Part shown: piece by piece, positions 1 through 64,000 of the stretch
Layout: each line of letters opens with the position of its first letter
Numbering within the stretch: the first letter of the stretch is position 1
Assembly (NCBI RefSeq): GCF_029167645.1
Contig: NZ_CP119147.1
Span: 1,302,001-1,366,000, forward strand
From: Streptomyces sp. AM 2-1-1
GTDB taxonomy: Bacteria > Actinomycetota > Actinomycetes > Streptomycetales > Streptomycetaceae
DNA: 64,000 nucleotides
Direction: 5' to 3'
The notes under the pieces: model-generated
Told to the model about the DNA's origin: nothing
Database searches by the model: none
The model's input: the letters and a program-made list of their open reading frames with translations, nothing else
Translations under genes and position numbers: made by a program

Positions 1-505
1 AGTTGAGACCTCACCGACATGTCGGCACCGTGCGCCCCGAGCCCGACGGCAGCATTTTCGGGATTTCGACGATTCGCCCGTCACCTCTCCCGTAACCACC
101 GCGAAACGCGGGATCACCCGGCGGTCGTCGAGACCTCGGGCGGGACGGGCCGCCTGTCCGATCCGGCCCGTTCGCCCCACCGTCGGATCACAATAAATGG
201 CGACAATCGATGGTCTTCGGCGTCGACGGTTCACGGCATTCACCCGCAGGGCGAAATGCAATTCGGGCGAATCGGTCGAGTTCATGCCGTACACCCGCAG
301 TGGCGGTGCAATTGCGTTCAATTCTCGAACGGACCGCCGGAGCGATCCCGAGGACGCCGGAACAGCGGAACGGCCGGCACCGGGTCCCTCCGGTGCCGGC
401 CGTCTCCACTCGGGAGGATGGTCGTCCATGGTCCGTCCGTACGCTCACGCCACCCGCATTCCGGGGGGTGCCGCGTCGGGCCGGCCGATGCCGGGCCGTG
501 CCGCC
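1..505. other. Gene-free left edge
   Basis: I see no convincing gene here; the reading frames lack the codon bias of the neighbours. The stretch from about 185 to 340 is less GC-rich than its surroundings and holds an imperfect direct repeat of the form ACCCGCAG...TGCAATT (near 243-270 and 291-315). It could be a promoter region for a gene left of the window. A strong hairpin at 370-403 terminates the phosphatase gene to the right. Confidence 0.5.
370..403 (-). terminator. Intrinsic terminator of the phosphatase gene
   Basis: Perfect 14-bp inverted repeat (arms ACGGCCGGCACCGG and its complement) around a 6-base loop, about 100 bases past the stop codon at 506. Like most Streptomyces terminators it has no U tract. 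Confidence 0.6.
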
Positions 506-1141
506 TCAGCGCTCCCTGCGGACCTCGCGCACGAGGCTCGCGGGCAGGGCCAGGTTCCAGGCGGTGATCACGGGCTGCCCGTGCTCCGTGCCCAGCCGGG
601 AGATCGCGCCGGTGGCCAACTGGAAGAGGTTGCCACCGGCGGGCGGCAGACCCAGGTAGCGCGCGGTGAGGACGCGCAGGAAGTGGGAGTGGGCGACGAG
701 CACGATGTCCTCGTCCTCGGCGAGCCCTTCGGCCGTGGCGCGTACCCCGGCGAGCACCTTGTCGGCCCGCGCACCGATCTCGGCCGGGCTCTCCCCCGGG
801 TGCGCGGTGGGACCGGCCTCGACCCCGTCGGTCCAGAGGTTCCAGAGGGGGCGGGTGAGGTGGATCTGGACGGTGGTGATGCCCTCGTACCCCCCGTAGT
901 CCCACTCCCGGAGCTCGGGGATGATGCGGGGCGAGACGAGTCCGGCGAGTTCCGCGGTGCGGCGGGCCCGGACCGAGGGACTGACCAGGCTGAGCCCGAT
1001 CTGACGGTCGGCCAGCAGCGGCACGAGCGCGCGGGCCTGGGTCTCGCCGAACCCGGTGAGCGGCAGATCGGTGTAACTGGTGTGCCGGCCGTTGCGGGAC
1101 CATTCGGTCTCGCCGTGCCGGATCAGGATCAACTCGCCCAT
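506..1141 (-). CDS. Histidine phosphatase family protein (phosphoglycerate mutase-like)
   Basis: Soluble phosphatase of the histidine phosphatase superfamily, about 211 residues. The N-terminal RHG signature is clear (LIRHGETEWS, residues 5-14), with the phospho-accepting His at about residue 8. The second catalytic His lies in VLVAHSHFLRVL near residue 158, and a central Glu in the REWDYGGYEG segment fits the family. The frame stays open upstream to 1336, but the ATG at 1141 places the RHG motif at the usual position, so the longer version is unlikely. The substrate cannot be read from the sequence. Sugar phosphates are possible given the neighbouring carbohydrate genes, but the gene may be unrelated to them. 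Confidence 0.85.
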   Translation of the reverse strand: MGELILIRHGETEWSRNGRHTSYTDLPLTGFGETQARALVPLLADRQIGLSLVSPSVRARRTAELAGLVSPRIIPELREWDYGGYEGITTVQIHLTRPLWNLWTDGVEAGPTAHPGESPAEIGARADKVLAGVRATAEGLAEDEDIVLVAHSHFLRVLTARYLGLPPAGGNLFQLATGAISRLGTEHGQPVITAWNLALPASLVREVRRER

Positions 1142-1361
1142 GGTGCGTCCGTTCTTCGTGCGTGTCGCTGCGACCGTGCAAACCCGCCGGACCACGATCG
1201 CATTCCGCGCGGACCGGGCCACCGCGACGCGCCCGCTCACGCGCCCGCCCCCGGTGACGCGCGAGCGGGCGGCTCGCCACCGGGGGCGGGGCGGTACTTC
1301 CGGGGTTACTTCGGCGGTACTCCAGGGGTCGTACACGCCTCGTACGCGGACCGTATACGAA

Positions 1362-3617
1362 TCAGCCGCGGACCACCCGCACTCCGTCCTCGCCGACGAC
1401 CTCGATCGCGTACGGCCGCTCCGTGTCCGAGGTCACATGGATCGTGCCGCCCTCGCGGACCACCCGGAAGGTCGCCGCGGGGGCGCCGGTGAGGTCGGGG
1501 ACGGTGACCGTGCGGGAGAAGTCGCCGGTGCCGGCCGGGGCGTACACCCGCAGTTCGAGGCCGTCCAGCCAGTCGCCGTCCGGGCGCGAGACGTCCGCGC
1601 CGAGCGGCAGTACCGCCCCGGGCCGGACCAGGAGCGGCAGACTGTCGAAGCCGTGCGTCTCGTGGCGCCAGGCCGGGCCGGTGACCGTCTCGCCGGTGAG
1701 CAGGTGGGTCCAGGTGCCCTCGGGGACGTAGTACTCGACCTGTCCGTCCTCGGTGAAGACGGGGGCGACCAGCACGTCGCCGCCGAGGAGGTACTGCCGG
1801 TCCACCGTGCGGGTCGCCGGGTCGTCCGGGAACTCCAGCAGCATCGGGCGCATCACCGGGACGCCGGTGCGGTGCGCCTCGACGGCGGCGCCGTAGAGGT
1901 ACGGCATCAGGCGGTGCTTCAGTTCGGTGAACTGCCGGGCCACGTCCACCGCCTCGTCGCCGAACTCCCACGGCACGCGGTACGACGAGGAGCCGTGCAG
2001 GCGGCTGTGCGAGGAAAGGAGGCCGAAGGCGAGCCAGCGCTTGAAGACGGCCGGGTCGGGGGTGCCCTCGAAGCCGCCGATGTCGTGGCTCCAGAAGCCG
2101 AAGCCGGAGAGGCTCAGCGAGAGCCCGCCGCGCAGCGACTCGGCCATCGCGCCGAAGGAGGACCAGCAGTCGCCGCCCCAGTGGACGGGGAACTGCTGGC
2201 CTCCGGCGGTCGCCGAGCGGGCGAAGAGGACGGCCTCGCCCTGGCCGCGCTCCTTCTCCAGGAGGTCGAAGACGGCCTTGTTGTAGAGGTGGGTGTAGTA
2301 GTTGTGCATCCGCTCGGGGTCGGAGCCATCGTGCCAGACGACGTCCGTCGGGATGCGCTCGCCGAAGTCGGTCTTGAAGCCGTCGACGCCCTGGTCGAGC
2401 AGGACCTTCAGCTTGCTCTGGAACCAGGCGGTCGCCTCGGGGTTCGTGAAGTCGACCAGCGCCATGCCGGCCTGCCACTTGTCCCACTGCCAGACGTCAC
2501 CGTCGGCGGTCTCGACGAAGTAGCCCTTCTCGGCCCCCTCCGCGTACAGGGCGCCCTTCTGCGCGATGTACGGGTTGATCCAGAGGCAGATCCGCAGCCC
2601 CCGGTCCTTGAGGCGGGCCAGCATGCCGACCGGGTCCGGGAACACCTCCGGGTCCCACTCGAAGTCCGACCACTGGTACTCGCGCATCCAGAAGCAGTCG
2701 AAGTGGAAGACGGAGAGCGGGATGCCCCGATCCGACATGCCCTCCACGAACGAGGTGACGGTCTCCTCGTCGTACGAGGTGGTGAAGGAGGTCGTCAGCC
2801 AGAGGCCGAAGGACCAGGCCGGTGGCAGCGCGGGGCGGCCGGTCAGCGCGGTGTAGCGGGCGAGGACGTCCTTGGGCGTCGGGCCGGCGATGACGAAGTA
2901 CTCCAGCGTCTGGTCCTCGACGCTGAACTGCACCTGGCCCACGGCCTCGGAACCGACCTCGAAGGAGACCTTGCCGGGGTGGTTGACGAAGACGCCGTAG
3001 CCGCGCGAGGAGAGGTAGAACGGGATGTTCTTGTACGCCTGCTCGCTGCTGGTCCCGCCGTCCGCCTGCCAGATGTCGACGACCTGGCCGTTCTTCACGT
3101 ACGGGGTGAAGCGCTCGCCCAGTCCGTGGATGGTCTCGCCGACACCGAGGGCGAGCTGCGCGAACATGTGGTGTCCGCCGTCCGGCACGGTGGCGAAGGC
3201 GGTGCCCTTGGGGCCCGCCGCCGTCAGCAGGCGGCCCTCGCCGTCCAGGAAGTCCAGGCCGAAGGCGCCGGAGTCGGAGAGCCGCAGGGTGAGCGGGCCG
3301 CTGGTGAGCTCGGCGGTGCCGTTCTCGCGGCGGGTGCCGGCGGTCGCCTCCCCGGTGGCGCCGGGCAGGTCGAACTCGGGTCCGGGACGGCGCTTTCCGG
3401 CGTGGTGGGTGACGCGCACGCCGATGACGCCCTCGGCGGGCGAGTGCGCCTCGACGGTGATGAGCGGGGCGTTGAGCGTGTCGCCCCGGCGCGTGACCCG
3501 CTTGACGGCGGCGTAGGCCGTGAGCCGGTCGGTGTCCAGGCGCAGATCGCGGACTTCGGTGGCGTACGAGGCGACCACACCGTCCCGCATCTGCCAGAAG
3601 CCGTCGGTGAACTTCAT
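1362..3617 (-). CDS. yicI: GH31 alpha-xylosidase (YicI-like)
   Basis: Probably cytoplasmic glycosidase of 751 residues that removes alpha-1,6-linked xylose from isoprimeverose or xyloglucan oligosaccharides. It has no signal peptide. The catalytic nucleophile is in KTDFGERIPTDV at about residue 414, and the acid/base Asp is in HWGGDCWSS at about residue 482. Both motifs and their positions agree closely with the E. coli alpha-xylosidase YicI. The downstream GLSGFGFWSHDIGGFE block is also typical of the YicI subgroup rather than alpha-glucosidases. A GAGG ribosome site lies ten bases before the ATG. The gene is divergent from xylose isomerase, which fits release of xylose followed by its isomerisation. 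GH31 specificity is inferred by similarity only. Confidence 0.88.
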   Translation of the reverse strand: MKFTDGFWQMRDGVVASYATEVRDLRLDTDRLTAYAAVKRVTRRGDTLNAPLITVEAHSPAEGVIGVRVTHHAGKRRPGPEFDLPGATGEATAGTRRENGTAELTSGPLTLRLSDSGAFGLDFLDGEGRLLTAAGPKGTAFATVPDGGHHMFAQLALGVGETIHGLGERFTPYVKNGQVVDIWQADGGTSSEQAYKNIPFYLSSRGYGVFVNHPGKVSFEVGSEAVGQVQFSVEDQTLEYFVIAGPTPKDVLARYTALTGRPALPPAWSFGLWLTTSFTTSYDEETVTSFVEGMSDRGIPLSVFHFDCFWMREYQWSDFEWDPEVFPDPVGMLARLKDRGLRICLWINPYIAQKGALYAEGAEKGYFVETADGDVWQWDKWQAGMALVDFTNPEATAWFQSKLKVLLDQGVDGFKTDFGERIPTDVVWHDGSDPERMHNYYTHLYNKAVFDLLEKERGQGEAVLFARSATAGGQQFPVHWGGDCWSSFGAMAESLRGGLSLSLSGFGFWSHDIGGFEGTPDPAVFKRWLAFGLLSSHSRLHGSSSYRVPWEFGDEAVDVARQFTELKHRLMPYLYGAAVEAHRTGVPVMRPMLLEFPDDPATRTVDRQYLLGGDVLVAPVFTEDGQVEYYVPEGTWTHLLTGETVTGPAWRHETHGFDSLPLLVRPGAVLPLGADVSRPDGDWLDGLELRVYAPAGTGDFSRTVTVPDLTGAPAATFRVVREGGTIHVTSDTERPYAIEVVGEDGVRVVRG

Positions 3618-4156
3618 GGGGGTCCTCAGCCGTTCTGCAGTCGTATCGGGGTTCGGGCCGGGCCCCGGGCTCCGTCGCGGGTCAGGTGCGCGCGGAGCCC
3701 GGGAGTCCGAGGGTCAGGAGTGCGGGAGGGCCGGGGCGGGCCGGTCCGGGGTCCGGGCGGTCCGCTCCCGGGTCCGGGCGGTCGGCTCCGGGGTCCGGCG
3801 GGCCGCGTCCGGGGAACGGCTCTCGCGGGCGCCGTCCCGGGCGGCCACGGCGTGCGGGGCGCGGCCCGCCGCCCGTACGTGCCGGGCTTCTCCGGACGGC
3901 ATGGCGCACCTCGTTCCTGCGGGAGTCTCTTTTGATCGTACACAAAACAAATACGGCGCGATTGCCGTGGATCGACCGTGAATCACGGCACAGGTACCGA
4001 TGTGAACCAGCATGTGACGGGAAAGTTGTCCCGCAGTGACCGTTGTGTCACAGAAGAGGTCTGGTGCGAAGCCGATGAGTGGAGTATTAGTACTGACAAT
4101 GAACAAATTGGTCGGTCGGCAGTGCAGCCGTCCGGGCCCGTCGACAAGAGGCAGAC
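3618..4156. promoter_or_regulatory. Divergent control region of alpha-xylosidase and xylA
   Basis: No gene is supported in these 539 bases. The left part (about 3720-3830) is a GC-rich string of imperfect repeats of roughly 25 bases built on GGTCCGGGCGGTC. The right part has two AT-rich islands, around 3930-3955 and 4082-4110, each carrying AACAAAT (3946-3952 and 4102-4108). Such islands are rare in this genome and are natural repressor or promoter sites. A GTGAC-N6-GTCAC dyad lies at 4036-4051. xylA has an AAGAGG ribosome site at 4146-4151. Confidence 0.5.
4036..4051. promoter_or_regulatory. GTGAC-N6-GTCAC dyad, candidate operator
   Basis: Perfect 5-bp arms separated by six bases, about 106-121 bases upstream of the xylA start. 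The half-sites resemble CRP-type sites (GTGA...TCAC), but the spacing is two bases longer than the E. coli consensus, so the cognate regulator is unknown. Confidence 0.35.
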
Positions 4157-5326
4157 ATGTCGGACCGTTTCTCTCCCACTTCCGCTGACAAGTTCACCTT
4201 CGGTCTCTGGACCGTGGGCTGGCGGGGCAACGACCCCTTCGGTGAGCCGACCCGTCCGGCGCTCGACCCGGTCGAGTCCGTCGAGCGGCTCGCGGAGCTC
4301 GGCGCGCACGGCGTGACCTTCCACGACGACGACCTGATCCCGTTCGGGTCCTCCGACACCGAGCGCGCCCGGCTGATCGGCCGGTTCAAGGACGCCCTGG
4401 AGCGCACCGGCCTCAAGGTCCCGATGGCGACCACCAACCTGTTCACGCACCCCGTGTTCAAGGACGGCGGCTTCACCTCCAACGACCGCGACGTCCGCCG
4501 CTTCGCGCTGCGCAAGGTCATCCGCAACATCGACCTCGCCGCCGAACTCGGCGCCCAGACCTACGTCGCCTGGGGCGGCCGCGAGGGCGCCGAGTCCGGC
4601 GGCGCCAAGGACGTCCGCGACGCCCTCGACCGCATGAAGGAGGGCTTCGACCTCCTGGGCGAGTACGTCACCGACCAGGGCTACGACATCCGCTTCGCGA
4701 TCGAGCCCAAGCCCAACGAGCCCCGCGGCGACATCCTCCTGCCCACCGTCGGCCACGCCCTCGCCTTCATCGAGCGCCTGGAACGCCCCGAGCTCTACGG
4801 CGTCAACCCCGAGGTCGGCCACGAGCAGATGGCCGGACTCAACTTCCCCCACGCCATCGCCCAGGCCCTGTGGGCCGGCAAGCTCTACCACATCGACCTC
4901 AACGGCCAGTCCGGCATCAAGTACGACCAGGACTTCCGCTTCGGCGCCGGCGACCTGCGCCAGGCCTTCTGGCTCGTCGACCTCCTGGAGAACTCCGACT
5001 ACACCGGACCGCGCCACTTCGACTTCAAGCCGGTGCGCACCGACGGCTTCGACGGCGTCTGGGAATCCGCGAAGAACTGCATGCGCAACTACCTGATCCT
5101 CAAGGACCGCGCCGCCGCCTTCCGCGCCGACCCCGCCGTCCAGGAAGCCCTCACCGCCTCCCGCCTCGACGAACTCGCCACCCCCACCGCCGCCGACGGC
5201 CTCAAGGGACTCCTCGCCGACACCACCGCCTACGAGACCTTCGACGTCACCGCCGCCGCCGAACGCTCCATGGCCTTCGAAGCCCTCGACCAGCTCGCCC
5301 TGGACCACCTCCTCGGCGTCCGCTGA
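4157..5326 (+). CDS. xylA: Xylose isomerase
   Basis: Converts D-xylose to D-xylulose (and glucose to fructose) in the cytoplasm. The 389-residue length is that of class I Streptomyces xylose isomerases. The TIM-barrel motifs are all visible: catalytic His in GVTFHDDD near residue 54, metal-binding Glu in [14 protein letters not shown] around residue 180, [11 protein letters not shown] around residue 220 and HIDLNGQ with further Asp ligands near residue 245. The ATG follows an AAGAGG ribosome site by five bases. It is divergent from the alpha-xylosidase, so liberated xylose would be handled directly. No xylulokinase gene is nearby, so that step must be encoded elsewhere. Confidence 0.96.
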
Positions 5327-5338
5327 CCCCGACGGTCA

Positions 5339-5372
5339 GGGGTGCCCCGCGCACGGTCGTGCGGGGCACCCC
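5339..5372 (+). terminator. xylA terminator
   Basis: Perfect 12-bp stem (GGGGTGCCCCGC and complement) with a 10-base loop, starting 13 bases after the xylA stop codon. Confidence 0.7.
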
Positions 5373-5419
5373 CGCCGGGTACGGAACCAGCCGGACCCGT
5401 ACCCGGGGCACGACCCCCT

Positions 5420-5447
5420 CTCCCGGAGACACCGGTGTCTCCGGGAG
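5420..5447. promoter_or_regulatory. 28-bp perfect palindrome upstream of the sugar ABC operon
   Basis: A fully symmetrical 28-bp dyad with arms CTCCCGGAGACACC and its complement and no spacer, ending 30 bases before the GTG start of the binding-protein gene. The xylA terminator lies upstream at 5339-5372, so this is better read as an operator (LacI or ROK type) or an attenuating hairpin than as a second terminator. It does not match the CebR box TGGGAGCGCTCCCA. Confidence 0.45.
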
Positions 5448-5477
5448 TCCGGCCCACTCCCCACGCAAGGGCACCCC

Positions 5478-6740
5478 GTGACAGCACATATAACGGACGG
5501 ATCGCGCCAGCGGCGCCGCCGTCTCGACCGGCGGGTCGTCGTCCCGCTCACCGTTGTCTCCGCGCTCGTCGGCGCCGTCGCTCTCTCGGGCTGCGGTGCG
5601 CAGCGGGACGAGAGCGTGTTCACCGTCCTGAACTCCTCGACGGACGACTCGTACCACGGCTGGGACGCGGCGACGCTGAAGCGCTGCAGCAAGCAGCTGG
5701 GCGTCACCATCGAGCAGCAGTCCGTCCCGGCCGCGCAGGTCATGACGAAGTCGTTGCGGATGGCCTCCTCGAAGTCGCTGCCCGACATCATCCAGTTCGA
5801 CGGTTCCGAGATGCCGACGTTCGCCGAGACCGGCGGTCTGCTGGACCTGAAGAAGCTGGGCGTCTCCACCGCGGACATCCCCGAGGGCATCCTGGACTAC
5901 GGCTCGTACAAGGGCACGTACTACGGGGCCGCGCGCACGGTGAACACCCTCGCGCTCTTCTACAACAAGGACATCCTCGACAAGGCCGGCCTGCCGGTGC
6001 CCACCACGTGGGCCGAGATGCGGTCGACGGCCGAGAAGCTCACGAAGAGCGGGAGCTACGGCGTCGCGCTGAGCGCGGGCGGCGCGGAGGACGGGGTCTA
6101 CCAGTTCACCCCGTTCATGTGGTCCAACGGCGGTGACGAGACCGCCCTCGACAGCCCTCGGGTGGTCGAGGCGCTGGACTACTGGAAGTCGCTCATCAAG
6201 GACGGCTCGCTCTCGAAGTCCACGGTCAACTGGACCCAGGCCGACGTCAACGACCAGTTCATGGCGGGCAACGCGGCCATGATGATCAACGGTCCGTGGC
6301 AGGTCGAGACGCTCAACACCAAGAAGAACCTGCACTGGGGCATCGCGCAGATCCCGGTCCCGGAGGCCGGCGAGGACTCGGTGGGCCCGCTGGGCGGCGG
6401 CATGCTCACCATCCCCGACGTCGGTGACACCGCGCGGGAGAAGACCTCCGCGAAGATCGTCAACTGCATGACCAGCGAGCAGGAGGAAGTCACCTACGCG
6501 CTGAACAGCTGGATGATCCCCGCCAACCAGAAGGCCGCGGCCGTGTGGCGCGAGAAGGTCCCGTCGCTGAGCTCGCTCGCCGACCAGGTCGCCACGGCCC
6601 GCTCGCGCACCGCGAAGCTCGGTTCCGGCTGGACCTCGGTCTCGCTGGCCCTGCAGAGCGCCTTCCAGTCGGCCCTCACGGGGCAGTCCAGTGAGTCGGC
6701 CCTCAAGCACGCCCAGCAGCGTGTCGAGAGCGGGAACTGA
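5478..6740 (+). CDS. Sugar ABC transporter substrate-binding lipoprotein
   Basis: Extracellular solute-binding protein of the MalE/family 1 type, 420 residues. It carries a lipoprotein signal: a basic N-terminus, a hydrophobic stretch at about residues 20-36 and the lipobox LSGC with Cys39 as the predicted lipidated residue. Downstream sequence such as DIIQFDGSEMPTFAETG, NTLALFYNKDILDKAGLP and INGPWQV is typical of carbohydrate-binding family members. It starts with GTG behind a weak AAGG site. Two permeases and a GH1 glucosidase follow with gaps of 5-11 bases, so they form one operon. The ligand is unknown; a beta-glucoside or xyloglucan oligosaccharide is inferred from the neighbours. Confidence 0.9.
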   Translation: MTAHITDGSRQRRRRLDRRVVVPLTVVSALVGAVALSGCGAQRDESVFTVLNSSTDDSYHGWDAATLKRCSKQLGVTIEQQSVPAAQVMTKSLRMASSKSLPDIIQFDGSEMPTFAETGGLLDLKKLGVSTADIPEGILDYGSYKGTYYGAARTVNTLALFYNKDILDKAGLPVPTTWAEMRSTAEKLTKSGSYGVALSAGGAEDGVYQFTPFMWSNGGDETALDSPRVVEALDYWKSLIKDGSLSKSTVNWTQADVNDQFMAGNAAMMINGPWQVETLNTKKNLHWGIAQIPVPEAGEDSVGPLGGGMLTIPDVGDTAREKTSAKIVNCMTSEQEEVTYALNSWMIPANQKAAAVWREKVPSLSSLADQVATARSRTAKLGSGWTSVSLALQSAFQSALTGQSSESALKHAQQRVESGN

Positions 6741-6751
6741 GGTATCTGAAC

Positions 6752-7723
6752 ATGTCGTCCACCGCTGCTTCCGCATCCACCGCGCCCACCCCGGCGGCCC
6801 CCGCCCCCGAGGCGGTCCCCGCGGCCAAGAGTCCGAAGCCGGGCTCGCTCAAGCGCCGCCGCACGCTGGCCCAGTGGGGCTTCATCGCTCCCGCCGTCGT
6901 CTTCATGCTGCTGTTCTTCGGCTACCCGCTCGTCCGCAACATCGTGATGAGCTTCCAGCACTACACGCCGTCCACCTTCTTCACCGGTGAGGCGCCCTTC
7001 AACGGGCTCGACAACTGGAAGAACGTCTTCCAGGACGACCTGTTCGGCAAGGCGCTCTGGCAGACCATCCTCTTCACGATCGGTTCGCTGATCGGGCAGT
7101 TCGGCATCGGTCTGGCCCTCGCGGTGTTCTTCAACCGCCGCTTCCCCCTCAACGGGGTGCTCCGGTCGCTGATCCTGCTGCCCTGGCTGGTCCCGATGGT
7201 CGTCTCCGGTGTGGTCTGGCGCCGCATCCTCGACCAGGACACCGGGGTGCTCAACTCCTTCCTGGGCCTGTTCGGCGCCGGTGACACCCCGTGGCTGAGC
7301 AGCACCGGCATGGCGCTGATCTCGGTGATCATGGTGAACATCTGGATCGGCATCCCGTTCAACATGGTCATCCTCTACGGCGGCCTGCAGGAGGTCCCGA
7401 AGGAGATGTACGAGGCGGCCTCGCTCGACGGCGCCTCCGGCTGGCGCACCTTCCGCTCGATCACGCTGCCGCTGCTGAAGCCGGTCATCACCGTCGTCCT
7501 GGTGCTGGGCTTCATGTCCACCGTCAAGATCCTGGACCTGGTCCTGGCCCTGACGGACGGCGGTCCCGCCGACTCCACCCAGACCCTGGGCACCCTGACG
7601 TACCAGAACTCCTTCGCCCAGCTCGACTTCGGCGCGGGCGCGGTGGTCGGCAACATCCTGATCCTGATCTCCGCGGTCTTCGCGGTGTTCTACCTGCGGG
7701 CCAACCGCAACGAGGGGAAGTGA
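6752..7723 (+). CDS. Sugar ABC transporter permease, MalF type
   Basis: Integral membrane subunit (323 residues) of the importer. A long Pro/Ala-rich cytoplasmic N-terminus (about 45 residues) precedes six predicted membrane helices, beginning WGFIAPAVVFMLLFFGYPL. The EAA coupling loop reads EMYEAASLDGASGWRTFRSITLPLLKP around residues 220-245, the contact site for the ATPase. It starts 11 bases after the binding-protein gene and five bases before the second permease. No ATPase gene is present in this operon. In Streptomyces such importers commonly share the multitask ATPase MsiK, which is assumed here. Confidence 0.93.
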   Translation: MSSTAASASTAPTPAAPAPEAVPAAKSPKPGSLKRRRTLAQWGFIAPAVVFMLLFFGYPLVRNIVMSFQHYTPSTFFTGEAPFNGLDNWKNVFQDDLFGKALWQTILFTIGSLIGQFGIGLALAVFFNRRFPLNGVLRSLILLPWLVPMVVSGVVWRRILDQDTGVLNSFLGLFGAGDTPWLSSTGMALISVIMVNIWIGIPFNMVILYGGLQEVPKEMYEAASLDGASGWRTFRSITLPLLKPVITVVLVLGFMSTVKILDLVLALTDGGPADSTQTLGTLTYQNSFAQLDFGAGAVVGNILILISAVFAVFYLRANRNEGK

Positions 7724-7728
7724 ACGGC

Positions 7729-8592
7729 ATGGCGACCACCACTCCCGCCGTTTCGGCCCATGCCGCGGGCAGGCCGGCCGAGAACAAGCCGAAGCGCCGC
7801 TGGGGCGCGATGATCGCCGGGATCGTCATCCTGTGCGTGATGCTCTTCCCGCTCTACTGGATGGTCAACACGGCCCTCCAGCCGGAGTCGGGCCTGCTGG
7901 AGGTCGATCCGGTCCCGCACAGCCTGGACTTCTCGGGCTTCGGCGACGCGTTCCGGGAGCAGGGCGGACACCTGCTGACCTCGCTCGGCGTCGCGCTCGG
8001 CGCCGTGGTCATCTGCCTCCTCTTCTCGGCTCCGGCCGCCTACGGGCTCGCGCAGTTCAAGCTGCGGGGCACGAAGACCGTCGTCTTCGGCACCCTGATC
8101 ACGCAGATGGTCCCCGGCATCGTCATCGCGAACGCCCTGTACAGCGCCTACGTGGACCTGGGCCTGGTCAACTCCTACGCCGGTCTGATGCTGGCCGACG
8201 CCTCGCTGGGCATCCCCTTCGCGATCGTGCTCATGCGGTCGTTCATGGTGGCGATCCCGCGCGAGGTCATCGAGGCGGCGGAGGTCGACGGCGCGGGCCG
8301 GTTCCGTACCTTCGTCCAGGTCGTGCTGCCGATGAGCCGCAACTCGCTGATCACGGCGGGGCTGTTCTCGTTCCTGTACGCATGGAGCGATTTCATGTTT
8401 GCCCTCACACTGAACACCACGGACGACGTGAAGCCGATCACGCTGGGCATCTACCAGTACATCGGTGCGCACGTCGGAGACTGGGGCTCGGTCATGTCCG
8501 CGGCGGTTCTGTCGGCGATCCCGGCTGCCGTGCTGCTCGTCCTGTCCCAGAAGTACATCGCCGCCGGGATCACCGGTGGCTCGGTCAAGTAA
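7729..8592 (+). CDS. Sugar ABC transporter permease, MalG type
   Basis: Second membrane subunit, 287 residues. The ATG at 7729 is preceded by GAGGGGAAG, part of the last codons of the first permease. Six membrane helices are predicted from GAMIAGIVILCVMLFPLYWMV onward. The EAA loop REVIEAAEVDGAGRFRTFVQVVLP lies around residues 180-203, and the segment FLYAWSDFMFALTL is characteristic of MalG-type proteins. It pairs with the MalF-type permease and the upstream lipoprotein; the GH1 gene follows after nine bases. Confidence 0.93.
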   Translation: MATTTPAVSAHAAGRPAENKPKRRWGAMIAGIVILCVMLFPLYWMVNTALQPESGLLEVDPVPHSLDFSGFGDAFREQGGHLLTSLGVALGAVVICLLFSAPAAYGLAQFKLRGTKTVVFGTLITQMVPGIVIANALYSAYVDLGLVNSYAGLMLADASLGIPFAIVLMRSFMVAIPREVIEAAEVDGAGRFRTFVQVVLPMSRNSLITAGLFSFLYAWSDFMFALTLNTTDDVKPITLGIYQYIGAHVGDWGSVMSAAVLSAIPAAVLLVLSQKYIAAGITGGSVK

Positions 8593-8601
8593 GGGCTTTT
8601 C

Positions 8602-9984
8602 ATGAGTGAGTTCCCTGTCTTCCCTCCGGGTTTCGTCTTCGGTGCGGCCACCGCGTCGTACCAGATCGAGGGCGCGGTGGCCGAGGACGGCCGCGGCCCC
8701 TCCATCTGGGACACGTACAGCCACACGCCGGGACGTACGGATGGCGGCGACACGGGTGACGTGGCCTGCGACCACTACCACCGCTACCCCGAGGACGTGG
8801 CGCTCCTGCGCGACCTGGGCGTGGAGTCGTACCGTTTCTCCATAGCCTGGCCGCGCATCCAGCCGACCGGCAGCGGCCCGGCCAACGCCAAGGGCCTGGA
8901 CTTCTACTCGCGGCTGGTCGACTCGCTGCTGGAAGCGGGCATCGAGCCCGCCGCCACCCTCTACCACTGGGACCTTCCGCAGGCCCTGGAGGACAAGGGC
9001 GGCTGGCGGGTCCGCGAGACCGCGGAGCGCTTCGGCGAGTTCACCTCGATCGTGGCCGAGCACCTGGCCGACCGGGTGCCGCGCTGGATCACCCTCAACG
9101 AGCCCTGGTGCAGCGCCTTCCTGGGCTATTCGGTCGGACGGCACGCCCCGGGCGCCAAGGAGGGCACCGGCGCGCTGGCCGCCGCCCACCACCTGCTGGT
9201 CGGCCACGGCCTGTCCATGAAGGCGCTGCGTGCCGCGGGCGTCCGCGAGGCGGGCATCACCCTCAACCTGGACCGCAACCTCCCGGCCACCGACACCGAC
9301 GCTGACCGGGGCGCGGTGCTCCGCGCGGACACCCAGCACAACCTGGTGTGGACCGAGCCGATCCTCGCCGGCCGTTACCCCGCGAGCGACGAGGAGACCT
9401 GGGGCGAGCTGATCACGGCGCAGGACTTCCGCCTCGACGGCGACCTGGAGCTGATCTCCCAGCCGATCGACTTCCTGGGCATCAACTACTACCGGCCGAT
9501 CGTCGTCGCGGACGCCCCGTACCGCGAGGCCGACCCGGCGCTGCGGGTGGCGACCGACAACCGGCTCCGCGAGACGGAGTACCCGGACGTCCGCCGTACC
9601 GCGATGGGCTGGCCCGTCGTGCCGGAGACCTTCACCGATCTGCTGACGGATCTGAAGAAGACCTACGGCGAGGCCCTGCCGCCCATCCACATCACGGAGA
9701 ACGGCTCGGCCGAGTACGACACGGTCGACGCGGACGGCGCCGTGCACGACACGGACCGCGTCGAGTACCTGCGCGACCACCTGGCGGCCCTCAAGGCCGC
9801 CATGGACGCCGGTGTGGACGTCCAGGGCTACTACGTCTGGTCGCTGCTGGACAACTTCGAGTGGGCCCTCGGGTACGCGAAGCGGTTCGGGATCATCCGG
9901 GTCGACTACGACACCCAGGAGCGCACCCCGAAGGACAGCTACCGCTGGTACCAGCAGCTGATCAAGGCGCACAAGTCCGCCTGA
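8602..9984 (+). CDS. GH1 beta-glucosidase
   Basis: Cytoplasmic retaining beta-glucosidase of 460 residues, the normal family length. The N-terminal family signature FVFGAATASYQIEGA is at about residues 12-26. The acid/base Glu167 is in TLNEPW, the nucleophile Glu366 is in ITENGS, and the sugar-binding WSLLDNFEWALGY follows near residue 420. There is no signal peptide, so it acts on imported oligosaccharides. As last gene of the importer operon it probably hydrolyses the transported substrate. The arrangement resembles cebEFG-bglC, but no cebR gene or CebR box is present here, so a substrate other than cellobiose is quite possible. Confidence 0.93.
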   Translation: MSEFPVFPPGFVFGAATASYQIEGAVAEDGRGPSIWDTYSHTPGRTDGGDTGDVACDHYHRYPEDVALLRDLGVESYRFSIAWPRIQPTGSGPANAKGLDFYSRLVDSLLEAGIEPAATLYHWDLPQALEDKGGWRVRETAERFGEFTSIVAEHLADRVPRWITLNEPWCSAFLGYSVGRHAPGAKEGTGALAAAHHLLVGHGLSMKALRAAGVREAGITLNLDRNLPATDTDADRGAVLRADTQHNLVWTEPILAGRYPASDEETWGELITAQDFRLDGDLELISQPIDFLGINYYRPIVVADAPYREADPALRVATDNRLRETEYPDVRRTAMGWPVVPETFTDLLTDLKKTYGEALPPIHITENGSAEYDTVDADGAVHDTDRVEYLRDHLAALKAAMDAGVDVQGYYVWSLLDNFEWALGYAKRFGIIRVDYDTQERTPKDSYRWYQQLIKAHKSA

Positions 9985-10003
9985 CCACCGCCGGTTCCCG
10001 GCC

Positions 10004-10039
10004 GGGGGCGTGCGCACGGTCCGCCGCGCGTACGCCCCC
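10004..10039. terminator. Bidirectional terminator between convergent genes
   Basis: Hairpin GGGGGCGTGCGC...GCGCGTACGCCCCC with one imperfection in the stem, placed between the convergent glucosidase (stop 9984) and PucR-type gene (stop 10075). Confidence 0.55.
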
Positions 10040-10074
10040 GCGGCGCGTCCGGGGCGCACCTCCCGGGCGAGGGG

Positions 10075-12021
10075 TCAGCCCGCCGGGGCGCCGGCGCCGG
10101 GAGTGCGGCGCCGGGCGAGGTGGTGCAGCCGCAGGGCGAGCTGGATCTCCAGCGCCCTGCCGGGTGTGTTCCAGTCCGGGCCGAGGAGCTGGGCGACCCG
10201 GTCGAGGCGCTGGACCACGGTGTTGACGTGGACGTGCAGCGCGTCCTTGGCCCTGGCCGGGCCGGAGCCGTGGGCGTAGTAGGCGTCGAGGGTGCGGGCG
10301 AGTTCGGTGCCGCGCCGGGCGTCGTAGTCGAGGACCGGGCCGAGGACCCGGTCCACGTATCCGGCGAGGTCGGTCCGGTCGCCCAGCAGCACGCCGAGGA
10401 AGCCGAGTTCCTCCAGGCCCGCGCCCTCGCCGGTGCGGTCGAGGACCTCCAGCGCTTCGAGACAGCGGCGCGCCTCGTCGTAGGCGCCGGGCAGGGACTC
10501 GGGGCCGGTGGTGGGACCGGCGACCCCCGCGGTGACCGGTGCGCCGATCGCGCGGCCGAGGTCCTGGGCCAGTTCCCGCGCCAGCGGTCCGGGTTCTGTG
10601 GTGGGCACGAGGAGGACCGCGCAGCCGTCGCGCACCCCGGCCAGGCCGCCCAGCAGCCGGGCGCGCCGGGCCGCCTCGGTCAGCAGCCGCGGGCGCAGGT
10701 CGGGTTCGCAGCCGAGGACGAGGACGGCGTGCGGACGCGACAGGTGGACGTCCAGCTTCCTGGCCCGCAGCGTCATGCTCCCGGTGTCCCGGTGGCTCCC
10801 CGGCGGGTGGCCGGTGAGCAGGTCGTCCAGCAGTTCACCGCGCACCCGGTCCTCGGCCTCCGCGACCGACCTGCGCAGCAGCAGGAGCAGCGCGGTGACC
10901 AGGGCGGCCCGCTCGAACAGCCGCTGGTCGGCGGCGGTGAGCCCGGCCCTTCCGGTGAGGACGAGACTGCCGAGGAGCTCCGGGCCCGCGAGCGCCGCGC
11001 AGACCCAGCTGCCCTCGACGGGGACGGCCCGGCCGCCCCGGCGGGAGGCTTGGATGCCCTGCTCGGACGGGACGGCTGCACCGGTCCCCAGGCGGGCGAG
11101 TTCGGTGCCGTCCGCGTCGTGGACCGCGAGGTTGCCGCCGAGCAGAGCGGCGATCTCGCGTGCGACGTCGTCGACGCCGCCGCCGCGCAGGACCAGGTCG
11201 GTGAGCCGGTCGTGGGCGTCCGCGGCGCGGTGCAGGGCCTCGCTGTGGGCGCGTGCCGTCTCGTTGGCCGCGTTGAGTTCGACGAGCGCGGAGCGGGTCT
11301 CCTCCAGCAGGCGCGCACCGTCGATGGCGACGGCGGCGTGGTCGGCGAGGGAGGCGAGCAGGGCGATGGCCTCGGGGGCGAAGTCGCGGGAGGTGCGGTC
11401 CGCGGCGAACAGGACGCCGATGACGCGTCGGCCGACGCGGAGCGGCACCCCCAGGATGCCGACGAGTCCTTCCTCGCCGACGCCCGCGTCGATGGCGCCG
11501 GTGTGCTTGAAGCGGCGGTCGGTGCGGTAATCGGCGCTGGCGTACGGGCGGGCGGTCTGGGCGACGAGGCCGCCGAGTCCCTCGCCCATGCCGAGGCGCA
11601 GTTGCTGGAACCTGGCGGAGACCGAGCCCGCGGTGACCCGCATGAACGTGTCGCCGGCGGCGGGGTCGTTGAGGGTGAGGTAGGCGACGTCGGTGTTGAG
11701 CAGGGTGCGGGCCCGGTGGACGATGGCTCGCAGCACGGCGTCCGGATCGCGCAGAGCGGCCAGGTCGCCCGCCGTGTCGAAGAGTGCGGCGAGTTCAGCC
11801 TCACGTCTGCGCCGCTGGGTCAGGGTCCGGTGGATCGCCAGGGCGGTGCGGGTGGCGTCGTCGACGGCTTCCTGTTCGCGCGGGTGGGCATGGGCCGCGC
11901 GGGTCCGGGCCGCGGGCCCGGCGAGCTGCTCGGCGGGCGCCTCGGCGGCGAGGAGGTCGAGCAGCTCCCGGAGGGCTGCCGCCACCGTCGACGTACCGGC
12001 GTCCGTTTTCGCGTTGGTCAC
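10075..12021 (-). CDS. GAF-domain PucR/CdaR-family transcriptional regulator
   Basis: About 648-residue transcription factor. A GAF sensor domain spans roughly residues 110-250 (AYLTLNDPAAGDTFMRV, GLGGLVAQTARPYASADY, VGILGVPLRVGRRVIGVLFAA). A middle GGDEF-like/CdaR region follows. The C-terminal PucR helix-turn-helix is clear: LARTLDAYYAHGSGPARAKDALHVHVNTVVQRLDRV, about 60 residues from the end. The frame is open upstream to 12159, but the GTG at 12021 has a GGGAAGGA ribosome site nine bases away and is the better start. It ends a same-strand series of MHS transporter, 3-hydroxybutyrate dehydrogenase and CoA-transferase, so it probably regulates that catabolic set. The effector is unknown. 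Confidence 0.88.
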   Translation of the reverse strand: MTNAKTDAGTSTVAAALRELLDLLAAEAPAEQLAGPAARTRAAHAHPREQEAVDDATRTALAIHRTLTQRRRREAELAALFDTAGDLAALRDPDAVLRAIVHRARTLLNTDVAYLTLNDPAAGDTFMRVTAGSVSARFQQLRLGMGEGLGGLVAQTARPYASADYRTDRRFKHTGAIDAGVGEEGLVGILGVPLRVGRRVIGVLFAADRTSRDFAPEAIALLASLADHAAVAIDGARLLEETRSALVELNAANETARAHSEALHRAADAHDRLTDLVLRGGGVDDVAREIAALLGGNLAVHDADGTELARLGTGAAVPSEQGIQASRRGGRAVPVEGSWVCAALAGPELLGSLVLTGRAGLTAADQRLFERAALVTALLLLLRRSVAEAEDRVRGELLDDLLTGHPPGSHRDTGSMTLRARKLDVHLSRPHAVLVLGCEPDLRPRLLTEAARRARLLGGLAGVRDGCAVLLVPTTEPGPLARELAQDLGRAIGAPVTAGVAGPTTGPESLPGAYDEARRCLEALEVLDRTGEGAGLEELGFLGVLLGDRTDLAGYVDRVLGPVLDYDARRGTELARTLDAYYAHGSGPARAKDALHVHVNTVVQRLDRVAQLLGPDWNTPGRALEIQLALRLHHLARRRTPGAGAPAG

Positions 12022-12088
12022 GGTGGCGGTCCTTCCCGGCCGGCCACTCGGGGCCGGTCCGCGATCGGTCGGGGCGGATACGGGGGAC

Positions 12089-12121
12089 GAGGTCCGTCCC
12101 CGCCGGGCGGGGACGGACCTC
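12089..12121 (-). terminator. Hairpin between the MHS transporter and regulator genes
   Basis: 15-bp arms (GAGGTCCGTCCCCGC and complement) around a three-base loop, about 35 bases after the transporter stop codon at 12156. It could terminate or attenuate read-through into the PucR-type gene. Confidence 0.5.
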
Positions 12122-12150
12122 TGGCGGGGACGGACCTCTGGCGGGGACGG
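12107..12150. repeat. 17-bp tandem repeat, about 2.6 copies
   Basis: Unit GCGGGGACGGACCTCTG is repeated exactly at 12107-12123 and 12124-12140 and partly from 12141. The first copy doubles as the right arm of the hairpin at 12089-12121. Probably a slippage or duplication product in a non-coding gap. Confidence 0.7.
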
Positions 12151-12155
12151 GCCGA

Positions 12156-13544
12156 TCAAACCCGGTCGGTGGCGGCGACCGGCACGTCCTGCGCGCGCGG
12201 CTCCCCGGCCGACGCGGGGCGGGTCAGGTCACGGCCCCGGGTCTCCTTGATCACGAGGACGGTGAGCGTGGTGACCACCGCGGCGGCGCAGAGGTACAGG
12301 GCGACGGGCGTCCCGGAATCGTAGTTCCTGAGGAGCTCGACGGCGATGATGGGTGCGAGGGCGCCCGCCAGGATGGAGGCGAGCTGGGAGCCCATGGAGG
12401 CTCCGGAGTAGCGGACCCGGGTATCGAACATCTCGGAGATGAAGGCCGCCTGCGGCCCGTACATGGCCCCGTGGAAGAGCAGACCGACGGTGACCGCCAG
12501 CGTGATGACGGCGAACGACTCCGAGTCGACCAGGGCGAAGAAGGCGAAGGCCCACAGAGCCATGCCCGCCGAGCCGACCAGCGTCACCGGCCTGCGGCCG
12601 AGCCGGTCGGAGAGGGCGCCCCACATCGGGATGGTGACGAAGTGGACCGCGGAGCCGATCAGTACGGCGTTCAGAGCCGTGCTCCTGGGCAGGCCCAGGT
12701 GCGTGGTGACATAGACCAGCACGAAGGACGTGAGCAGGTAGTAGGAGATGTTCTCGCCGAACCGGGTGCCGATGGCCCCGAGCACCTGGCGCCAGCTGTG
12801 GCGGAAGACTTCCACGACCGGCGGCTCGTCCTTGGCCCCGCCGGCCGCCTCGGCCTCCGCCTCGGCGCGGGCGGCGAGGAAGACCGGGGACTCGGAGAGC
12901 GAGACGCGGATCCAGAGTCCGATCACGACCAGGACGCCGGACAGCAGGAACGGGATGCGCCAGCCCCAGGAGAGGAACGCCTCCTCCGACTGGACGGCGG
13001 CCAGCAGCGCCAGCACACCGGTGGCCAGCAGGTTCCCGCCGGGTGCGCCGGCCTGCGGCCAGGACGCCCAGAAGCCCCGGTGCTCGGGGCCGCCGTGCTC
13101 GGACACGATCAGCACCGCGCCGCCCCACTCGCCGCCCAGCGCGAAGCCCTGCACCAGGCGCAACACGGTGAGCAGGATGGGAGCGCCGACGCCGATGGTG
13201 TCGTAGGTGGGCAGCAGGCCCATCGCGAAGGTCGCGCCGCCCATCATCATCAGGCTGAGCACGAGGAGCTTCTTGCGGCCGATGCGGTCTCCGAAGTGGC
13301 CGAAGACCAGGCCGCCGACGGGCCGGGCGGCGAAGCCGATCGCATAGGTGACGAACGCGATCAGGGTGCCCACCAGCGGGTCGCCGGTGGGGAAGAACAG
13401 GGTGTTGAACACCAGGGCGGCGGCGGAGCCGTAGAGGAAGAAGTCGTACCACTCGATGGTGGTGCCGATCAGGCTGGCGCTGACGATCCGGGCTATGCCG
13501 GAGCGGGCCTCGGGTGGCTGGGAGGTGCTGACGTCGGCGGTCAT
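12156..13544 (-). CDS. MHS-family MFS metabolite:H+ symporter
   Basis: Twelve-helix major facilitator of 462 residues in the metabolite:H+ symporter family, whose members take up organic acids, betaine, shikimate or alpha-ketoglutarate. Typical features are the N-terminal IVSASLIGTTIEWYDFFLYG (about residues 20-39), the loop GHFGDRIGRKKLLVLSL near residue 92, and LRLVQGFALGGEWGGAVLI near residue 138. The gene lies just downstream of 3-hydroxybutyrate dehydrogenase on the same strand (gap 85 bases). Uptake of 3-hydroxybutyrate or acetoacetate is therefore a reasonable inference, but the family alone does not fix the substrate. Confidence 0.9.
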   Translation of the reverse strand: MTADVSTSQPPEARSGIARIVSASLIGTTIEWYDFFLYGSAAALVFNTLFFPTGDPLVGTLIAFVTYAIGFAARPVGGLVFGHFGDRIGRKKLLVLSLMMMGGATFAMGLLPTYDTIGVGAPILLTVLRLVQGFALGGEWGGAVLIVSEHGGPEHRGFWASWPQAGAPGGNLLATGVLALLAAVQSEEAFLSWGWRIPFLLSGVLVVIGLWIRVSLSESPVFLAARAEAEAEAAGGAKDEPPVVEVFRHSWRQVLGAIGTRFGENISYYLLTSFVLVYVTTHLGLPRSTALNAVLIGSAVHFVTIPMWGALSDRLGRRPVTLVGSAGMALWAFAFFALVDSESFAVITLAVTVGLLFHGAMYGPQAAFISEMFDTRVRYSGASMGSQLASILAGALAPIIAVELLRNYDSGTPVALYLCAAAVVTTLTVLVIKETRGRDLTRPASAGEPRAQDVPVAATDRV

Positions 13545-13629
13545 GGGTTCACCGGCTTCTCGGGGGGCGGGTCGTGCGGGACGCGAGCGGGATCCGGGCG
13601 GGCCCGGGGCGGTGCGGGGCGGACGGCGG

Positions 13630-14427
13630 TCAGTTGGCTCCCCAGCCGCCGTCGAGCGGGAGGGAGGCGCCGGTGATGTAGCTGCTGTGGTCGGCGCAGA
13701 GCCAGAGCGCGGCGGACGCGACCTCGTCGGCCTCCAGCAGCCGCTTGATGGGCGAGCGGGTCAGCAGCACGTCGGCCAGCACGTCCGCGCGGCTGATCCC
13801 GTGGGCGGCCGCCTGGTCGCGGATCTGGTTCTCCACCAGGGGGGTGCGGACATAACCAGGATTGACGCAGTTGCTGGTCACCCCGTGCGGGGCGCCCTCC
13901 AGCGCGGCCACCTTGCTGAGTCCCTCCAGGGCGTGCTTCGCCGTGACGTACGCCGCCTTGTAGGCGCTGGCCCGCAACCCGTGGACGCTGGAGATGTTGA
14001 TGATCCGGCCCCAGCCTCGCGCGTACATGTACGGCAGACACCGCCGCATCAGCAGGAAGGGCGCCGTCACCATCACCTGCTGGATGTGGGCGAACCGCTC
14101 GGGCGGGAACTCGGTCAGCGGGGCGACGTGCTGGAGACCGGCGTTGTTGACCAGAATGTCGATCCCGGACGGCAGGGTGTCGATCACGGCCGGGTCGGCC
14201 AGGTCGGCGACGTGGACGACGCCGCCGATCGCGGCCGCCACCCTCTCGGCCGCCTCGGCGTCCCGGTCGACCACGTGCACGGTGGCGCCCGCCGCCGCCA
14301 GCGCCGCGGCGCACGCCTTGCCGATGCCGCTGCCGCCGCCGGTGACCAGGGCGGTCCGGGAGGTCAGCCGCACACCGGACGCGGAGGGTGCCGGGCGGAG
14401 GGCGGGAGGAGGAACTTCACTCGTCAT
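13630..14427 (-). CDS. 3-hydroxybutyrate dehydrogenase (SDR family)
   Basis: Classical short-chain dehydrogenase of 265 residues that oxidises D-3-hydroxybutyrate to acetoacetate with NAD. The cofactor motif TGGGSGIGKA is near residue 30, NNAG near residue 95, the catalytic Ser in NISSVHGL near residue 146, and the YxxxK pair in YVTAKHAL near residue 160. The segment NCVNPGYVRTPLVENQI and the C-terminal LPLDGGW match bacterial 3-hydroxybutyrate dehydrogenases. The ATG at 14427 begins MTSEVPPP. The longer open frame (to 14574) adds an Arg/Pro-rich segment with no homologous character, so it was not used. The function fits the CoA-transferase genes upstream. Confidence 0.88.
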   Translation of the reverse strand: MTSEVPPPALRPAPSASGVRLTSRTALVTGGGSGIGKACAAALAAAGATVHVVDRDAEAAERVAAAIGGVVHVADLADPAVIDTLPSGIDILVNNAGLQHVAPLTEFPPERFAHIQQVMVTAPFLLMRRCLPYMYARGWGRIINISSVHGLRASAYKAAYVTAKHALEGLSKVAALEGAPHGVTSNCVNPGYVRTPLVENQIRDQAAAHGISRADVLADVLLTRSPIKRLLEADEVASAALWLCADHSSYITGASLPLDGGWGAN

Positions 14428-15371
14428 GGCCGGAAACACTAGGGACGCCGTCGCGTCGCACCTATGGATCCGACCGACACAATGCGGGCCGGTCCTGTGG
14501 TGGACGCGGCCACCGCCGGGCGCGGCCCGGCCGTCCGTGGGCACGGAAGACCTCGGGGGGACGGCCGGGGCCACTCCAGGGTCGTCCGCCGAGCCGGCAG
14601 TGCGTCAGCAGATCGGCGGGCGTCGCGTCGACGGGCCCGGGAACGGTGCGCCGGGCCGGCGGCCGGTGTCCGTCGAGCCGGCCCTTCAGGGCGGTGCGGT
14701 GGCACGGCACGAGGGCCGCAGCCGGTCGGGGAAGACGTCCACCGGGGAGTCGGTGTGGGTGCCGTACTCGATCCGTTGGGTGCGGTGCAGACCGCCCCGG
14801 CCCGCCTCGTGGACCGTACGGGCGTAGACGTCCGCATCCCGGGCGGCGGGCAGCAGGACGCGGGGCGTCAAACGTCGGGCGTCGGGCGTCGGGCGTCGGG
14901 CGTCGGGCGTCGGGACGTCGAGCGTCGGGGCGGCATCTGCCGGAGATGCGGGACCGTCAGGAGACAGGACCCGTCGGTCGGCGAGGACCCCGCCGTCAGC
15001 CCGGTGCCGGTGTACGCGGCCGAGCCGGGGGTTCCGGCCTGGACGCCGTCGCGCCGGGCGACGTACCCGGTGGCTTCGGGCGGCCCGGAGTGGTCCGCGT
15101 CCTCTTGGGCCTTCCGGGTGCATCCGTGCAGCGCCGGCACCACGGCGGGCCGGACCGGCAGGGCGGGGCGCCGACGGGCGGAAGGCTCCCCGGAGTACCA
15201 ACGGCTTCATGGCGGCTCCCCCGGTGGTGTGGGGTGCACCGGACAGCTCCGAGCCACCCGCTGTGCGGCACCGTGGGAGCCGTCCGGTGCGCGACGACAG
15301 GGCGCGAGGCACCACATCCGACCGCCGCACGCGACGTGGTCCGCGACGGGGTGCGCAGCCTGCCAGCAGGG
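14428..15371. other. 944-base stretch without a recognisable gene
   Basis: Lies between two same-strand catabolic genes. Several open frames cross it on both strands, but all translations are rich in Arg/Pro/Gly with no recognisable domain, as expected for chance frames in GC-rich DNA. It contains the heptanucleotide repeat at 14874-14915. A decayed gene is possible, but I cannot identify one. Confidence 0.5.
14874..14915. repeat. Heptanucleotide tandem repeat (GTCGGGC)6
   Basis: Five perfect GTCGGGC units and a sixth ending in A, then degenerate copies to about 14930. A seven-base unit in a gene-free stretch suggests replication slippage; copy number may vary between strains. Confidence 0.85.
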
Positions 15372-16008
<637 letters not shown>

Positions 16009-16025
<17 letters not shown>

Positions 16026-16809
16026 GACCGACCCCGCCTTCCTGTCCGGTCCGCACACACCGTCGTTCGACGCGCCGTTCGGCGGCCGGGTCGTCCGGGG
16101 AGACCCGCACCACCCGCTGCACGAAGACCCCCGGCAAATGCACCGCGTCCGGGTCCAGTTCGCCGGGCTCCACCAGCCGCTCGACCTCGGCGACGGTGAC
16201 GCGCCCGGCCATCGCGGCCGGCGGGTTGAAGTTGCGGGCGGAGGCGTGGAACACCAGGTTGCCGTGCCGGTCCCCGGCGGCGGCCCGCACCAGCGCGTAG
16301 TCGGTGGTGATGCCCTCCTCCAGCAGGTGCTCCCGGCCGCCGAAGACGCGGGTCTCCTTGGGCGGGGACCCCACCGCCACCCGCCCGTCCGGGGTGTGGC
16401 GCCAGGGAAGTCCGCCTTGGGCGAGCTGGGTCCCGGCCCCGGCCGGGGTGTAGAACGCCGGGATGCCGGACCCACCGGCCCGCAGCAGTTCGGCGAGCGT
16501 CCCCTGGGGCACCAGCTCCACCTCCAGTTCGCCGTGGAGGTACTGCCGGGCGAACTCCTCGTTCTCGCCGACGTACGAGCTGGTCATCCGGGCGATGCGG
16601 CCGGCCCGGAGCAGGAGGCCGAGCCCCCAGTCGTCCACCCCGCAGTTGTTGGACACCACGTTCAATTCGCCCGTCCCTCGCCGCAGCAGCGCGGCGATCA
16701 GCGCGGACGGGACGCCGCACAGGCCGAAACCGCCGACGGCCAGCGAGGCTCCCTCGGGGATGTCCGCCACCGCCTCGTCCACGCTGCCGACCGTCTTGTC
16801 CAGCCCCAT
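16009..16809 (-). CDS. scoA: 3-oxoacid CoA-transferase subunit A
   Basis: Alpha subunit (266 residues) of the succinyl-CoA:3-ketoacid CoA-transferase. The family signature [19 protein letters not shown] lies at about residues 20-38, followed by the Asn-rich [14 protein letters not shown] and [18 protein letters not shown] blocks. The ATG at 16809 has a GGAGGAGC ribosome site. The preceding open frame to 17277 is proline- and arginine-rich and was discarded. First gene of the pair with scoB, and probably first of a longer same-strand set reaching the 3-hydroxybutyrate dehydrogenase. Subunits A and B form an alpha2beta2 cytoplasmic enzyme in known members. Confidence 0.92.
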
Positions 16810-17232
16810 ACCGCTCCTCCGGCCCGGCGCGGCGGCCGGATTCCCGTGCCGTCCGCGCGTTGGTTCGCATCGACGTGAGGACGGTACGTACGCGCCAGGG
16901 TCCGGTGGTACGGCGTGCGCCGCCATCGTTCGGCCCGCCGGAGTGTGGTCCCGGACCAGGTGAGGCAGAGGACGGAGTGCGCACACAGGGGGGCGGAGGC
17001 GCGGTACGGGTCGGCGCGCGGCACCACGCCGACGGTCCCCGCCCGTGCCTCGCGTCCGGGACGGCACGGACGGCGGGGGTCCGGGGCGGGCAGCGGGAGG
17101 GGAGGGCGGCGCGACGATCAGCGGGGCGCAGGCCGCCGGGTGGCCCATGACGTCCTGCGCCCCCCCTGCGCCGCGGCGCCACGGGGCACGGGCCACGGGC
17201 CGCGGCGCAGGAGGGTGCGGGACGGACGGCGG
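16810..17232. other. Gene-free stretch upstream of scoA
   Basis: 423 bases between the aconitase terminator and scoA. It should hold the scoAB promoter, reading leftward, but I could not pick convincing -35/-10 boxes. No coding frame with neighbour-like codon use was seen. Confidence 0.4.
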
Positions 17233-17274
17233 AGGGCCGCACCGGCCGGGTCGGGACCCGGCCGGTGCGGCCCT
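17233..17274 (-). terminator. acnA terminator
   Basis: Perfect inverted repeat with 20-bp arms (AGGGCCGCACCGGCCGGGTC and complement) and a two-base centre, 24 bases past the aconitase stop codon. Confidence 0.75.
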
Positions 17275-17297
17275 CACGCCGGAAGTGCTGCCGCCGC

Positions 17298-20422
<3,125 letters not shown>

Positions 20423-21304
20423 TCAACTCCCGCCCGGTCGCCGCGCGATGGCCTCCAGCAGCTCATCCAGCGCCACCTGGTGCGTCCGCCCTCGAGGCCG
20501 GGCCAGCGCCACCCGGCTCGGCGAGACCCCACGGACGGGACGGAACACCACGTCCGGGTGGGAGTAGAAACGGGCCGCCGAGGTCGGGGCCAACGCCACG
20601 CAGCCGCCGGCCACCGCTCCGAGCCACTCGTCGGGACGACTGGTGACGGCGCCGACACGGACGGGGTGCCCCTCCCGTTCTTCCGCCGCCAGCCAGTGCT
20701 CCCTCCAGAATCCGGGCTTGTCTCCGGCCGCGACGAACGGCTCGTCCCACAGGTCCCGGAACTCCACCGTCCCGCAGTTCGCGAGCGGATGCCGAGCGGG
20801 GAGCAGCACCCCGCGCTCCTCGACGAACAACTCCCGCACCACCCATTTCTCCTGCCCCGGGAACGGCGTGCGCACCACCGCCGCATCCACCTCACCCCGG
20901 GCCAGTCCGGCGCTCGGGTCGGACCAGTCGAACTGCCGCAGTTCCACCCGCCACTCCGGCCGCACCTGGCGGAATGCGGCGATGGCCTCAGGGACGGCGC
21001 CCACTGCGCCCGCATCCAGGAAGCCCAGGCGCAGCACCCGCGCCGCCCGGCCGGTTGCCCGTACCGCCTCGTCCCAGCCGTTCAGCAGCGCGGGCACCCG
21101 CGAGGCGAGCTCCCGCCCCGCCTCGGTCAACGCCATCCCCGACCGCGAACGCGTGAAGAGACGCACCCCGAGATCGTCCTCCAGGCGCCGGATCTGCTTG
21201 GTCAGCGCCGGTTGCGACACGAACAGCCTCTCCGCCGCCCCGGTCAGGCTGCCCTCCTCCGCCACCGCGGCGAAATACCGGAGCAGGCGTGTGTCCACAT
21301 CCAT
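20423..21304 (-). CDS. LysR-family transcriptional regulator
   Basis: 293-residue LysR-type regulator. The N-terminal helix-turn-helix is at residues 1-60 (LLRYFAAVAEEGSLTGAAERLFVSQPALTKQIRRLEDDLG). The effector-binding domain begins near residue 90 with LRLGFLDAGAVGAVPEAI. It is divergent from the small membrane protein at 21365, with a 60-base gap that must contain both promoters. The usual LysR arrangement would make that gene its target. The ligand is unknown. Confidence 0.92.
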   Translation of the reverse strand: MDVDTRLLRYFAAVAEEGSLTGAAERLFVSQPALTKQIRRLEDDLGVRLFTRSRSGMALTEAGRELASRVPALLNGWDEAVRATGRAARVLRLGFLDAGAVGAVPEAIAAFRQVRPEWRVELRQFDWSDPSAGLARGEVDAAVVRTPFPGQEKWVVRELFVEERGVLLPARHPLANCGTVEFRDLWDEPFVAAGDKPGFWREHWLAAEEREGHPVRVGAVTSRPDEWLGAVAGGCVALAPTSAARFYSHPDVVFRPVRGVSPSRVALARPRGRTHQVALDELLEAIARRPGGS

Positions 21305-21364
21305 GCCAACAGGTTATAGAACCAGGTATTGGACGGTTTCGCGGGGCCTGCGGACCCTGGAGGC

Positions 21365-21730
21365 ATGACCGGTTACCCGTTCGCGTTCCTCACCGTCACC
21401 TTGCTCACCGCCGCCATCAACCTCGGTATCGCCGCCGCCGACCTCGCCGGAGCCCGCTTCGTCCGGGCCAACTCGGCGCGGGTGGGTGTCCCCCGGTCCT
21501 GGCTGCCCTGGTTGGGCGCCCTCAAGGCGGCTGGCGCCGCGGGCCTCCTCCTGGGCCTCTGCGATGTCGCACTGCGCCCCCTCGGCGCCGCGGCGGCCTG
21601 CGGTCTCAGCCTCTTCTACCTGGGCGCGCTCGCCTTCCACCTACGCGCCCGCGTGCTCCACAACCTGGCGTTTCCCGGTTTCTACTTCGCCACCGCCGTC
21701 GCCTCGCTGGCCTTGAACGTGTCCTCCTGA
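21365..21730 (+). CDS. Small DoxX-like integral membrane protein
   Basis: 121 residues with four predicted membrane helices: about residues 3-25 (YPFAFLTVTLLTAAINLGIAAAD), 45-65, 70-90 and 98-118. The overall pattern, a first helix followed by a charged loop and KAAGAAGLLLGL, resembles DoxX-like proteins often controlled by LysR or MarR regulators. The ATG at 21365 has CTGGAGG just upstream; an upstream in-frame start at 21329 lacks a ribosome site. Function unknown; family call is by topology and weak motif only. Confidence 0.75.
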   Translation: MTGYPFAFLTVTLLTAAINLGIAAADLAGARFVRANSARVGVPRSWLPWLGALKAAGAAGLLLGLCDVALRPLGAAAACGLSLFYLGALAFHLRARVLHNLAFPGFYFATAVASLALNVSS

Positions 21731-21889
21731 GGCAGGCACTGCTCCGTACTCGGTGAGGGCGGCACTGTTCCGCGCTCGACGAGAGCACTCGGCCTTCACC
21801 ACGACAGGCCCACGGTGACCGCCTCATCCCCTCCCCCGGGCCGTCCCCGGCACATCGGGCCCGCCCGCCCAGCCCCTGGAGACGGCTCC

Positions 21890-21987
21890 GGGGGGGGGCG
21901 GGTGGGCCGGTGAGTCGGCGGGCGGGTGGCCGGTGGGCGGGTGGGCCGGTGGGCTGGTGGCCGGTGGGCCGGTGGGCCGGTGGGCGC
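21890..21987. repeat. G-rich tandem repeats (GGTGGGCC-like)
   Basis: Starts with nine consecutive G and continues as imperfect 8-13 base units such as GGTGGGCC and GGTGGCC. Every few bases carry a GG or GGG run, so G-quadruplex formation on the + strand is plausible. It lies just before the hypothetical gene at 22032 and could affect its expression or vary in length. Confidence 0.7.
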
Positions 21988-22031
21988 GAAATACGGTGGA
22001 TACCCCGGCGGCGAAGGGCGATGCTGACGCC

Positions 22032-22673
22032 GTGCTGATCATGGATGCCGTCATGGAGACCCATGGCGTCGCGAGCCCTACCCCGTGGCCCACCGCCGCC
22101 CCGGGCGCGGACCGTCTCCTCGTGCTCTCCGACCGGATGTCACTCCTGGACGTCGGAACGGCGATGGCGGTGCTGACCGACCCCGGCGACGACGGAGAAC
22201 CCGGCGGGCCGGCCCCGGGCGCGGCCACCGGTCTCCGGCGCGTCCAGGACCTGCTGGACTGCGATCTCGTCATCGCGCCGGGCGGCCTCCTCCTGCGGGA
22301 CACCACGACCGGCGTCGCCCTCGCTCCCGGGTGCTGTTTCGGCCTGGAGAACTGGCGCGACTGGCTCGACCTCGCACACGGCGAAGAGATCTGGCTCGGC
22401 CACGACGGCGCCCCACGCCTGGAACACCGGGGGACGCTCATCAGGATGTGGCCCGGCACGGGCCCCCACGCACAACTCCCCGTCGAGTTCCATCGAGCCG
22501 AGCTGCTGGGCCTCCTCCGTACCGTGCACGAGAAGCTCAACGGCTTCCTCGTCCTGGCCGGACAGTGGGCTTCCCCCTACGCCCCCGCCCTGGCCACCGC
22601 GCTGATGACGCGGCTCGGGGAAGATCTGCACATCACCGCCCCGCTGGAGACCAGCCTCGTCGCCGACGCGTGA
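22032..22673 (+). CDS. Hypothetical protein
   Basis: About 213 residues, not recognised. The body is soluble and has normal codon bias; features include LLDCDLVIAPGGLLLRDTTTGVALAPGCCFGLENWRDW and a C-terminal helix-rich part with EFHRAELLGLLRTVHEKLNGFLVLAGQWA. The start is uncertain: GTG at 22032 has an AAGGG 12 bases upstream and ATG at 22041 is close by. The frame also runs back through the G-rich repeats to 21933, which would give a Gly-rich tail and is unlikely. No catalytic motif, signal peptide or membrane helix is evident. Stands alone between the DoxX-like and MazG-like genes. Confidence 0.6.
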   Translation: MLIMDAVMETHGVASPTPWPTAAPGADRLLVLSDRMSLLDVGTAMAVLTDPGDDGEPGGPAPGAATGLRRVQDLLDCDLVIAPGGLLLRDTTTGVALAPGCCFGLENWRDWLDLAHGEEIWLGHDGAPRLEHRGTLIRMWPGTGPHAQLPVEFHRAELLGLLRTVHEKLNGFLVLAGQWASPYAPALATALMTRLGEDLHITAPLETSLVADA

Positions 22674-22696
22674 ACAGCGGTCCCGACCGAGACCGT

Positions 22697-22981
22697 CTAC
22701 TCTGATGTCCGGTCGTGGATCGCCGCCGCCCCCGCCGACGGGGCCGTCTCCGGCTCGGTCATCCTTCGGGCGCACGCCGGCCCGAGGTCGATGCCGTAGA
22801 GGCGGGCCCGGACGAGGACGGACCCCAGGCAGTCCGGGAGTTCGTGCGCGAGGGCACCGGGCGCGGCGCCGGAATACTGGCGGGCACCCTCCTCCGCCAT
22901 GACGGTCCTGGTGAGGTCGCCCACGTCGCCGACGGACCCGAGCGTGAACTCCTCCTGGTTCCACGTGCGGCCGCGGGCCAC
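22697..22981 (-). CDS. MazG-like pyrophosphohydrolase family fragment (possibly frameshifted)
   Basis: 94-residue frame containing WNQEEFTLGSVGDVGDL and LAHELPDCLGSVLVRARLYGIDL. This pattern resembles MazG-like all-alpha NTP pyrophosphatases (EExxLGxxGExGEL...ELADCLWSV), but Glu residues of the metal site are replaced by Asp (GDVGDL) and the Trp by Gly. A different frame just upstream reads LAERVMRILTLTTGSLW from about 23061, which might be the real N-terminus after a one-base shift near 22985-23010. The GTG at 22981 has no clear ribosome site. Hence it may be a decaying gene. Confidence in the family is moderate to low. Confidence 0.42.
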   Translation of the reverse strand: MARGRTWNQEEFTLGSVGDVGDLTRTVMAEEGARQYSGAAPGALAHELPDCLGSVLVRARLYGIDLGPACARRMTEPETAPSAGAAAIHDRTSE

Positions 22982-23390
22982 CAGAGCGAGCCGGTCGTCA
23001 GCGTGAGGATTCGCATCACGCGCTCCGCGAGGGGCTCCGGTCCCTCAGGTTCCTGGTCCACGTACGGGTTCTACCCGAAGTGGGCGGCGCCGCAACTCGG
23101 CACGGGGCCCGCGAGTCCCCCAAGTGGGCACGCGCGGTGACGGGACACGGACCGCGGAACCGCCGGCATCCCCGCGCGGAGCGGGTTGCCATGCGTTCAT
23201 GGAGCGATCGTGCAACCCTGACGCCGGGTCACTGTCGCTCCCGGGTGACCGTACGCAGGCGGCGGGGAGGCGGAATTCCCGGCGCGCCCGCCCCGGTGCC
23301 ACGGACGGCCCTGCGGCGCCCCCGCCGGCTTTTCACCCGAACGCCCCGCCCGAACGCACGCACATCTCATATGTGAGATAGCCTGCCGGT
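22982..23390. other. Spacer upstream of the MurA-like gene
   Basis: About 400 bases with only the possible N-terminal remnant of the MazG-like gene (to about 23061), then gene-free sequence to 23363. The last 30 bases carry the palindromic promoter/operator of the MurA-like gene. Confidence 0.45.
23364..23379. promoter_or_regulatory. Operator palindrome overlapping a leaderless promoter
   Basis: ATCTCATATGTGAGAT, 16 bp with one central mismatch, ends 11 bases before the ATG at 23391. TAGCCT at 23379-23384 can serve as a -10 box, placing transcription initiation at or next to the A of the ATG. There is no Shine-Dalgarno sequence. The encoded protein has its own helix-turn-helix, so autoregulation through this site is plausible. 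Confidence 0.55.
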
Positions 23391-24920
23391 ATGTCAGACG
23401 ACTACCTCGTACGCATCGGCAAGCTCATCCGTGACGCCCGTCAGCACCGGGGCTGGACACAGACACAGTTGGCCGAGGCACTCGCGACCAGCCAGAGCGC
23501 CGTCAACCGCATCGAGCGCGGCAACCAGAACATCAGCCTTGAGATGATCGCCCGCATCGGCGAGGCCCTCGACAGCGAGATCGTGTCGCTCGGGTACGCC
23601 GGCCCCATGCATCTGCGGGTCGTCGGCGGGCGGCGCCTCTCGGGCGCCATCGACGTCAAGACGAGCAAGAACGCCTGCGTCGCCCTGCTCTGCGGCTCGC
23701 TCCTCAACAAGGGCCGCACGGTACTGCGCCGCGTCGCCCGCATCGAAGAGGTCTTCCGCCTCCTGGAGGTCCTCAACTCCATCGGTGTACGCACCCGCTG
23801 GATCAACGAGGGTGTGGACCTTGAGATCGTGCCGCCGGCGCAGCTGGACATGGAGGCGATCGACGCCGACGCCGCGCGCCGCACCCGCTCGATCATCATG
23901 TTCCTGGGCCCGCTGCTGCATCGCATGGACCAGTTCAAGCTCCCGTACGCGGGCGGCTGCGACCTCGGTACACGGACGATCGAGCCGCACATGATCGCGC
24001 TGCGCCGCTTCGGCCTGGAGATCGCCGCGACGGACGGTCTCTACCACGCGCAGATCGACCACTCCGTCTCCCCCGGCCGGCCCATCGTGCTGACCGAACG
24101 CGGTGACACCGTGACCGAGAACGCGCTGCTCGCGGCCGCCCGGCACGACGGCACCACCGTCATCCGCAACGCCTCGTCCAACTACATGGTCCAGGACCTC
24201 TGCTTCTTCCTGGAGACCCTGGGCGTACGGGTGGACGGCGTCGGCACCACCACGCTGACCGTCCACGGCGTGCCGCAGATCGACGTGGATGTGGACTACT
24301 CCCCCTCCGAGGACCCGGTCGAGGCGATGAGCCTGCTGGCCGCGGCCGTGGTGACGGAGTCGGAACTCACGATCCGCCGGGTGCCGATCGAGTTCCTGGA
24401 GATCGAGCTCGCCGTGCTGGAGGAGATGGGCGTCGACTGCGCCCGTACCCCCGAGTACGCGGCGGACAACGGCCGTACCCGGCTGGTGGACCTCACCGTG
24501 CGCCCCTCCAAACTGGAGGCGCCGATCGACAAGATCCACCCGATGCCGTTCCCCGGTCTGAACATCGACAACGTGCCGTTCTTCGCGGCCATCGCCGCCT
24601 CCGCGCACGGCCAGACCCTGATCCACGACTGGGTCTACGACAACCGGGCGATCTACCTGACCGACCTCAACCGCCTCGGCGGCCGCCTCCAGTTGCTCGA
24701 CCCGCACCGCGTCCTCGTCGAGGGCCCGACCCGCTGGCGCGCAGCCGAGATGATGTGCCCGCCGGCGCTCCGCCCGGCCGTCGTCGTGCTGCTCGCGATG
24801 ATGGCGGCCGAGGGGACCTCCGTACTCCGCAACGTGTACGTGATCAACCGCGGTTACGAGGACCTCGCGGAGCGGCTCAACTCGGTGGGCGCGCAGATCG
24901 AGATCTTCCGGGACATCTGA
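23391..24920 (+). CDS. XRE helix-turn-helix fused to MurA-like UDP-GlcNAc enolpyruvyl transferase
   Basis: 509 residues in two parts. Residues 1-62 form an XRE/Cro-type helix-turn-helix (IGKLIRDARQHRGWTQTQLAEALATSQSAVNRIERGNQNIS). From about residue 70 it is a full EPT-family enzyme, which in MurA adds enolpyruvate from PEP to UDP-GlcNAc for peptidoglycan. Key residues are kept: Lys93 in TSKNA, Arg in RRTRSIIMFLGP and the PEP-reactive Cys190 in GGCDLGTRT. Catalysis is therefore possible, and fosfomycin sensitivity would be expected. The enzyme starts immediately at the proposed transcription start, without a ribosome site. A housekeeping murA without the DNA-binding part is expected elsewhere, so this is probably a paralogue with a regulatory or conditional role. 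Confidence 0.9.
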   Translation: MSDDYLVRIGKLIRDARQHRGWTQTQLAEALATSQSAVNRIERGNQNISLEMIARIGEALDSEIVSLGYAGPMHLRVVGGRRLSGAIDVKTSKNACVALLCGSLLNKGRTVLRRVARIEEVFRLLEVLNSIGVRTRWINEGVDLEIVPPAQLDMEAIDADAARRTRSIIMFLGPLLHRMDQFKLPYAGGCDLGTRTIEPHMIALRRFGLEIAATDGLYHAQIDHSVSPGRPIVLTERGDTVTENALLAAARHDGTTVIRNASSNYMVQDLCFFLETLGVRVDGVGTTTLTVHGVPQIDVDVDYSPSEDPVEAMSLLAAAVVTESELTIRRVPIEFLEIELAVLEEMGVDCARTPEYAADNGRTRLVDLTVRPSKLEAPIDKIHPMPFPGLNIDNVPFFAAIAASAHGQTLIHDWVYDNRAIYLTDLNRLGGRLQLLDPHRVLVEGPTRWRAAEMMCPPALRPAVVVLLAMMAAEGTSVLRNVYVINRGYEDLAERLNSVGAQIEIFRDI

Positions 24921-24936
24921 GGAGGAGCCGGCCCGT

Positions 24937-24965
24937 CCGGGCGGCGGCGTCCTGTCGCCGCCCGG
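24937..24965 (+). terminator. Terminator of the MurA-like gene
   Basis: 10-bp stem CCGGGCGGCG/CGCCGCCCGG with a nine-base loop, 16 bases past the stop codon. Confidence 0.55.
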
Positions 24966-25002
24966 TCCGGGTGCCGCGCGTGGTAACGGAACCCCCGCCC
25001 AC

Positions 25003-25029
25003 CCCTCCCGGGGGGTTCTCCCGGGAGGG
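25003..25029 (-). terminator. Terminator of the convergent glycosidase gene
   Basis: 10-bp stem CCCTCCCGGG/CCCGGGAGGG with a seven-base loop, 36 bases past the stop at 25066. Reads in either direction. Confidence 0.55.
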
Positions 25030-25065
25030 CTGGGCCTGCGGTCCTGGTCCCGGAGGGACCGGGCG

Positions 25066-27192
25066 TCAGCCGCTCGAGCAGACGGTGCCGTTGAGGCGGA
25101 AGGCCGTCGGGTCCGGGTTGGGCCCGTCGTTGGCGCCGACGAATCCGAAGGAGGCCGTCGAGCCGCCGCCCGGAGCCAGCGGCCCCGCGCCGTCGGGGGC
25201 GGTCACCCGTACGTGTGAGCCGGTCTGGTGGAACGTGGCGTTCCAGCCGGAGGACACCGTCTGGGTCCCGGTCGGCCAGTCCCAGTCGACGGTCCAGCCG
25301 GTGATCGGCGTGTCGGAGAGGTTGCGGACCGTGACTGTGGATACGAAACCGTTGCCCCAGCTCGTGTCCCGGTGGTAGGTCACCGCGCAGGCCGCGTCCG
25401 ACGGAATGCCGGTGGTGAAGGTCAGCGGGGAGGACGGGGCGGAGAGCCGCCCCGAGGCGTCGGCCGCCAGCACGTTGACCGTGTGGGTGCTGCCCGGAGG
25501 CAGGTTCCGCAGGGTGACGGACGTGCCGGTGGCCTCGCCGACCAAGCGGGTGTGCGTGCCGTCGCGCTCCTGGACGAGGTAGCGGGCCGCGCCCGTCGCG
25601 CCCGTCCAGGACAGGCGCGCGGTGGTGGCGCTCACCCCGTCCAGTTTCGGGGTGCCCGGGGTTCCGGCGGCCGAGGTGGCCGGTCCGGTGCCGGCTCGCG
25701 GTTCGAGGGTGAGGGTGAGCAGTGCGTACGGCGGCACGGTGACCCGGGAGGCGGACGCCTCCCCGGCGGCGAGCGCGGTGATGTCGCTGTCGCCCCGTGC
25801 GTAGCGGCTGGCCCCGGGCGCGGTGGCGGACGGCGTGAAGCCCGCGTACGCGAGGTCCACGGTCCGGGCGGCGTCCGGGTTCTTGTTGACGAGCATGACG
25901 CTCAGCCGCCCGTCGCGCCGGAGCACCGCGTGTGCCGAGACGTCCTGCGCGGAGGACGCGGCGGCGACCATGGTGTCGCCCTCCGTGCCCAGTTCGCTGG
26001 TCATCTTCATGCCGTAGTAGGGGTGGAACGGCGTGTTCGGCGCCGGCTCGCACACGTCACCGGCGCAAGCGCCGCTGGAGAGCATGCCCATGTCACCGTA
26101 GTCCGTCTCACCGTCGACGGTCGTGATCTTGTCGATGCCGTTGTGGGTGTTCCACCAGTCGACGTTGAACACGCCGTTCTCCAGAGCCGTCATGAACGCG
26201 TCGGCCGCGAAGAGTCCGTTGGGACGTGCGGTGAGCCGGGCGCCACCCGTGTTGGTGTTGATCTCGGTGAGGGCGATGCCGATGCGCGGTGAGTCGGCGC
26301 CCGCGTACCGGTCGAGCTGGCTGCGCACCTCCCGCAGTTCGCCGGGCAGCCGGGCCAGCCTGGCCGAGGCGTCCGCGGCGGTGGTGTCGGATCCGCCCGC
26401 GTACCAGTGGACGCTCACGAAGTCGACGACGTCGGCCACTTCGGGGAGCACGGTGTTGTTCCAGTCACCGGGATCTCCCTCGCCCACCACGCCGTCCGGC
26501 CATTCGCCCGGAGAGGTGAGGACTGCGCCGATCTTGACGGTCGGGTCGACGGCCTTCATGGCTGCGGCGTAGGCACGCACCTGGCGCGCGTACTCCCGAG
26601 GGCTCTTGTCCGGGTGGTCGTCGTGCTCCCACCCGCTGCCGTAGTGGCCGTTGCCGTAGATCTCGTTGCCGATCTCCCAGTACTTCGCGCCGTACTTCTT
26701 GGTGATGTTCGCGTACCTGACCCAGCCGGCCGCCTCCTCGGGCGTGCCCGATCCGTAGTTGGCGATCAGGATCGGCTGTGCGCCGGTGGCGCGGACGGTG
26801 CCCATGAAGGAGTCGAAGCCGGTACCCGGGGCGACATAGCCCCCGGGCGCCGTGTGCGTCTCCCAGTGGTAGATGTCCGCGTACGACCCACCGGGGTAGC
26901 GCATCGCACCCACGTCGGCCGCCCTCATCAGGCCGGCCACCTCGGGATCGTTCATGTGCGAGTCCCACACGGCGGCGTTGACACCGCGGGCGGTGTCGGA
27001 CAGCCGGCCCAACGACGCCTGGGCGTTGACCTGCACATCCACGTCAGCGACGTCGGTCGTCGGGGTCGCGGCGGGCGCGACGCCGACCAGCGACGTCAGC
27101 AGGGCTGTGGCCACGGCCAGAACGGCCGCGCCCCGCGCGAGGGGGCGTAGGCCGGTGGTGGCCGGGCGGCCGGGTCCGTGCGGTGCTGGCAT
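25066..27192 (-). CDS. Secreted clan GH-A glycoside hydrolase with FnIII and CBM2
   Basis: 708-residue secreted enzyme. A signal peptide occupies about residues 1-42 (LARGAAVLAVATALLTSLVGVAPAATP). The catalytic TIM-barrel part has MRYPGGSYADIYHWE near residue 95, the acid/base motif IGNEIYGNG near residue 165, and ALTEINTNTGG near residue 290 as likely nucleophile region. The look is of GH51/GH44-like clan GH-A enzymes; Streptomyces homologues are often just called cellulose-binding proteins. A fibronectin III domain (about 510-595) and a CBM2 with paired Cys (CAVTYH...LNGTVC, about 600-706) follow. GAGGACTCCC precedes the ATG. A CebR box lies 200 bases upstream, so induction by cello-oligosaccharides is expected. 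Exact family and substrate are uncertain. Confidence 0.85.
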   Translation of the reverse strand: MPAPHGPGRPATTGLRPLARGAAVLAVATALLTSLVGVAPAATPTTDVADVDVQVNAQASLGRLSDTARGVNAAVWDSHMNDPEVAGLMRAADVGAMRYPGGSYADIYHWETHTAPGGYVAPGTGFDSFMGTVRATGAQPILIANYGSGTPEEAAGWVRYANITKKYGAKYWEIGNEIYGNGHYGSGWEHDDHPDKSPREYARQVRAYAAAMKAVDPTVKIGAVLTSPGEWPDGVVGEGDPGDWNNTVLPEVADVVDFVSVHWYAGGSDTTAADASARLARLPGELREVRSQLDRYAGADSPRIGIALTEINTNTGGARLTARPNGLFAADAFMTALENGVFNVDWWNTHNGIDKITTVDGETDYGDMGMLSSGACAGDVCEPAPNTPFHPYYGMKMTSELGTEGDTMVAAASSAQDVSAHAVLRRDGRLSVMLVNKNPDAARTVDLAYAGFTPSATAPGASRYARGDSDITALAAGEASASRVTVPPYALLTLTLEPRAGTGPATSAAGTPGTPKLDGVSATTARLSWTGATGAARYLVQERDGTHTRLVGEATGTSVTLRNLPPGSTHTVNVLAADASGRLSAPSSPLTFTTGIPSDAACAVTYHRDTSWGNGFVSTVTVRNLSDTPITGWTVDWDWPTGTQTVSSGWNATFHQTGSHVRVTAPDGAGPLAPGGGSTASFGFVGANDGPNPDPTAFRLNGTVCSSG

Positions 27193-27392
27193 GGGAGTCC
27201 TCACTGGGTGGTCCGTCGTCACGAGCGGGTCGGTGGATGTCGGGCCGTGCCGCTGAGCAGGCGAATGACCGGAGTGGCAGGCGAAGCGCCGGCCGGGCAG
27301 CGGAACGTTCCGCGCGGGCCGGCGCGGAAGGCGAGACGTGAGCGCGTTTTCGCGGGCGAGGCACGAACGGGCCGGCGGTGGGGTCCGACATG

Positions 27393-27406
27393 TGGGAGCG
27401 CTCCCA
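27393..27406. promoter_or_regulatory. CebR box
   Basis: TGGGAGCGCTCCCA, an exact match to the 14-bp palindrome bound by the cello-oligosaccharide repressor CebR in Streptomyces. An additional half-site follows at 27410-27417. It is 201 bases upstream of the GH-A glycosidase start. Confidence 0.9.
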
Positions 27407-27757
27407 TAGTGGGAGCGGCGTGACGTGGTGTCAACGCCCGTGCACCAAAGCGATGTCGGACGCACTGCGACGACCCGGCCGGCGCCCACGAGCCCCGGTC
27501 CACACCTCCCCGGCCGCCCTCGCGCGCCCGCCTCGGGAGGCCGACGAATTCGGGCGGCCGGGCGCGACCGCCCCGGGGCGACCGCAGGGCGCCGGGGAGA
27601 GGAAGGGCACAGGCGGTACCGACCCGGCCCGCCGGCGTCCCGCCCGTGCGGCGCGTCCGGGGGGCCTACCCGGCGAGCGCACAGTTTCAGCCACCCGGCG
27701 CAGATGTGGCGCGTTCGCACATTGCCGCTTCGTTTCACAGCGCGGCAGTCTGAAGCG

Positions 27758-27771
27758 CGGGAGCGCTCCCA
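27758..27771. promoter_or_regulatory. CebR box, one mismatch
   Basis: CGGGAGCGCTCCCA differs from the CebR consensus only at the first base. It faces the GH9 cellulase and is 56 bases before the short frame at 27827. Confidence 0.82.
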
Positions 27772-27826
27772 TCACGTTGCACGCCGCCGCGCCCACGGCC
27801 GACGCTCCCCACGGAAAGAAGACATC

Positions 27827-30668
<2,842 letters not shown>

Positions 30669-30688
30669 AGGAGAGGGACACCTCCAGG

Positions 30689-30736
30689 GGCACGCCCCCG
30701 CCCCCGGCTCGACAGAGCCGGGGGCGGGGGCGTGCC
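30689..30736. terminator. Strong bidirectional terminator
   Basis: Perfect 22-bp stem with a four-base loop (GACA), between the GH9 gene and the convergent methyltransferase gene that stops at 30795. Confidence 0.8.
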
Positions 30737-30794
30737 GGTGCGGGGGCTGCGCCCCGACGCCCGGCCGCACGGGTCCGTGCGGCCGGACATCGGG

Positions 30795-31544
30795 TCATGC
30801 GGTGGGCTTCACGGCCATCAGCAGGTACTCGTGCGAGCGGTTCGACAGCATCGGATCGTCGCCGCCCGCCGGCCGCTCGTAGAGGTGGATGCGCTCGTCG
30901 CCCAGCGTCAGATGGCGGCCGAGCACGCGTGAGGCGTCCCAGGCGAGCGGCACGAAGGATCCCGCCACCCGGCGGTTCTGCACGGCGATCACCGCGTACG
31001 CGCCCGGTCGCATCACGTCGGCGATGGCGGCGAAGGTCTCGTCGAGGGCGCTCAGGTAGTCGTCGTAGTCGCGCAGCGCGTACATCTGGCCGGTCCCCGC
31101 CGCGTCGACGTCCAGGTCGGTGCCGAAGTAGGGGAGATCGCACAGGACCAGGTCCGCCGAGCCGGGGTCCAGCGGCGGTTTGCGGGCGTCCCCGCACAGC
31201 ATCCGTTGCCCGGGGTAGGGCTCCAGCCGTCGGCGGGCCTCCTCCGCACGGGACTCGTTGATCTCCAGCCCGACGCCCAGCCGGCCCTCGGCCGCGCAGG
31301 CAACCAGCGTCGTACCCCATCCGGCGAAGGGGTCGAACACCAGGTCACCGGGGTTGCTCAACTCGACGATCAACGGCCGCAACTGGCTGACCAGACCGCT
31401 CTGCCCGGCCGCCCCGGCGAGGGCGTACTCCGGGTCCTCGCCCCCCAGCACCAGCCAACTGGAAACCCCCATCAGGATCACGCAACCCTTCTGCGACGTC
31501 GCCGCCGGCGGCACGGTGCCGGGGCGGCCTTCGGAACTGGACAC
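30795..31544 (-). CDS. DNA methylase-like SAM-dependent methyltransferase
   Basis: Up to 249 residues. Shows the order of N4/N6 amino-methyltransferases: SAM motif I VFDPFAGWGTTLVACAAEG with GVGLEIN after it, then motif IV DLPYFGTD in place of the usual DPPY. The end RSHEYLLMAVKP is also common in that group. No target-recognition domain or restriction partner is nearby. Start uncertain: GTG at 31544 lacks a ribosome site, while GTG at 31481 follows AAGGG and retains the whole domain. The gene is last in the ATP-grasp operon, 39 bases after the MFS gene and before a strong terminator. It may thus tailor or protect against that pathway's product rather than methylate DNA. Confidence 0.75.
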   Translation of the reverse strand: MSSSEGRPGTVPPAATSQKGCVILMGVSSWLVLGGEDPEYALAGAAGQSGLVSQLRPLIVELSNPGDLVFDPFAGWGTTLVACAAEGRLGVGLEINESRAEEARRRLEPYPGQRMLCGDARKPPLDPGSADLVLCDLPYFGTDLDVDAAGTGQMYALRDYDDYLSALDETFAAIADVMRPGAYAVIAVQNRRVAGSFVPLAWDASRVLGRHLTLGDERIHLYERPAGGDDPMLSNRSHEYLLMAVKPTA

Positions 31545-31583
31545 ACGGAACGGGACACGTCTCGGTACGGGCCCCGGGCCGGT

Positions 31584-32834
31584 TCAGGAACCCACCGAGC
31601 GCGGTTCACCGGCCGGCTCGGTCTTCGGCCGCGGATGCACCGCCGCCTCGGGAAGGCGCCGTTCCAGGCGGAGCACGCCCAGCGCGGAACAGGTCACGCC
31701 GGCCGCGAGCAGCAGCCACATGCCGGTCGCGGACACCGACAGCAGGGCGGTCAGCACCGCCGGAGCCAGTGCGATGGGGACCGCCCAGGAGAGCTGGTAG
31801 ACCGCCAGATGACGGCCGCGGGTCGCCTCCGGGGCCGCGTGCGCCACCAGGGCGGACGCCGTGGCCCCGTGGAACAGCTCCCCCACGGTGAAGGCCAGCG
31901 TGGCGGCGAAGACACCGATGACCACGGCGGTCCCCGCCGGGAAGGCGCCCAGCACCGCGAAGGCGACGAAGGAGGCGGCGAAGACCGCCGTTCCCAGCAC
32001 CATGGCCCGCGTCCTGCGGTACGCGCCGAGCATCCGGGTGACCGGTATCTGCAGGAGCGCGATGCCCACCGTGTTCACCGCGTACAAGACCCCCACCAGG
32101 GAGTTGGGCGCGCCCAGCTCCTGGGTGAGATAGACCGGGAGGCTCACCGAGAGCACCATGTACCCGAAGGCGGTCGGCACGTTCAGCAGGGACAGGATCA
32201 GGAAGGGACGGTTGCGCGCCACCAGCCGGTAGCCGCCCTTGCGGGAGACCCGGCCGCCGGGCGGCGGGGCCGCCCGGTCGGTGGGGATCGTCCGGATGAG
32301 CGCGGCGGCCGCCAGGTAACCGACCGCCACGGAGATCACGATCAGGTGGTAGGCGGAGTCGTTGCCCAGCGCCAGCGCGGCACCCGCGACCAGTCCGCCC
32401 AGTCCCATGCCGGCGTTGCGCAGGCTGCGCTGCGCGGCGAGCAGTTTGTCCCGGTCGGTGCCGTGCACGATCTCGGCCACGAAGGACTGGATGGCCGGGG
32501 GGAAGGACATGTCTCCCAGCGCGACGGGCAGCACCACGGCGAACATGACCACCCCGTTGTCCACGAACGGGTAAGCGCAGAACCCCGCGGCGCGCAGCAC
32601 GTAGCCGGCGACGACGACGGTGCGGGCGCCGAACCGGTCGATGAGCACACCGGCGACGGGGTTGCTCACCAGGCCGATCACCGCGGCGGTGGTCATGATG
32701 ACGCCGATCCGGGTGATCGGCAGCCCGGTGACGTAGTGGAAGTACAGCAGGGAGAGCGGGAGGTACATGCCGCTGCCGGTGGCGTCGACCACCATCCCGG
32801 CCATGTACCTGACCTGGTTCGACGGCTTCTTCAC
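31584..32834 (-). CDS. MFS exporter
   Basis: 416-residue, 12-helix major facilitator. The MFS loop signature lies in NPVAGVLIDRFGARTVVVAGYV near residue 60, preceded by the helix MVVDATGSGMYLPLSLLYF. The pattern resembles drug-export type MFS proteins (MdtH/YceL-like). The GTG start overlaps the stop of the second ATP-grasp gene by four bases (GTGA), so it is translationally coupled to the biosynthetic genes. A role in exporting the ligase product and in self-protection is inferred from this coupling. Confidence 0.88.
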   Translation of the reverse strand: MKKPSNQVRYMAGMVVDATGSGMYLPLSLLYFHYVTGLPITRIGVIMTTAAVIGLVSNPVAGVLIDRFGARTVVVAGYVLRAAGFCAYPFVDNGVVMFAVVLPVALGDMSFPPAIQSFVAEIVHGTDRDKLLAAQRSLRNAGMGLGGLVAGAALALGNDSAYHLIVISVAVGYLAAAALIRTIPTDRAAPPPGGRVSRKGGYRLVARNRPFLILSLLNVPTAFGYMVLSVSLPVYLTQELGAPNSLVGVLYAVNTVGIALLQIPVTRMLGAYRRTRAMVLGTAVFAASFVAFAVLGAFPAGTAVVIGVFAATLAFTVGELFHGATASALVAHAAPEATRGRHLAVYQLSWAVPIALAPAVLTALLSVSATGMWLLLAAGVTCSALGVLRLERRLPEAAVHPRPKTEPAGEPRSVGS

Positions 32835-34105
32835 GGTGCTCCCACGATCTCCGTCTGGGCCTGTACCCGCGCGCCGAGTTCGCGCAGTCTTCGCTCGCAC
32901 TCGGCCCGGGTCGGGGCGGTGGCCACGGCCGCGGTGAGGAAGTCCGCCGATCCCGAGGCGGGGGCGATCACCTGGCCCGGCGCGGCGAAGAGCCAGAAGC
33001 CCTCCACCCAGGGGTCGTCGGGCACCTCGGGCAGCGAGCGCACCAGCCCCGGCCGCTTCATCGTCAGCACCTGACCGGACATGCACCGGGGCCGCAGCGG
33101 CGCCCGCTCGACCGCGCCGTCCTCGAAGCCGGGAAGCGGCAGACCCGCTTCCGCGCGGGTCGCGTACGCGCCGAGGTGGATGCCGAAGAGCGCCCGGAAC
33201 ACCTCCCGGATCTTCGCGCCGCCCGGCCGGCAGGCGATCTCGCACAGGACGAGCCGCCCGTCCGGCGTGTGGAAGACCTCGGCGTGGAAGGCGTGGGTCC
33301 GCAGCCGGGAGTCCTGCGGTTTCAGCGCCGCGAGCACCTGGTCGACCAGCTCCAGCAGTCGCGGGGTCAGCGGGTCGTCCGTGTCCAGCGTCAGGTCGAC
33401 GCGCGGCCCCGGATCGGCGGCGAACGAGGAGAGGTCGTACTGGTACTGGGAGGGCCAGGCCGCCACGGTCCGGCCGTCGACCACCAGCCCGTCGACGTGG
33501 CACATGCGGCCGGGAACGAACGCCTCCAGCAGCACGTCGTCACGCGGCGGTCCGGGGAACGCGCTCTCGACGCAGCTCTCCAGTTCGTCCTCGTCCCGCA
33601 GGATCCGCAGGCCGACGGAGTTCCATCCGGCCCGCTCCTTGAACACCACCGGGAAGCCGTGCACTCCGGCGAACTCGCGTGCCTCGTCGGCGGTCCGCAC
33701 CACGATCCCCGGGGCGACCTCGACGCCGGCCTGCCGCGCGAGCCGCTTCATCAGGGCCTTGTCCCGGAACGGCCGGACGTCGGCGGCCCAGGCCCCGTCG
33801 AGGCCGAGGCGCTGACGGAGCTCGGCGGCCCGGGCCACGTCCGCCTCGTGCAGGGCGACGACGTGGGTGACGCGGAACTCCTCGGCCAGCTCCAGCGCCC
33901 GGTCGATGACCGCCTCGTCGTCGAAGTCGTCGAATATCTCCAGGCGGGTGAACCCGAGCTCGTCCTCGCGGCCCTCGGGCACCTCCTCGCCGGCGAGTTC
34001 GATCTTGTCGCGGGCCGCGAGGACGACGACGTCGTCCCGGCCGGCCAGCCACTCCCCGTAGGGGAAGGGCTCGAACGGGTTGCGGTGCAGGACGAGGACG
34101 CTCAT
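32831..34105 (-). CDS. ATP-grasp ligase (second of two)
   Basis: 424-residue ATP-grasp enzyme, a carboxylate-amine ligase that activates a carboxylate as acyl phosphate. The N-terminal pre-ATP-grasp domain runs to about residue 110. The ATP-binding part has RDKALMKRLARQAGVEVAPG near 118, the Lys-containing FPVVFKERAGWNSVGLR near 155, and the Mg-binding HAEVFHTPDGRLVLCEIACRPGG near 275-297. The ATG overlaps the stop of the preceding ATP-grasp gene (ATGA), and the end overlaps the MFS start. Sequence differs clearly from the first ligase, so the two are not a recent duplication and probably perform consecutive ligations. Substrates are unknown. Confidence 0.88.
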   Translation of the reverse strand: MSVLVLHRNPFEPFPYGEWLAGRDDVVVLAARDKIELAGEEVPEGREDELGFTRLEIFDDFDDEAVIDRALELAEEFRVTHVVALHEADVARAAELRQRLGLDGAWAADVRPFRDKALMKRLARQAGVEVAPGIVVRTADEAREFAGVHGFPVVFKERAGWNSVGLRILRDEDELESCVESAFPGPPRDDVLLEAFVPGRMCHVDGLVVDGRTVAAWPSQYQYDLSSFAADPGPRVDLTLDTDDPLTPRLLELVDQVLAALKPQDSRLRTHAFHAEVFHTPDGRLVLCEIACRPGGAKIREVFRALFGIHLGAYATRAEAGLPLPGFEDGAVERAPLRPRCMSGQVLTMKRPGLVRSLPEVPDDPWVEGFWLFAAPGQVIAPASGSADFLTAAVATAPTRAECERRLRELGARVQAQTEIVGAP

Positions 34106-35403
34106 GCGGACTCCACCGTCCACTCCGTCACCGGGGCCGCTTCGGCGAGAAGCGGCCGGCCGTCGGCACCCAGCACCCGCACCTTGATCGTGTCGCGGAT
34201 GACCTCCGCCCCCCGCCGGACGGCCGCCGTCGTGTCGGGGCCCGCCACGGCCACCAGGCCGAGCCGGTCCCAGTTGTCCCGCACGGCGCGGACGTCGTCA
34301 CCGGGTTTGGCACTGATCCGTACGTCGAGCACGCCCTCCTGGCGCAGCGCCTCCGCCACGCCTTCGACGGACTCCACGCGGCCGCCGGGTTCGCCCACCA
34401 GGACCCGCACGCTCGCACCGGCGTGCGCCACGGGCCGGTCGGGCAATTCCTCGACCAGCCGGAACGGCCAGCCGAGGGCGAGGGTCATCAGGTCGATGCC
34501 GTACGCGCTGCGGACGAGTTCCGGAATGGCGTCGCCGGCGACCCGGTTGTGGCTCTCGATCACCCTCGGACCGTCCTTGCCGATCCGTATCTCGGTGTGG
34601 GAGACGCCGTCCCGGTAGCCGATCAGATCGAGGAAGCGGCCCACGCTCTGCCGTACCTGCTCCTGTGCACCGGACGGCAGCCGGGCGGGTACCGCGTGGC
34701 CCAGTTCGGCGCAGTGGGCGGGGTCGGTGAACTTCTCGGTGATCGCCGCGACGACGTGGCGGCCCGCGAAACTGAAGGCCTCCACGCTGTACTCGGGGCC
34801 GTCCAGGTACTCCTCCATCAGGAAGTCCTGGAGGATGAAGAGCGTCGAGATCCGGTCGGTCCGCGTGCCGACCAGCCGCTGTACCTCGTCCCACACCCCC
34901 TCGACGTCGGCGGGGCCGTCGACGCGGCGCACCCCGATGCTCGCGGTGGCGTCGGTCGGCTTGACGATGAACGGGTAGCCGTGGCGGCTGCCGAACGCGT
35001 CCAGGTCCGCCCGGGCGCGCAGCGGTGCGGCCTGGACCGCGTCGGGGTCGACCGCGGCGAAGTGACGGCGCATCACTCCCTTGTCCCGGAACCGCAGGGC
35101 GACCTCGTGGCCGGTGCCGCCGAGACCGAACAGGTCGTTGATGGACGCGGCCGCTTCGAGTCCCGGCTCGGTCAGCGAGAGCGCGGCGGCGAACCCGGGG
35201 ACCTCGTGCAGTTCGCGGGCGATGGGCTCCACGGCGTCCCACCGCGTGAAGTCCACGACGCGGACGAGGTCGACGAGGCGCTCCTGCTCCGGGGTGATTT
35301 TAGTGGGGTGCTGGAGCAGCAGGACGTGCAGGCCGAGTGCCTCGGCCTTGATCAGGGTCTCGTCGGTGGCGCCGACGAGCAGCAGTGTGCGCTCGGGGTT
35401 CAT
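34102..35403 (-). CDS. ATP-grasp ligase (first of two)
   Basis: 433-residue ATP-grasp protein resembling L-amino-acid ligases and biotin carboxylase-like enzymes. The N-terminal domain (MNPERTLLLVGATDETLIKAEALG) is followed by LRFRDKGVMRRHF near 107, GYPFIVKPTDATASIGVRRV near 145 and the Glu/Asn Mg site HTEIRIGKDGPRVIESHNRVAGD near 270-292. A C-terminal extension of some 100 residues is present. Starts by ATGA overlap with the serine acetyltransferase-like gene and ends by ATGA overlap with the second ligase. The likely job is joining an amino acid made by the upstream PLP enzyme to another carboxylate or amine; inferred from context. Confidence 0.88.
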   Translation of the reverse strand: MNPERTLLLVGATDETLIKAEALGLHVLLLQHPTKITPEQERLVDLVRVVDFTRWDAVEPIARELHEVPGFAAALSLTEPGLEAAASINDLFGLGGTGHEVALRFRDKGVMRRHFAAVDPDAVQAAPLRARADLDAFGSRHGYPFIVKPTDATASIGVRRVDGPADVEGVWDEVQRLVGTRTDRISTLFILQDFLMEEYLDGPEYSVEAFSFAGRHVVAAITEKFTDPAHCAELGHAVPARLPSGAQEQVRQSVGRFLDLIGYRDGVSHTEIRIGKDGPRVIESHNRVAGDAIPELVRSAYGIDLMTLALGWPFRLVEELPDRPVAHAGASVRVLVGEPGGRVESVEGVAEALRQEGVLDVRISAKPGDDVRAVRDNWDRLGLVAVAGPDTTAAVRRGAEVIRDTIKVRVLGADGRPLLAEAAPVTEWTVESA

Positions 35404-35999
35404 CGGTCCGTTCCGTTCTCGGGGGTGGGCGTCGGGGGGTGCGTGACGGTGGAGGTCCGGGCCCCCGACATCCGTACGTGTGCCCCCTTGGGTACGTCGT
35501 CCAGGACGAGGGACATCGCACCGATCAGGGCGTCGTCACCTATGGTGATCGGGCCCAGCAGGGTGGCCCCGGCGCCCACCGTCACGCCGTTGCCGAGCCG
35601 CGGGTGCCGTCTGGCGTCGCCCGCCGGGTGTCGCTCGCGCTCCTGCCACCAGCCGGTGGAGCCGATCGTGACCTGGTGGAACAGGGAGACGTCGTCGCCG
35701 ATGACGGCGGTCTCGCCGATCACGACGCCGCAGCCGTGGTCGATGAAGAACCGCCGGCCGATCTGCGCGCCCGGGTGGATGTCGACACCGCCGGTGAGCG
35801 CCTTGGTCACCAGGGAGACGATCCGTGCCGAACGGTGATGACGGTGCCGGTACAGGTAGTTGCCCGCACGGTGCCCGGCCAGCGACATCAGGGTGGGGTG
35901 GAGCAGCGCCTCGCTCCGGGAACGGATGGAGGGATCGCGGGCGACGACGACGTCCAGCGTCTCCCGCAACCGCCGGCGCACTCCTCGTCCGCCGCTCAT
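35400..35999 (-). CDS. Serine O-acetyltransferase-like hexapeptide-repeat enzyme
   Basis: 199 residues. The short helical N-terminus is followed by a left-handed beta-helix of hexapeptide repeats: GVDIHPGAQIGRRFFIDHGCGVVIGETAVIGDDVSLFHQVTIG (about residues 70-112) and the second block RLGNGVTVGAGATLLGPITIGDDALIGAMSLV. These match CysE, including the catalytic His in DHG. It would acetylate serine to O-acetyl-L-serine for the PLP enzyme encoded just upstream, with which it shares an ATGA overlap. The N-terminal CysE domain is shorter than in E. coli CysE (273 residues), as in many short actinobacterial versions. A dedicated copy in the operon suggests supply for a special pathway. Confidence 0.88.
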   Translation of the reverse strand: MSGGRGVRRRLRETLDVVVARDPSIRSRSEALLHPTLMSLAGHRAGNYLYRHRHHRSARIVSLVTKALTGGVDIHPGAQIGRRFFIDHGCGVVIGETAVIGDDVSLFHQVTIGSTGWWQERERHPAGDARRHPRLGNGVTVGAGATLLGPITIGDDALIGAMSLVLDDVPKGAHVRMSGARTSTVTHPPTPTPENGTDR

Positions 36000-36949
36000 C
36001 CGGCCGGCTCGGCCTCGGTGGGCCACCAGCTGAGGTAGCGCTCGCCGGTGTCGGGGAAGACGGTCACGACGGTGGCGCCCGACAGGTCGTGGCGACGGGC
36101 CAGTTCGACGCAGCCGTGTGCCGCGGCGCCCGAGGAGACGCCGACGAGCAGGCCGCTGGTGGTGGCGATGGCCCGTGTCGCGGCCGCCGCGTCCTTGTCG
36201 GAGACAGCGATCACCTCGTCGATGAGGGTGGTGTCGGTGACGGGGCTGATGAAGCCGCCGTTGAGTCCGGGTATGCGGTGCGGACCGGGCGGGCCGCCCG
36301 ACAGCAGCGCGGAGCCCTCCGGTTCGACGGCGACGACGTGGAGGTCCGGGTTGCGCTCGCGCAGGAAGCGGGCGATGCCGGTGAGGGTGCCGCCGGTGCC
36401 CACCGTGCAGACGAGGTGGTCGACGCGGCCGCCGGTGTCCCGCCAGATCTCGGGTCCGGTGGACTCGTAGTGGGCCCGCACGTTGTCGGGGTTCTCGTGC
36501 TGGCGCGCGTACCAGGAGTCCGGTGTCCGCGCGTGCAGCTGTTCGGCCCGCTCCACACATCCGGCGAAGCCCAGGGTGTGGTCGGTGAACTCGACTTCGG
36601 CCCCCAGCATCCGCAGCGTCAGGACACGTTCGCGGGAGGCGTTGTCGGGCAGCACGATCCGGCACGGGTAGCCGCGCACGGTGGCCAGCGAAGCGAGCGC
36701 GATCCCGGTGTTGCCCGACGTCGACTCGATGACGGTCGCGCCGGGACGCAGTGCACCGGACTTCTCGGCAGCCCTCATCATGAAGAGGGCGGCCCGGTCC
36801 TTGATGCTGGAGAGGGGGTTGGCCGCCTCCAGCTTGGCCAGTACCCGCGTGGCGGCGGGCAGCCCGTCGAGGCGGAGCTTCAGCAGCGGGGTGTCGCCGA
36901 TGAGGTCCTCGGACGAGTCGGCGACGTTGACGGCGATCGGGTTCGCCAC
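35996..36949 (-). CDS. Cysteine synthase-like PLP-dependent beta-substitution enzyme
   Basis: 317-residue fold-type II PLP enzyme. The PLP lysine is K50 in NPLSSIKDR, the substrate loop is ESTSGNTGIALA near 75, and the phosphate cup is GTGGTLTG near 175. KDR rather than KCR after the lysine makes it closer to CysM/CBS-type than to CysK. It replaces the acetyl group of O-acetylserine with a nucleophile, sulfide in cysteine synthesis or another in specialised metabolism (beta-substituted alanines). GTG at 36949 has GGAGGAACC immediately upstream; the longer frame reads into tandem repeats and was rejected. First gene of the coupled operon. Clustering with ATP-grasp ligases argues against simple cysteine synthesis. 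Confidence 0.88.
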   Translation of the reverse strand: MANPIAVNVADSSEDLIGDTPLLKLRLDGLPAATRVLAKLEAANPLSSIKDRAALFMMRAAEKSGALRPGATVIESTSGNTGIALASLATVRGYPCRIVLPDNASRERVLTLRMLGAEVEFTDHTLGFAGCVERAEQLHARTPDSWYARQHENPDNVRAHYESTGPEIWRDTGGRVDHLVCTVGTGGTLTGIARFLRERNPDLHVVAVEPEGSALLSGGPPGPHRIPGLNGGFISPVTDTTLIDEVIAVSDKDAAAATRAIATTSGLLVGVSSGAAAHGCVELARRHDLSGATVVTVFPDTGERYLSWWPTEAEPAG

Positions 36950-37036
36950 GGTTCCTCCGGGTCGGTTCGGGGCGACGTGGATCAGCGGGTGTCGTGCACG
37001 GGCTGTCCCGCGATGCGTGGTGGATCGGTGCGCTGC

Positions 37037-37131
37037 GTCACATGCGGTGCGCCGCGTCACATGCGGTGCGCCGCGTCACATGCGGTGCGCCGCGTCACAT
37101 GCGGTGCGCCGCGTCACATGCGGTGCGCCGC
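37037..37131. repeat. Five perfect 19-bp tandem repeats
   Basis: Unit GTCACATGCGGTGCGCCGC occurs five times without a single change or spacer (starts 37037, 37056, 37075, 37094, 37113), with a decayed partial copy before it. The array is 88-182 bases upstream of the PLP enzyme start. The 19-base period is close to two DNA turns, so bound proteins would sit on one face; iteron-like binding or a variable-number repeat are both possible. Confidence 0.92.
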
Positions 37132-37629
37132 GCGGTGAAGGGGCGTCCGGGCGCGGGACGTGCGGGGGCGCTGCGACGACGCGGCGAGGGCCTTTGGCCG
37201 ACGCCGCGCATCCACCGGGAAGTGCGGGACGGCGCGTACGGGTGCCACATGGTCCTCGGACAAGGGGGACAGGCCCCCGTTCCCCTTGCCGGCGGCCGGC
37301 CAAAAGCCGTGCTCGCGGCTGACGGGGGATTCCCGGCGGGCTGCGAGGGCCACGCGGCGCGGCCGCATCACGGGCACTTCGTTCTTTCGCTCGGGAGGGT
37401 TGAATTTCGCTTGCTTTCCGATCCGGTCCCGCGGCTCCCGGGAAAGCGGATCGCCGGTGACATCACGTCGTGCCCACGGACCTTCCCCGGTCATTTCTGA
37501 TGCCGGTTCTCTTTCCAGCATGTTTCGGCCCTCCCCCCGATGCACCACTCCGCGGATTGTGCCGGGCGATCCCGCGACTCCGCCATGACGTCCATGCCTC
37601 GGGTCACCGCACTGCACACTTTCCAGGGG

Positions 37630-37662
37630 TTGATGCAGACTGACAAATCACCCTATGTAGGG
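37630..37662 (+). promoter_or_regulatory. Candidate promoter/operator of indigoidine synthetase
   Basis: TTGATG (37630-37635) and TATGTA (37654-37659) at 18-base spacing form a plausible promoter. The -10 lies within an inverted repeat CCCTATGTAGGG (37651-37662), which could be a regulator site. The leader would be about 170 bases. Confidence 0.35.
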
Positions 37663-37839
37663 GTAGCGAGCGCGCGGGGAGGGCTGATTGCGCCGCGCGC
37701 CGCCCCGGTTGCCCGAACGCGGTCGCCCATCCTGCGAAAGGCCGGGCCCGCACACCCCCACTTGCCAATCACAACGAGCCGATCGCATACTGCCCAGAAT
37801 TCCGGCGACGGGACGACGCATGACAACGGGGGGGATACG

Positions 37840-40800
37840 ATGGGAAGTCCTGGTGTCACCGATAAATGCCTGACGGACCTGCTGATCGAGCAGGCGAAGA
37901 CGCGCCCCGACGACATCGCCGTCCGGCACGGGAGCGACACGCTGACCTACGGCGAACTGGTCGCCGACAGCCTTGACCTGGCCCGTCACCTTCGACACCT
38001 CGGGGTTTCGACGGACAGCCGGGTGGGCGTCCTGGTCGATCCCTCGCTCGATCTCATGGTCGGCACGTGGGGCGTGCTCTTCGCCGGCGGCGCTTATCTT
38101 CCCCTCTCGCCCGATTATCCGGACGAGCGTCTCCGCTACATGCTGGAGGACGCCCGGGTCACGGTCGCATTCTGCCAGGAATCACTGCGGAGCCGACTGG
38201 AGGAAATCGCGCCTCCGCATGTGGTGATCACCACATCAAAAGACGTGAAGGAATACCTGAAGTCGGCGTCCGGCGACATTCCGGGGGCCCTCGTCCAGAA
38301 TCCCGATCCCCACAGTCTCGCGTACGTCATCTACACCTCGGGCAGCACGGGAAAACCCAAGGGCGTGATGATCGAGCACCGCAGCATCGTGCACCAGATG
38401 AACTGGCTGGGACAGCAGTACGGCCTCGACTCCACGCGCGTCGTGCTTCAGAAGACCCCGATGAGTTTCGACGCCGCACAATGGGAGATTCTGGCCCCCG
38501 CCTGTGGGAGCAGGGTCGTCGTCGGAGCATCAGGGATTCACCGGGATCCGAAGCTTCTCATCGATACCGTCGTGCGCGAAGGGGTCACCACGCTCCAGTG
38601 TGTTCCTACCTTGCTGCAGGCACTCGTCGACACCGACGAACTGGACCGGTGCACCTCGCTGACGCACATCTTCAGCGGCGGCGAAGTCCTTTCCCGGGGT
38701 CTCGCACGGCGCTGCACGGACCTCCTGCCCGGCTGCACCGTCGTCAACGTCTACGGACCGACCGAGTGCACCATCAACACCTCGGCCCACACCTTCGACC
38801 CGACGGCCCCTGACGACGGCACGCACTCCGTCCCGATCGGCACCCCCGTGGACGGGTTGCGCTGCCACGTCCTGGATGCCGGCCACCGGCCGCTGGGACC
38901 CGGCGAAACGGGCGAGCTGTACGTCAGCGGGATCCAGCTCGCCCGCGGTTACCTGCACAGACCCGGCCTGACGGCCGAACGATTCGTCGAGAGCCCCTCC
39001 GGGGCCCCCGCCCCCCACGACCGGCTCTACCGCACGGGCGACCTGGCGTCCTGGGATCCGGACGGAACCCTGCGGTTCGCGGGCCGGGTGGACAACCAGG
39101 TCAAACTGCGCGGTTTCCGCATCGAGCTGGACGAGATCCGTCTCGCCATCGAGGCCCACGACTGGGTCAGGAACGCGGCGGTCCTGGTACGCGACGACCC
39201 GCGCACCGGGTTCCAGAACCTCGTCGCTTTCGTCCAGCTCAGCGCCCGGGAAGCGGCGTTGATGGACCAGGGCAACCACGACGGGCACCACCTGTCGAAG
39301 GAGTCCAAGCTCCAGGTCAAGGCGCAGCTGTCGAGCAACGGCGTCCGGGACGCCGAGGATCTGGCCGGCCGGACAGTGGTGCCCCTGCCCGGTGCCACGG
39401 CGACCGGGCCGCAGCGCCGGCGTGCCTTCGCCCGCAAGACGTACCGCTTCTACGACGGTGGTTCCGTGGCCTCCGCGGACGTGCTGGCCGCACTGGCACG
39501 CCGGGCGGAGGGGGCCGCGCCGCGCTCACCCGCAGAGATCACGCTCGACGAACTCGGCGGACTGCTGCGCAACTTCGGCCAGTTCCGGAGCCAGGAGCGG
39601 TTGCTGGCGAAGTACGCCTACGCCTCCCCCGGTTCGCTGTACGCGACGCAGCTCTACCTGGAGGTCGCCGGGATCGGCGGTCTGGCACCGGGGTGCTACT
39701 ACTACCACCCGCTCCGCCACGAGCTGTACCTGATCCGGGGAGCCGAGGCCGGGGCGGAGGCGACGCGGAGCGCGGCGCCCGGGATCCGCCTGCACTTCGT
39801 CGGCCGCAGGCGCGCGATCGAGCCCGTCTACAGGAACAACATCCTCGAGGTCCTGGAGATCGAGGCCGGCCACATGGTCGGCCTGTTCGACGAGCTCCTG
39901 CCGGCCTACGGCCTCGCCGTCGGCGACGCGCCGTACGAGCCCGGCGGACACGAGCGACTGGAGTGCGCGCCGGAGGACCACTACCTCGGCAGCTTCGCCC
40001 TGACCCCCTGGAGCCAGGAGCCCGGCCCCCGGGAGCGGGACGCTGCCGACGTCTACGTCCAGTTCCACCCGGGCAGCGGATCCGACCTTCCACCCGGCCA
40101 GTACCTGTACCGGGACGGACTGCTGGAGAGGGTCGCCGACGAGTTGGTCCTCAAGCGCCACGTCATCGCCATCAACCAGGCGGTGTACGAACGGGCCGGG
40201 TTCGGCATCACGATCGTGAGCCGGGCCGCCGAGGAGCGGCGCGGCTACCTGGACCTGGGCCGCAGACTCCAGCACCTGATGATGAACACGGGAAACCTCG
40301 GCTTCATGTCGGCCGGTTACAGCTCACGCACCGGCAAGGATCTGCCCGCCGCCCGGCGGATGGCCGGCATTCTGCGGGACGCCGGCCGGCCGGCCGGCCC
40401 GTCGTACTTCTTCGTCGGCGGCCGGGTCACCGACGAGCAGCTCGCCCACGAGGGCATGAACGAGGACAGCGTCCACATGAAGGGCCCGGCGGAGCTGATC
40501 AAAGAGGATCTGGTCGCCCTGCTCCCGGAGTTCATGCTGCCCAACAGGATCCTGGTCATGGACAGCCTGCCGCACACCCCCAACGGCAAGATCGACCACC
40601 GGGCCCTGGAAGCGCACGCCGACACGACCGCGGCCTCGGACGACGACCGGCCGGTGGTCCCTCCGCGTACGACGACCGAGACGAGGATCTGCGACCTGTG
40701 GAAGGCGGCGCTGAAGCGCGACGTCGTCTCCGTCCGGGACGACTTCTTCGCGTGCGGGGGCAACTCCCTCATCGCCGTCGCCCTGGTGAACCGGATCAAC

Positions 40801-41727
40801 CGCGCGTTCTCGTGCTCGCTCCCGCTCCAGGTGATCTTCGAAGCCCCGACGGTGGAGCGGTTGGCCGAACGCGTCGACGCCCCCGGTTCCGCGACCTCGT
40901 CCCGGCTGATACCGCTCAGCACCGCGGACTCCGCCCCGCCGGTCTTCTGCTGGCCGGGTCTCGGGGGCTACACGATGAACCTCCGTCTGCTGGCGTCCCG
41001 CACCGCCGCGGACCGTCCGTTCTACGGCGTCCAGTCCTACGGCATCAACCGCGGCGAGACCCCGTTCCCCAGCATCGAGGAGATGGCCCGGACCGACATC
41101 GAGGTCCTGCGCCGCGTCCAGCCGGAGGGCCCGTACACCCTGTGGGGCTACTCCTTCGGTGCCCGCGTCGCCTTCGAGACGGCCCGGCAGCTGGAACGGG
41201 CGGGGGCCGAGGTGGAACGCCTGTTCCTGCTCTCCCCGGGCTCGCCCCGCGTACCCGGCGCGAAGGCGCCGGCCCGCGCCGCGGCGGACTTCACCGACCC
41301 GACCTTCGTCACCATCCTCTTCTCGGTCTTCGGCGCCCGGACCAGCGGCCCCCTCCTGGACGCCTGCCTGGAGGCGACCCGCGACGAGGAGACCTTCAGG
41401 GACTTCGTGATCAGCGGCTTCCCGGAGCTCGACGCGGAGCTGATCCGTCGGTTGATCGCGGTGGTGTGCCTCACCTACTCGTTCACGTACGACGTCACCG
41501 ACCCGGACCGGCGCCCCGTGCGAGCACCGGTGACGGTCTTCACGGCCCGCGGCGACGCACCCTCCTTCATCGAGCGCGCTCCCGCCCTCACGTCCTCGCC
41601 CCCGGAACTCGTCCGCCTGGACGCGGACCACTACGGGGTGCTCCGGGACCCGGGCGTCGACGAGCTCGCCAAGGCCATCCACCGCGAAACCACCCGGCAG
41701 ACAAGGAATCGGACATGCCTCACCTGA
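37840..41727 (+). CDS. indC: Indigoidine synthetase (A-Ox-T-TE NRPS)
   Basis: Single-module NRPS of 1295 residues matching BpsA/IndC. It activates L-glutamine, oxidises it and releases it to dimerise into the blue pigment indigoidine. Adenylation motifs: YTSGSTGKPKGVMIEH near 166, YGPTECTIN near 307, YRTGDL near 395 and the start of A8 near 420. An FMN oxidase domain is inserted at about 540-880 (YASPGSLYATQLYLEV, ILEVLEIEAGHMVGLFDE, LMMNTGNLGFMSAGYSS). Then A10 NGKID near 915, the carrier site Ser976 in CGGNSL and the thioesterase Ser1105 in GYSFGA. ATG at 37840 follows a GGGGGGGAT ribosome site. The usual helpers indA and indB are not adjacent. Confidence 0.95.
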   Translation: MGSPGVTDKCLTDLLIEQAKTRPDDIAVRHGSDTLTYGELVADSLDLARHLRHLGVSTDSRVGVLVDPSLDLMVGTWGVLFAGGAYLPLSPDYPDERLRYMLEDARVTVAFCQESLRSRLEEIAPPHVVITTSKDVKEYLKSASGDIPGALVQNPDPHSLAYVIYTSGSTGKPKGVMIEHRSIVHQMNWLGQQYGLDSTRVVLQKTPMSFDAAQWEILAPACGSRVVVGASGIHRDPKLLIDTVVREGVTTLQCVPTLLQALVDTDELDRCTSLTHIFSGGEVLSRGLARRCTDLLPGCTVVNVYGPTECTINTSAHTFDPTAPDDGTHSVPIGTPVDGLRCHVLDAGHRPLGPGETGELYVSGIQLARGYLHRPGLTAERFVESPSGAPAPHDRLYRTGDLASWDPDGTLRFAGRVDNQVKLRGFRIELDEIRLAIEAHDWVRNAAVLVRDDPRTGFQNLVAFVQLSAREAALMDQGNHDGHHLSKESKLQVKAQLSSNGVRDAEDLAGRTVVPLPGATATGPQRRRAFARKTYRFYDGGSVASADVLAALARRAEGAAPRSPAEITLDELGGLLRNFGQFRSQERLLAKYAYASPGSLYATQLYLEVAGIGGLAPGCYYYHPLRHELYLIRGAEAGAEATRSAAPGIRLHFVGRRRAIEPVYRNNILEVLEIEAGHMVGLFDELLPAYGLAVGDAPYEPGGHERLECAPEDHYLGSFALTPWSQEPGPRERDAADVYVQFHPGSGSDLPPGQYLYRDGLLERVADELVLKRHVIAINQAVYERAGFGITIVSRAAEERRGYLDLGRRLQHLMMNTGNLGFMSAGYSSRTGKDLPAARRMAGILRDAGRPAGPSYFFVGGRVTDEQLAHEGMNEDSVHMKGPAELIKEDLVALLPEFMLPNRILVMDSLPHTPNGKIDHRALEAHADTTAASDDDRPVVPPRTTTETRICDLWKAALKRDVVSVRDDFFACGGNSLIAVALVNRINRAFSCSLPLQVIFEAPTVERLAERVDAPGSATSSRLIPLSTADSAPPVFCWPGLGGYTMNLRLLASRTAADRPFYGVQSYGINRGETPFPSIEEMARTDIEVLRRVQPEGPYTLWGYSFGARVAFETARQLERAGAEVERLFLLSPGSPRVPGAKAPARAAADFTDPTFVTILFSVFGARTSGPLLDACLEATRDEETFRDFVISGFPELDAELIRRLIAVVCLTYSFTYDVTDPDRRPVRAPVTVFTARGDAPSFIERAPALTSSPPELVRLDADHYGVLRDPGVDELAKAIHRETTRQTRNRTCLT

Positions 41728-41939
41728 CCATCAAGCACTTCCCGAAGACCCTCACACCCGAGGAACGGACCGAGCTGGTGTCCAGACTGACGGCAGCGGT
41801 CACGGAGGCGTTCGCGTGCGAGGAGGGCGTCATCTCCATCGCCCTCCACCCCGTCGAGCCCGCCCTCTGGGACGAACAGGTCTACCGGCCCGAGATCACG
41901 GCCCTCCGGGACACCCTGATCAAGACCCCGGCCTACTGA
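41715..41939 (+). CDS. 4-oxalocrotonate tautomerase family protein (PptA-like)
   Basis: 74-residue tautomerase subunit. The mature N-terminal catalytic proline is present (MPHLTIKHFPKTLTPEER), and the remainder (EGVISIALHPVEPALWDEQVYRPEI...LIKTP) is very like E. coli PptA. Such enzymes use Pro1 as a general base for keto-enol tautomerisation. The ATG lies 13 bases inside the 3' end of indC and is preceded by AAGGAATC, so it is co-translated with the NRPS. That suggests a role near indigoidine formation, for example on the amino-glutarimide intermediate, but this is inference. Confidence 0.88.
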   Translation: MPHLTIKHFPKTLTPEERTELVSRLTAAVTEAFACEEGVISIALHPVEPALWDEQVYRPEITALRDTLIKTPAY

Positions 41940-41962
41940 GCCCGTCGCGGCGCCACCCGTGA

Positions 41963-41995
41963 GTGACGGCCCGGACCCGGGGCGAGGGCCGTCAC
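41963..41995. terminator. Terminator between convergent operons
   Basis: 10-bp perfect stem GTGACGGCCC/GGGCCGTCAC with 13-base loop between the tautomerase gene and the E2 gene. Confidence 0.6.
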
Positions 41996-42044
41996 CACGC
42001 CCGCCGTCACCGCGTGACCGGCGACGGCCGTCCCGCGGGGGAGG

Positions 42045-43412
42045 TCATCCCCATGTGAGCAGGCGTTTGGGCCGTTCCAGGACGGCGGCGGTGTCCGCCA
42101 GCACCTTGGACCCGAGTTCCCCGTCGACCAGACGGTGGTCGAACGAGAGCGCCAGCGTGATCACCTGGCGGACCGCGACCCTGCCCCGGTGGACCCATGG
42201 CCGGGGCTTGATCGCGCCGACCGCGAGGATCGCGGACTCGCCGGGGTTGAGGATGGGGGTGCCGGTGTCGACGCCGAAGACGCCGATGTTGGTGAGGGTC
42301 ACCGTGCCGCCGGCCATCGCAGCGGGCGAGGTCGTGCCCGCGCGGGCGGTGGTCACCAGCTCGCCCATCGATCGGGCGAGTTCGGGCAGGGTCTTGTCCT
42401 GTGCGTCCTTGATGTTCGGCACGATCAGGCCACGCGGGGTGGCGGCGGCGATGCCCAGGTTGACGTAGTGCTTCCGTACGATCTCCTGGTTCGCTTCGTC
42501 CCAGGCGGCGTTGACCCCGGGGTTCCGCCTGATCGCGACGAGGAGGGCCTTGGCGACGATCAGGAGCGGACCGATCCGCACCCCGGCCATCTCCTCGTCC
42601 TCCTTCAACTCCGCGACCAGCTTCATCGTGCGGGTCACGTCCACCGTCACGAACTCCGTGACGTGCGGCGCGGAGAAGGCGCTCTCCACCATCGCCCGAG
42701 CGACGGCCCTGCGGACTCCCTTGACCGGGGTGCGCGTCTCCCGGGCATCCGCGACGGCGACCGGGGCCGCGTGGCGGGCTGCGGCCGGAACGGAGGCGGG
42801 GGCCGGGTCCCCGGTCGGCGGAGGGACAGCCGGAAGCGCGGGCACCGGTGCCCGCGCCGCCGCCGCGTGTACGTCCTCCCGGGTGATGAGGCCGCCCTCA
42901 CCCGTCGGCGTGACCGTGGCCAGGTCGATCCCCAGGTCCTTCGCCAGCTTCCGTACCGGTGGCTTCGCCATCGGGCGCGGGGAGACCGGGCCGCGCCGCT
43001 GGGCCGGCCGGCGCGGCCGGCGCCGGGTCGGGGAGGGCGCCACGCCGTAACCGACGAGGACGGGCTCCCGGGTGGGGGCCGGATCGGCCGGGGGCTCCTG
43101 CGGGAGCTCCGGCGAGTGGTCCGGCGCCGGCGCCGGGGTGTTCGCGTGGACGGTGATGATCACCTCGCCGACCGGCACCGTGGTGCCCCCGGGAAAGCGA
43201 ATCTCGCCGACCACGCCGTCGTAGGGGATGGGGAGTTCGACGGCGGCCTTCGCGGTCTCGACCTCGCACACCACCTGGCCGTCGGTGACCCGGTCACCGG
43301 GCCGGACGTACCAGGTGAGGATCTCCGCCTCGGTCAGCCCCTCCCCCACGTCGGGCATCCTGAACTCGTGCGGCGCCGCGCGCGTGGCCGTCGTCGCCGT
43401 CATGGTCGTCAC
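42045..43412 (-). CDS. bkdC: Branched-chain 2-oxoacid dehydrogenase E2 (dihydrolipoyl acyltransferase)
   Basis: 455 residues. One lipoyl domain (about 15-90) with lipoylated Lys55 in VETAKAAVELP, a Pro/Ala-rich linker, a peripheral-subunit-binding domain (about 150-185, PPVRKLAKDLGIDLATVTPTG) and the acyltransferase core with His426 in DHRLVDGE. It moves the acyl group to CoA, giving isobutyryl-, isovaleryl- or 2-methylbutyryl-CoA. GTG at 43412 has GAGGGA upstream. Last gene after E1alpha and E1beta, with a 105-base gap that contains small GCTTCCGTCG repeats. E3 is not present here. The lipoyl domain is intact, unlike the truncated E2-like acyltransferases of tetronate pathways. Confidence 0.94.
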   Translation of the reverse strand: MTTMTATTATRAAPHEFRMPDVGEGLTEAEILTWYVRPGDRVTDGQVVCEVETAKAAVELPIPYDGVVGEIRFPGGTTVPVGEVIITVHANTPAPAPDHSPELPQEPPADPAPTREPVLVGYGVAPSPTRRRPRRPAQRRGPVSPRPMAKPPVRKLAKDLGIDLATVTPTGEGGLITREDVHAAAARAPVPALPAVPPPTGDPAPASVPAAARHAAPVAVADARETRTPVKGVRRAVARAMVESAFSAPHVTEFVTVDVTRTMKLVAELKEDEEMAGVRIGPLLIVAKALLVAIRRNPGVNAAWDEANQEIVRKHYVNLGIAAATPRGLIVPNIKDAQDKTLPELARSMGELVTTARAGTTSPAAMAGGTVTLTNIGVFGVDTGTPILNPGESAILAVGAIKPRPWVHRGRVAVRQVITLALSFDHRLVDGELGSKVLADTAAVLERPKRLLTWG

Positions 43413-43517
43413 AGCGTTGTCCCTCGTCTGGTGTCGGGGCGGGAGATCGGTCGGTGCGGGGGTTCCGTCGGCACCGGGCTTCCGTCGTACGGGGCTTCCG
43501 TCGGTGCGCGGGCCGGC

Positions 43518-44504
43518 TCAGTACGCCAGGGAGCGGTCCACCGCGTCGAGCACGCGGTCCAGGCCCGGCAGGTACTCGTCCTCCAGCCGGGCCGGCGGGT
43601 AGGGCAGGTGGTAGCCGCCGACCCTCAGCACCGGGGCCTCCAGGCTGTGGAAGCTGCGTTCGGTGATCCGGGCGGCGATCTCCGCGCCCGCACCGAAGAA
43701 GACCGGCGCCTCGTGCACCACCACCAGCCGGCCGGTCCGCTCCACCGAGGCCTGGATCGTGTCGAAGTCGACCGGGGAGATCGACCGCAGGTCCACGACC
43801 TCGACCGACTTGCCCTCCTCCGCGGCGACCGCGGCGGCTTCCAGGCACACCTTCACCATCGGGCCGTACGCGGCCAGGGTGAGGTCGTGGCCGGGGCGGA
43901 CGACCACGGCCTCGTGGAGCGAGGGGGCGGCTGGCTCGGTGTCCGTGTCCAGCTCGCCCTTGTCCCAGTAGCGGCGCTTGGGCTCGAAGAAGATGACCGG
44001 ATCGTCGCTCCGGACGGCCTGCCGCATCATCCAGTACGCGTCCGAGGCGTGCGAAGGGGAGACCACCTTCAAGCCCGCGACGTGCGCGAACAGGGCCTCG
44101 GGCGACTCGCTGTGGTGCTCGACGGCGCCGATGCCGCCGCCGTACGGAATGCGGATGACGACGGGCAGCTTGATCCTGCCGCGCGAGCGCGCGTGCATCT
44201 TCGCGAGCTGCGTGACGATCTGGTCGTACGCCGGGAAGACGAAGCCGTCGAACTGGATCTCCACGATCGGGCGGTAGCCGCGCAGAGCCAGACCGATCGC
44301 CGTGCCGACGATGCCGGACTCGGCGAGCGGGGTGTCCATGACGCGGTCCTCGCCGAAGTCCTTCTGGAGGCCGTCGGTGATCCGGAAGACGCCGCCGAGC
44401 TTGCCGACGTCCTCGCCCATGATCAGGACCTTGGGGTCGGTGTCCAACGTCGCGCGCAGTGCCTCGGTGAGCGCTTTGGCCAGGGTGAGCGTCTGCGTGG
44501 TCAT
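43518..44504 (-). CDS. bkdB: Branched-chain 2-oxoacid dehydrogenase E1 beta subunit
   Basis: 328-residue beta subunit of the thiamine-diphosphate-dependent E1. Family blocks include VLIMGEDVGKLGGVFRITDGLQ (about 26-47), DTPLAESGIVGTAIGLAL near 57, the active-site His region PYGGGIGAVEHHSESPEALF near 120 and FEPKRRYW near 172. ATG overlaps the stop of E1alpha (ATGA), giving coupled 1:1 synthesis. Length and motifs are those of BkdB rather than pyruvate dehydrogenase beta. Supplies branched acyl-CoA for branched fatty acids and polyketide starters. Confidence 0.94.
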   Translation of the reverse strand: MTTQTLTLAKALTEALRATLDTDPKVLIMGEDVGKLGGVFRITDGLQKDFGEDRVMDTPLAESGIVGTAIGLALRGYRPIVEIQFDGFVFPAYDQIVTQLAKMHARSRGRIKLPVVIRIPYGGGIGAVEHHSESPEALFAHVAGLKVVSPSHASDAYWMMRQAVRSDDPVIFFEPKRRYWDKGELDTDTEPAAPSLHEAVVVRPGHDLTLAAYGPMVKVCLEAAAVAAEEGKSVEVVDLRSISPVDFDTIQASVERTGRLVVVHEAPVFFGAGAEIAARITERSFHSLEAPVLRVGGYHLPYPPARLEDEYLPGLDRVLDAVDRSLAY

Positions 44505-45589
44505 GGCTGGTCGGCCTCTCCTGCTGCGGAGGATGCGAATGCTTCCTGGTACGCGGTGAACCCGGCCCGCTCCTCCTCGACGAGGGCGTGCCCGTCCGCG
44601 TACACATGGCGGAACATCTCGGCGTGCGGCGGGTCGGGCATCGTCCGGACCAGGTCGCGCACCCGCTTGCCGAGCGCCTCGCTCTCGGTGGCGAGCGCCG
44701 CGAAGTACGCCTCGTCCGCGAGCCCTTCCGACCTCAGGTGCCGGCCGAGGCGCAGGATCGGGTCCTTCGCCTCCCACTCGGCGACCTCGGCGGAGTCCCG
44801 GTAGCGGGTCGGGTCGTCGGACGTGGTGTGGGCGCCCATCCGGTAGGTGTACGCCTCGATCAGCATCGGTCCCCGGCCGGACCGGGCGTGGTCGAGGGCG
44901 GCCCGGGTGACGGCGAGGCAGGCCAGCACGTCGTTGCCGTCCACCCGGACGCCCGGGAAGCCGAAGCCCCGGGCGCGTTGGTGGAGGGGGACGCGCGACT
45001 GCCTCTCGTTCGACTCGGAGATCGCCCACTGGTTGTTCTGGCAGAAGAAGACGACCGGGGCGTCGTAGACGGCGGCGAAGTTGAAGGCCTCGGCCACGTC
45101 GCCCTGGCTGGTGGCGCCGTCACCGAAGTACGCGATCACGGCCGCGTCCGCACCGTCCTTGGCGACGCCCATGGCGTAGCCGGTGGCGTGCAGCACCTGC
45201 GAGCCGATGACCAGGGTGTAGGTGTGGAAGTTGTGCTCCGCGGGGTCCCAGCTGCCGTGGCCGGCTCCCCGGAACAGGGTGAGCAGGTGGACGGGGTCGA
45301 CGTCCCGGACGAAGGCGACGCCGTGCTCCCGGTAGCTGGGGAAGATCCGGTCGTCGTCCCGCGCGGCCCGTCCGGAGCCGATCTGGGCGGCCTCCTGGCC
45401 GAGCAGCGAGGGCCAGAGCGCCAGCTCGCCCTGGCGCTGGAGGGTGACGGCCTCGGCGTCGATGCGGCGCGTCAGGACCATGTCCCGGTACAGGGAGCGC
45501 AGTTGGTCCGGCCCGGGGTCGAAGGCGTAGCCGGGGTGGTCCACCCGCTTGCCCTCGGGGGTCAGCAACTGGATGAGCTCGGTGGTCAT
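44501..45589 (-). CDS. bkdA: Branched-chain 2-oxoacid dehydrogenase E1 alpha subunit
   Basis: 362-residue alpha subunit. The thiamine-diphosphate motif is GDGATSQGDVAEAFNFAAVYDAPVVFFCQNN (about 172-202). IFPSYREHG near 88 and RMGAHTTSDDPTRYR near 258 (phosphorylation-loop region in eukaryotic counterparts) are typical. ATG at 45589 is preceded by GGAGACCCCGT; the longer open frame to 45919 has no homologous character. It starts the bkdABC unit, 25 bases downstream of a small hypothetical gene. Streptomyces usually carry housekeeping bkd operons elsewhere, so this copy may serve the adjoining polyketide cluster. Confidence 0.94.
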   Translation of the reverse strand: MTTELIQLLTPEGKRVDHPGYAFDPGPDQLRSLYRDMVLTRRIDAEAVTLQRQGELALWPSLLGQEAAQIGSGRAARDDDRIFPSYREHGVAFVRDVDPVHLLTLFRGAGHGSWDPAEHNFHTYTLVIGSQVLHATGYAMGVAKDGADAAVIAYFGDGATSQGDVAEAFNFAAVYDAPVVFFCQNNQWAISESNERQSRVPLHQRARGFGFPGVRVDGNDVLACLAVTRAALDHARSGRGPMLIEAYTYRMGAHTTSDDPTRYRDSAEVAEWEAKDPILRLGRHLRSEGLADEAYFAALATESEALGKRVRDLVRTMPDPPHAEMFRHVYADGHALVEEERAGFTAYQEAFASSAAGEADQP

Positions 45590-45614
45590 ACGGGGTCTCC
45601 GGCTCTCGTGCGGA

Positions 45615-46106
45615 TCAGTCGATGCCGCGGCATATGTGGGGCTCGGCCGAGGCGTCGTCGGGGTCGCCCGCGAGACGCAGGAGCGGCGCTCCCGGGAAGG
45701 CGGACCGCCGGGCGAACACGGACGCGGAGGCGAGCGGGGGCTCCGGCGCGCACCACGGGGCGTGCGGGGCGGTGCGCGGGCCCGGACGGGTGCCGGGCAG
45801 GCCCAGGGCGGCGGCCGCGCCGGCGGTGGACCAGTTCCAGTGGGCCGCGGGCCCGCTCCCCGGGCCGGCGCCGTCGGCCGCGGGGGCCACGTCGCCGAGG
45901 GTGAGGGCTTCGGGGTCACGGGCGGCGAGCAGCGTCGCGCGGTCCGGGAAGCGGGTGCGCGTTCCGCCCGGCCAGGCCTCGGGGCCGACGGGGTTCGCGG
46001 TGGTCCCGTCCGGTCCCCCGTCGGTTCCGGCGCCGCCCGGCAGGGGGGCGACGGGGGAGACGGAGGGCGGGGGGAGGGCGACGGACCGGGAGCGCTGTCG
46101 GATCAT
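45615..46106 (-). CDS. Hypothetical protein
   Basis: 163 residues, not recognised. A GAGAGG ribosome site seven bases before the ATG and correct direction make it a plausible gene between the exporter (starts 47687, ends 46182) and bkdA. Composition is Pro/Ala/Gly-rich with blocks such as RDPEALTLGDVAPAADG and PPLASASVFARRSAFPGAPLLRLAGDPDD. No membrane helix, signal or catalytic motif. Could also be a chance frame; codon use is not decisive. Confidence 0.45.
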   Translation of the reverse strand: MIRQRSRSVALPPPSVSPVAPLPGGAGTDGGPDGTTANPVGPEAWPGGTRTRFPDRATLLAARDPEALTLGDVAPAADGAGPGSGPAAHWNWSTAGAAAALGLPGTRPGPRTAPHAPWCAPEPPLASASVFARRSAFPGAPLLRLAGDPDDASAEPHICRGID

Positions 46107-46181
46107 CTGTCTGCCTCTCGAGGGATGGGAGAGTGCATGGAGGCGGTCGCGGGGCCCGGGGCGCGGGCCCCGCGACCGCTG

Positions 46182-47687
46182 TCAGAGCTTCGCTTCGTCG
46201 GCCGCGGGGCGGCCGCCGAATCCGAAGATCCCGACGAGGAGGTTGAGCGCGACCCAGCCGAAGAGGACCAGGAAGCCGCTCTGGAGCGCTTCGTTGAGCG
46301 CCTCGTCGGGGGCGACGCCGTCGCCGGTGAGGGAGGCGAGCCGGCTGCCGACGACGGTGGCGGTGACGGCGAGCGCCAGGGCGCCGCCGATCTCGGTGGC
46401 GGCGTTGAGGACGGCGGAGGTGGTGCCCGCGTCCTCCTCGGAGGCGTCCCGGGTGCCCACGACCGGGGCGGTCATCATGCACAGGACCAGGCCGACGCCC
46501 AGGAGCGCGGTGACGGGCAGCAGCAGCGACCAGTAGCCGCTGCCGGTACCGGAGTTGAGCATCAGGCCGAGGACGCCGGCGAGCAGGACGCTGCCGAGGA
46601 CGTACGGCGTGCGCGGACCGAACCTGGCGATCATGACGGGCACCGCGCCCGACACCAGGAGCATCGCGAGGCTGGTCGGGATGTAGGCGAGGCCCACCTC
46701 CATCGGGCTGTAGCCGAGCACCAGCTGCATGTACTGCGGCAGCATGAAGAAGGCGGGCAGCATCAGGCCGGCCGTGATCAGCTGGGCGAGGGTGCCGGTG
46801 GCGACGGAGCGCCGGCGCAGCAGGTGCAGCGGGAGGAGCGGGGCCTTCGCGGTGCGCTCGACGCGGACGAAGACCGCGAGCAGGACGACGGCGGCGGCGA
46901 GTGCGGCCAGCGCGGTCGGGTCGGTCCAGCCCTCGCCGCCCGCGGTGACGACACCGAAGACCAGGGAGAGCAGGCCGAGGGTGCCGGTGACCGCGCCGGG
47001 AACGTCGGCGGGCGGGCGGGGGCCCTTGGGGGCCATGCGCGGGATGCGGGTGAGGACGCCGCCGAGCAGCAGGGCGCCGATGGGCACGTTGATCAGGAAC
47101 GCCCACCGCCAGTCGATGTCGGTGACGGCCCCGCCGAGCAGGGTGCCCAGGCTGGCGCCGACCCCCATGACGGTGCCCCAGATGCCGAGTGCCTTGGCGC
47201 GGGCCGCGGGCTCGGGGAAGGTGGTGACCAGGATGGACAGGGCGGCCGGCGAGAGGGCGGCGGCGCCGATGCCCTGGAGCCCGCGGCCGGTCAGCATGGT
47301 GCCGCCGCCCTGGGCGAGGGCGGCCACGAGGGAGCCCGCCGTGAACAGCAGGAGCCCCGCGACCAGCACCGTGCGGCGTGAGAAGACGTCGGTGAGCCGG
47401 CCGCCGAGGAGCATCAGGCCGCCGAAGAGCAGCACGTAGATGTTCATCACCCACTGCAGGCCCGCGGTGCCGAGGCCGAGGTCGCCGCGGAGCTGCGGGA
47501 GCATCACGTTGGCGATCGTGGCGTCCAGGACGCAGATCAGCTGGGCGGTGGCGACCAGGAAGAGGACCAGTCCGCGCTTGACGGGCGCGGAGCCGGCCGG
47601 AGTGTCCGCGGTGGGTGTGGCGGCGGTCGCCGTGCCGACGGAGGTGAGGGCCTCGGTGCGGGCGGTGTCCCGGGAGTCGATGCTCAT
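46182..47687 (-). CDS. DHA2-family (EmrB/QacA) MFS exporter
   Basis: 501-residue, 14-helix drug:H+ antiporter. Motifs: LDATIANVMLPQLRGDLGLG after helix 1, GGRLTDVFSRRTVLVAGLLLF (motif A), GRGLQGIGAAALSPAALSIL (near 134) and GTVMGVGASLGTLLGGAV with motif C character. ATG has GGAGAAGAG upstream. It follows the ACP gene by 18 bases and is in the FkbH-ACP transcription unit, so it is probably the exporter and self-resistance protein for the polyketide. Confidence 0.92.
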   Translation of the reverse strand: MSIDSRDTARTEALTSVGTATAATPTADTPAGSAPVKRGLVLFLVATAQLICVLDATIANVMLPQLRGDLGLGTAGLQWVMNIYVLLFGGLMLLGGRLTDVFSRRTVLVAGLLLFTAGSLVAALAQGGGTMLTGRGLQGIGAAALSPAALSILVTTFPEPAARAKALGIWGTVMGVGASLGTLLGGAVTDIDWRWAFLINVPIGALLLGGVLTRIPRMAPKGPRPPADVPGAVTGTLGLLSLVFGVVTAGGEGWTDPTALAALAAAVVLLAVFVRVERTAKAPLLPLHLLRRRSVATGTLAQLITAGLMLPAFFMLPQYMQLVLGYSPMEVGLAYIPTSLAMLLVSGAVPVMIARFGPRTPYVLGSVLLAGVLGLMLNSGTGSGYWSLLLPVTALLGVGLVLCMMTAPVVGTRDASEEDAGTTSAVLNAATEIGGALALAVTATVVGSRLASLTGDGVAPDEALNEALQSGFLVLFGWVALNLLVGIFGFGGRPAADEAKL

Positions 47688-47705
47688 GTGTCTCTTCTCC
47701 GGAGG

Positions 47706-47930
47706 TCAGGCGGCGCTGATGCGCTCGTAGATGGCGGAGAGGCTGCGGTCGGCGAGGAGCTTGCCGACCGGCACCCGGTTGCCGGTCTTGCGCTCGACGG
47801 CGCCGACCAGGCGGATCATATGCATCGAGTCCCAGCTCACCACGTGGTCGAAGTCGGCGGAGAGGTCGTCGACGCCCAGCGGCAGGTCGAGCTCGTCGCG
47901 GACCAGGTGGATGAAGTCCTCTTTGGTCAT
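47706..47930 (-). CDS. Free-standing acyl carrier protein
   Basis: 74-residue ACP. The phosphopantetheine Ser35 is in SWDSMHMIRL, with the acidic helix following. ATGA overlap with the stop of the FkbH-like gene couples the two. In known systems FkbH enzymes load a glyceryl unit from 1,3-bisphosphoglycerate on such a discrete ACP; this ACP is the obvious partner. It is different from the PKS-embedded ACPs, whose signature is LGLDSIM. Confidence 0.92.
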   Translation of the reverse strand: MTKEDFIHLVRDELDLPLGVDDLSADFDHVVSWDSMHMIRLVGAVERKTGNRVPVGKLLADRSLSAIYERISAA

Positions 47931-49870
47931 GTCGTGGAACCTTCCAGGGTGGAGGTGAGAGTGACGTGGGAGGGCACGGCCACGAGGTCGTCCAGGTCAT
48001 GCCGGAACCGGAGTTCGCCGTCGGTGGCTTCGGTGGGTGCGAAGCCCACGGACGGCCAGAAGCCCCGGACGTTCTTGTTCTTGGCGGTCGGCCGGTAGCT
48101 CGCGAGGACCGCGCGCGCACCGGTGGCGCCGGCGTGGGCGAGGAGGGCGGCGACGGTCGTCCGCTCGATGCCGCGGGCGAAGACCCGGCAGGACAGGATC
48201 ATGTTGTCGACGACGAGGGTGTCCTCGTCGCGGTGGGCGAAGACCGCGCCGACGACTCCGTTGTCGCCGAATCGGTCACCCGTACGGACGGCGAGGACCA
48301 GGTGGTCCGGGTCCTGCTCCCGCTCCGTGACGTCGGCCGGCTGGAGCCGGAGGGTGGTGAGGTTGAACTGGTTGGTGCGCAGGCTGAGCTGGGCCACCCG
48401 GTCGACGTCGCCGGGGCCCGCCTCGCCGAGGGTGACGCGGACGCCGAGCCCGGCGAGGTACTCCTCCTGGGAGCCCGCGCTGTCCAGCAGGTCGGCGCGC
48501 TCCGCCTCGGTGCGGTACAGGGCGGCACGCGCCCGGTCCTCCGCCGTCAGCCGGGCGGTGTCGAACCAGCCGTCGGCGAGGAGCTTGCCGACGTGCAGGG
48601 CCGGTTCGTCGTCGAGCCGGACGACGGCGACCTGCGGGAGGCCGCCGGCGACCATGCCGCATTCGAACGCCGAGTCGTCCGCGAAGACGAAGCTGTCGAC
48701 ACCCAGGTTGAGTTTGCCGGCGATGTCCCGGAGATTGGCGTCCTTCGGCTGCCAGTTCGCGTTGATGCGCGCGAAGTCGGCCTCCCGAAGCACCATGTCC
48801 GGGTGTTCCCGGAGTACCTGGACGAGCGGCTCGTGGTCGTTCTTGCTGCTGACCGCGAGCAGGATCCCCTGCGAGCCGATCTGCTGGATGAGCCGCTGGA
48901 AATTGCCGAAGGCCTCACCGCGGAAGGTGGTCGCCGCGGCGATCCGGTCCATTCCGTCGTCGCCGAGGATGCCGTCCCAGAGGGTGTTGTCCGCGTCGAC
49001 GACGAGGACCTTCTTCGTCCGGCCGCGGAGCATGCGCGCCAGGTGGGCGACCTCTCGCGCGTATCCGGCGAGGAGCTCGTCCCCCAGGTGCGCCTTGGCG
49101 TACGCGGACATCCGGGGTTCGTTGAGCGCGGCACCGCCGGCGACCAGCGGGTCCAGGTCGATGACGTGCACGCCCGGGTGGTCGAGCGCGAGGCGCAGCA
49201 GGCCGTTGTTGAACTCCCGCCAGGCGATCGACGCCCGGTTGCGGGAGGCGTGGTCGATCAGCTGGTGGGTGACCGTACGGGAGAGGGGCACGGTGTTGAG
49301 GACGAGTGCGGCCGTCGCCCTCTCGGTGAAGGCCGCCGCGAGCGCCGTCAGTTGGGCGAGTTTCCGCTCGGCGGTCTGCACCAGGTCGTCGGCCTGCCAC
49401 GGCGTGCCCATCTCGTCGAGCAGGGTGTGCGGGTCGATGACGCACAGGGCGAGATCGACGTCGGGGGCGTGCAGCGGGCTCTCCGGGTCCCGCAGGTCGC
49501 GCAGGTAGGCGTCGAAGTCGCCGAGCCGGTCCTCCAGCAGGATGCCGTGCCGGGCGAACTCCGCGGTCAGCGGGGCGCGGACGCTGCCGAGCGTGGAGTG
49601 GCCGGTGAGGGCGACCACGGCCGTCTCGGTGTCCGGCAGGGCCGCCTTCACCGCGTCCCGGTCGAGCTGGGTGAGGATGTTGCCGGCCCGCTGGAAGTCG
49701 TCCTCGTCGCCGGCGGACACCATCTCCGCGAGGAGCGGGGCGACTTCGGCGTACCGCTCCACGAGCTCGCCCGCGGAGCGCAGGGCCCGCAGCGCCACCA
49801 GGGGGGTCGGGCGTGGTGCGGCCGGGGGCGGGGGGGTTTCCCGGGCCGCCGGGCTGGATACCGTGGTCAA
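47927..49870 (-). CDS. FkbH-like HAD-superfamily glyceryl transferase/phosphatase
   Basis: 647 residues with three parts: an N-terminal domain (about 1-275, with features of SGNH-like segments such as NTVPLSRTVTHQL and HVIDLDPLVAGG), the HAD core (nucleophile motif VVDADNTLWDGILGDDG near 290, VSSKND near 345, FVFADDSAFE near 395), and a C-terminal GNAT-like region with NQFNLTTLRL near 505. This long form is the type found in tetronate and glyceryl-starter pathways rather than a bare HAD domain. It would dephosphorylate 1,3-bisphosphoglycerate and pass D-glyceryl to the ACP encoded next. TTG start with GAGGAGAG upstream. Divergent from the SARP gene. Confidence 0.92.
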   Translation of the reverse strand: MTTVSSPAARETPPPPAAPRPTPLVALRALRSAGELVERYAEVAPLLAEMVSAGDEDDFQRAGNILTQLDRDAVKAALPDTETAVVALTGHSTLGSVRAPLTAEFARHGILLEDRLGDFDAYLRDLRDPESPLHAPDVDLALCVIDPHTLLDEMGTPWQADDLVQTAERKLAQLTALAAAFTERATAALVLNTVPLSRTVTHQLIDHASRNRASIAWREFNNGLLRLALDHPGVHVIDLDPLVAGGAALNEPRMSAYAKAHLGDELLAGYAREVAHLARMLRGRTKKVLVVDADNTLWDGILGDDGMDRIAAATTFRGEAFGNFQRLIQQIGSQGILLAVSSKNDHEPLVQVLREHPDMVLREADFARINANWQPKDANLRDIAGKLNLGVDSFVFADDSAFECGMVAGGLPQVAVVRLDDEPALHVGKLLADGWFDTARLTAEDRARAALYRTEAERADLLDSAGSQEEYLAGLGVRVTLGEAGPGDVDRVAQLSLRTNQFNLTTLRLQPADVTEREQDPDHLVLAVRTGDRFGDNGVVGAVFAHRDEDTLVVDNMILSCRVFARGIERTTVAALLAHAGATGARAVLASYRPTAKNKNVRGFWPSVGFAPTEATDGELRFRHDLDDLVAVPSHVTLTSTLEGSTT

Positions 49871-50105
49871 TGATCTCTCCTCGCCTCGCCACCGTCGGCC
49901 GTGCCGGGCCGTTCGTCGGCCTCGATGGTCCGCGAAGGCGCTAGAGCCGCACTCGTGCTGGTCTCCAACGGGCGTGTGTGTTTCTCATGCTCTCGACAGG
50001 TGCCGATTCACAGCGGGCCGGTGACCTGTGCACTCCCGCCCGCACCCCCCGGCCGGTCATCGTGGTGGCAACAGTCCGAGCCACCGAGTGGAGGGGGAAT
50101 CGACC
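49871..50105. promoter_or_regulatory. Divergent promoter region of FkbH-ACP unit and SARP gene
   Basis: 235 bases with both 5' ends. Somewhat AT-richer at 49970-50015 (GTGTGTTTCTCATGCTCTCG). I could not find clean heptameric direct repeats of the SARP type. The SARP gene has GGAGGGGG at 50090-50097. Confidence 0.4.
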
Positions 50106-50912
50106 ATGGACGTCAGAATCCTGGGGTCCTTCGAGGCGACGGAGAACGGGGTGGCGCTGCTGCCGACGGCGGGCAAGCCACGGCAGATCCTCGCTTTGCT
50201 TGCTCTGCAGGCAGGACAGGTCGTCCCCGTTCCCACGCTGATGGAGGAGTTGTGGGGCATGGAGCCGCCCCGCAGCGCCCAGACCACGCTGCAGACGTAC
50301 ATCCTGCAGCTCCGCAAGCGCATCGCGGCGGCCCTTCCCGCCGACGGCCCGCGCCGTGCCAAGGACGTACTGGCGACCCGCTACGGCGGTTACCTGCTCG
50401 CCATCACGCCGGAGGAGGTCGACGTCCACTCCTTCGAGCGGCTGGCGTCGGCGGGGCGGCGGGCGCTCGATCTCGGTGACCGGGAGACCGCGTCGCGGAT
50501 GCTCCGGGCGGCGCTGGCGGTCTGGCGCGGACGGGCCCTGGTGGACGTGTACACCGGGACGCGGCTCGCCGTGGAGGTGACCCGCCTGGAGGAGAGCCGG
50601 CTCTGCGCCGTGGAGTCCCGGGTCGAGGCCGATCTGGGTCTGGGGCGCCACCACGGACTGCTGAGCGAGCTGTCGGTGCTCACCGCCCGCCATCCGATGC
50701 ACGAGAACCTCTGCGGCCAGTACATGACCGCGCTCTACCGGTCGGGGCAGCAGTGGCGGGCGCTGGAGGCGTTCACCACGCTGCGCGACTGCCTGGTGGA
50801 CGAGCTCGCCGTCGAGCCGTCCCCCCGCCTCCAGGAACTCCAGCGGGCGATCCTCAGCTCCGATCCCCAACTGGACCGCTTCGGTGCCGTACGGGCCGGT
50901 CTCACGGTCTGA
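50106..50912 (+). CDS. SARP-family pathway activator
   Basis: 268-residue Streptomyces antibiotic regulatory protein. The N-terminal OmpR-like winged helix (about 1-95) has MDVRILGSFEATENG, RQILALLALQAGQVVPVPTLMEELWG and TTLQTYILQLRKRI. It is followed by the bacterial transcriptional activation domain (about 100-250) with VDVHSFERLASAGRRAL and HENLCGQYMTALYRSGQQWRALEAF. No ATPase or TPR domain, as in small SARPs (DnrI, RedD). It lies within the PKS cluster, divergent from the FkbH unit, and probably activates it. Confidence 0.94.
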   Translation: MDVRILGSFEATENGVALLPTAGKPRQILALLALQAGQVVPVPTLMEELWGMEPPRSAQTTLQTYILQLRKRIAAALPADGPRRAKDVLATRYGGYLLAITPEEVDVHSFERLASAGRRALDLGDRETASRMLRAALAVWRGRALVDVYTGTRLAVEVTRLEESRLCAVESRVEADLGLGRHHGLLSELSVLTARHPMHENLCGQYMTALYRSGQQWRALEAFTTLRDCLVDELAVEPSPRLQELQRAILSSDPQLDRFGAVRAGLTV

Positions 50913-51021
50913 CGGTCCGGACGTCCACGTCCCCGCGGCTACCCGGCCGCGGGGACACGTCCGCGCGCCGGTCCCCGTCCGGACGCGCCCTTCCCCCCTT
51001 CGCACGCGCTAGGAGTCAGCG

Positions 51022-51360
51022 ATGCTCTCTGCCCTCAAGGCCTTCAACCTGCTCGTCATGTTCCTGCTGGAACTCGCCGTGTACGCGGCCGCCCTGCTGT
51101 GGGGGTTCACCTCCAGCGACAAGTGGCTCGCGAAACTGGCACTCGGCATCGGTGTCCCGGTCGCCCTCATGGTCACCTGGGCCCTGTTCGGCGCGCCGCG
51201 CGCCTCGCACCCGGCGCACGGGGGTGCCCGGGTGCTCCTGGAGGTGGTGTGGTTCGGCACCGGCGCGGCGGCGCTCGCGGCGACGGGCCGGTACGCCTGG
51301 GCCGCGGGCTTCGCGGGCATCTTCCTGGTCAACGCGGCGCTGCGGCTGCTGTGGAACTAG
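51022..51360 (+). CDS. YrdB-family small membrane protein
   Basis: 112 residues with four predicted helices (about 5-28, 36-58, 68-86, 90-110); resembles the DUF2568/YrdB family (FNLLVMFLLELAVYAAALLWGF...AHGGARVLLEVVWFGTGAAAL). ATG preceded by AGGAGTCAGCG. Function unknown. It is a common chromosomal Streptomyces gene type and may not belong to the polyketide pathway although it sits inside it. Confidence 0.78.
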   Translation: MLSALKAFNLLVMFLLELAVYAAALLWGFTSSDKWLAKLALGIGVPVALMVTWALFGAPRASHPAHGGARVLLEVVWFGTGAAALAATGRYAWAAGFAGIFLVNAALRLLWN

Positions 51361-51382
51361 TGACCGTCGGGTAGGACGGTGA

Positions 51383-51425
51383 AGAGGCGGCCGGCCCGGG
51401 AGGACTTCCCGGGCCGGCCGCCTCT
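51383..51425. terminator. Bidirectional terminator
   Basis: 19-bp perfect stem (AGAGGCGGCCGGCCCGGGA and complement) with five-base loop between the convergent YrdB-type and KAS III-like genes. Confidence 0.8.
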
Positions 51426-51441
51426 CGTGTGCGGGCTCAGC

Positions 51442-52479
51442 TCACCACTGCGGCGTCTCGGTGAACTCCAGTACGGCGACGGTCCACATGAAGCCGACGC
51501 CGACGCCCATGGTGACCAGCAGGTCGCCCGGCTCCGGCCGGCGCGCCTCGACGACGTGGTTCATGCCGATGAGCTGGTCGCCGGCCCCCATGTGGCCGAA
51601 GTCCTGGCCCCAGTCGTACGTGGTGGTGGCGCGGTCGACGCCGAGCAGCGAGTAGAAGGAGAACTCGGCGATCGTCTCGGCGATGTTGGCGTGCACGAAG
51701 AACCGCACGTCGGACAGGCTCGCGTCGGCGTCGTCCAGCGCCTCCTGGAGGACCTGCGAGGCGTTCTTCGTCATCTGCTGGATGACGTGGTCGTACGCGT
51801 CCTCCTCCTGCAGCAGGTAGTCCGACTTGCGGGAGCGCAGGTCGACGGGCTTGCCGTCGAGGAACGGGCCGTCGTTCCACCCGGCGGTGCCCCGGTAGAT
51901 GGGCTCCAGTGAGGAGTCGGAGTAGCTGGCGGTGGAGCGCAGCCGGGCGAATCCGCCCTGGTTGGAGAGGACGACGGCGCCCGCGCCGTCGCCGTACGCC
52001 TGCTGGCTGTCGGAGCCCCAGCGGTCGAAGTACGGCATGCGGAACGCGTCCCCGGTGGTGACGAGGGCGGCGCCCGGCGTGGGGCGGGCCGCCAGGTGCG
52101 ACGCTGCCAGCTCCAGTCCGGCCAGGCCGCCGTTGGAGCCCTGGCGTATCTCGACGGTCAGGCCGGTGCCGCCGACGGTCTCGGACTGCACGTAGTTGAC
52201 CGGGGTCCAGAAGTCCTGGCCCTGGTGGCCGACGCAGGCGTGCAGGACCAGGCCGTACGCCTCGGGCGGCAGCCCGGCGCGTTCGGCGGCCTGGCGGCCG
52301 GCGGCCGCGGCCATCACCGGGCCCGGCTCGTCGGGACCCGCGACCCGGACCTGGCGGATGCCGTTGGCCTGGGCCTCCTCGGCGTCGTAGCGGCCCTCGG
52401 CCACGGCCTGCTCGGCGGTCTCGATCTGCTCGGGCACGTAGGAACCGAGTCCGGCGACGTACACGTTCTCCCAGCGCAT
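51442..52479 (-). CDS. KAS III-like acyltransferase with Ser-His-His site
   Basis: 345-residue thiolase-fold protein of the FabH/KAS III group. Where FabH has its catalytic Cys, this protein has Ser115 (IRQGSNGGLAGLEL). The His is kept as His263 (FVHANIAE), while the Asn is replaced by His296 (FGHMGAGD). Loss of Cys and Asn argues against decarboxylative condensation. It fits acyl transfer, as for DpsC, which uses Ser, or an ester/C-C-forming release enzyme. AGGAG lies seven bases before the ATG. It is last in the PKS-TEII unit, and with FkbH and ACP it parallels the KAS III partner of tetronate-forming sets. Confidence 0.9.
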   Translation of the reverse strand: MRWENVYVAGLGSYVPEQIETAEQAVAEGRYDAEEAQANGIRQVRVAGPDEPGPVMAAAAGRQAAERAGLPPEAYGLVLHACVGHQGQDFWTPVNYVQSETVGGTGLTVEIRQGSNGGLAGLELAASHLAARPTPGAALVTTGDAFRMPYFDRWGSDSQQAYGDGAGAVVLSNQGGFARLRSTASYSDSSLEPIYRGTAGWNDGPFLDGKPVDLRSRKSDYLLQEEDAYDHVIQQMTKNASQVLQEALDDADASLSDVRFFVHANIAETIAEFSFYSLLGVDRATTTYDWGQDFGHMGAGDQLIGMNHVVEARRPEPGDLLVTMGVGVGFMWTVAVLEFTETPQW

Positions 52480-52494
52480 GGGGATTCTCCTGTT

Positions 52495-53286
52495 CTACGC
52501 CGCTTGCGGCGTGGACGCGTGACGGCAGAGGTCGATCTGCCGGACCAGCTGGCGGGTGAAGGCGGGGAAACCGGAGCCGAGGAAGTAGAAGTGGCCGCCG
52601 GGGAAGAAGGTCTGGGCGAAACGGGAGCGGCTCTCGCGGCTCCACTGGTGCATGGAGGCGGCGGGGGCCCAGGCGTCCTGGGTGCCGCCGAAGACGGTCA
52701 GCGGGGTACGCATGGGGGAACGCCCCTGCGCCGGGCGGTAGTTGTCCACGGCGCGCAGGTCGGCGCGGACCGTGCGCAGGAAGCGTTCGAGGAACGCGGT
52801 CGCTCCGGTGACCCCCTCGGGCATGCCGCCGAGCTCCATCATGACGTCGAGGAGCGCCGCGTCGTCGAGGGTGTGCAGCGGGACCGCGCCGGCCCGTCGG
52901 TGCAGGGGGGCGACACGGCCGGAGACGCCGGTCCACACCGGGTGGCGGCCGAGGTTCTCCAGCGCCCGCGCCGTCTCCAGGGCCACGATGGCACCCATGC
53001 TGTGGCCGAAGAGCGCGACGGGGGCGTCGTCCGTCCAGGGCAGCACGTCGGCGACGGTCCGGGCCACCACCGCGTCCATGTCGTCGAGGAGGGGCTCGGC
53101 CGCCCGCCGGCCCCGCCCGGGCAGGTCGAGCAGGAGCAGGTCCCAGTCGTCGGGGAGCTGGCGCACGAGCGGGTAGTAGACCGCGGCCGAGCCTCCCGCG
53201 TGGTGGAAGCCGATCAGGCGTATCGCCGGGTCGTCGACGGGCCGGGGGCGGAGAAAGGCGCTTCTCCGGGTGTCCGTGGCGATCAT
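52495..53286 (-). CDS. Type II thioesterase
   Basis: 263-residue alpha/beta hydrolase. Motifs: FHHAGGSAAVYYPL near 28, the nucleophile elbow GHSMG with Ser96, and the terminal His in FFPGGHFYFLG near 235. Such enzymes clear misprimed or stalled carrier proteins. ATG at 53286 overlaps the PKS stop (ATGA), and 15 bases separate it from the KAS III-like gene. A start at 53295 is also possible. It is not fused to a PKS, so it is not the product-releasing TE by default; with no other TE visible this deserves attention. Confidence 0.92.
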   Translation of the reverse strand: MIATDTRRSAFLRPRPVDDPAIRLIGFHHAGGSAAVYYPLVRQLPDDWDLLLLDLPGRGRRAAEPLLDDMDAVVARTVADVLPWTDDAPVALFGHSMGAIVALETARALENLGRHPVWTGVSGRVAPLHRRAGAVPLHTLDDAALLDVMMELGGMPEGVTGATAFLERFLRTVRADLRAVDNYRPAQGRSPMRTPLTVFGGTQDAWAPAASMHQWSRESRSRFAQTFFPGGHFYFLGSGFPAFTRQLVRQIDLCRHASTPQAA

Positions 53287-55676
53287 TCGTCCCATCCCAT
53301 GGCGGTGCGGACCTGGGTCCCCAGGTGCACGAGCAGGTCACCGACCGGCATTTCCACCGGGCAGTCGAGTGTGGGGAGTTCCACCCCGTAGCGCTGCTCC
53401 ACGCTCTTGGTGAGCAGCATCGCCGTGAACGAGTCGCCGCCGACCTCGCAGAAGGGCACGTCGGGGGCGAGCCGTCCGTCGGCCTTGAGCACGGCGGCGA
53501 GTTCGTCGGCCAGATAGCTCCCGATCTCCGCGGCGTCGCGGGGCGGCGCGGCGTGGGGCGACGGGGCGCCGACGGTCTCCGCCCGGGCCCCCGTCGGCTC
53601 GTCGATCCAGAAGCGCTTGCGCTGGAACGGGTAGGTGGGTGCGTCGCCGAACTCCGCGCCGGGCGCCGCGAGGGCGGCGAGCCGGAGGTCGGCGCCGCCC
53701 CGGTAGAGGGCGGCCAGGGCGTCGATCAGCAGCGCGGGCGCGTTCCCGGGATCGCCGGTGACCAGGGGCAGGGCCTCCCCCGCCACCCGCAGCCGGGCCA
53801 CCGGCCCCGGCCGGCCGTCGTCGTCGGCGGGGACCAGTGAGGTCCGGACGCCGAGTGCGGTGAGCACGGCCCGCAGCCGGACGCCGGCCTCCCGGGTGCC
53901 GTCCCCCTCCGCGGCGGAGCGCAGGCCGGGGAAGTGCCGCACCAGTGCGGCCAGCGCCTCCTCGACGGCTCCGCCGTCCGAGCCGACGATGAGGGCGGCC
54001 CGGTCGGCGAACGGGGCCGCGGGAGCGGTCCGTTGCGCGGCGAGGGCGTCGGCGAGCGCGGCGGCCCCGGTGCCGGTCACCGCGATGCGGTGGCCGAAGT
54101 GGACGCGCCCGGCCCGCAGGGTGTGGCAGAACGAGGCGACGGCGTCGTCGCCGAGTCCGGCCAGCCGGGTCCGGACCTGCTCGACGAGGGCGGCCAGGGC
54201 GCGGGGGTCCTTCGCCGACAGGGTGAGCAGCTCGGGGTGCCGGTCCGGCACCGGTACGCGCGGCGCCGGGGCCGGGCGGTGGGCTGCGACGACGGCGTGC
54301 GCGTTGGTCCCGGAGAGGCCGAAGGCGCTGATCCCGGCGACCGGGAGGGCGGTGGGCCAGGCGACCCGGCGGTCCGGCACCGTGAGGGAGATCCGGTCCC
54401 ACGGGATGAGGGAGTTGAGCTTGCCGTCGCCGGGTTCGACGCCCGCCGGGACGGTGTCCTCGCCCAGCAGGGCGACGAGCTTCAGCAGCCCGGCGATGCC
54501 GGCGGCGGCTTCCAGGTGGCCGATCCGCGACTTGACGCTGCCGAGGGCCACCGGTGCGTCCCGCGGGCCCGCGCCGGTCCCGATGACGGAGTCCAGCGCG
54601 CCGACCTCGATGGGGTCGCCGAGGGCGGTGCCGGTGCCGTGCGCCTCGATGTAGCCGACGTCGGCGGGGGCCACCCGGGCGTCGGCGAGCGCGGCCCGGA
54701 TCACCTCCTGCTGGGCGGGGCCGCTGGGGACGGTGAATCCGGAGGAGGCCCCGTCGTGGTTGACGGCGCTGCCGCGCAGCACCGCGTGGACGGGACGGCC
54801 CTGGGCGAGCGCGTCGTCGAGCCGCATCAGCGCGACCATGCCGATGCCCTCGCCGCGGCCGTAGCCGTCGGCGTCCGCCAGGAAGGTGCGGGAGCGGCCA
54901 CCGGGCGACAGCGCCTCCCCCTGGCAGAGGGAGACCATGAGCTCGCTGCCGAGCACCAGGTTGGAGCCCCCGGCCAGGGCGATCTCGCACTCACCGCCGC
55001 GCAGCGCCCTGATCGCCTGGTGCACGGCGACGAGGGAGGACGAGCAGGCGGTGTCGACGCTGAGCGCCGGGCCGGAGAGGCCGAGCGCGTAGCTGACCCG
55101 GCCGGCGACGAAGCAGTGGCCGCTGCTGGTGGTGAAGTAGGGGTCGATGCGGCTGAGGTCTCCGTCGCTGACGAAGCGGCGCCCGTACTCGGAGGCCATG
55201 ATCCCGACGAAGACGCCGACGGGCAGCCGGTCCTGGCGGCGCGGTGCGATGCCGGCCCGTTCCAGTGCCTCCCAGGACACCTCCAGGAGCATCCGCTGCT
55301 GGGGGTCCATCATCTCGGCCTCGCGCTGGGAGATCCCGAAGAACGAGGCGTCGAAGGAGGCGATGTCGTCGAGGAAGCCGGCCCGGTCGACGTAACTGCG
55401 GCCCTCCGTGCCCCGCTCGGGGTGGTAGACGTCCCGCAGACCGGTGCGGTCCTCGGGGATGGTGCTCAGGGCGCGGTTGTCGGGGTCGGCGGCGTACAGG
55501 AAGTCCCGGTAGGCCTGCGGGGTGGTGATGCCGCCGGGCAGGCGCATGGCCGTGCCGACCACGGCCACGGGGGCGTGTGCTCGGTTCTCCAACTCGGCCA
55601 CCTGCGCCTTGAGGCGGCGCGACAGCTGGAGCTGGTCCTCGATCACCTGCCGGAGTGCTTCGGGATTAAGGGCCAT
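53283..55676 (-). CDS. Terminal PKS module, KS-(AT remnant)-ACP
   Basis: 797 residues. N-terminal docking coiled coil (about 1-32, LRQVIEDQLQLSRRLKAQVAELE), ketosynthase with Cys211 in DTACSSS, His in EAHGTGT near 346 and GHLEA near 386, and an ACP with Ser749 in VGGDSF. Between them (about 450-690) there is no GQG or GHSxG acyltransferase motif. Only about 130-200 residues of AT-like remnant (ALIVGSDGGAVEEALAALVRHFPGL) and the post-AT YPFQRKRFW are left. So extender supply must come in trans or the module does not elongate normally. It starts two bases after the upstream PKS stop and is followed by TEII. No reductive domains and no TE. Confidence 0.93.
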   Translation of the reverse strand: MALNPEALRQVIEDQLQLSRRLKAQVAELENRAHAPVAVVGTAMRLPGGITTPQAYRDFLYAADPDNRALSTIPEDRTGLRDVYHPERGTEGRSYVDRAGFLDDIASFDASFFGISQREAEMMDPQQRMLLEVSWEALERAGIAPRRQDRLPVGVFVGIMASEYGRRFVSDGDLSRIDPYFTTSSGHCFVAGRVSYALGLSGPALSVDTACSSSLVAVHQAIRALRGGECEIALAGGSNLVLGSELMVSLCQGEALSPGGRSRTFLADADGYGRGEGIGMVALMRLDDALAQGRPVHAVLRGSAVNHDGASSGFTVPSGPAQQEVIRAALADARVAPADVGYIEAHGTGTALGDPIEVGALDSVIGTGAGPRDAPVALGSVKSRIGHLEAAAGIAGLLKLVALLGEDTVPAGVEPGDGKLNSLIPWDRISLTVPDRRVAWPTALPVAGISAFGLSGTNAHAVVAAHRPAPAPRVPVPDRHPELLTLSAKDPRALAALVEQVRTRLAGLGDDAVASFCHTLRAGRVHFGHRIAVTGTGAAALADALAAQRTAPAAPFADRAALIVGSDGGAVEEALAALVRHFPGLRSAAEGDGTREAGVRLRAVLTALGVRTSLVPADDDGRPGPVARLRVAGEALPLVTGDPGNAPALLIDALAALYRGGADLRLAALAAPGAEFGDAPTYPFQRKRFWIDEPTGARAETVGAPSPHAAPPRDAAEIGSYLADELAAVLKADGRLAPDVPFCEVGGDSFTAMLLTKSVEQRYGVELPTLDCPVEMPVGDLLVHLGTQVRTAMGWDE

Positions 55677-55677
55677 C

Positions 55678-58600
55678 TCACTGCTCCTGGGCGAGGTCGT
55701 CGTGAACGGCCCGGAGCAGCTCGTCGAGGGAGAGTTCCCCGAGAGCGGCTCCGGCCCGGTGGTCGTCGGAGGGGCGGGCGGCGGGCGTGGTCGCCGGGAC
55801 CCGGACGGGCTGCGGTGCGGGCGCGGCGCGGTCGGCGAGGAAACCGCTCATCGCGAGGACGCTGGGGTGGTCGATGGCGACGGTGGCCGGCAGGTCGCCG
55901 CCCACGGCGTGGGCCAGGGCGGTGCGCAGGTCGATCGCCATGATGGAGTCGAGGCCGAGTTCGGAGAATCCCTCGGCGTCGGCCGATCCGTCGGCGGGCA
56001 GTTGGTCGTCGGAGCCCAGCATCCGGGCGACGAGGGAGCGGACGGCGTCACGCAGGAGGTGCTCCCGCTCCTCCTCGTCCCGGGTGTCCTCGCCGTTCAG
56101 CCGCTCGGTGAGCCAGCCGGCGGGCTCGTCCGTCTCGGCGGGCCGCTCCGGGGCGGGTGCCGCCTCGGCGAGCGCGGCGACCAGGGCGGCCCTGGGGTGG
56201 CCCGCGGCGGCGGCTGCGTAGCGGGTGGCGTCCAGGGCGACGACGACGAGCCGGGAGAGTGCGGTGTCGGTGGCCAGCGCCAGCGGGGCGGCGGCCTCGG
56301 CGTCGGACAGGGCCCGGATGCCGATCCGGCCCGCGGCCCGTTCGACCGCGGCGGCGGCCGCCATGCCTCCCTTGGCCTCGGGCACCCACGGTCCCCAGCT
56401 GACGCTGGTGGCGGGGAGGCCCTCGGCCCGCAGGCGTTCGGCGAGTCCGTCGAGGTAGCCGTTGGCCGCCGCGTAGTTGGTCTGTCCGGCGGAGCCGAGG
56501 GCCGCGGAGACCGACGAGAAGAGGACGACGGCCCGCGGGTCGTGGCCGGCGACGGCGTCGGTCAGGACGTCGGCGCCGAGCGCCTTGGCGTGGAAGACCT
56601 TCTCGTACGAGGCGGGGGTGAGGGAGTCGAAGGCGGCGTCGGCGTTGACGCCCGCCAGGTGGTACACGGTGCCGAGCGGTCCGTCCGCGGTGGCGGCGGC
56701 CACGGCCCGGGCGCAGTCGTCGGGGTCGGTGACGTCGCCGGCGACCACGGTGACCCGTACCCCGGAGGCGGTGAGGTCGTCGATGACCCCCTGTTCGGTG
56801 GCGCCGGGCGCGGAGCGTGCCATCAGGGTCAGCCGGTCCCCGCCGCGTGCCGCGTGCGCCGTGGCGACGGCGAGGCCCAGGGCCCCGAGTCCGCCGGTGA
56901 CGAGGGCGCCGCCCGCGGCACCGGGGGCGGGGTGGTCGGCGGCGGTGCGGACGAGCCGGGCGGCCCGGACCTCGTCGCCGTCCAGTGCCAGCCGCCTCTC
57001 CTCGGGGAGGGCGCCCAGGAGCCCGGCGAGGTGCTCGGGGTTCCAGCCGCCGTCGAGCCGCAGCCGGATGAGCCCGCGGTCGGTCTGCTCGGCCTCCAGG
57101 GCGTTGAGGAGGCCGAACAGCGACTCCCGCAGGGGTGCCCGGCCGGTGGAACCGTCCACCGGCAGGACGTACGGCAGGGTGCGGGGCAGGGCCCGCAGGG
57201 TCGCGGCCAGGGTGGCGGCCGCCTGGAGGGCGCCGGGCGCGCCGGCGGGGGCGCCGGGCGCGGCCCACCGGGTGTCGACGACGAGGTCGGCGGTGTCCGG
57301 TCCGGGCAGGGTGCCCAGGAAGCGCTGTACGGCGTGGCCCGCGTCGGCGAGGGCGTCCGCCAGGGTGTCGGCGGTCTCGCCGTCCGTGCCGTCCTCGGCT
57401 TCGAGGAGCGCGATCCGCAGGGTGCCGTGGGCCGGGGCCGCGGCGGTGAGCGGGACCCACTCCAGGGTGTGGACGAGGCCGTCGCCGCGCAGGCTGGACT
57501 CCAGGACGGCGCGGGAGGCGTGCCGGACGCGGAACTCGTCGGCGCGGAAGACGCTGTGTTCGGCGCCGCCGACCGGGTCCGTGGCGTAGAGGTGGAGGTC
57601 GGCGGTCTCGACCCGGAGCCGGTCGTGGGGAAGGGGTTCGGCGCGCACCACGCGTACCTGGCCCCAGAGTTCAGCGCCTGCCGGCGGGCGCCCGTGGAAG
57701 GAGAGTTCCTTCGCGGCGAACGGGATGGCCAGTGAGGCGGCCTCGACCGCGCCGTCGTCGACGAGGAAGACGGCGATGCTCTGGAAGCAGGAGTCGATGA
57801 GCCCGGGGTAGAGCTCGTACCCGGCCGGCTCGTCGGGGAGTCGCGGCATCGTGTAGCGGATCAGGGCCTCGTCGCCGCGGATCCACGCCTCGTCGATCCA
57901 CTGGAACGACGGGCCGAGGGTGTACCCCAGCTCGCGGAAGTAGTCGTAGAAGTCGGCGCGGGTCAGGTGCCGTTCGCTCGAGGCCATGAACGCGGCGCGG
58001 TCCTCGGTGGCCGGCCGGTGCGCGGCGGCCGCCGGCGGGCTGGAGAAGCGGCCGCCGATGTGCTTCTGCCAGATCCCGCGCTCCTCGTCCAGGAGGCTCT
58101 GTACGGAGAGTTCGGCGGTGCCGTCGGAGGCCGGGGGGTCGAGGAGGATCTGCGCCTCGAAGCGCTCGCCGTCCTTGATGACGAGGGCCCGGGGGCAGAT
58201 CAGGTCCTGGACGACGACGGGGTCGCCGTTGCCGCCGAGGGCGGAGAGGACGGTCGCCAGGTGCGAGGCGGCCGGGGTGACGACGGTGCCGTACAGCCGG
58301 TGGTCGGTGAGGTAGGCGGGGAAGCCGGCGCTGCGCTCGAAGGAGAAGGCCCGTCCGCGCAGCCCCGGGGAGCGCAGTTCGCTCCCCCAGTGGCGGCCGG
58401 CCCCCGGCCGGGGGGCGTCGTGCCCGGTGGCCGCCGGGGCGGTGGCGCGGGTCCAGTACGCGGTGTCGGCGAAGGGGTAGCGGGGGGCGTCGGCCCGGGT
58501 GGTGCGGCCGCCGGAGATCCGGTTCCAGTCCAGGTCCCGGCCCCGCTCGTAGAGGGCCTTCGCGGCGCCGAGCAGGACGGTCCGGTCCTTTCCGCCGCGG

Positions 58601-61600
58601 CGCAGCGACGGCACGCCGCCGCCCTCGGGGGTGAGGCCCGCCGCCCGGACGAGGCTGACGAGGGTGCGGTCGGGGCCGAGTTCGAGGAGTACGTCGACGC
58701 CCTGGGCGAGGAGTTCGCGGGCGCCGTCGAGGAACTGGACGGGGCGCCGGATGTGCTGGGCGAAGTGGTCGGGGGTGAAGGTGCCGGGGCCGGCCTCGGT
58801 GCCGGTGACGTTCGTGATCAGCGGGATGCGCGGCTCGTGGAAGGTGAAGCCGGCGAGCTCGGCCGCGAAGGTGTCGAGCACCGGGTCCATCAGCCGGGAG
58901 TGGAAGGCGTGGGACACGGTCAGCGCCCGGGTCCGTACGCCCTGCTCCGCAAGGCGGGCGGCAAGGGCGTCCAGGCGGTCGCGGGGGCCGGCGACGACCA
59001 CCGACTCGGGGCCGTTGACGGCGGCGACGTCGACGCCCGCCTCCTCGGCCCAGGCCGCGACGGTTCCGGGGGCGGCCGGGACGGAGAGCATGCCGCCGGG
59101 CTCGGTGGACTGCATGAGCCGGGCGCGGGTGGCGATCAGGGCGAGACCGTCCTCGCGGCTGAGCACCCCGGTGTGGATGGCGGCGGCGATCTCACCGACG
59201 CTGTGCCCCATGACGGCGTGGGCCTTGACGCCCCAGGACTCCCAGAGGGCGGCGAGGGCCAGCTCGAGGGCGACGAGGGCCGGCTGGGTGACCCGGGTCT
59301 GGTTGACCGCCTCGGGGTCCTCGCCGTAGAAGACCAGGTTGAGCAGGGAGTCGCCCAGGTGCGGGGCGAGGATGCGGTCGCAGTCGTCGATGACCGCGCT
59401 GAACACCGGCTCGCTCTCGTACAGTTGACGCCCCATGCCGAAGTACTGGGCGCCCTGGCCGGAGAAGAGGAAGCCGATCTTCGGCGTCTTGGCCGGGGTG
59501 CCGGGCCCGGCGGCCTGGCCCAGCGCGGCGAGCAGCTGGTCGCGGTCGCGGCCCAGTACGGCCCGGCGCACCGGCAGGTGGGCGCGGCCCGCTCCGGCCG
59601 TGGCGACGAGGTCGGGCAGCAGGGTGTCGGGGGTGTCCTGGAGGGTCTGGCGCCAGGAGGCGGTCAGCCGGTCCAGGGCGGCCCCGTCCCGCGCCGACAG
59701 GGGCAGCAGCAGCGGCGCCCCGTCATCGGTGCGCGGGGTCTCCCGCGGGGCGGGTGCCTCACCGATGACCAGGTGGGCGTTGGTGCCGGAGAAGCCGAAG
59801 GCGGAGACGCCGGCCAGGCGCGGGACGTCGCTCCGGGCCCAGGACGTACGGGAGTCGACGACCCGGACGTTCATGTCGCGCCAGGGCACGTGCGGGTTCG
59901 GGGTCTCGAAGTGCAGCCCGCCGGGGATGCGGCCGTGCCGCAGCGCGAGGACGGTCTTGAAGACGGAGGCCATCCCGGACGCGGACTCGCAGTGGCCGAT
60001 ATTGCTCTTCACCGAGCCGATCAGGAGCGGTTCGCCGGCGCGCCGGCCGGGGCCGAACACGCCCCAGGCGGCGTCGAGTTCGATCGGGTCGCCGAGTGAG
60101 GTGCCGGTGCCGTGCGCCTCCAGGTAGCCGATCTCGGCGCCGTCGACGCGGGCGTCGGCGAGCGCGGCCCGGATGACCTGGCGCTGGGCGGTGCCGTTGG
60201 GGGCGGTGAAGCCGGAGGAGGCGCCGTCCTGGTTGACGGCGCTGCCGTGGATCACGGCCAGCACCTGCTCGCCGTCGCGCAGGGCGTCGGAGAGGCGGCG
60301 CAGGACGAGGACTCCGCAGCCCTCGGCCCGGACGAAACCGTCGGCCGAGGCGTCGAAGGTCTTGCACCGGCCGTCGGCGGAGAGCATGTGCGCCCGGCTG
60401 ACGGCGACGGAGCAGGACGGCGAGGTGATGACGTTGACCCCGCCCGCCAGCGCCCGGTCGCTCTCGCCGGACCGCAGGGAGCCGACGGCGAGGTGCAGGG
60501 CGACGAGCGAGGAGGAGCAGGCGGTGTCGACCGCGAGGGCGGGGCCGTGCGTGCCCAGGTAGTAGGCGATGCGTCCGGCGGCGGCGTTCAGCGCGGTGCC
60601 GGTGGCGAAGTAGGCGTCCAGCGGTTCGAGGCCGCCGCCCTCCATGACCCGGGCGTAGTCGGAGTTGGAGATGCCGACGAAGACGCCGGTGCGGCTGCCG
60701 GCCAGGGAGGCCGGGTCGGTGGCCGAGTCCTCCAGGGCGTGCCAGGCGGCTTCCAGGAGCAGGCGCTGCTGCGGGTCCAGGCTCTCCGCCTCGCGGGCGG
60801 GGATGTCGAAGAAGGAGGCGTCGAAGCGGCGGATGTCGCTGAGGAAACCGCCCTGGTCGGTGGAGATGCTGCCGGGGCGGGCCCCGGCCGGGTCGTGCAG
60901 TGCGGCGGTGTCCCAGCGGTCGGCGGGAACGGGCCCCACACCGTCGCGGCCCTCGTCGAGCAGCGACCAGAACTCCTCCGCGGAGTCGGCACCGGGGAAG
61001 CGCCCGGCCATGCCGACGATGGCGATGGGTTCCGGGGCACGGGGCTCACCGCCGGGAGCGGTGGTCCCCGGCGCGGTCCCGGTCCCGGTCCCGGCCGCGA
61101 GGGCGGCGGCGGGGCGGCGCGGGGTGGCGCGGCGGACGGCGGGCCGTTCGCCGCCGGCGGCGCGGGCGGTCAGTTCGGCGGAGAGGCGGCTGAGCGAGGG
61201 GTGTCCGAAGATGTCGCCGATCCCGACCTCCAGGCCGAGGACACCGGTGAGGTGCGCCGCGACGTCCACGGCCATGATCGAGTCGAGGCCGAGGTCGAGG
61301 AAGCCGGTGTCCTCCGGGACGGCGGAGCCGTCCTCGTGGCCGAGCACCGCCGCGAGGACGTCGCGGACCCGCTCGGTGACCAGGGCGGCGCGCCGGTGCT
61401 CGGGAGCCTCCAGCAGCTCCCGCAGCGGGTCAACGCCGAGGACGGCGTCGACGGCCGGTGCGTCGTCGGTGGGGTGCAGCGCGTCGAGGAGCGGGCGGTG
61501 GCGCACCGCCTTCATCACGGTGGTGAACCGCTCGGTGTCCAGGCGGCAGGCGATGAGCTGGGCGCCGGCCGGACCCGGCCGGGTGAGCGCGGCGCACCCC

Positions 61601-64000
61601 TCGGCGGCGGTGACGGGGCTGACACCCATGCGGGCCAGGAGGGTACGGGCCTCGGTGCCGGCCATGCCGTCCAGCTCCCACGGCCCGAAGGCGATGGTGG
61701 AGACGGGGCGGTCCGCGGTGTGGTGGATGTCGGCGAGCGCGTCCAGCGCCCCGTTGGCGGCGGCGTAGGCACCGTATCCGTCCGTGCCCCAGACCCCGGA
61801 GACGGAGGACAGGTGGACGAAGAAGTCCGGCGACCACTCCCGGGCGAGCAGGTGCAGCCAGTGCGCGCCGGTGAACTTGGCGTGCAGGGCGGCGGCGAAG
61901 GCGTCGTCTCCCGCGTCGGTGAGCGCCAGCCGGTCGATGGTCCCGGCCGCGTGCACCACTCCGCGGACCGGCGGCAGGCCGGCCAGGACGTGGAGTGCTT
62001 CGGCGAGTGCGGGGCCGTCGCCGACGTCGGCGGCGACGTACACGGCTTCGGCGCCCTCGGCCGCGAGTGCGGTGAGCGACGCCTCGGCGGGCCCGGACAG
62101 TTCGCTCCGGGGGCGGCGGCCGAGCAGGACGAGGTGGCGGGCGCCCCGGGCCACGAGGTCCCGGGCCAGCTCGCGGCCGATCGCGCCCAGCCCACCGGTG
62201 ATCAGGTAGGTGCCCTCCGCGCTTACGGGCAGGGGGTCCGGCGTGGTGTCTGCGGGCCGGATCCGGGCGACACGGCACCGGCCGTCCCGTACGGCGACCA
62301 GGTCCTCGTCGCCGCCCGCGTCGAGTGCGGCGACGGCCGCGCGGGCGTCGGCGGCGACGGGTACGGCGGGCAGGTCGAGGACGCCGCCCCAGACGGCCGG
62401 GAACTCCAGGGCCAGGACGGGGGCGATGCCGTGCAGCGCTCCGTGGTCGGCGGCGGCGAGCTGCTCGTCGCCGGTGACCCGGCGCACCCCGGCCGTGACC
62501 AGGTGGACCCGGCCGGTGCCCGGGGACTTGGTGCGCACCGCGAGGGTGGCGGCGAGGCAGAGGGCGGCCGCGTGGCCGGTCGGCGCGGGCGCGTCGAGCG
62601 CGGTGGGCAGCAAGGCGGCCGCGGGTACGAGCACCAGGTCGGCGTCGGGGTGGGCCTCCCCGACGCGCCGCCAGCCCTCGTCGTCGCCGGGGACCGCGGG
62701 CAGCACGGTGACGGCGGGGCGGTTTCCGGCGGTCCGGGCCGCGTCGGCGAGGAGCCGCACGGTGGCGGTGTCGTCGCCCGCGAGGACGAGGGGGCGGAGG
62801 GGGCCGGCGGGCGCGGCCGGGGTGTGGGCGTCCCAGTGCACGGTGTGCACGGGCAGCGGGGTGGCGGTGTCTGCCGGTGCTGCGGTGTCGGCCGGTGCGG
62901 TGTCTGCCGGTGAGGTGTCGGCGCCGGTGCCCGCGGTGAGCGCGGCGGGCCGGGCCAGGGGGGCGTGACGGGTGCGTTCCCACGGGTAGGCCGGGAGGTC
63001 GGCGATCCGGCGGGGCAGGGCCTCGGCGGTGGGGTCGGTGGCCGCGTGGGCGGCCGTGCCGGTGGCGCCGTCGGTGGCGCCGGAGTCGAGCCGGACGCCC
63101 GGCGGGGTGCCGCCGTCGGCGAGGGCGCGCAGGGCGGTGGCGGCCTCGGCCGGGCCGGCCGCGGTGACGGCGGCGCGTACGGCGTGCCGGGCGCGGCCGT
63201 GGGTGACGGTGTAGGCGAACGCCGGGTAGGCGTCGGCGGGCAGGGTGTCGAGCGTGTCGGCGAGCCGGCCGGCCCAGGTGCGCAGGGCGGCCTCGCTGCG
63301 GGCGGAGATCTCGAAGCCGGCCGGGGCACCGGTGTCGGCGGCGGGGGCGGTGGCCGCCTCCTCGGCCGTGAGCGGACCGAGGACGACGTGCGCGTTGGTC
63401 CCGCTCATGCCGAACGAGCTGACGCCGAGGCAGCTGCCGCTGCCGTCCCCGGTGTTCCACGGGAGGGTCTCGCGGGGTATCTCGATCCCGGTGCCCTCGA
63501 TGTCGATCCGCGGGTTGAGGGTCCGCAGGTGGACGACCGGCGGTACGGCACGGTGCTTCACGGAGAGGACGCCGCGGATCAGTCCGGCGATGCCGGAGGC
63601 GGCCTCCAGGTGGCCGATGCCGGTCTTGACGGAGCCGATGCGCAGCGGGGCGCCGCCCGCGGTGCGCTCCAGGGCGGTGACGATCGCCTCGACCTCGATG
63701 GGGTCGCCGAGCGCCGTGCCGGTGCCGTGGGCCTCGACGGCGCCGATCGCGTCGGGGGTCAGCCCGGCGTCGTCGAGCGCGGCCTTGATCAGGGCGATCT
63801 GGGCGCGGACGTTGGGGGCGGTGAAGCCGGAGGAGCGGCCGTCCTGGTTGACGGCGCTGCCCCGGACCACCGCGTGCACCCGGTCGCCGTCGCGCAGCGC
63901 GTCCTCCAGCCGTTTCAGGACGACGACTCCGCAGCCCTCGCCGCGGGTGAAGCCGTTGGCGCGGGCGTCGAAGGTCTTGCAGAGGCCGTCCGGGGAGAGG
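55678..64000 (-). CDS. Modular type I PKS (partial; continues past the right edge)
   Basis: At least 2770 residues; the 5' end is outside the window. From the N-terminal side: C-terminal part of a KS (to about 63390, with EAHGTGT and GHLEA), a linker of about 130 residues with no AT ending in YPWERTRHAP near 62980, a KR (TYLITGGLGAIG near 62200; GVWGTDGYGAYAAAN, with the Trp of A-type KRs) and an ACP (LGLDSIM near 61280). A second module then has KS (DTACSSS near 60520), AT (GHSVGE near 59200; HAFH near 58910, malonyl-type), DH (HRLYGTVVTP near 58290; LIDSCFQ near 57790), KR (GALVTGGLGALG near 56890) and ACP (LGLDSIM near 55950). A short C-terminal docking tail ends the protein. Confidence 0.95.
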   Translation of the reverse strand, partial: LSPDGLCKTFDARANGFTRGEGCGVVVLKRLEDALRDGDRVHAVVRGSAVNQDGRSSGFTAPNVRAQIALIKAALDDAGLTPDAIGAVEAHGTGTALGDPIEVEAIVTALERTAGGAPLRIGSVKTGIGHLEAASGIAGLIRGVLSVKHRAVPPVVHLRTLNPRIDIEGTGIEIPRETLPWNTGDGSGSCLGVSSFGMSGTNAHVVLGPLTAEEAATAPAADTGAPAGFEISARSEAALRTWAGRLADTLDTLPADAYPAFAYTVTHGRARHAVRAAVTAAGPAEAATALRALADGGTPPGVRLDSGATDGATGTAAHAATDPTAEALPRRIADLPAYPWERTRHAPLARPAALTAGTGADTSPADTAPADTAAPADTATPLPVHTVHWDAHTPAAPAGPLRPLVLAGDDTATVRLLADAARTAGNRPAVTVLPAVPGDDEGWRRVGEAHPDADLVLVPAAALLPTALDAPAPTGHAAALCLAATLAVRTKSPGTGRVHLVTAGVRRVTGDEQLAAADHGALHGIAPVLALEFPAVWGGVLDLPAVPVAADARAAVAALDAGGDEDLVAVRDGRCRVARIRPADTTPDPLPVSAEGTYLITGGLGAIGRELARDLVARGARHLVLLGRRPRSELSGPAEASLTALAAEGAEAVYVAADVGDGPALAEALHVLAGLPPVRGVVHAAGTIDRLALTDAGDDAFAAALHAKFTGAHWLHLLAREWSPDFFVHLSSVSGVWGTDGYGAYAAANGALDALADIHHTADRPVSTIAFGPWELDGMAGTEARTLLARMGVSPVTAAEGCAALTRPGPAGAQLIACRLDTERFTTVMKAVRHRPLLDALHPTDDAPAVDAVLGVDPLRELLEAPEHRRAALVTERVRDVLAAVLGHEDGSAVPEDTGFLDLGLDSIMAVDVAAHLTGVLGLEVGIGDIFGHPSLSRLSAELTARAAGGERPAVRRATPRRPAAALAAGTGTGTAPGTTAPGGEPRAPEPIAIVGMAGRFPGADSAEEFWSLLDEGRDGVGPVPADRWDTAALHDPAGARPGSISTDQGGFLSDIRRFDASFFDIPAREAESLDPQQRLLLEAAWHALEDSATDPASLAGSRTGVFVGISNSDYARVMEGGGLEPLDAYFATGTALNAAAGRIAYYLGTHGPALAVDTACSSSLVALHLAVGSLRSGESDRALAGGVNVITSPSCSVAVSRAHMLSADGRCKTFDASADGFVRAEGCGVLVLRRLSDALRDGEQVLAVIHGSAVNQDGASSGFTAPNGTAQRQVIRAALADARVDGAEIGYLEAHGTGTSLGDPIELDAAWGVFGPGRRAGEPLLIGSVKSNIGHCESASGMASVFKTVLALRHGRIPGGLHFETPNPHVPWRDMNVRVVDSRTSWARSDVPRLAGVSAFGFSGTNAHLVIGEAPAPRETPRTDDGAPLLLPLSARDGAALDRLTASWRQTLQDTPDTLLPDLVATAGAGRAHLPVRRAVLGRDRDQLLAALGQAAGPGTPAKTPKIGFLFSGQGAQYFGMGRQLYESEPVFSAVIDDCDRILAPHLGDSLLNLVFYGEDPEAVNQTRVTQPALVALELALAALWESWGVKAHAVMGHSVGEIAAAIHTGVLSREDGLALIATRARLMQSTEPGGMLSVPAAPGTVAAWAEEAGVDVAAVNGPESVVVAGPRDRLDALAARLAEQGVRTRALTVSHAFHSRLMDPVLDTFAAELAGFTFHEPRIPLITNVTGTEAGPGTFTPDHFAQHIRRPVQFLDGARELLAQGVDVLLELGPDRTLVSLVRAAGLTPEGGGVPSLRRGGKDRTVLLGAAKALYERGRDLDWNRISGGRTTRADAPRYPFADTAYWTRATAPAATGHDAPRPGAGRHWGSELRSPGLRGRAFSFERSAGFPAYLTDHRLYGTVVTPAASHLATVLSALGGNGDPVVVQDLICPRALVIKDGERFEAQILLDPPASDGTAELSVQSLLDEERGIWQKHIGGRFSSPPAAAAHRPATEDRAAFMASSERHLTRADFYDYFRELGYTLGPSFQWIDEAWIRGDEALIRYTMPRLPDEPAGYELYPGLIDSCFQSIAVFLVDDGAVEAASLAIPFAAKELSFHGRPPAGAELWGQVRVVRAEPLPHDRLRVETADLHLYATDPVGGAEHSVFRADEFRVRHASRAVLESSLRGDGLVHTLEWVPLTAAAPAHGTLRIALLEAEDGTDGETADTLADALADAGHAVQRFLGTLPGPDTADLVVDTRWAAPGAPAGAPGALQAAATLAATLRALPRTLPYVLPVDGSTGRAPLRESLFGLLNALEAEQTDRGLIRLRLDGGWNPEHLAGLLGALPEERRLALDGDEVRAARLVRTAADHPAPGAAGGALVTGGLGALGLAVATAHAARGGDRLTLMARSAPGATEQGVIDDLTASGVRVTVVAGDVTDPDDCARAVAAATADGPLGTVYHLAGVNADAAFDSLTPASYEKVFHAKALGADVLTDAVAGHDPRAVVLFSSVSAALGSAGQTNYAAANGYLDGLAERLRAEGLPATSVSWGPWVPEAKGGMAAAAAVERAAGRIGIRALSDAEAAAPLALATDTALSRLVVVALDATRYAAAAAGHPRAALVAALAEAAPAPERPAETDEPAGWLTERLNGEDTRDEEEREHLLRDAVRSLVARMLGSDDQLPADGSADAEGFSELGLDSIMAIDLRTALAHAVGGDLPATVAIDHPSVLAMSGFLADRAAPAPQPVRVPATTPAARPSDDHRAGAALGELSLDELLRAVHDDLAQEQ

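Follow-up and report, generated by a model that had tools for sequence, protein, structure and literature searches.

Members of the CysK family are known from more than one setting. CysK with serine O-acetyltransferase (SAT) is the textbook cysteine pair. The plant β-substituted alanine synthases of the mimosine and willardiine type are CysK-family enzymes that add a heterocycle to O-acetylserine through a ring nitrogen, and the D-cycloserine cluster of Streptomyces, with DcsD and DcsE, holds a CysK-like enzyme for a non-cysteine β-substituted alanine; to our knowledge, that cluster has no NRPS, tautomerase or amino-acid ligase pair. C–C bond formation by a CysK-family enzyme would be unusual, which counts against the carbon-linked form of the pathway proposed below. 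The NRPSs IdgS and MinA are reported to turn glutamine into the aminopyridinedione half of indigoidine (PMC10989907, PMC8724604), and the Tau domain of MinA gives a nucleophilic ring tautomer, with no dimerisation to the blue pigment (PMC8724604).

Here we describe a locus of Streptomyces sp. AM 2-1-1 in which genes of both kinds lie together. We give an even chance to the reading that its 30.8–41.9 kb segment is one cluster, which would make a new heteroaryl-alanine from a glutamine-derived ring and a serine-derived C3 unit and then peptidylate it.

Results

Gene order and boundaries of the cluster

The window, the whole 64,000-nt stretch of DNA analysed, contains a five-gene minus-strand operon, PLP-SAT-AG1-AG2-MFS, that is conserved across actinobacteria (Table 1). 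The genes stand in the order originally predicted, joined by ATGA overlaps at PLP/SAT, SAT/AG1 and AG1/AG2 and by GTGA at AG2/MFS. The range first assigned to the pathway, 30795–36949, proved too short, since the operon is half of a wider cluster whose other half, a divergent NRPS gene and a tautomerase gene, extends the same conserved cluster to 41939. The sequence proposed as a closing terminator is indeed a perfect 22-bp inverted repeat, but it lacks a T-run and was not listed by the terminator scan.

Table 1. Features of the cluster and its flanks (window coordinates)
Feature	Coordinates	Strand	Basis or remark
22-bp perfect inverted repeat, 4-nt loop	30689..30736		between convergent MT gene and gene 28014-30668
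MT, SAM methyltransferase, 225 aa from conserved Met	30795..31472 (reading frame extends to 31544)	-	fold nearest Trm11
MFS exporter, 416 aa	31584..32834	-	PF07690
AG2, ATP-grasp, L-amino-acid-ligase type, 424 aa	32831..34105	-	domain profiles
AG1, ATP-grasp, L-amino-acid-ligase type, 433 aa	34102..35403	-	domain profiles
SAT, serine O-acetyltransferase, EpsC type	35400..35999	-	NCBIfam profiles
PLP, fold-type-II enzyme, CysK/CysM subfamily	35996..36949	-	profile scores and motifs
19-bp tandem repeat, 5.6 copies	37026..37132		divergent intergenic region
NRPS, indigoidine/minimycin type, single module A-Ox-T-TE, 1295 aa	37840..41727	+	domains, glutamine-like A-domain code
4-oxalocrotonate-type tautomerase, 74 aa	41715..41939	+	start overlaps NRPS end

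The 19-bp tandem repeat was considered as a regulator array and rejected: 12 relatives have no array like the window's in the corresponding region, where no 12-mer occurred more than two times.

Both predicted ATP-grasp ligases were borne out, each having an ATP-grasp-type domain (ATP-grasp_4 in AG1, CPSase_L_D2 in AG2) and LAL_C2 over the cut-off. Neighbourhoods were counted at 43 near-relative loci (L009–L051) among the 80 of 333 relatives taken in; L052–L088, 37 loci with distant AG2 relatives (26–36% identity), were left out of these counts. The proposed search for a conserved ligase pair found AG1 with AG2 at 41 of the 43, a PLP relative within 8 kb at 37, an MFS gene at 35, SAT at 23 and MT at 20. 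In Microbispora and Sphaerisporangium, AG1 relatives occur as fusions with a hexapeptide serine O-acetyltransferase.

The methylase gene had been placed 39 bases past the MFS stop. A frame does open there, but the probable start is the ATG at 31472, leaving a gap of about 111 bases, because in an alignment of the window MT with 15 relatives a Met stands at residue 25 in 15 of the 16 rows and most of the similarity begins at that point. Nor is the protein a standard β-class DNA methylase: motif I (DPFAGWGTT) precedes DLPY, a permuted order, and PF01555 consequently matches the last quarter only. The fold is nearest to the Trm11 RNA methyltransferases. DNA is a candidate substrate, given that residues 58–192 match phrog_498, a phage family labelled "DNA methyltransferase".

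The NRPS and the tautomerase

The NRPS matches the Pfam families AMP-binding, PP-binding and Thioesterase, with GGNS at residue 973 and GYSFG at residue 1103. Its domains follow the order A-Ox-T-TE, in which Ox, having no Pfam match, was identified from its length and position and from its resemblance to relatives. The A-domain code, mapped by eye, reads DAWQFGVIN, and at most one or two of the nine positions differ across 71 NRPS rows; at the positions that we take to form the code, and with the meaning that we assume for it, all 71 rows are glutamine-like.

One relative, L137, encodes NRPS and tautomerase as a single in-frame fusion, as MinA does. Among 78 loci examined, 40 have the NRPS alone, with no PLP, SAT or ATP-grasp gene in the piece. 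A tautomerase gene accompanies 25 of 32 distinct NRPS+PLP loci vs 14 of the 40 NRPS-alone loci, and these 14 count against the pathway proposed below. In a tree of the 71 rows, a branch with an SH-aLRT value of 98 sets apart 37 rows, of which 30 are PLP-linked, whereas only 4 of the other 34 are, and the PLP label changes 7 times, compared with 24.1 when shuffled. The split is not clean, as 4 of the 34 PLP-linked NRPSs sit on the other side. Seven of the 78 loci are omitted from the tree, two because they are short and five because an in-frame stop interrupts the match, and L145 and L161 are labelled PLP-linked because their PLP gene was located in a neighbouring piece.

Linkage of the two halves across genomes

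Both NRPS and SAT are present in 18 of 297 family genomes, at thresholds of E ≤ 1e-15 for SAT and E < 1e-100 for the Ox-NRPS (the fragments G189 and G143, with weaker E-values, were left out). The two genes lie within 5 kb of each other in 15 of the 18, where about 0.02 would be expected, and within 20 kb in 17. Eight of the 15 close-linked genomes have no AG2 relative of at least 45% identity; three of these have no ATP-grasp match and five have distant ones. Four minimal clusters (L136, L137, L138 and L144) have the arrangement NRPS-tautomerase-EamA-SAT-PLP, in which EamA stands for an EamA-type exporter, and four ATP-grasp queries found no match in them. Where the flank held no NRPS, the genome nevertheless had one in 11 of 14 cases, and in two the NRPS contig was of the same size as the operon contig. 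The two halves recur together in four actinobacterial families.

A proposed pathway

From the gene content, family membership and conserved linkage described above we infer each of the following reactions and the product. The NRPS, judged by its domains and code, would load L-glutamine and, by cyclisation and oxidation, turn it into the aminopyridinedione that forms half of indigoidine, and the tautomerase may then convert this to a nucleophilic ring tautomer in place of dimerisation to the blue pigment. SAT would supply O-acetylserine, from which the PLP enzyme would form aminoacrylate and add the ring at the β-carbon, giving a heteroaryl-alanine with a calculated composition of C8H11N3O4 (~213 Da). 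Attachment might be through carbon, as in the C-glycosylation of minimycin, which we prefer, or through nitrogen. AG1 and AG2 would attach one or two amino acids, perhaps in two joining steps as originally predicted, and the MFS protein would export the product. More speculatively, MT might N-methylate an exocyclic amine on this nucleobase-like ring or act to protect some nucleic-acid target.

The SAT/NRPS linkage, the minimal clusters with no ATP-grasp match, the tautomerase counts and the L137 fusion, the glutamine-like code, the accessory nature of SAT, the separate placing of the cluster PLP enzymes and the largely separate NRPS branch are counted in favour of this single ring-alanine pathway. 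The original prediction, of a β-substituted alanine in a small exported peptide, fits the ligase domains and the 43 neighbourhoods, but it missed the NRPS and tautomerase as the source of the ring.

The nucleophile of the PLP enzyme

The PLP enzyme had been called CysM-like. It passes the cut-off of the CysK/CysM subfamily (TIGR01136, 349.8 vs 344.15) but falls below both equivalog cut-offs, that for CysK (TIGR01139) with 336 bits vs 350.95. The catalytic Lys and the TSGNTG loop are present. At two stretches that we take to belong to the active site, it reads Q-H and GLNGGF in place of the Q-F and GIGAGF of two solved cysteine synthases. Q-H with GxxGGF is found in 62 of 67 PLP rows and GxNGGF in 61.

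That these residues prove the nucleophile was considered and rejected. When 33 further regions were tested, the same residues appeared in 13 PLP enzymes from regions lacking the NRPS, and they are therefore no proof of this nucleophile. Nine of the 13 belong to an AsnB/cupin cluster type (nine genomes), with the PLP subfamily beside SAT. Further, PLP enzymes with and without NRPS linkage are interleaved in the PLP tree, with 12 changes for the NRPS label, which counts against the single ring-alanine pathway. That tree omits 7 of the 67 rows (the duplicates L212 and L213, the NRPS-linked L210 and L211, and three rows that are distant or carry Q-D) and uses 13 of 18 control rows.

These observations leave some room for a two-block product, in which the ATP-grasps ligate, through the ring amino group, two parts made in parallel: the NRPS/tautomerase ring and a separate β-substituted alanine whose nucleophile comes from primary metabolism. 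We regard this as unlikely, although the identity of the PLP residues with and without the NRPS speaks for it, as does the variation of the additional ATP-grasps from cluster to cluster. It gains too from genomes without such an NRPS, 8 of the 20 AG2-bearing family genomes, which count against the single ring-alanine pathway: in six of them (G129, G152, G236, G243, G274 and G294) SAT and PLP lie beside AG2. The genomes of L039, L041 and L046 likewise yielded no NRPS, and the first two of these loci belong with the SAT/PLP/ATP-grasp clusters. Against it stand the four minimal clusters, which keep ring, SAT and PLP genes with no ATP-grasp match and no ligase in the part of their neighbours that was scanned. 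Within the single ring-alanine pathway, it is possible, and we hold it only tentatively, that the CysK-family enzyme forms a C–C bond between the indigoidine-type ring and aminoacrylate, and that SAT-PLP is a plug-in module with swapped partners.

Cysteine supply and chance proximity

The SAT had been described as CysE-like. It passes the EpsC-type profile NF041874 (154.5 vs a cut-off of 150) but not TIGR01172 (165 vs 210.65), a cut-off reached by none of the 61 genomes sampled in the genus. With 161 bits in the genome-wide search, it is the sole strong TIGR01172 match in its genome, the next reaching 38 bits. SAT is accessory in the genus, since just 15 of the 61 genomes have a strong match and 46 have none. 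At 8 of the 32 distinct NRPS+PLP loci (L010–L014, L017, L018 and L021) SAT was not found in the piece, and two of the genomes, G276 (L010) and G043 (L013), have none genome-wide at E ≤ 1e-15. These loci include most of the window's close relatives, which counts against an O-acetylserine-based reading there.

The textbook pairing of CysK with SAT, together with the catalytic Lys, the TSGNTG loop and the subfamily score, would suit a supply of extra cysteine, either for a thiol peptide or for sulfur addition to the ring. This we think improbable. The genome has a separate cystathionine β-synthase and a separate CysK/CysM-subfamily protein, and the PLP enzyme is thus not the strain's sole cysteine synthase, a case that would have refuted the original prediction. 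The cluster PLP enzymes branch apart from both proteins and differ from the two solved cysteine synthases in the two stretches above, 46 of the 61 genus genomes do without a strong SAT, and there is no sulfur-supply gene among the annotated cluster genes. The housekeeping reading of PLP and SAT is weakened by these observations.

That an indigoidine pigment gene lies by chance beside an unrelated peptide operon is very improbable, common as stand-alone NRPSs are and divergent as the two halves are, and was rejected on the tautomerase/PLP locus counts, the NRPS–SAT distances (15 of 18 within 5 kb), the largely separate NRPS branch and the recurrence in four families.

Comparison with known systems

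The gene combination was not found among the matches listed in the open-access literature, which does not imply its absence from print. Were the proposed pathway correct, it would predict that many actinobacteria make redox-active amino acids and peptides resembling nucleobases, and that a CysK-type enzyme has a new C–C or C–N bond-forming use. It would also suggest what the tautomerase genes do that lie next to 14 of the 40 "indigoidine" NRPSs standing alone. Actinobacteria would be swapping the nucleophile makers of a SAT-PLP module (NRPS with tautomerase, AsnB with cupins, others), and the finishers would vary too, from EamA export of a free amino acid to ATP-grasp peptides.

Phosphonoalamide biosynthesis by PnaA-D, a precedent for a two-ligase tripeptide route, is reported to take a β-substituted alanine to tripeptides with two ATP-grasp ligases, but its phosphonoalanine arises via a transaminase (PMC11867202), whereas O-acetylserine and PLP β-substitution are expected here. 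No phosphonate family occurs among the annotated cluster genes that could point to a phosphonoalanine head group. IdgS is likewise reported as a single-module NRPS that acts on glutamine and is built of A, Ox, T and TE domains (PMC10989907). Unlike that type, of which 26 of 40 stand-alone relatives lack a tautomerase, the PLP-linked NRPSs lie largely on their own branch.

The minimycin cluster (minA-D, minT) shares the glutamine A-Ox-T-TE NRPS, the tautomerase, the ring-tautomer nucleophile and a transporter (PMC8724604). The tautomerase is a domain of MinA there, and a separate gene in the window, though fused in L137. Minimycin receives ribose through the C-glycosynthase MinB and is remodelled through MinC (PMC8724604); the window cluster has SAT, PLP and ATP-grasp genes instead, and all its genes at 30.8–41.9 kb fall in Pfam families other than those of MinB and MinC. 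If the PLP enzyme forms a C–C bond, the logic of C-nucleoside antibiotics would be turned to the making of an amino acid. In contrast to the plant β-substituted alanine synthases, the heterocycle would be made by an NRPS encoded beside the PLP gene. In sum, the pathway, if true, would join indigoidine/minimycin NRPS chemistry, plant-style β-substituted alanine synthases and ATP-grasp peptide pathways.

The operon and the divergent NRPS gene

The five-gene operon of the original prediction, in which a PLP enzyme, a serine O-acetyltransferase (SAT), two ATP-grasp ligases (AG1 and AG2) and an MFS transporter are joined by ATGA, ATGA, ATGA and GTGA overlaps, was borne out, and the proposal that it makes a small peptide is reasonable. 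A methyltransferase gene (MT) comes after the operon, and the proposed terminator past it is indeed a 22-bp inverted repeat, but it lacks a T-run. The operon is real, but the informative unit is instead NRPS-tautomerase-SAT-PLP. The NRPS gene lies beyond the coordinates first considered, on the opposite strand, across an 890-base gap upstream of the PLP gene.

Features of the cluster and its surroundings
Feature	Position	Strand	Remarks
NRPS, 1295 aa	37840-41727	+	AMP-binding, PP-binding and thioesterase domains; Ox region common to relatives
Tautomerase, 74 aa	41715-41939	+	start overlaps NRPS end
PLP-SAT-AG1-AG2-MFS operon	36949-31584	-	
Inverted repeat, 22 bp	30689-30736		past MT
19-bp tandem repeat	37026-37132		divergent promoter region; 5.6 near-perfect copies
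Left neighbour			secreted glycosidase-like (by eye)
Right side	42045-63879		2-oxo-acid dehydrogenase-like operon, then large type I PKS region (by eye); outside conserved cluster

The NRPS has both the carrier motif GGNS and the thioesterase motif GYSFG, and its A-domain code, with positions mapped by eye, is DAWQFGVIN, which we take to be glutamine-type. No counterpart of the 19-bp repeat array was found among 12 relatives.

The PLP enzyme scores over the CysK/CysM subfamily cut-off and under both the CysK and the CysM equivalog cut-offs; SAT is over the EpsC cut-off, and both ligases are over that of LAL_C2. By sequence, the solved structures nearest to PLP are cysteine synthases, and those nearest to AG1 and AG2 are L-amino acid ligases. 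In Microbispora and Sphaerisporangium relatives of AG1 (P0141, P0162-P0165 and others) AG1 and SAT are fused, which ties the ligase to O-acetylserine supply. The prediction was to be refuted if PLP proved to be the strain's only cysteine synthase. It is not, as the genome also encodes CBS and another CysK/CysM-subfamily protein, each over its cut-off. The cluster SAT is the genome's only strong TIGR01172 match, and strong matches occur in just 15 of 61 sampled genus genomes; together with the other cysteine enzymes, this indicates that SAT and PLP are accessory. In the other 46 genomes the route to O-acetylserine, if any, is not obvious.

Linkage of NRPS, SAT and PLP

The window's family, which its named relatives indicate to be Streptomycetaceae, was represented by 297 genomes. 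An Ox-NRPS (E<1e-100) was found in 53 of them, SAT (E<=1e-15) in 48 and an AG2 relative (at least 45% identity) in 20. NRPS and SAT occur together in 18 genomes (Fisher p 3e-4), no more than 5 kb apart in 15 (about 0.02 expected) and within 20 kb in 17; NRPS and AG2 occur together in 12 (p 1.4e-5), 11 of which have them no more than 20 kb apart. Eight of the 15 adjacent NRPS-SAT genomes have no AG2 relative at that identity, five of them (L139-L143) having other, distant ATP-grasps. Counting against the link, the Ox-NRPS is missing from 8 of the 20 AG2 genomes and 30 of the 48 SAT genomes.

PLP was found in the same piece in 34 of 78 NRPS loci (32 of 76 distinct). A tautomerase accompanies 25 of these 32 loci vs 14 of the 40 without PLP, SAT or ATP-grasp, and four of the 14 (L163-L166) are from genomes with the operon elsewhere; the other four of the 78 loci have ATP-grasps in the piece and themselves continue into PLP clusters. 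In a tree of 71 NRPSs, a branch with SH-aLRT 98 (quick search) divides 37 rows, 30 of them PLP-linked, from 34 rows with 4 linked, and the PLP-link label changes 7 times vs a shuffled mean of 24.1, with none of 500 shuffles as low. SAT is missing from the piece in 8 of the 32 distinct NRPS+PLP loci, including most close relatives of the window, and from the whole genomes G276 and G043 at E<=1e-15.

The simplest arrangement, NRPS-tautomerase-EamA-SAT-PLP, occurs in L136 (G024), L137 (G098), L138 (G082) and L144 (G279, second NRPS), where four ATP-grasp queries gave zero matches. EamA was assigned by domain scan, and in L137 from the printed reading frame; these proteins match a carboxylate/amino acid/amine transporter model with scores under its cut-off. 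In L137 tautomerase and NRPS are one in-frame fusion; L136, L138 and L144 each have an MFS gene and, after PLP, a cupin (by scan in the first two, from the letters in L144). Among the other neighbours scanned, a subset of all, there is no ligase; they comprise LuxR-type regulators, glycosidases, a phosphoesterase, a luciferase-like protein, a PhzF-like protein, an acyl-CoA dehydrogenase and an acyltransferase, and two of those in L137 gave no Pfam match. Read most simply, the PLP enzyme is where ring and O-acetylserine come together, ligases being added where the amino acid becomes a peptide.

Active-site residues of the PLP enzyme

In 62 of 67 aligned PLP rows a histidine follows the active-site glutamine and GxxGGF is present (GxNGGF in 61), the corresponding stretches of two solved cysteine synthases being Q-F and GIGAGF. 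Of the five exceptions, two are housekeeping enzymes and two are Q-D proteins, and the fifth is a distant protein. We compared 33 control regions, 31 around SATs without a nearby NRPS and two around AG2 relatives. Fifteen held a PLP relative of at least 50% identity: 13 with the same histidine, one Q-D and one CysK-like (L234). The residues are thus ruled out as a marker of a ring nucleophile and instead mark an amino-acid-making subfamily; their presence also in enzymes from regions without the NRPS favours a modular scheme, yet makes it less certain that the ring is the nucleophile. Nine of the 13 (L219, L221-L228, nine genomes) share a cluster of SAT, PLP, two cupins, EamA, an asparagine-synthase-like (AsnB-type) protein and what looks by eye to be an AfsR-like regulator, its domains being scanned in L219 and L221. 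Here a different nucleophile maker apparently serves the same SAT-PLP module. The L221 cluster is adjoined by genes for a PrpF-like isomerase and for a protein that weakly matches an ATP-grasp-type family.

In a 73-row PLP tree, 71 cluster rows lie on one long branch (97), separate from the CBS and the CysK/CysM-type protein of the strain itself. Within the branch the AsnB-type rows, nine in all, make up a single nested clade, and NRPS-linked rows are scattered through it, 'no NRPS' here meaning none in the flank, with an NRPS elsewhere in several of those genomes.

Conservation of the operon

A species-genome collection was scanned with an AG2 alignment, and the best 80 of 333 relatives were kept. 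Among these, 43 near-relative loci (L009-L051), from Streptomyces, Actinacidiphila, Microbispora, Sphaerisporangium, Micromonospora, Amycolatopsis and Actinokineospora among others, gave by tblastn AG1 in 41, a PLP relative no more than 8 kb from AG2 in 37, MFS in 35, SAT in 23 and MT in 20, genes beyond short contigs scoring as misses. In 16 of these loci the NRPS falls inside the flanks retrieved; of the 27 others, 14 whole genomes were searched and 11 have it. Contigs were compared in five of the 11: in L009 and L019 the NRPS contig has the size of the operon's, the NRPS lying about 10 kb past an added ATP-grasp, and in L022, L023 and L032 the sizes differ. No NRPS was found in the whole genomes of L039, L041 and L046, the last likewise missing SAT and the adjoining PLP.

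L163, L165 and L166 are NRPS-tautomerase pairs, in pieces without SAT or PLP, from the L022 and L023 genomes, whose operon is on a different-sized contig; these pairs are possibly supplied in trans. In Micromonospora L032 the operon and its tautomerase have flanking genes for an adenylosuccinate-lyase-type protein, a flavoprotein and an AMP-ligase, and L047 has flavoprotein and AMP-ligase relatives of similar size; this set (L032, L034 and L047, all Micromonospora) resembles the aspartate-nitrosuccinate nitrite pathway. In L153 (G152) SAT-PLP-AG2-MFS adjoins TauD, an HpcH/HpaI aldolase and an asparagine-synthase-like protein; another PLP enzyme beside it carries an SSGSTG loop.

The methyltransferase

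MT probably starts at 31472, because 15 of 16 aligned rows (MT and 15 relatives) have Met at residue 25. Motif I precedes DLPY. Most PDB sequence matches are DNA methyltransferases aligned over motif I only; m2G10 tRNA methyltransferases span both motifs weakly (E 0.002). The first four Foldseek matches of the predicted model (mean pLDDT 72) are Archaeoglobus Trm11 (TM about 0.5), closely followed by numerous further Rossmann methyltransferases. A phage DNA methyltransferase family also matches across both motifs. That MT acts on the exocyclic amine of a nucleobase-like ring is an appealing, unproven idea; it may alternatively protect RNA or DNA.

Proposed pathway and comparison with known systems

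That NRPS, tautomerase, SAT and PLP form one pathway is well supported. Our best explanation, which we put at even odds, is that the PLP enzyme couples the ring with the serine-derived carbon; that the bond is C-linked we judge less likely than not. Our searches of an open-access literature collection listed no such cluster. The NRPS has the same architecture as indigoidine synthetase and MinA of minimycin biosynthesis. For IdgS, the authors conclude that the thioesterase offloads the loaded glutamine and cyclises it to 3-aminopiperidine-2,6-dione, dehydrogenation coming afterwards (PMC10989907). For MinA, the tautomerase domain is described as converting the oxidised ring, whose alternative fate is indigoidine, to a tautomer that MinB can use for C-glycosidic bond formation (PMC8724604).
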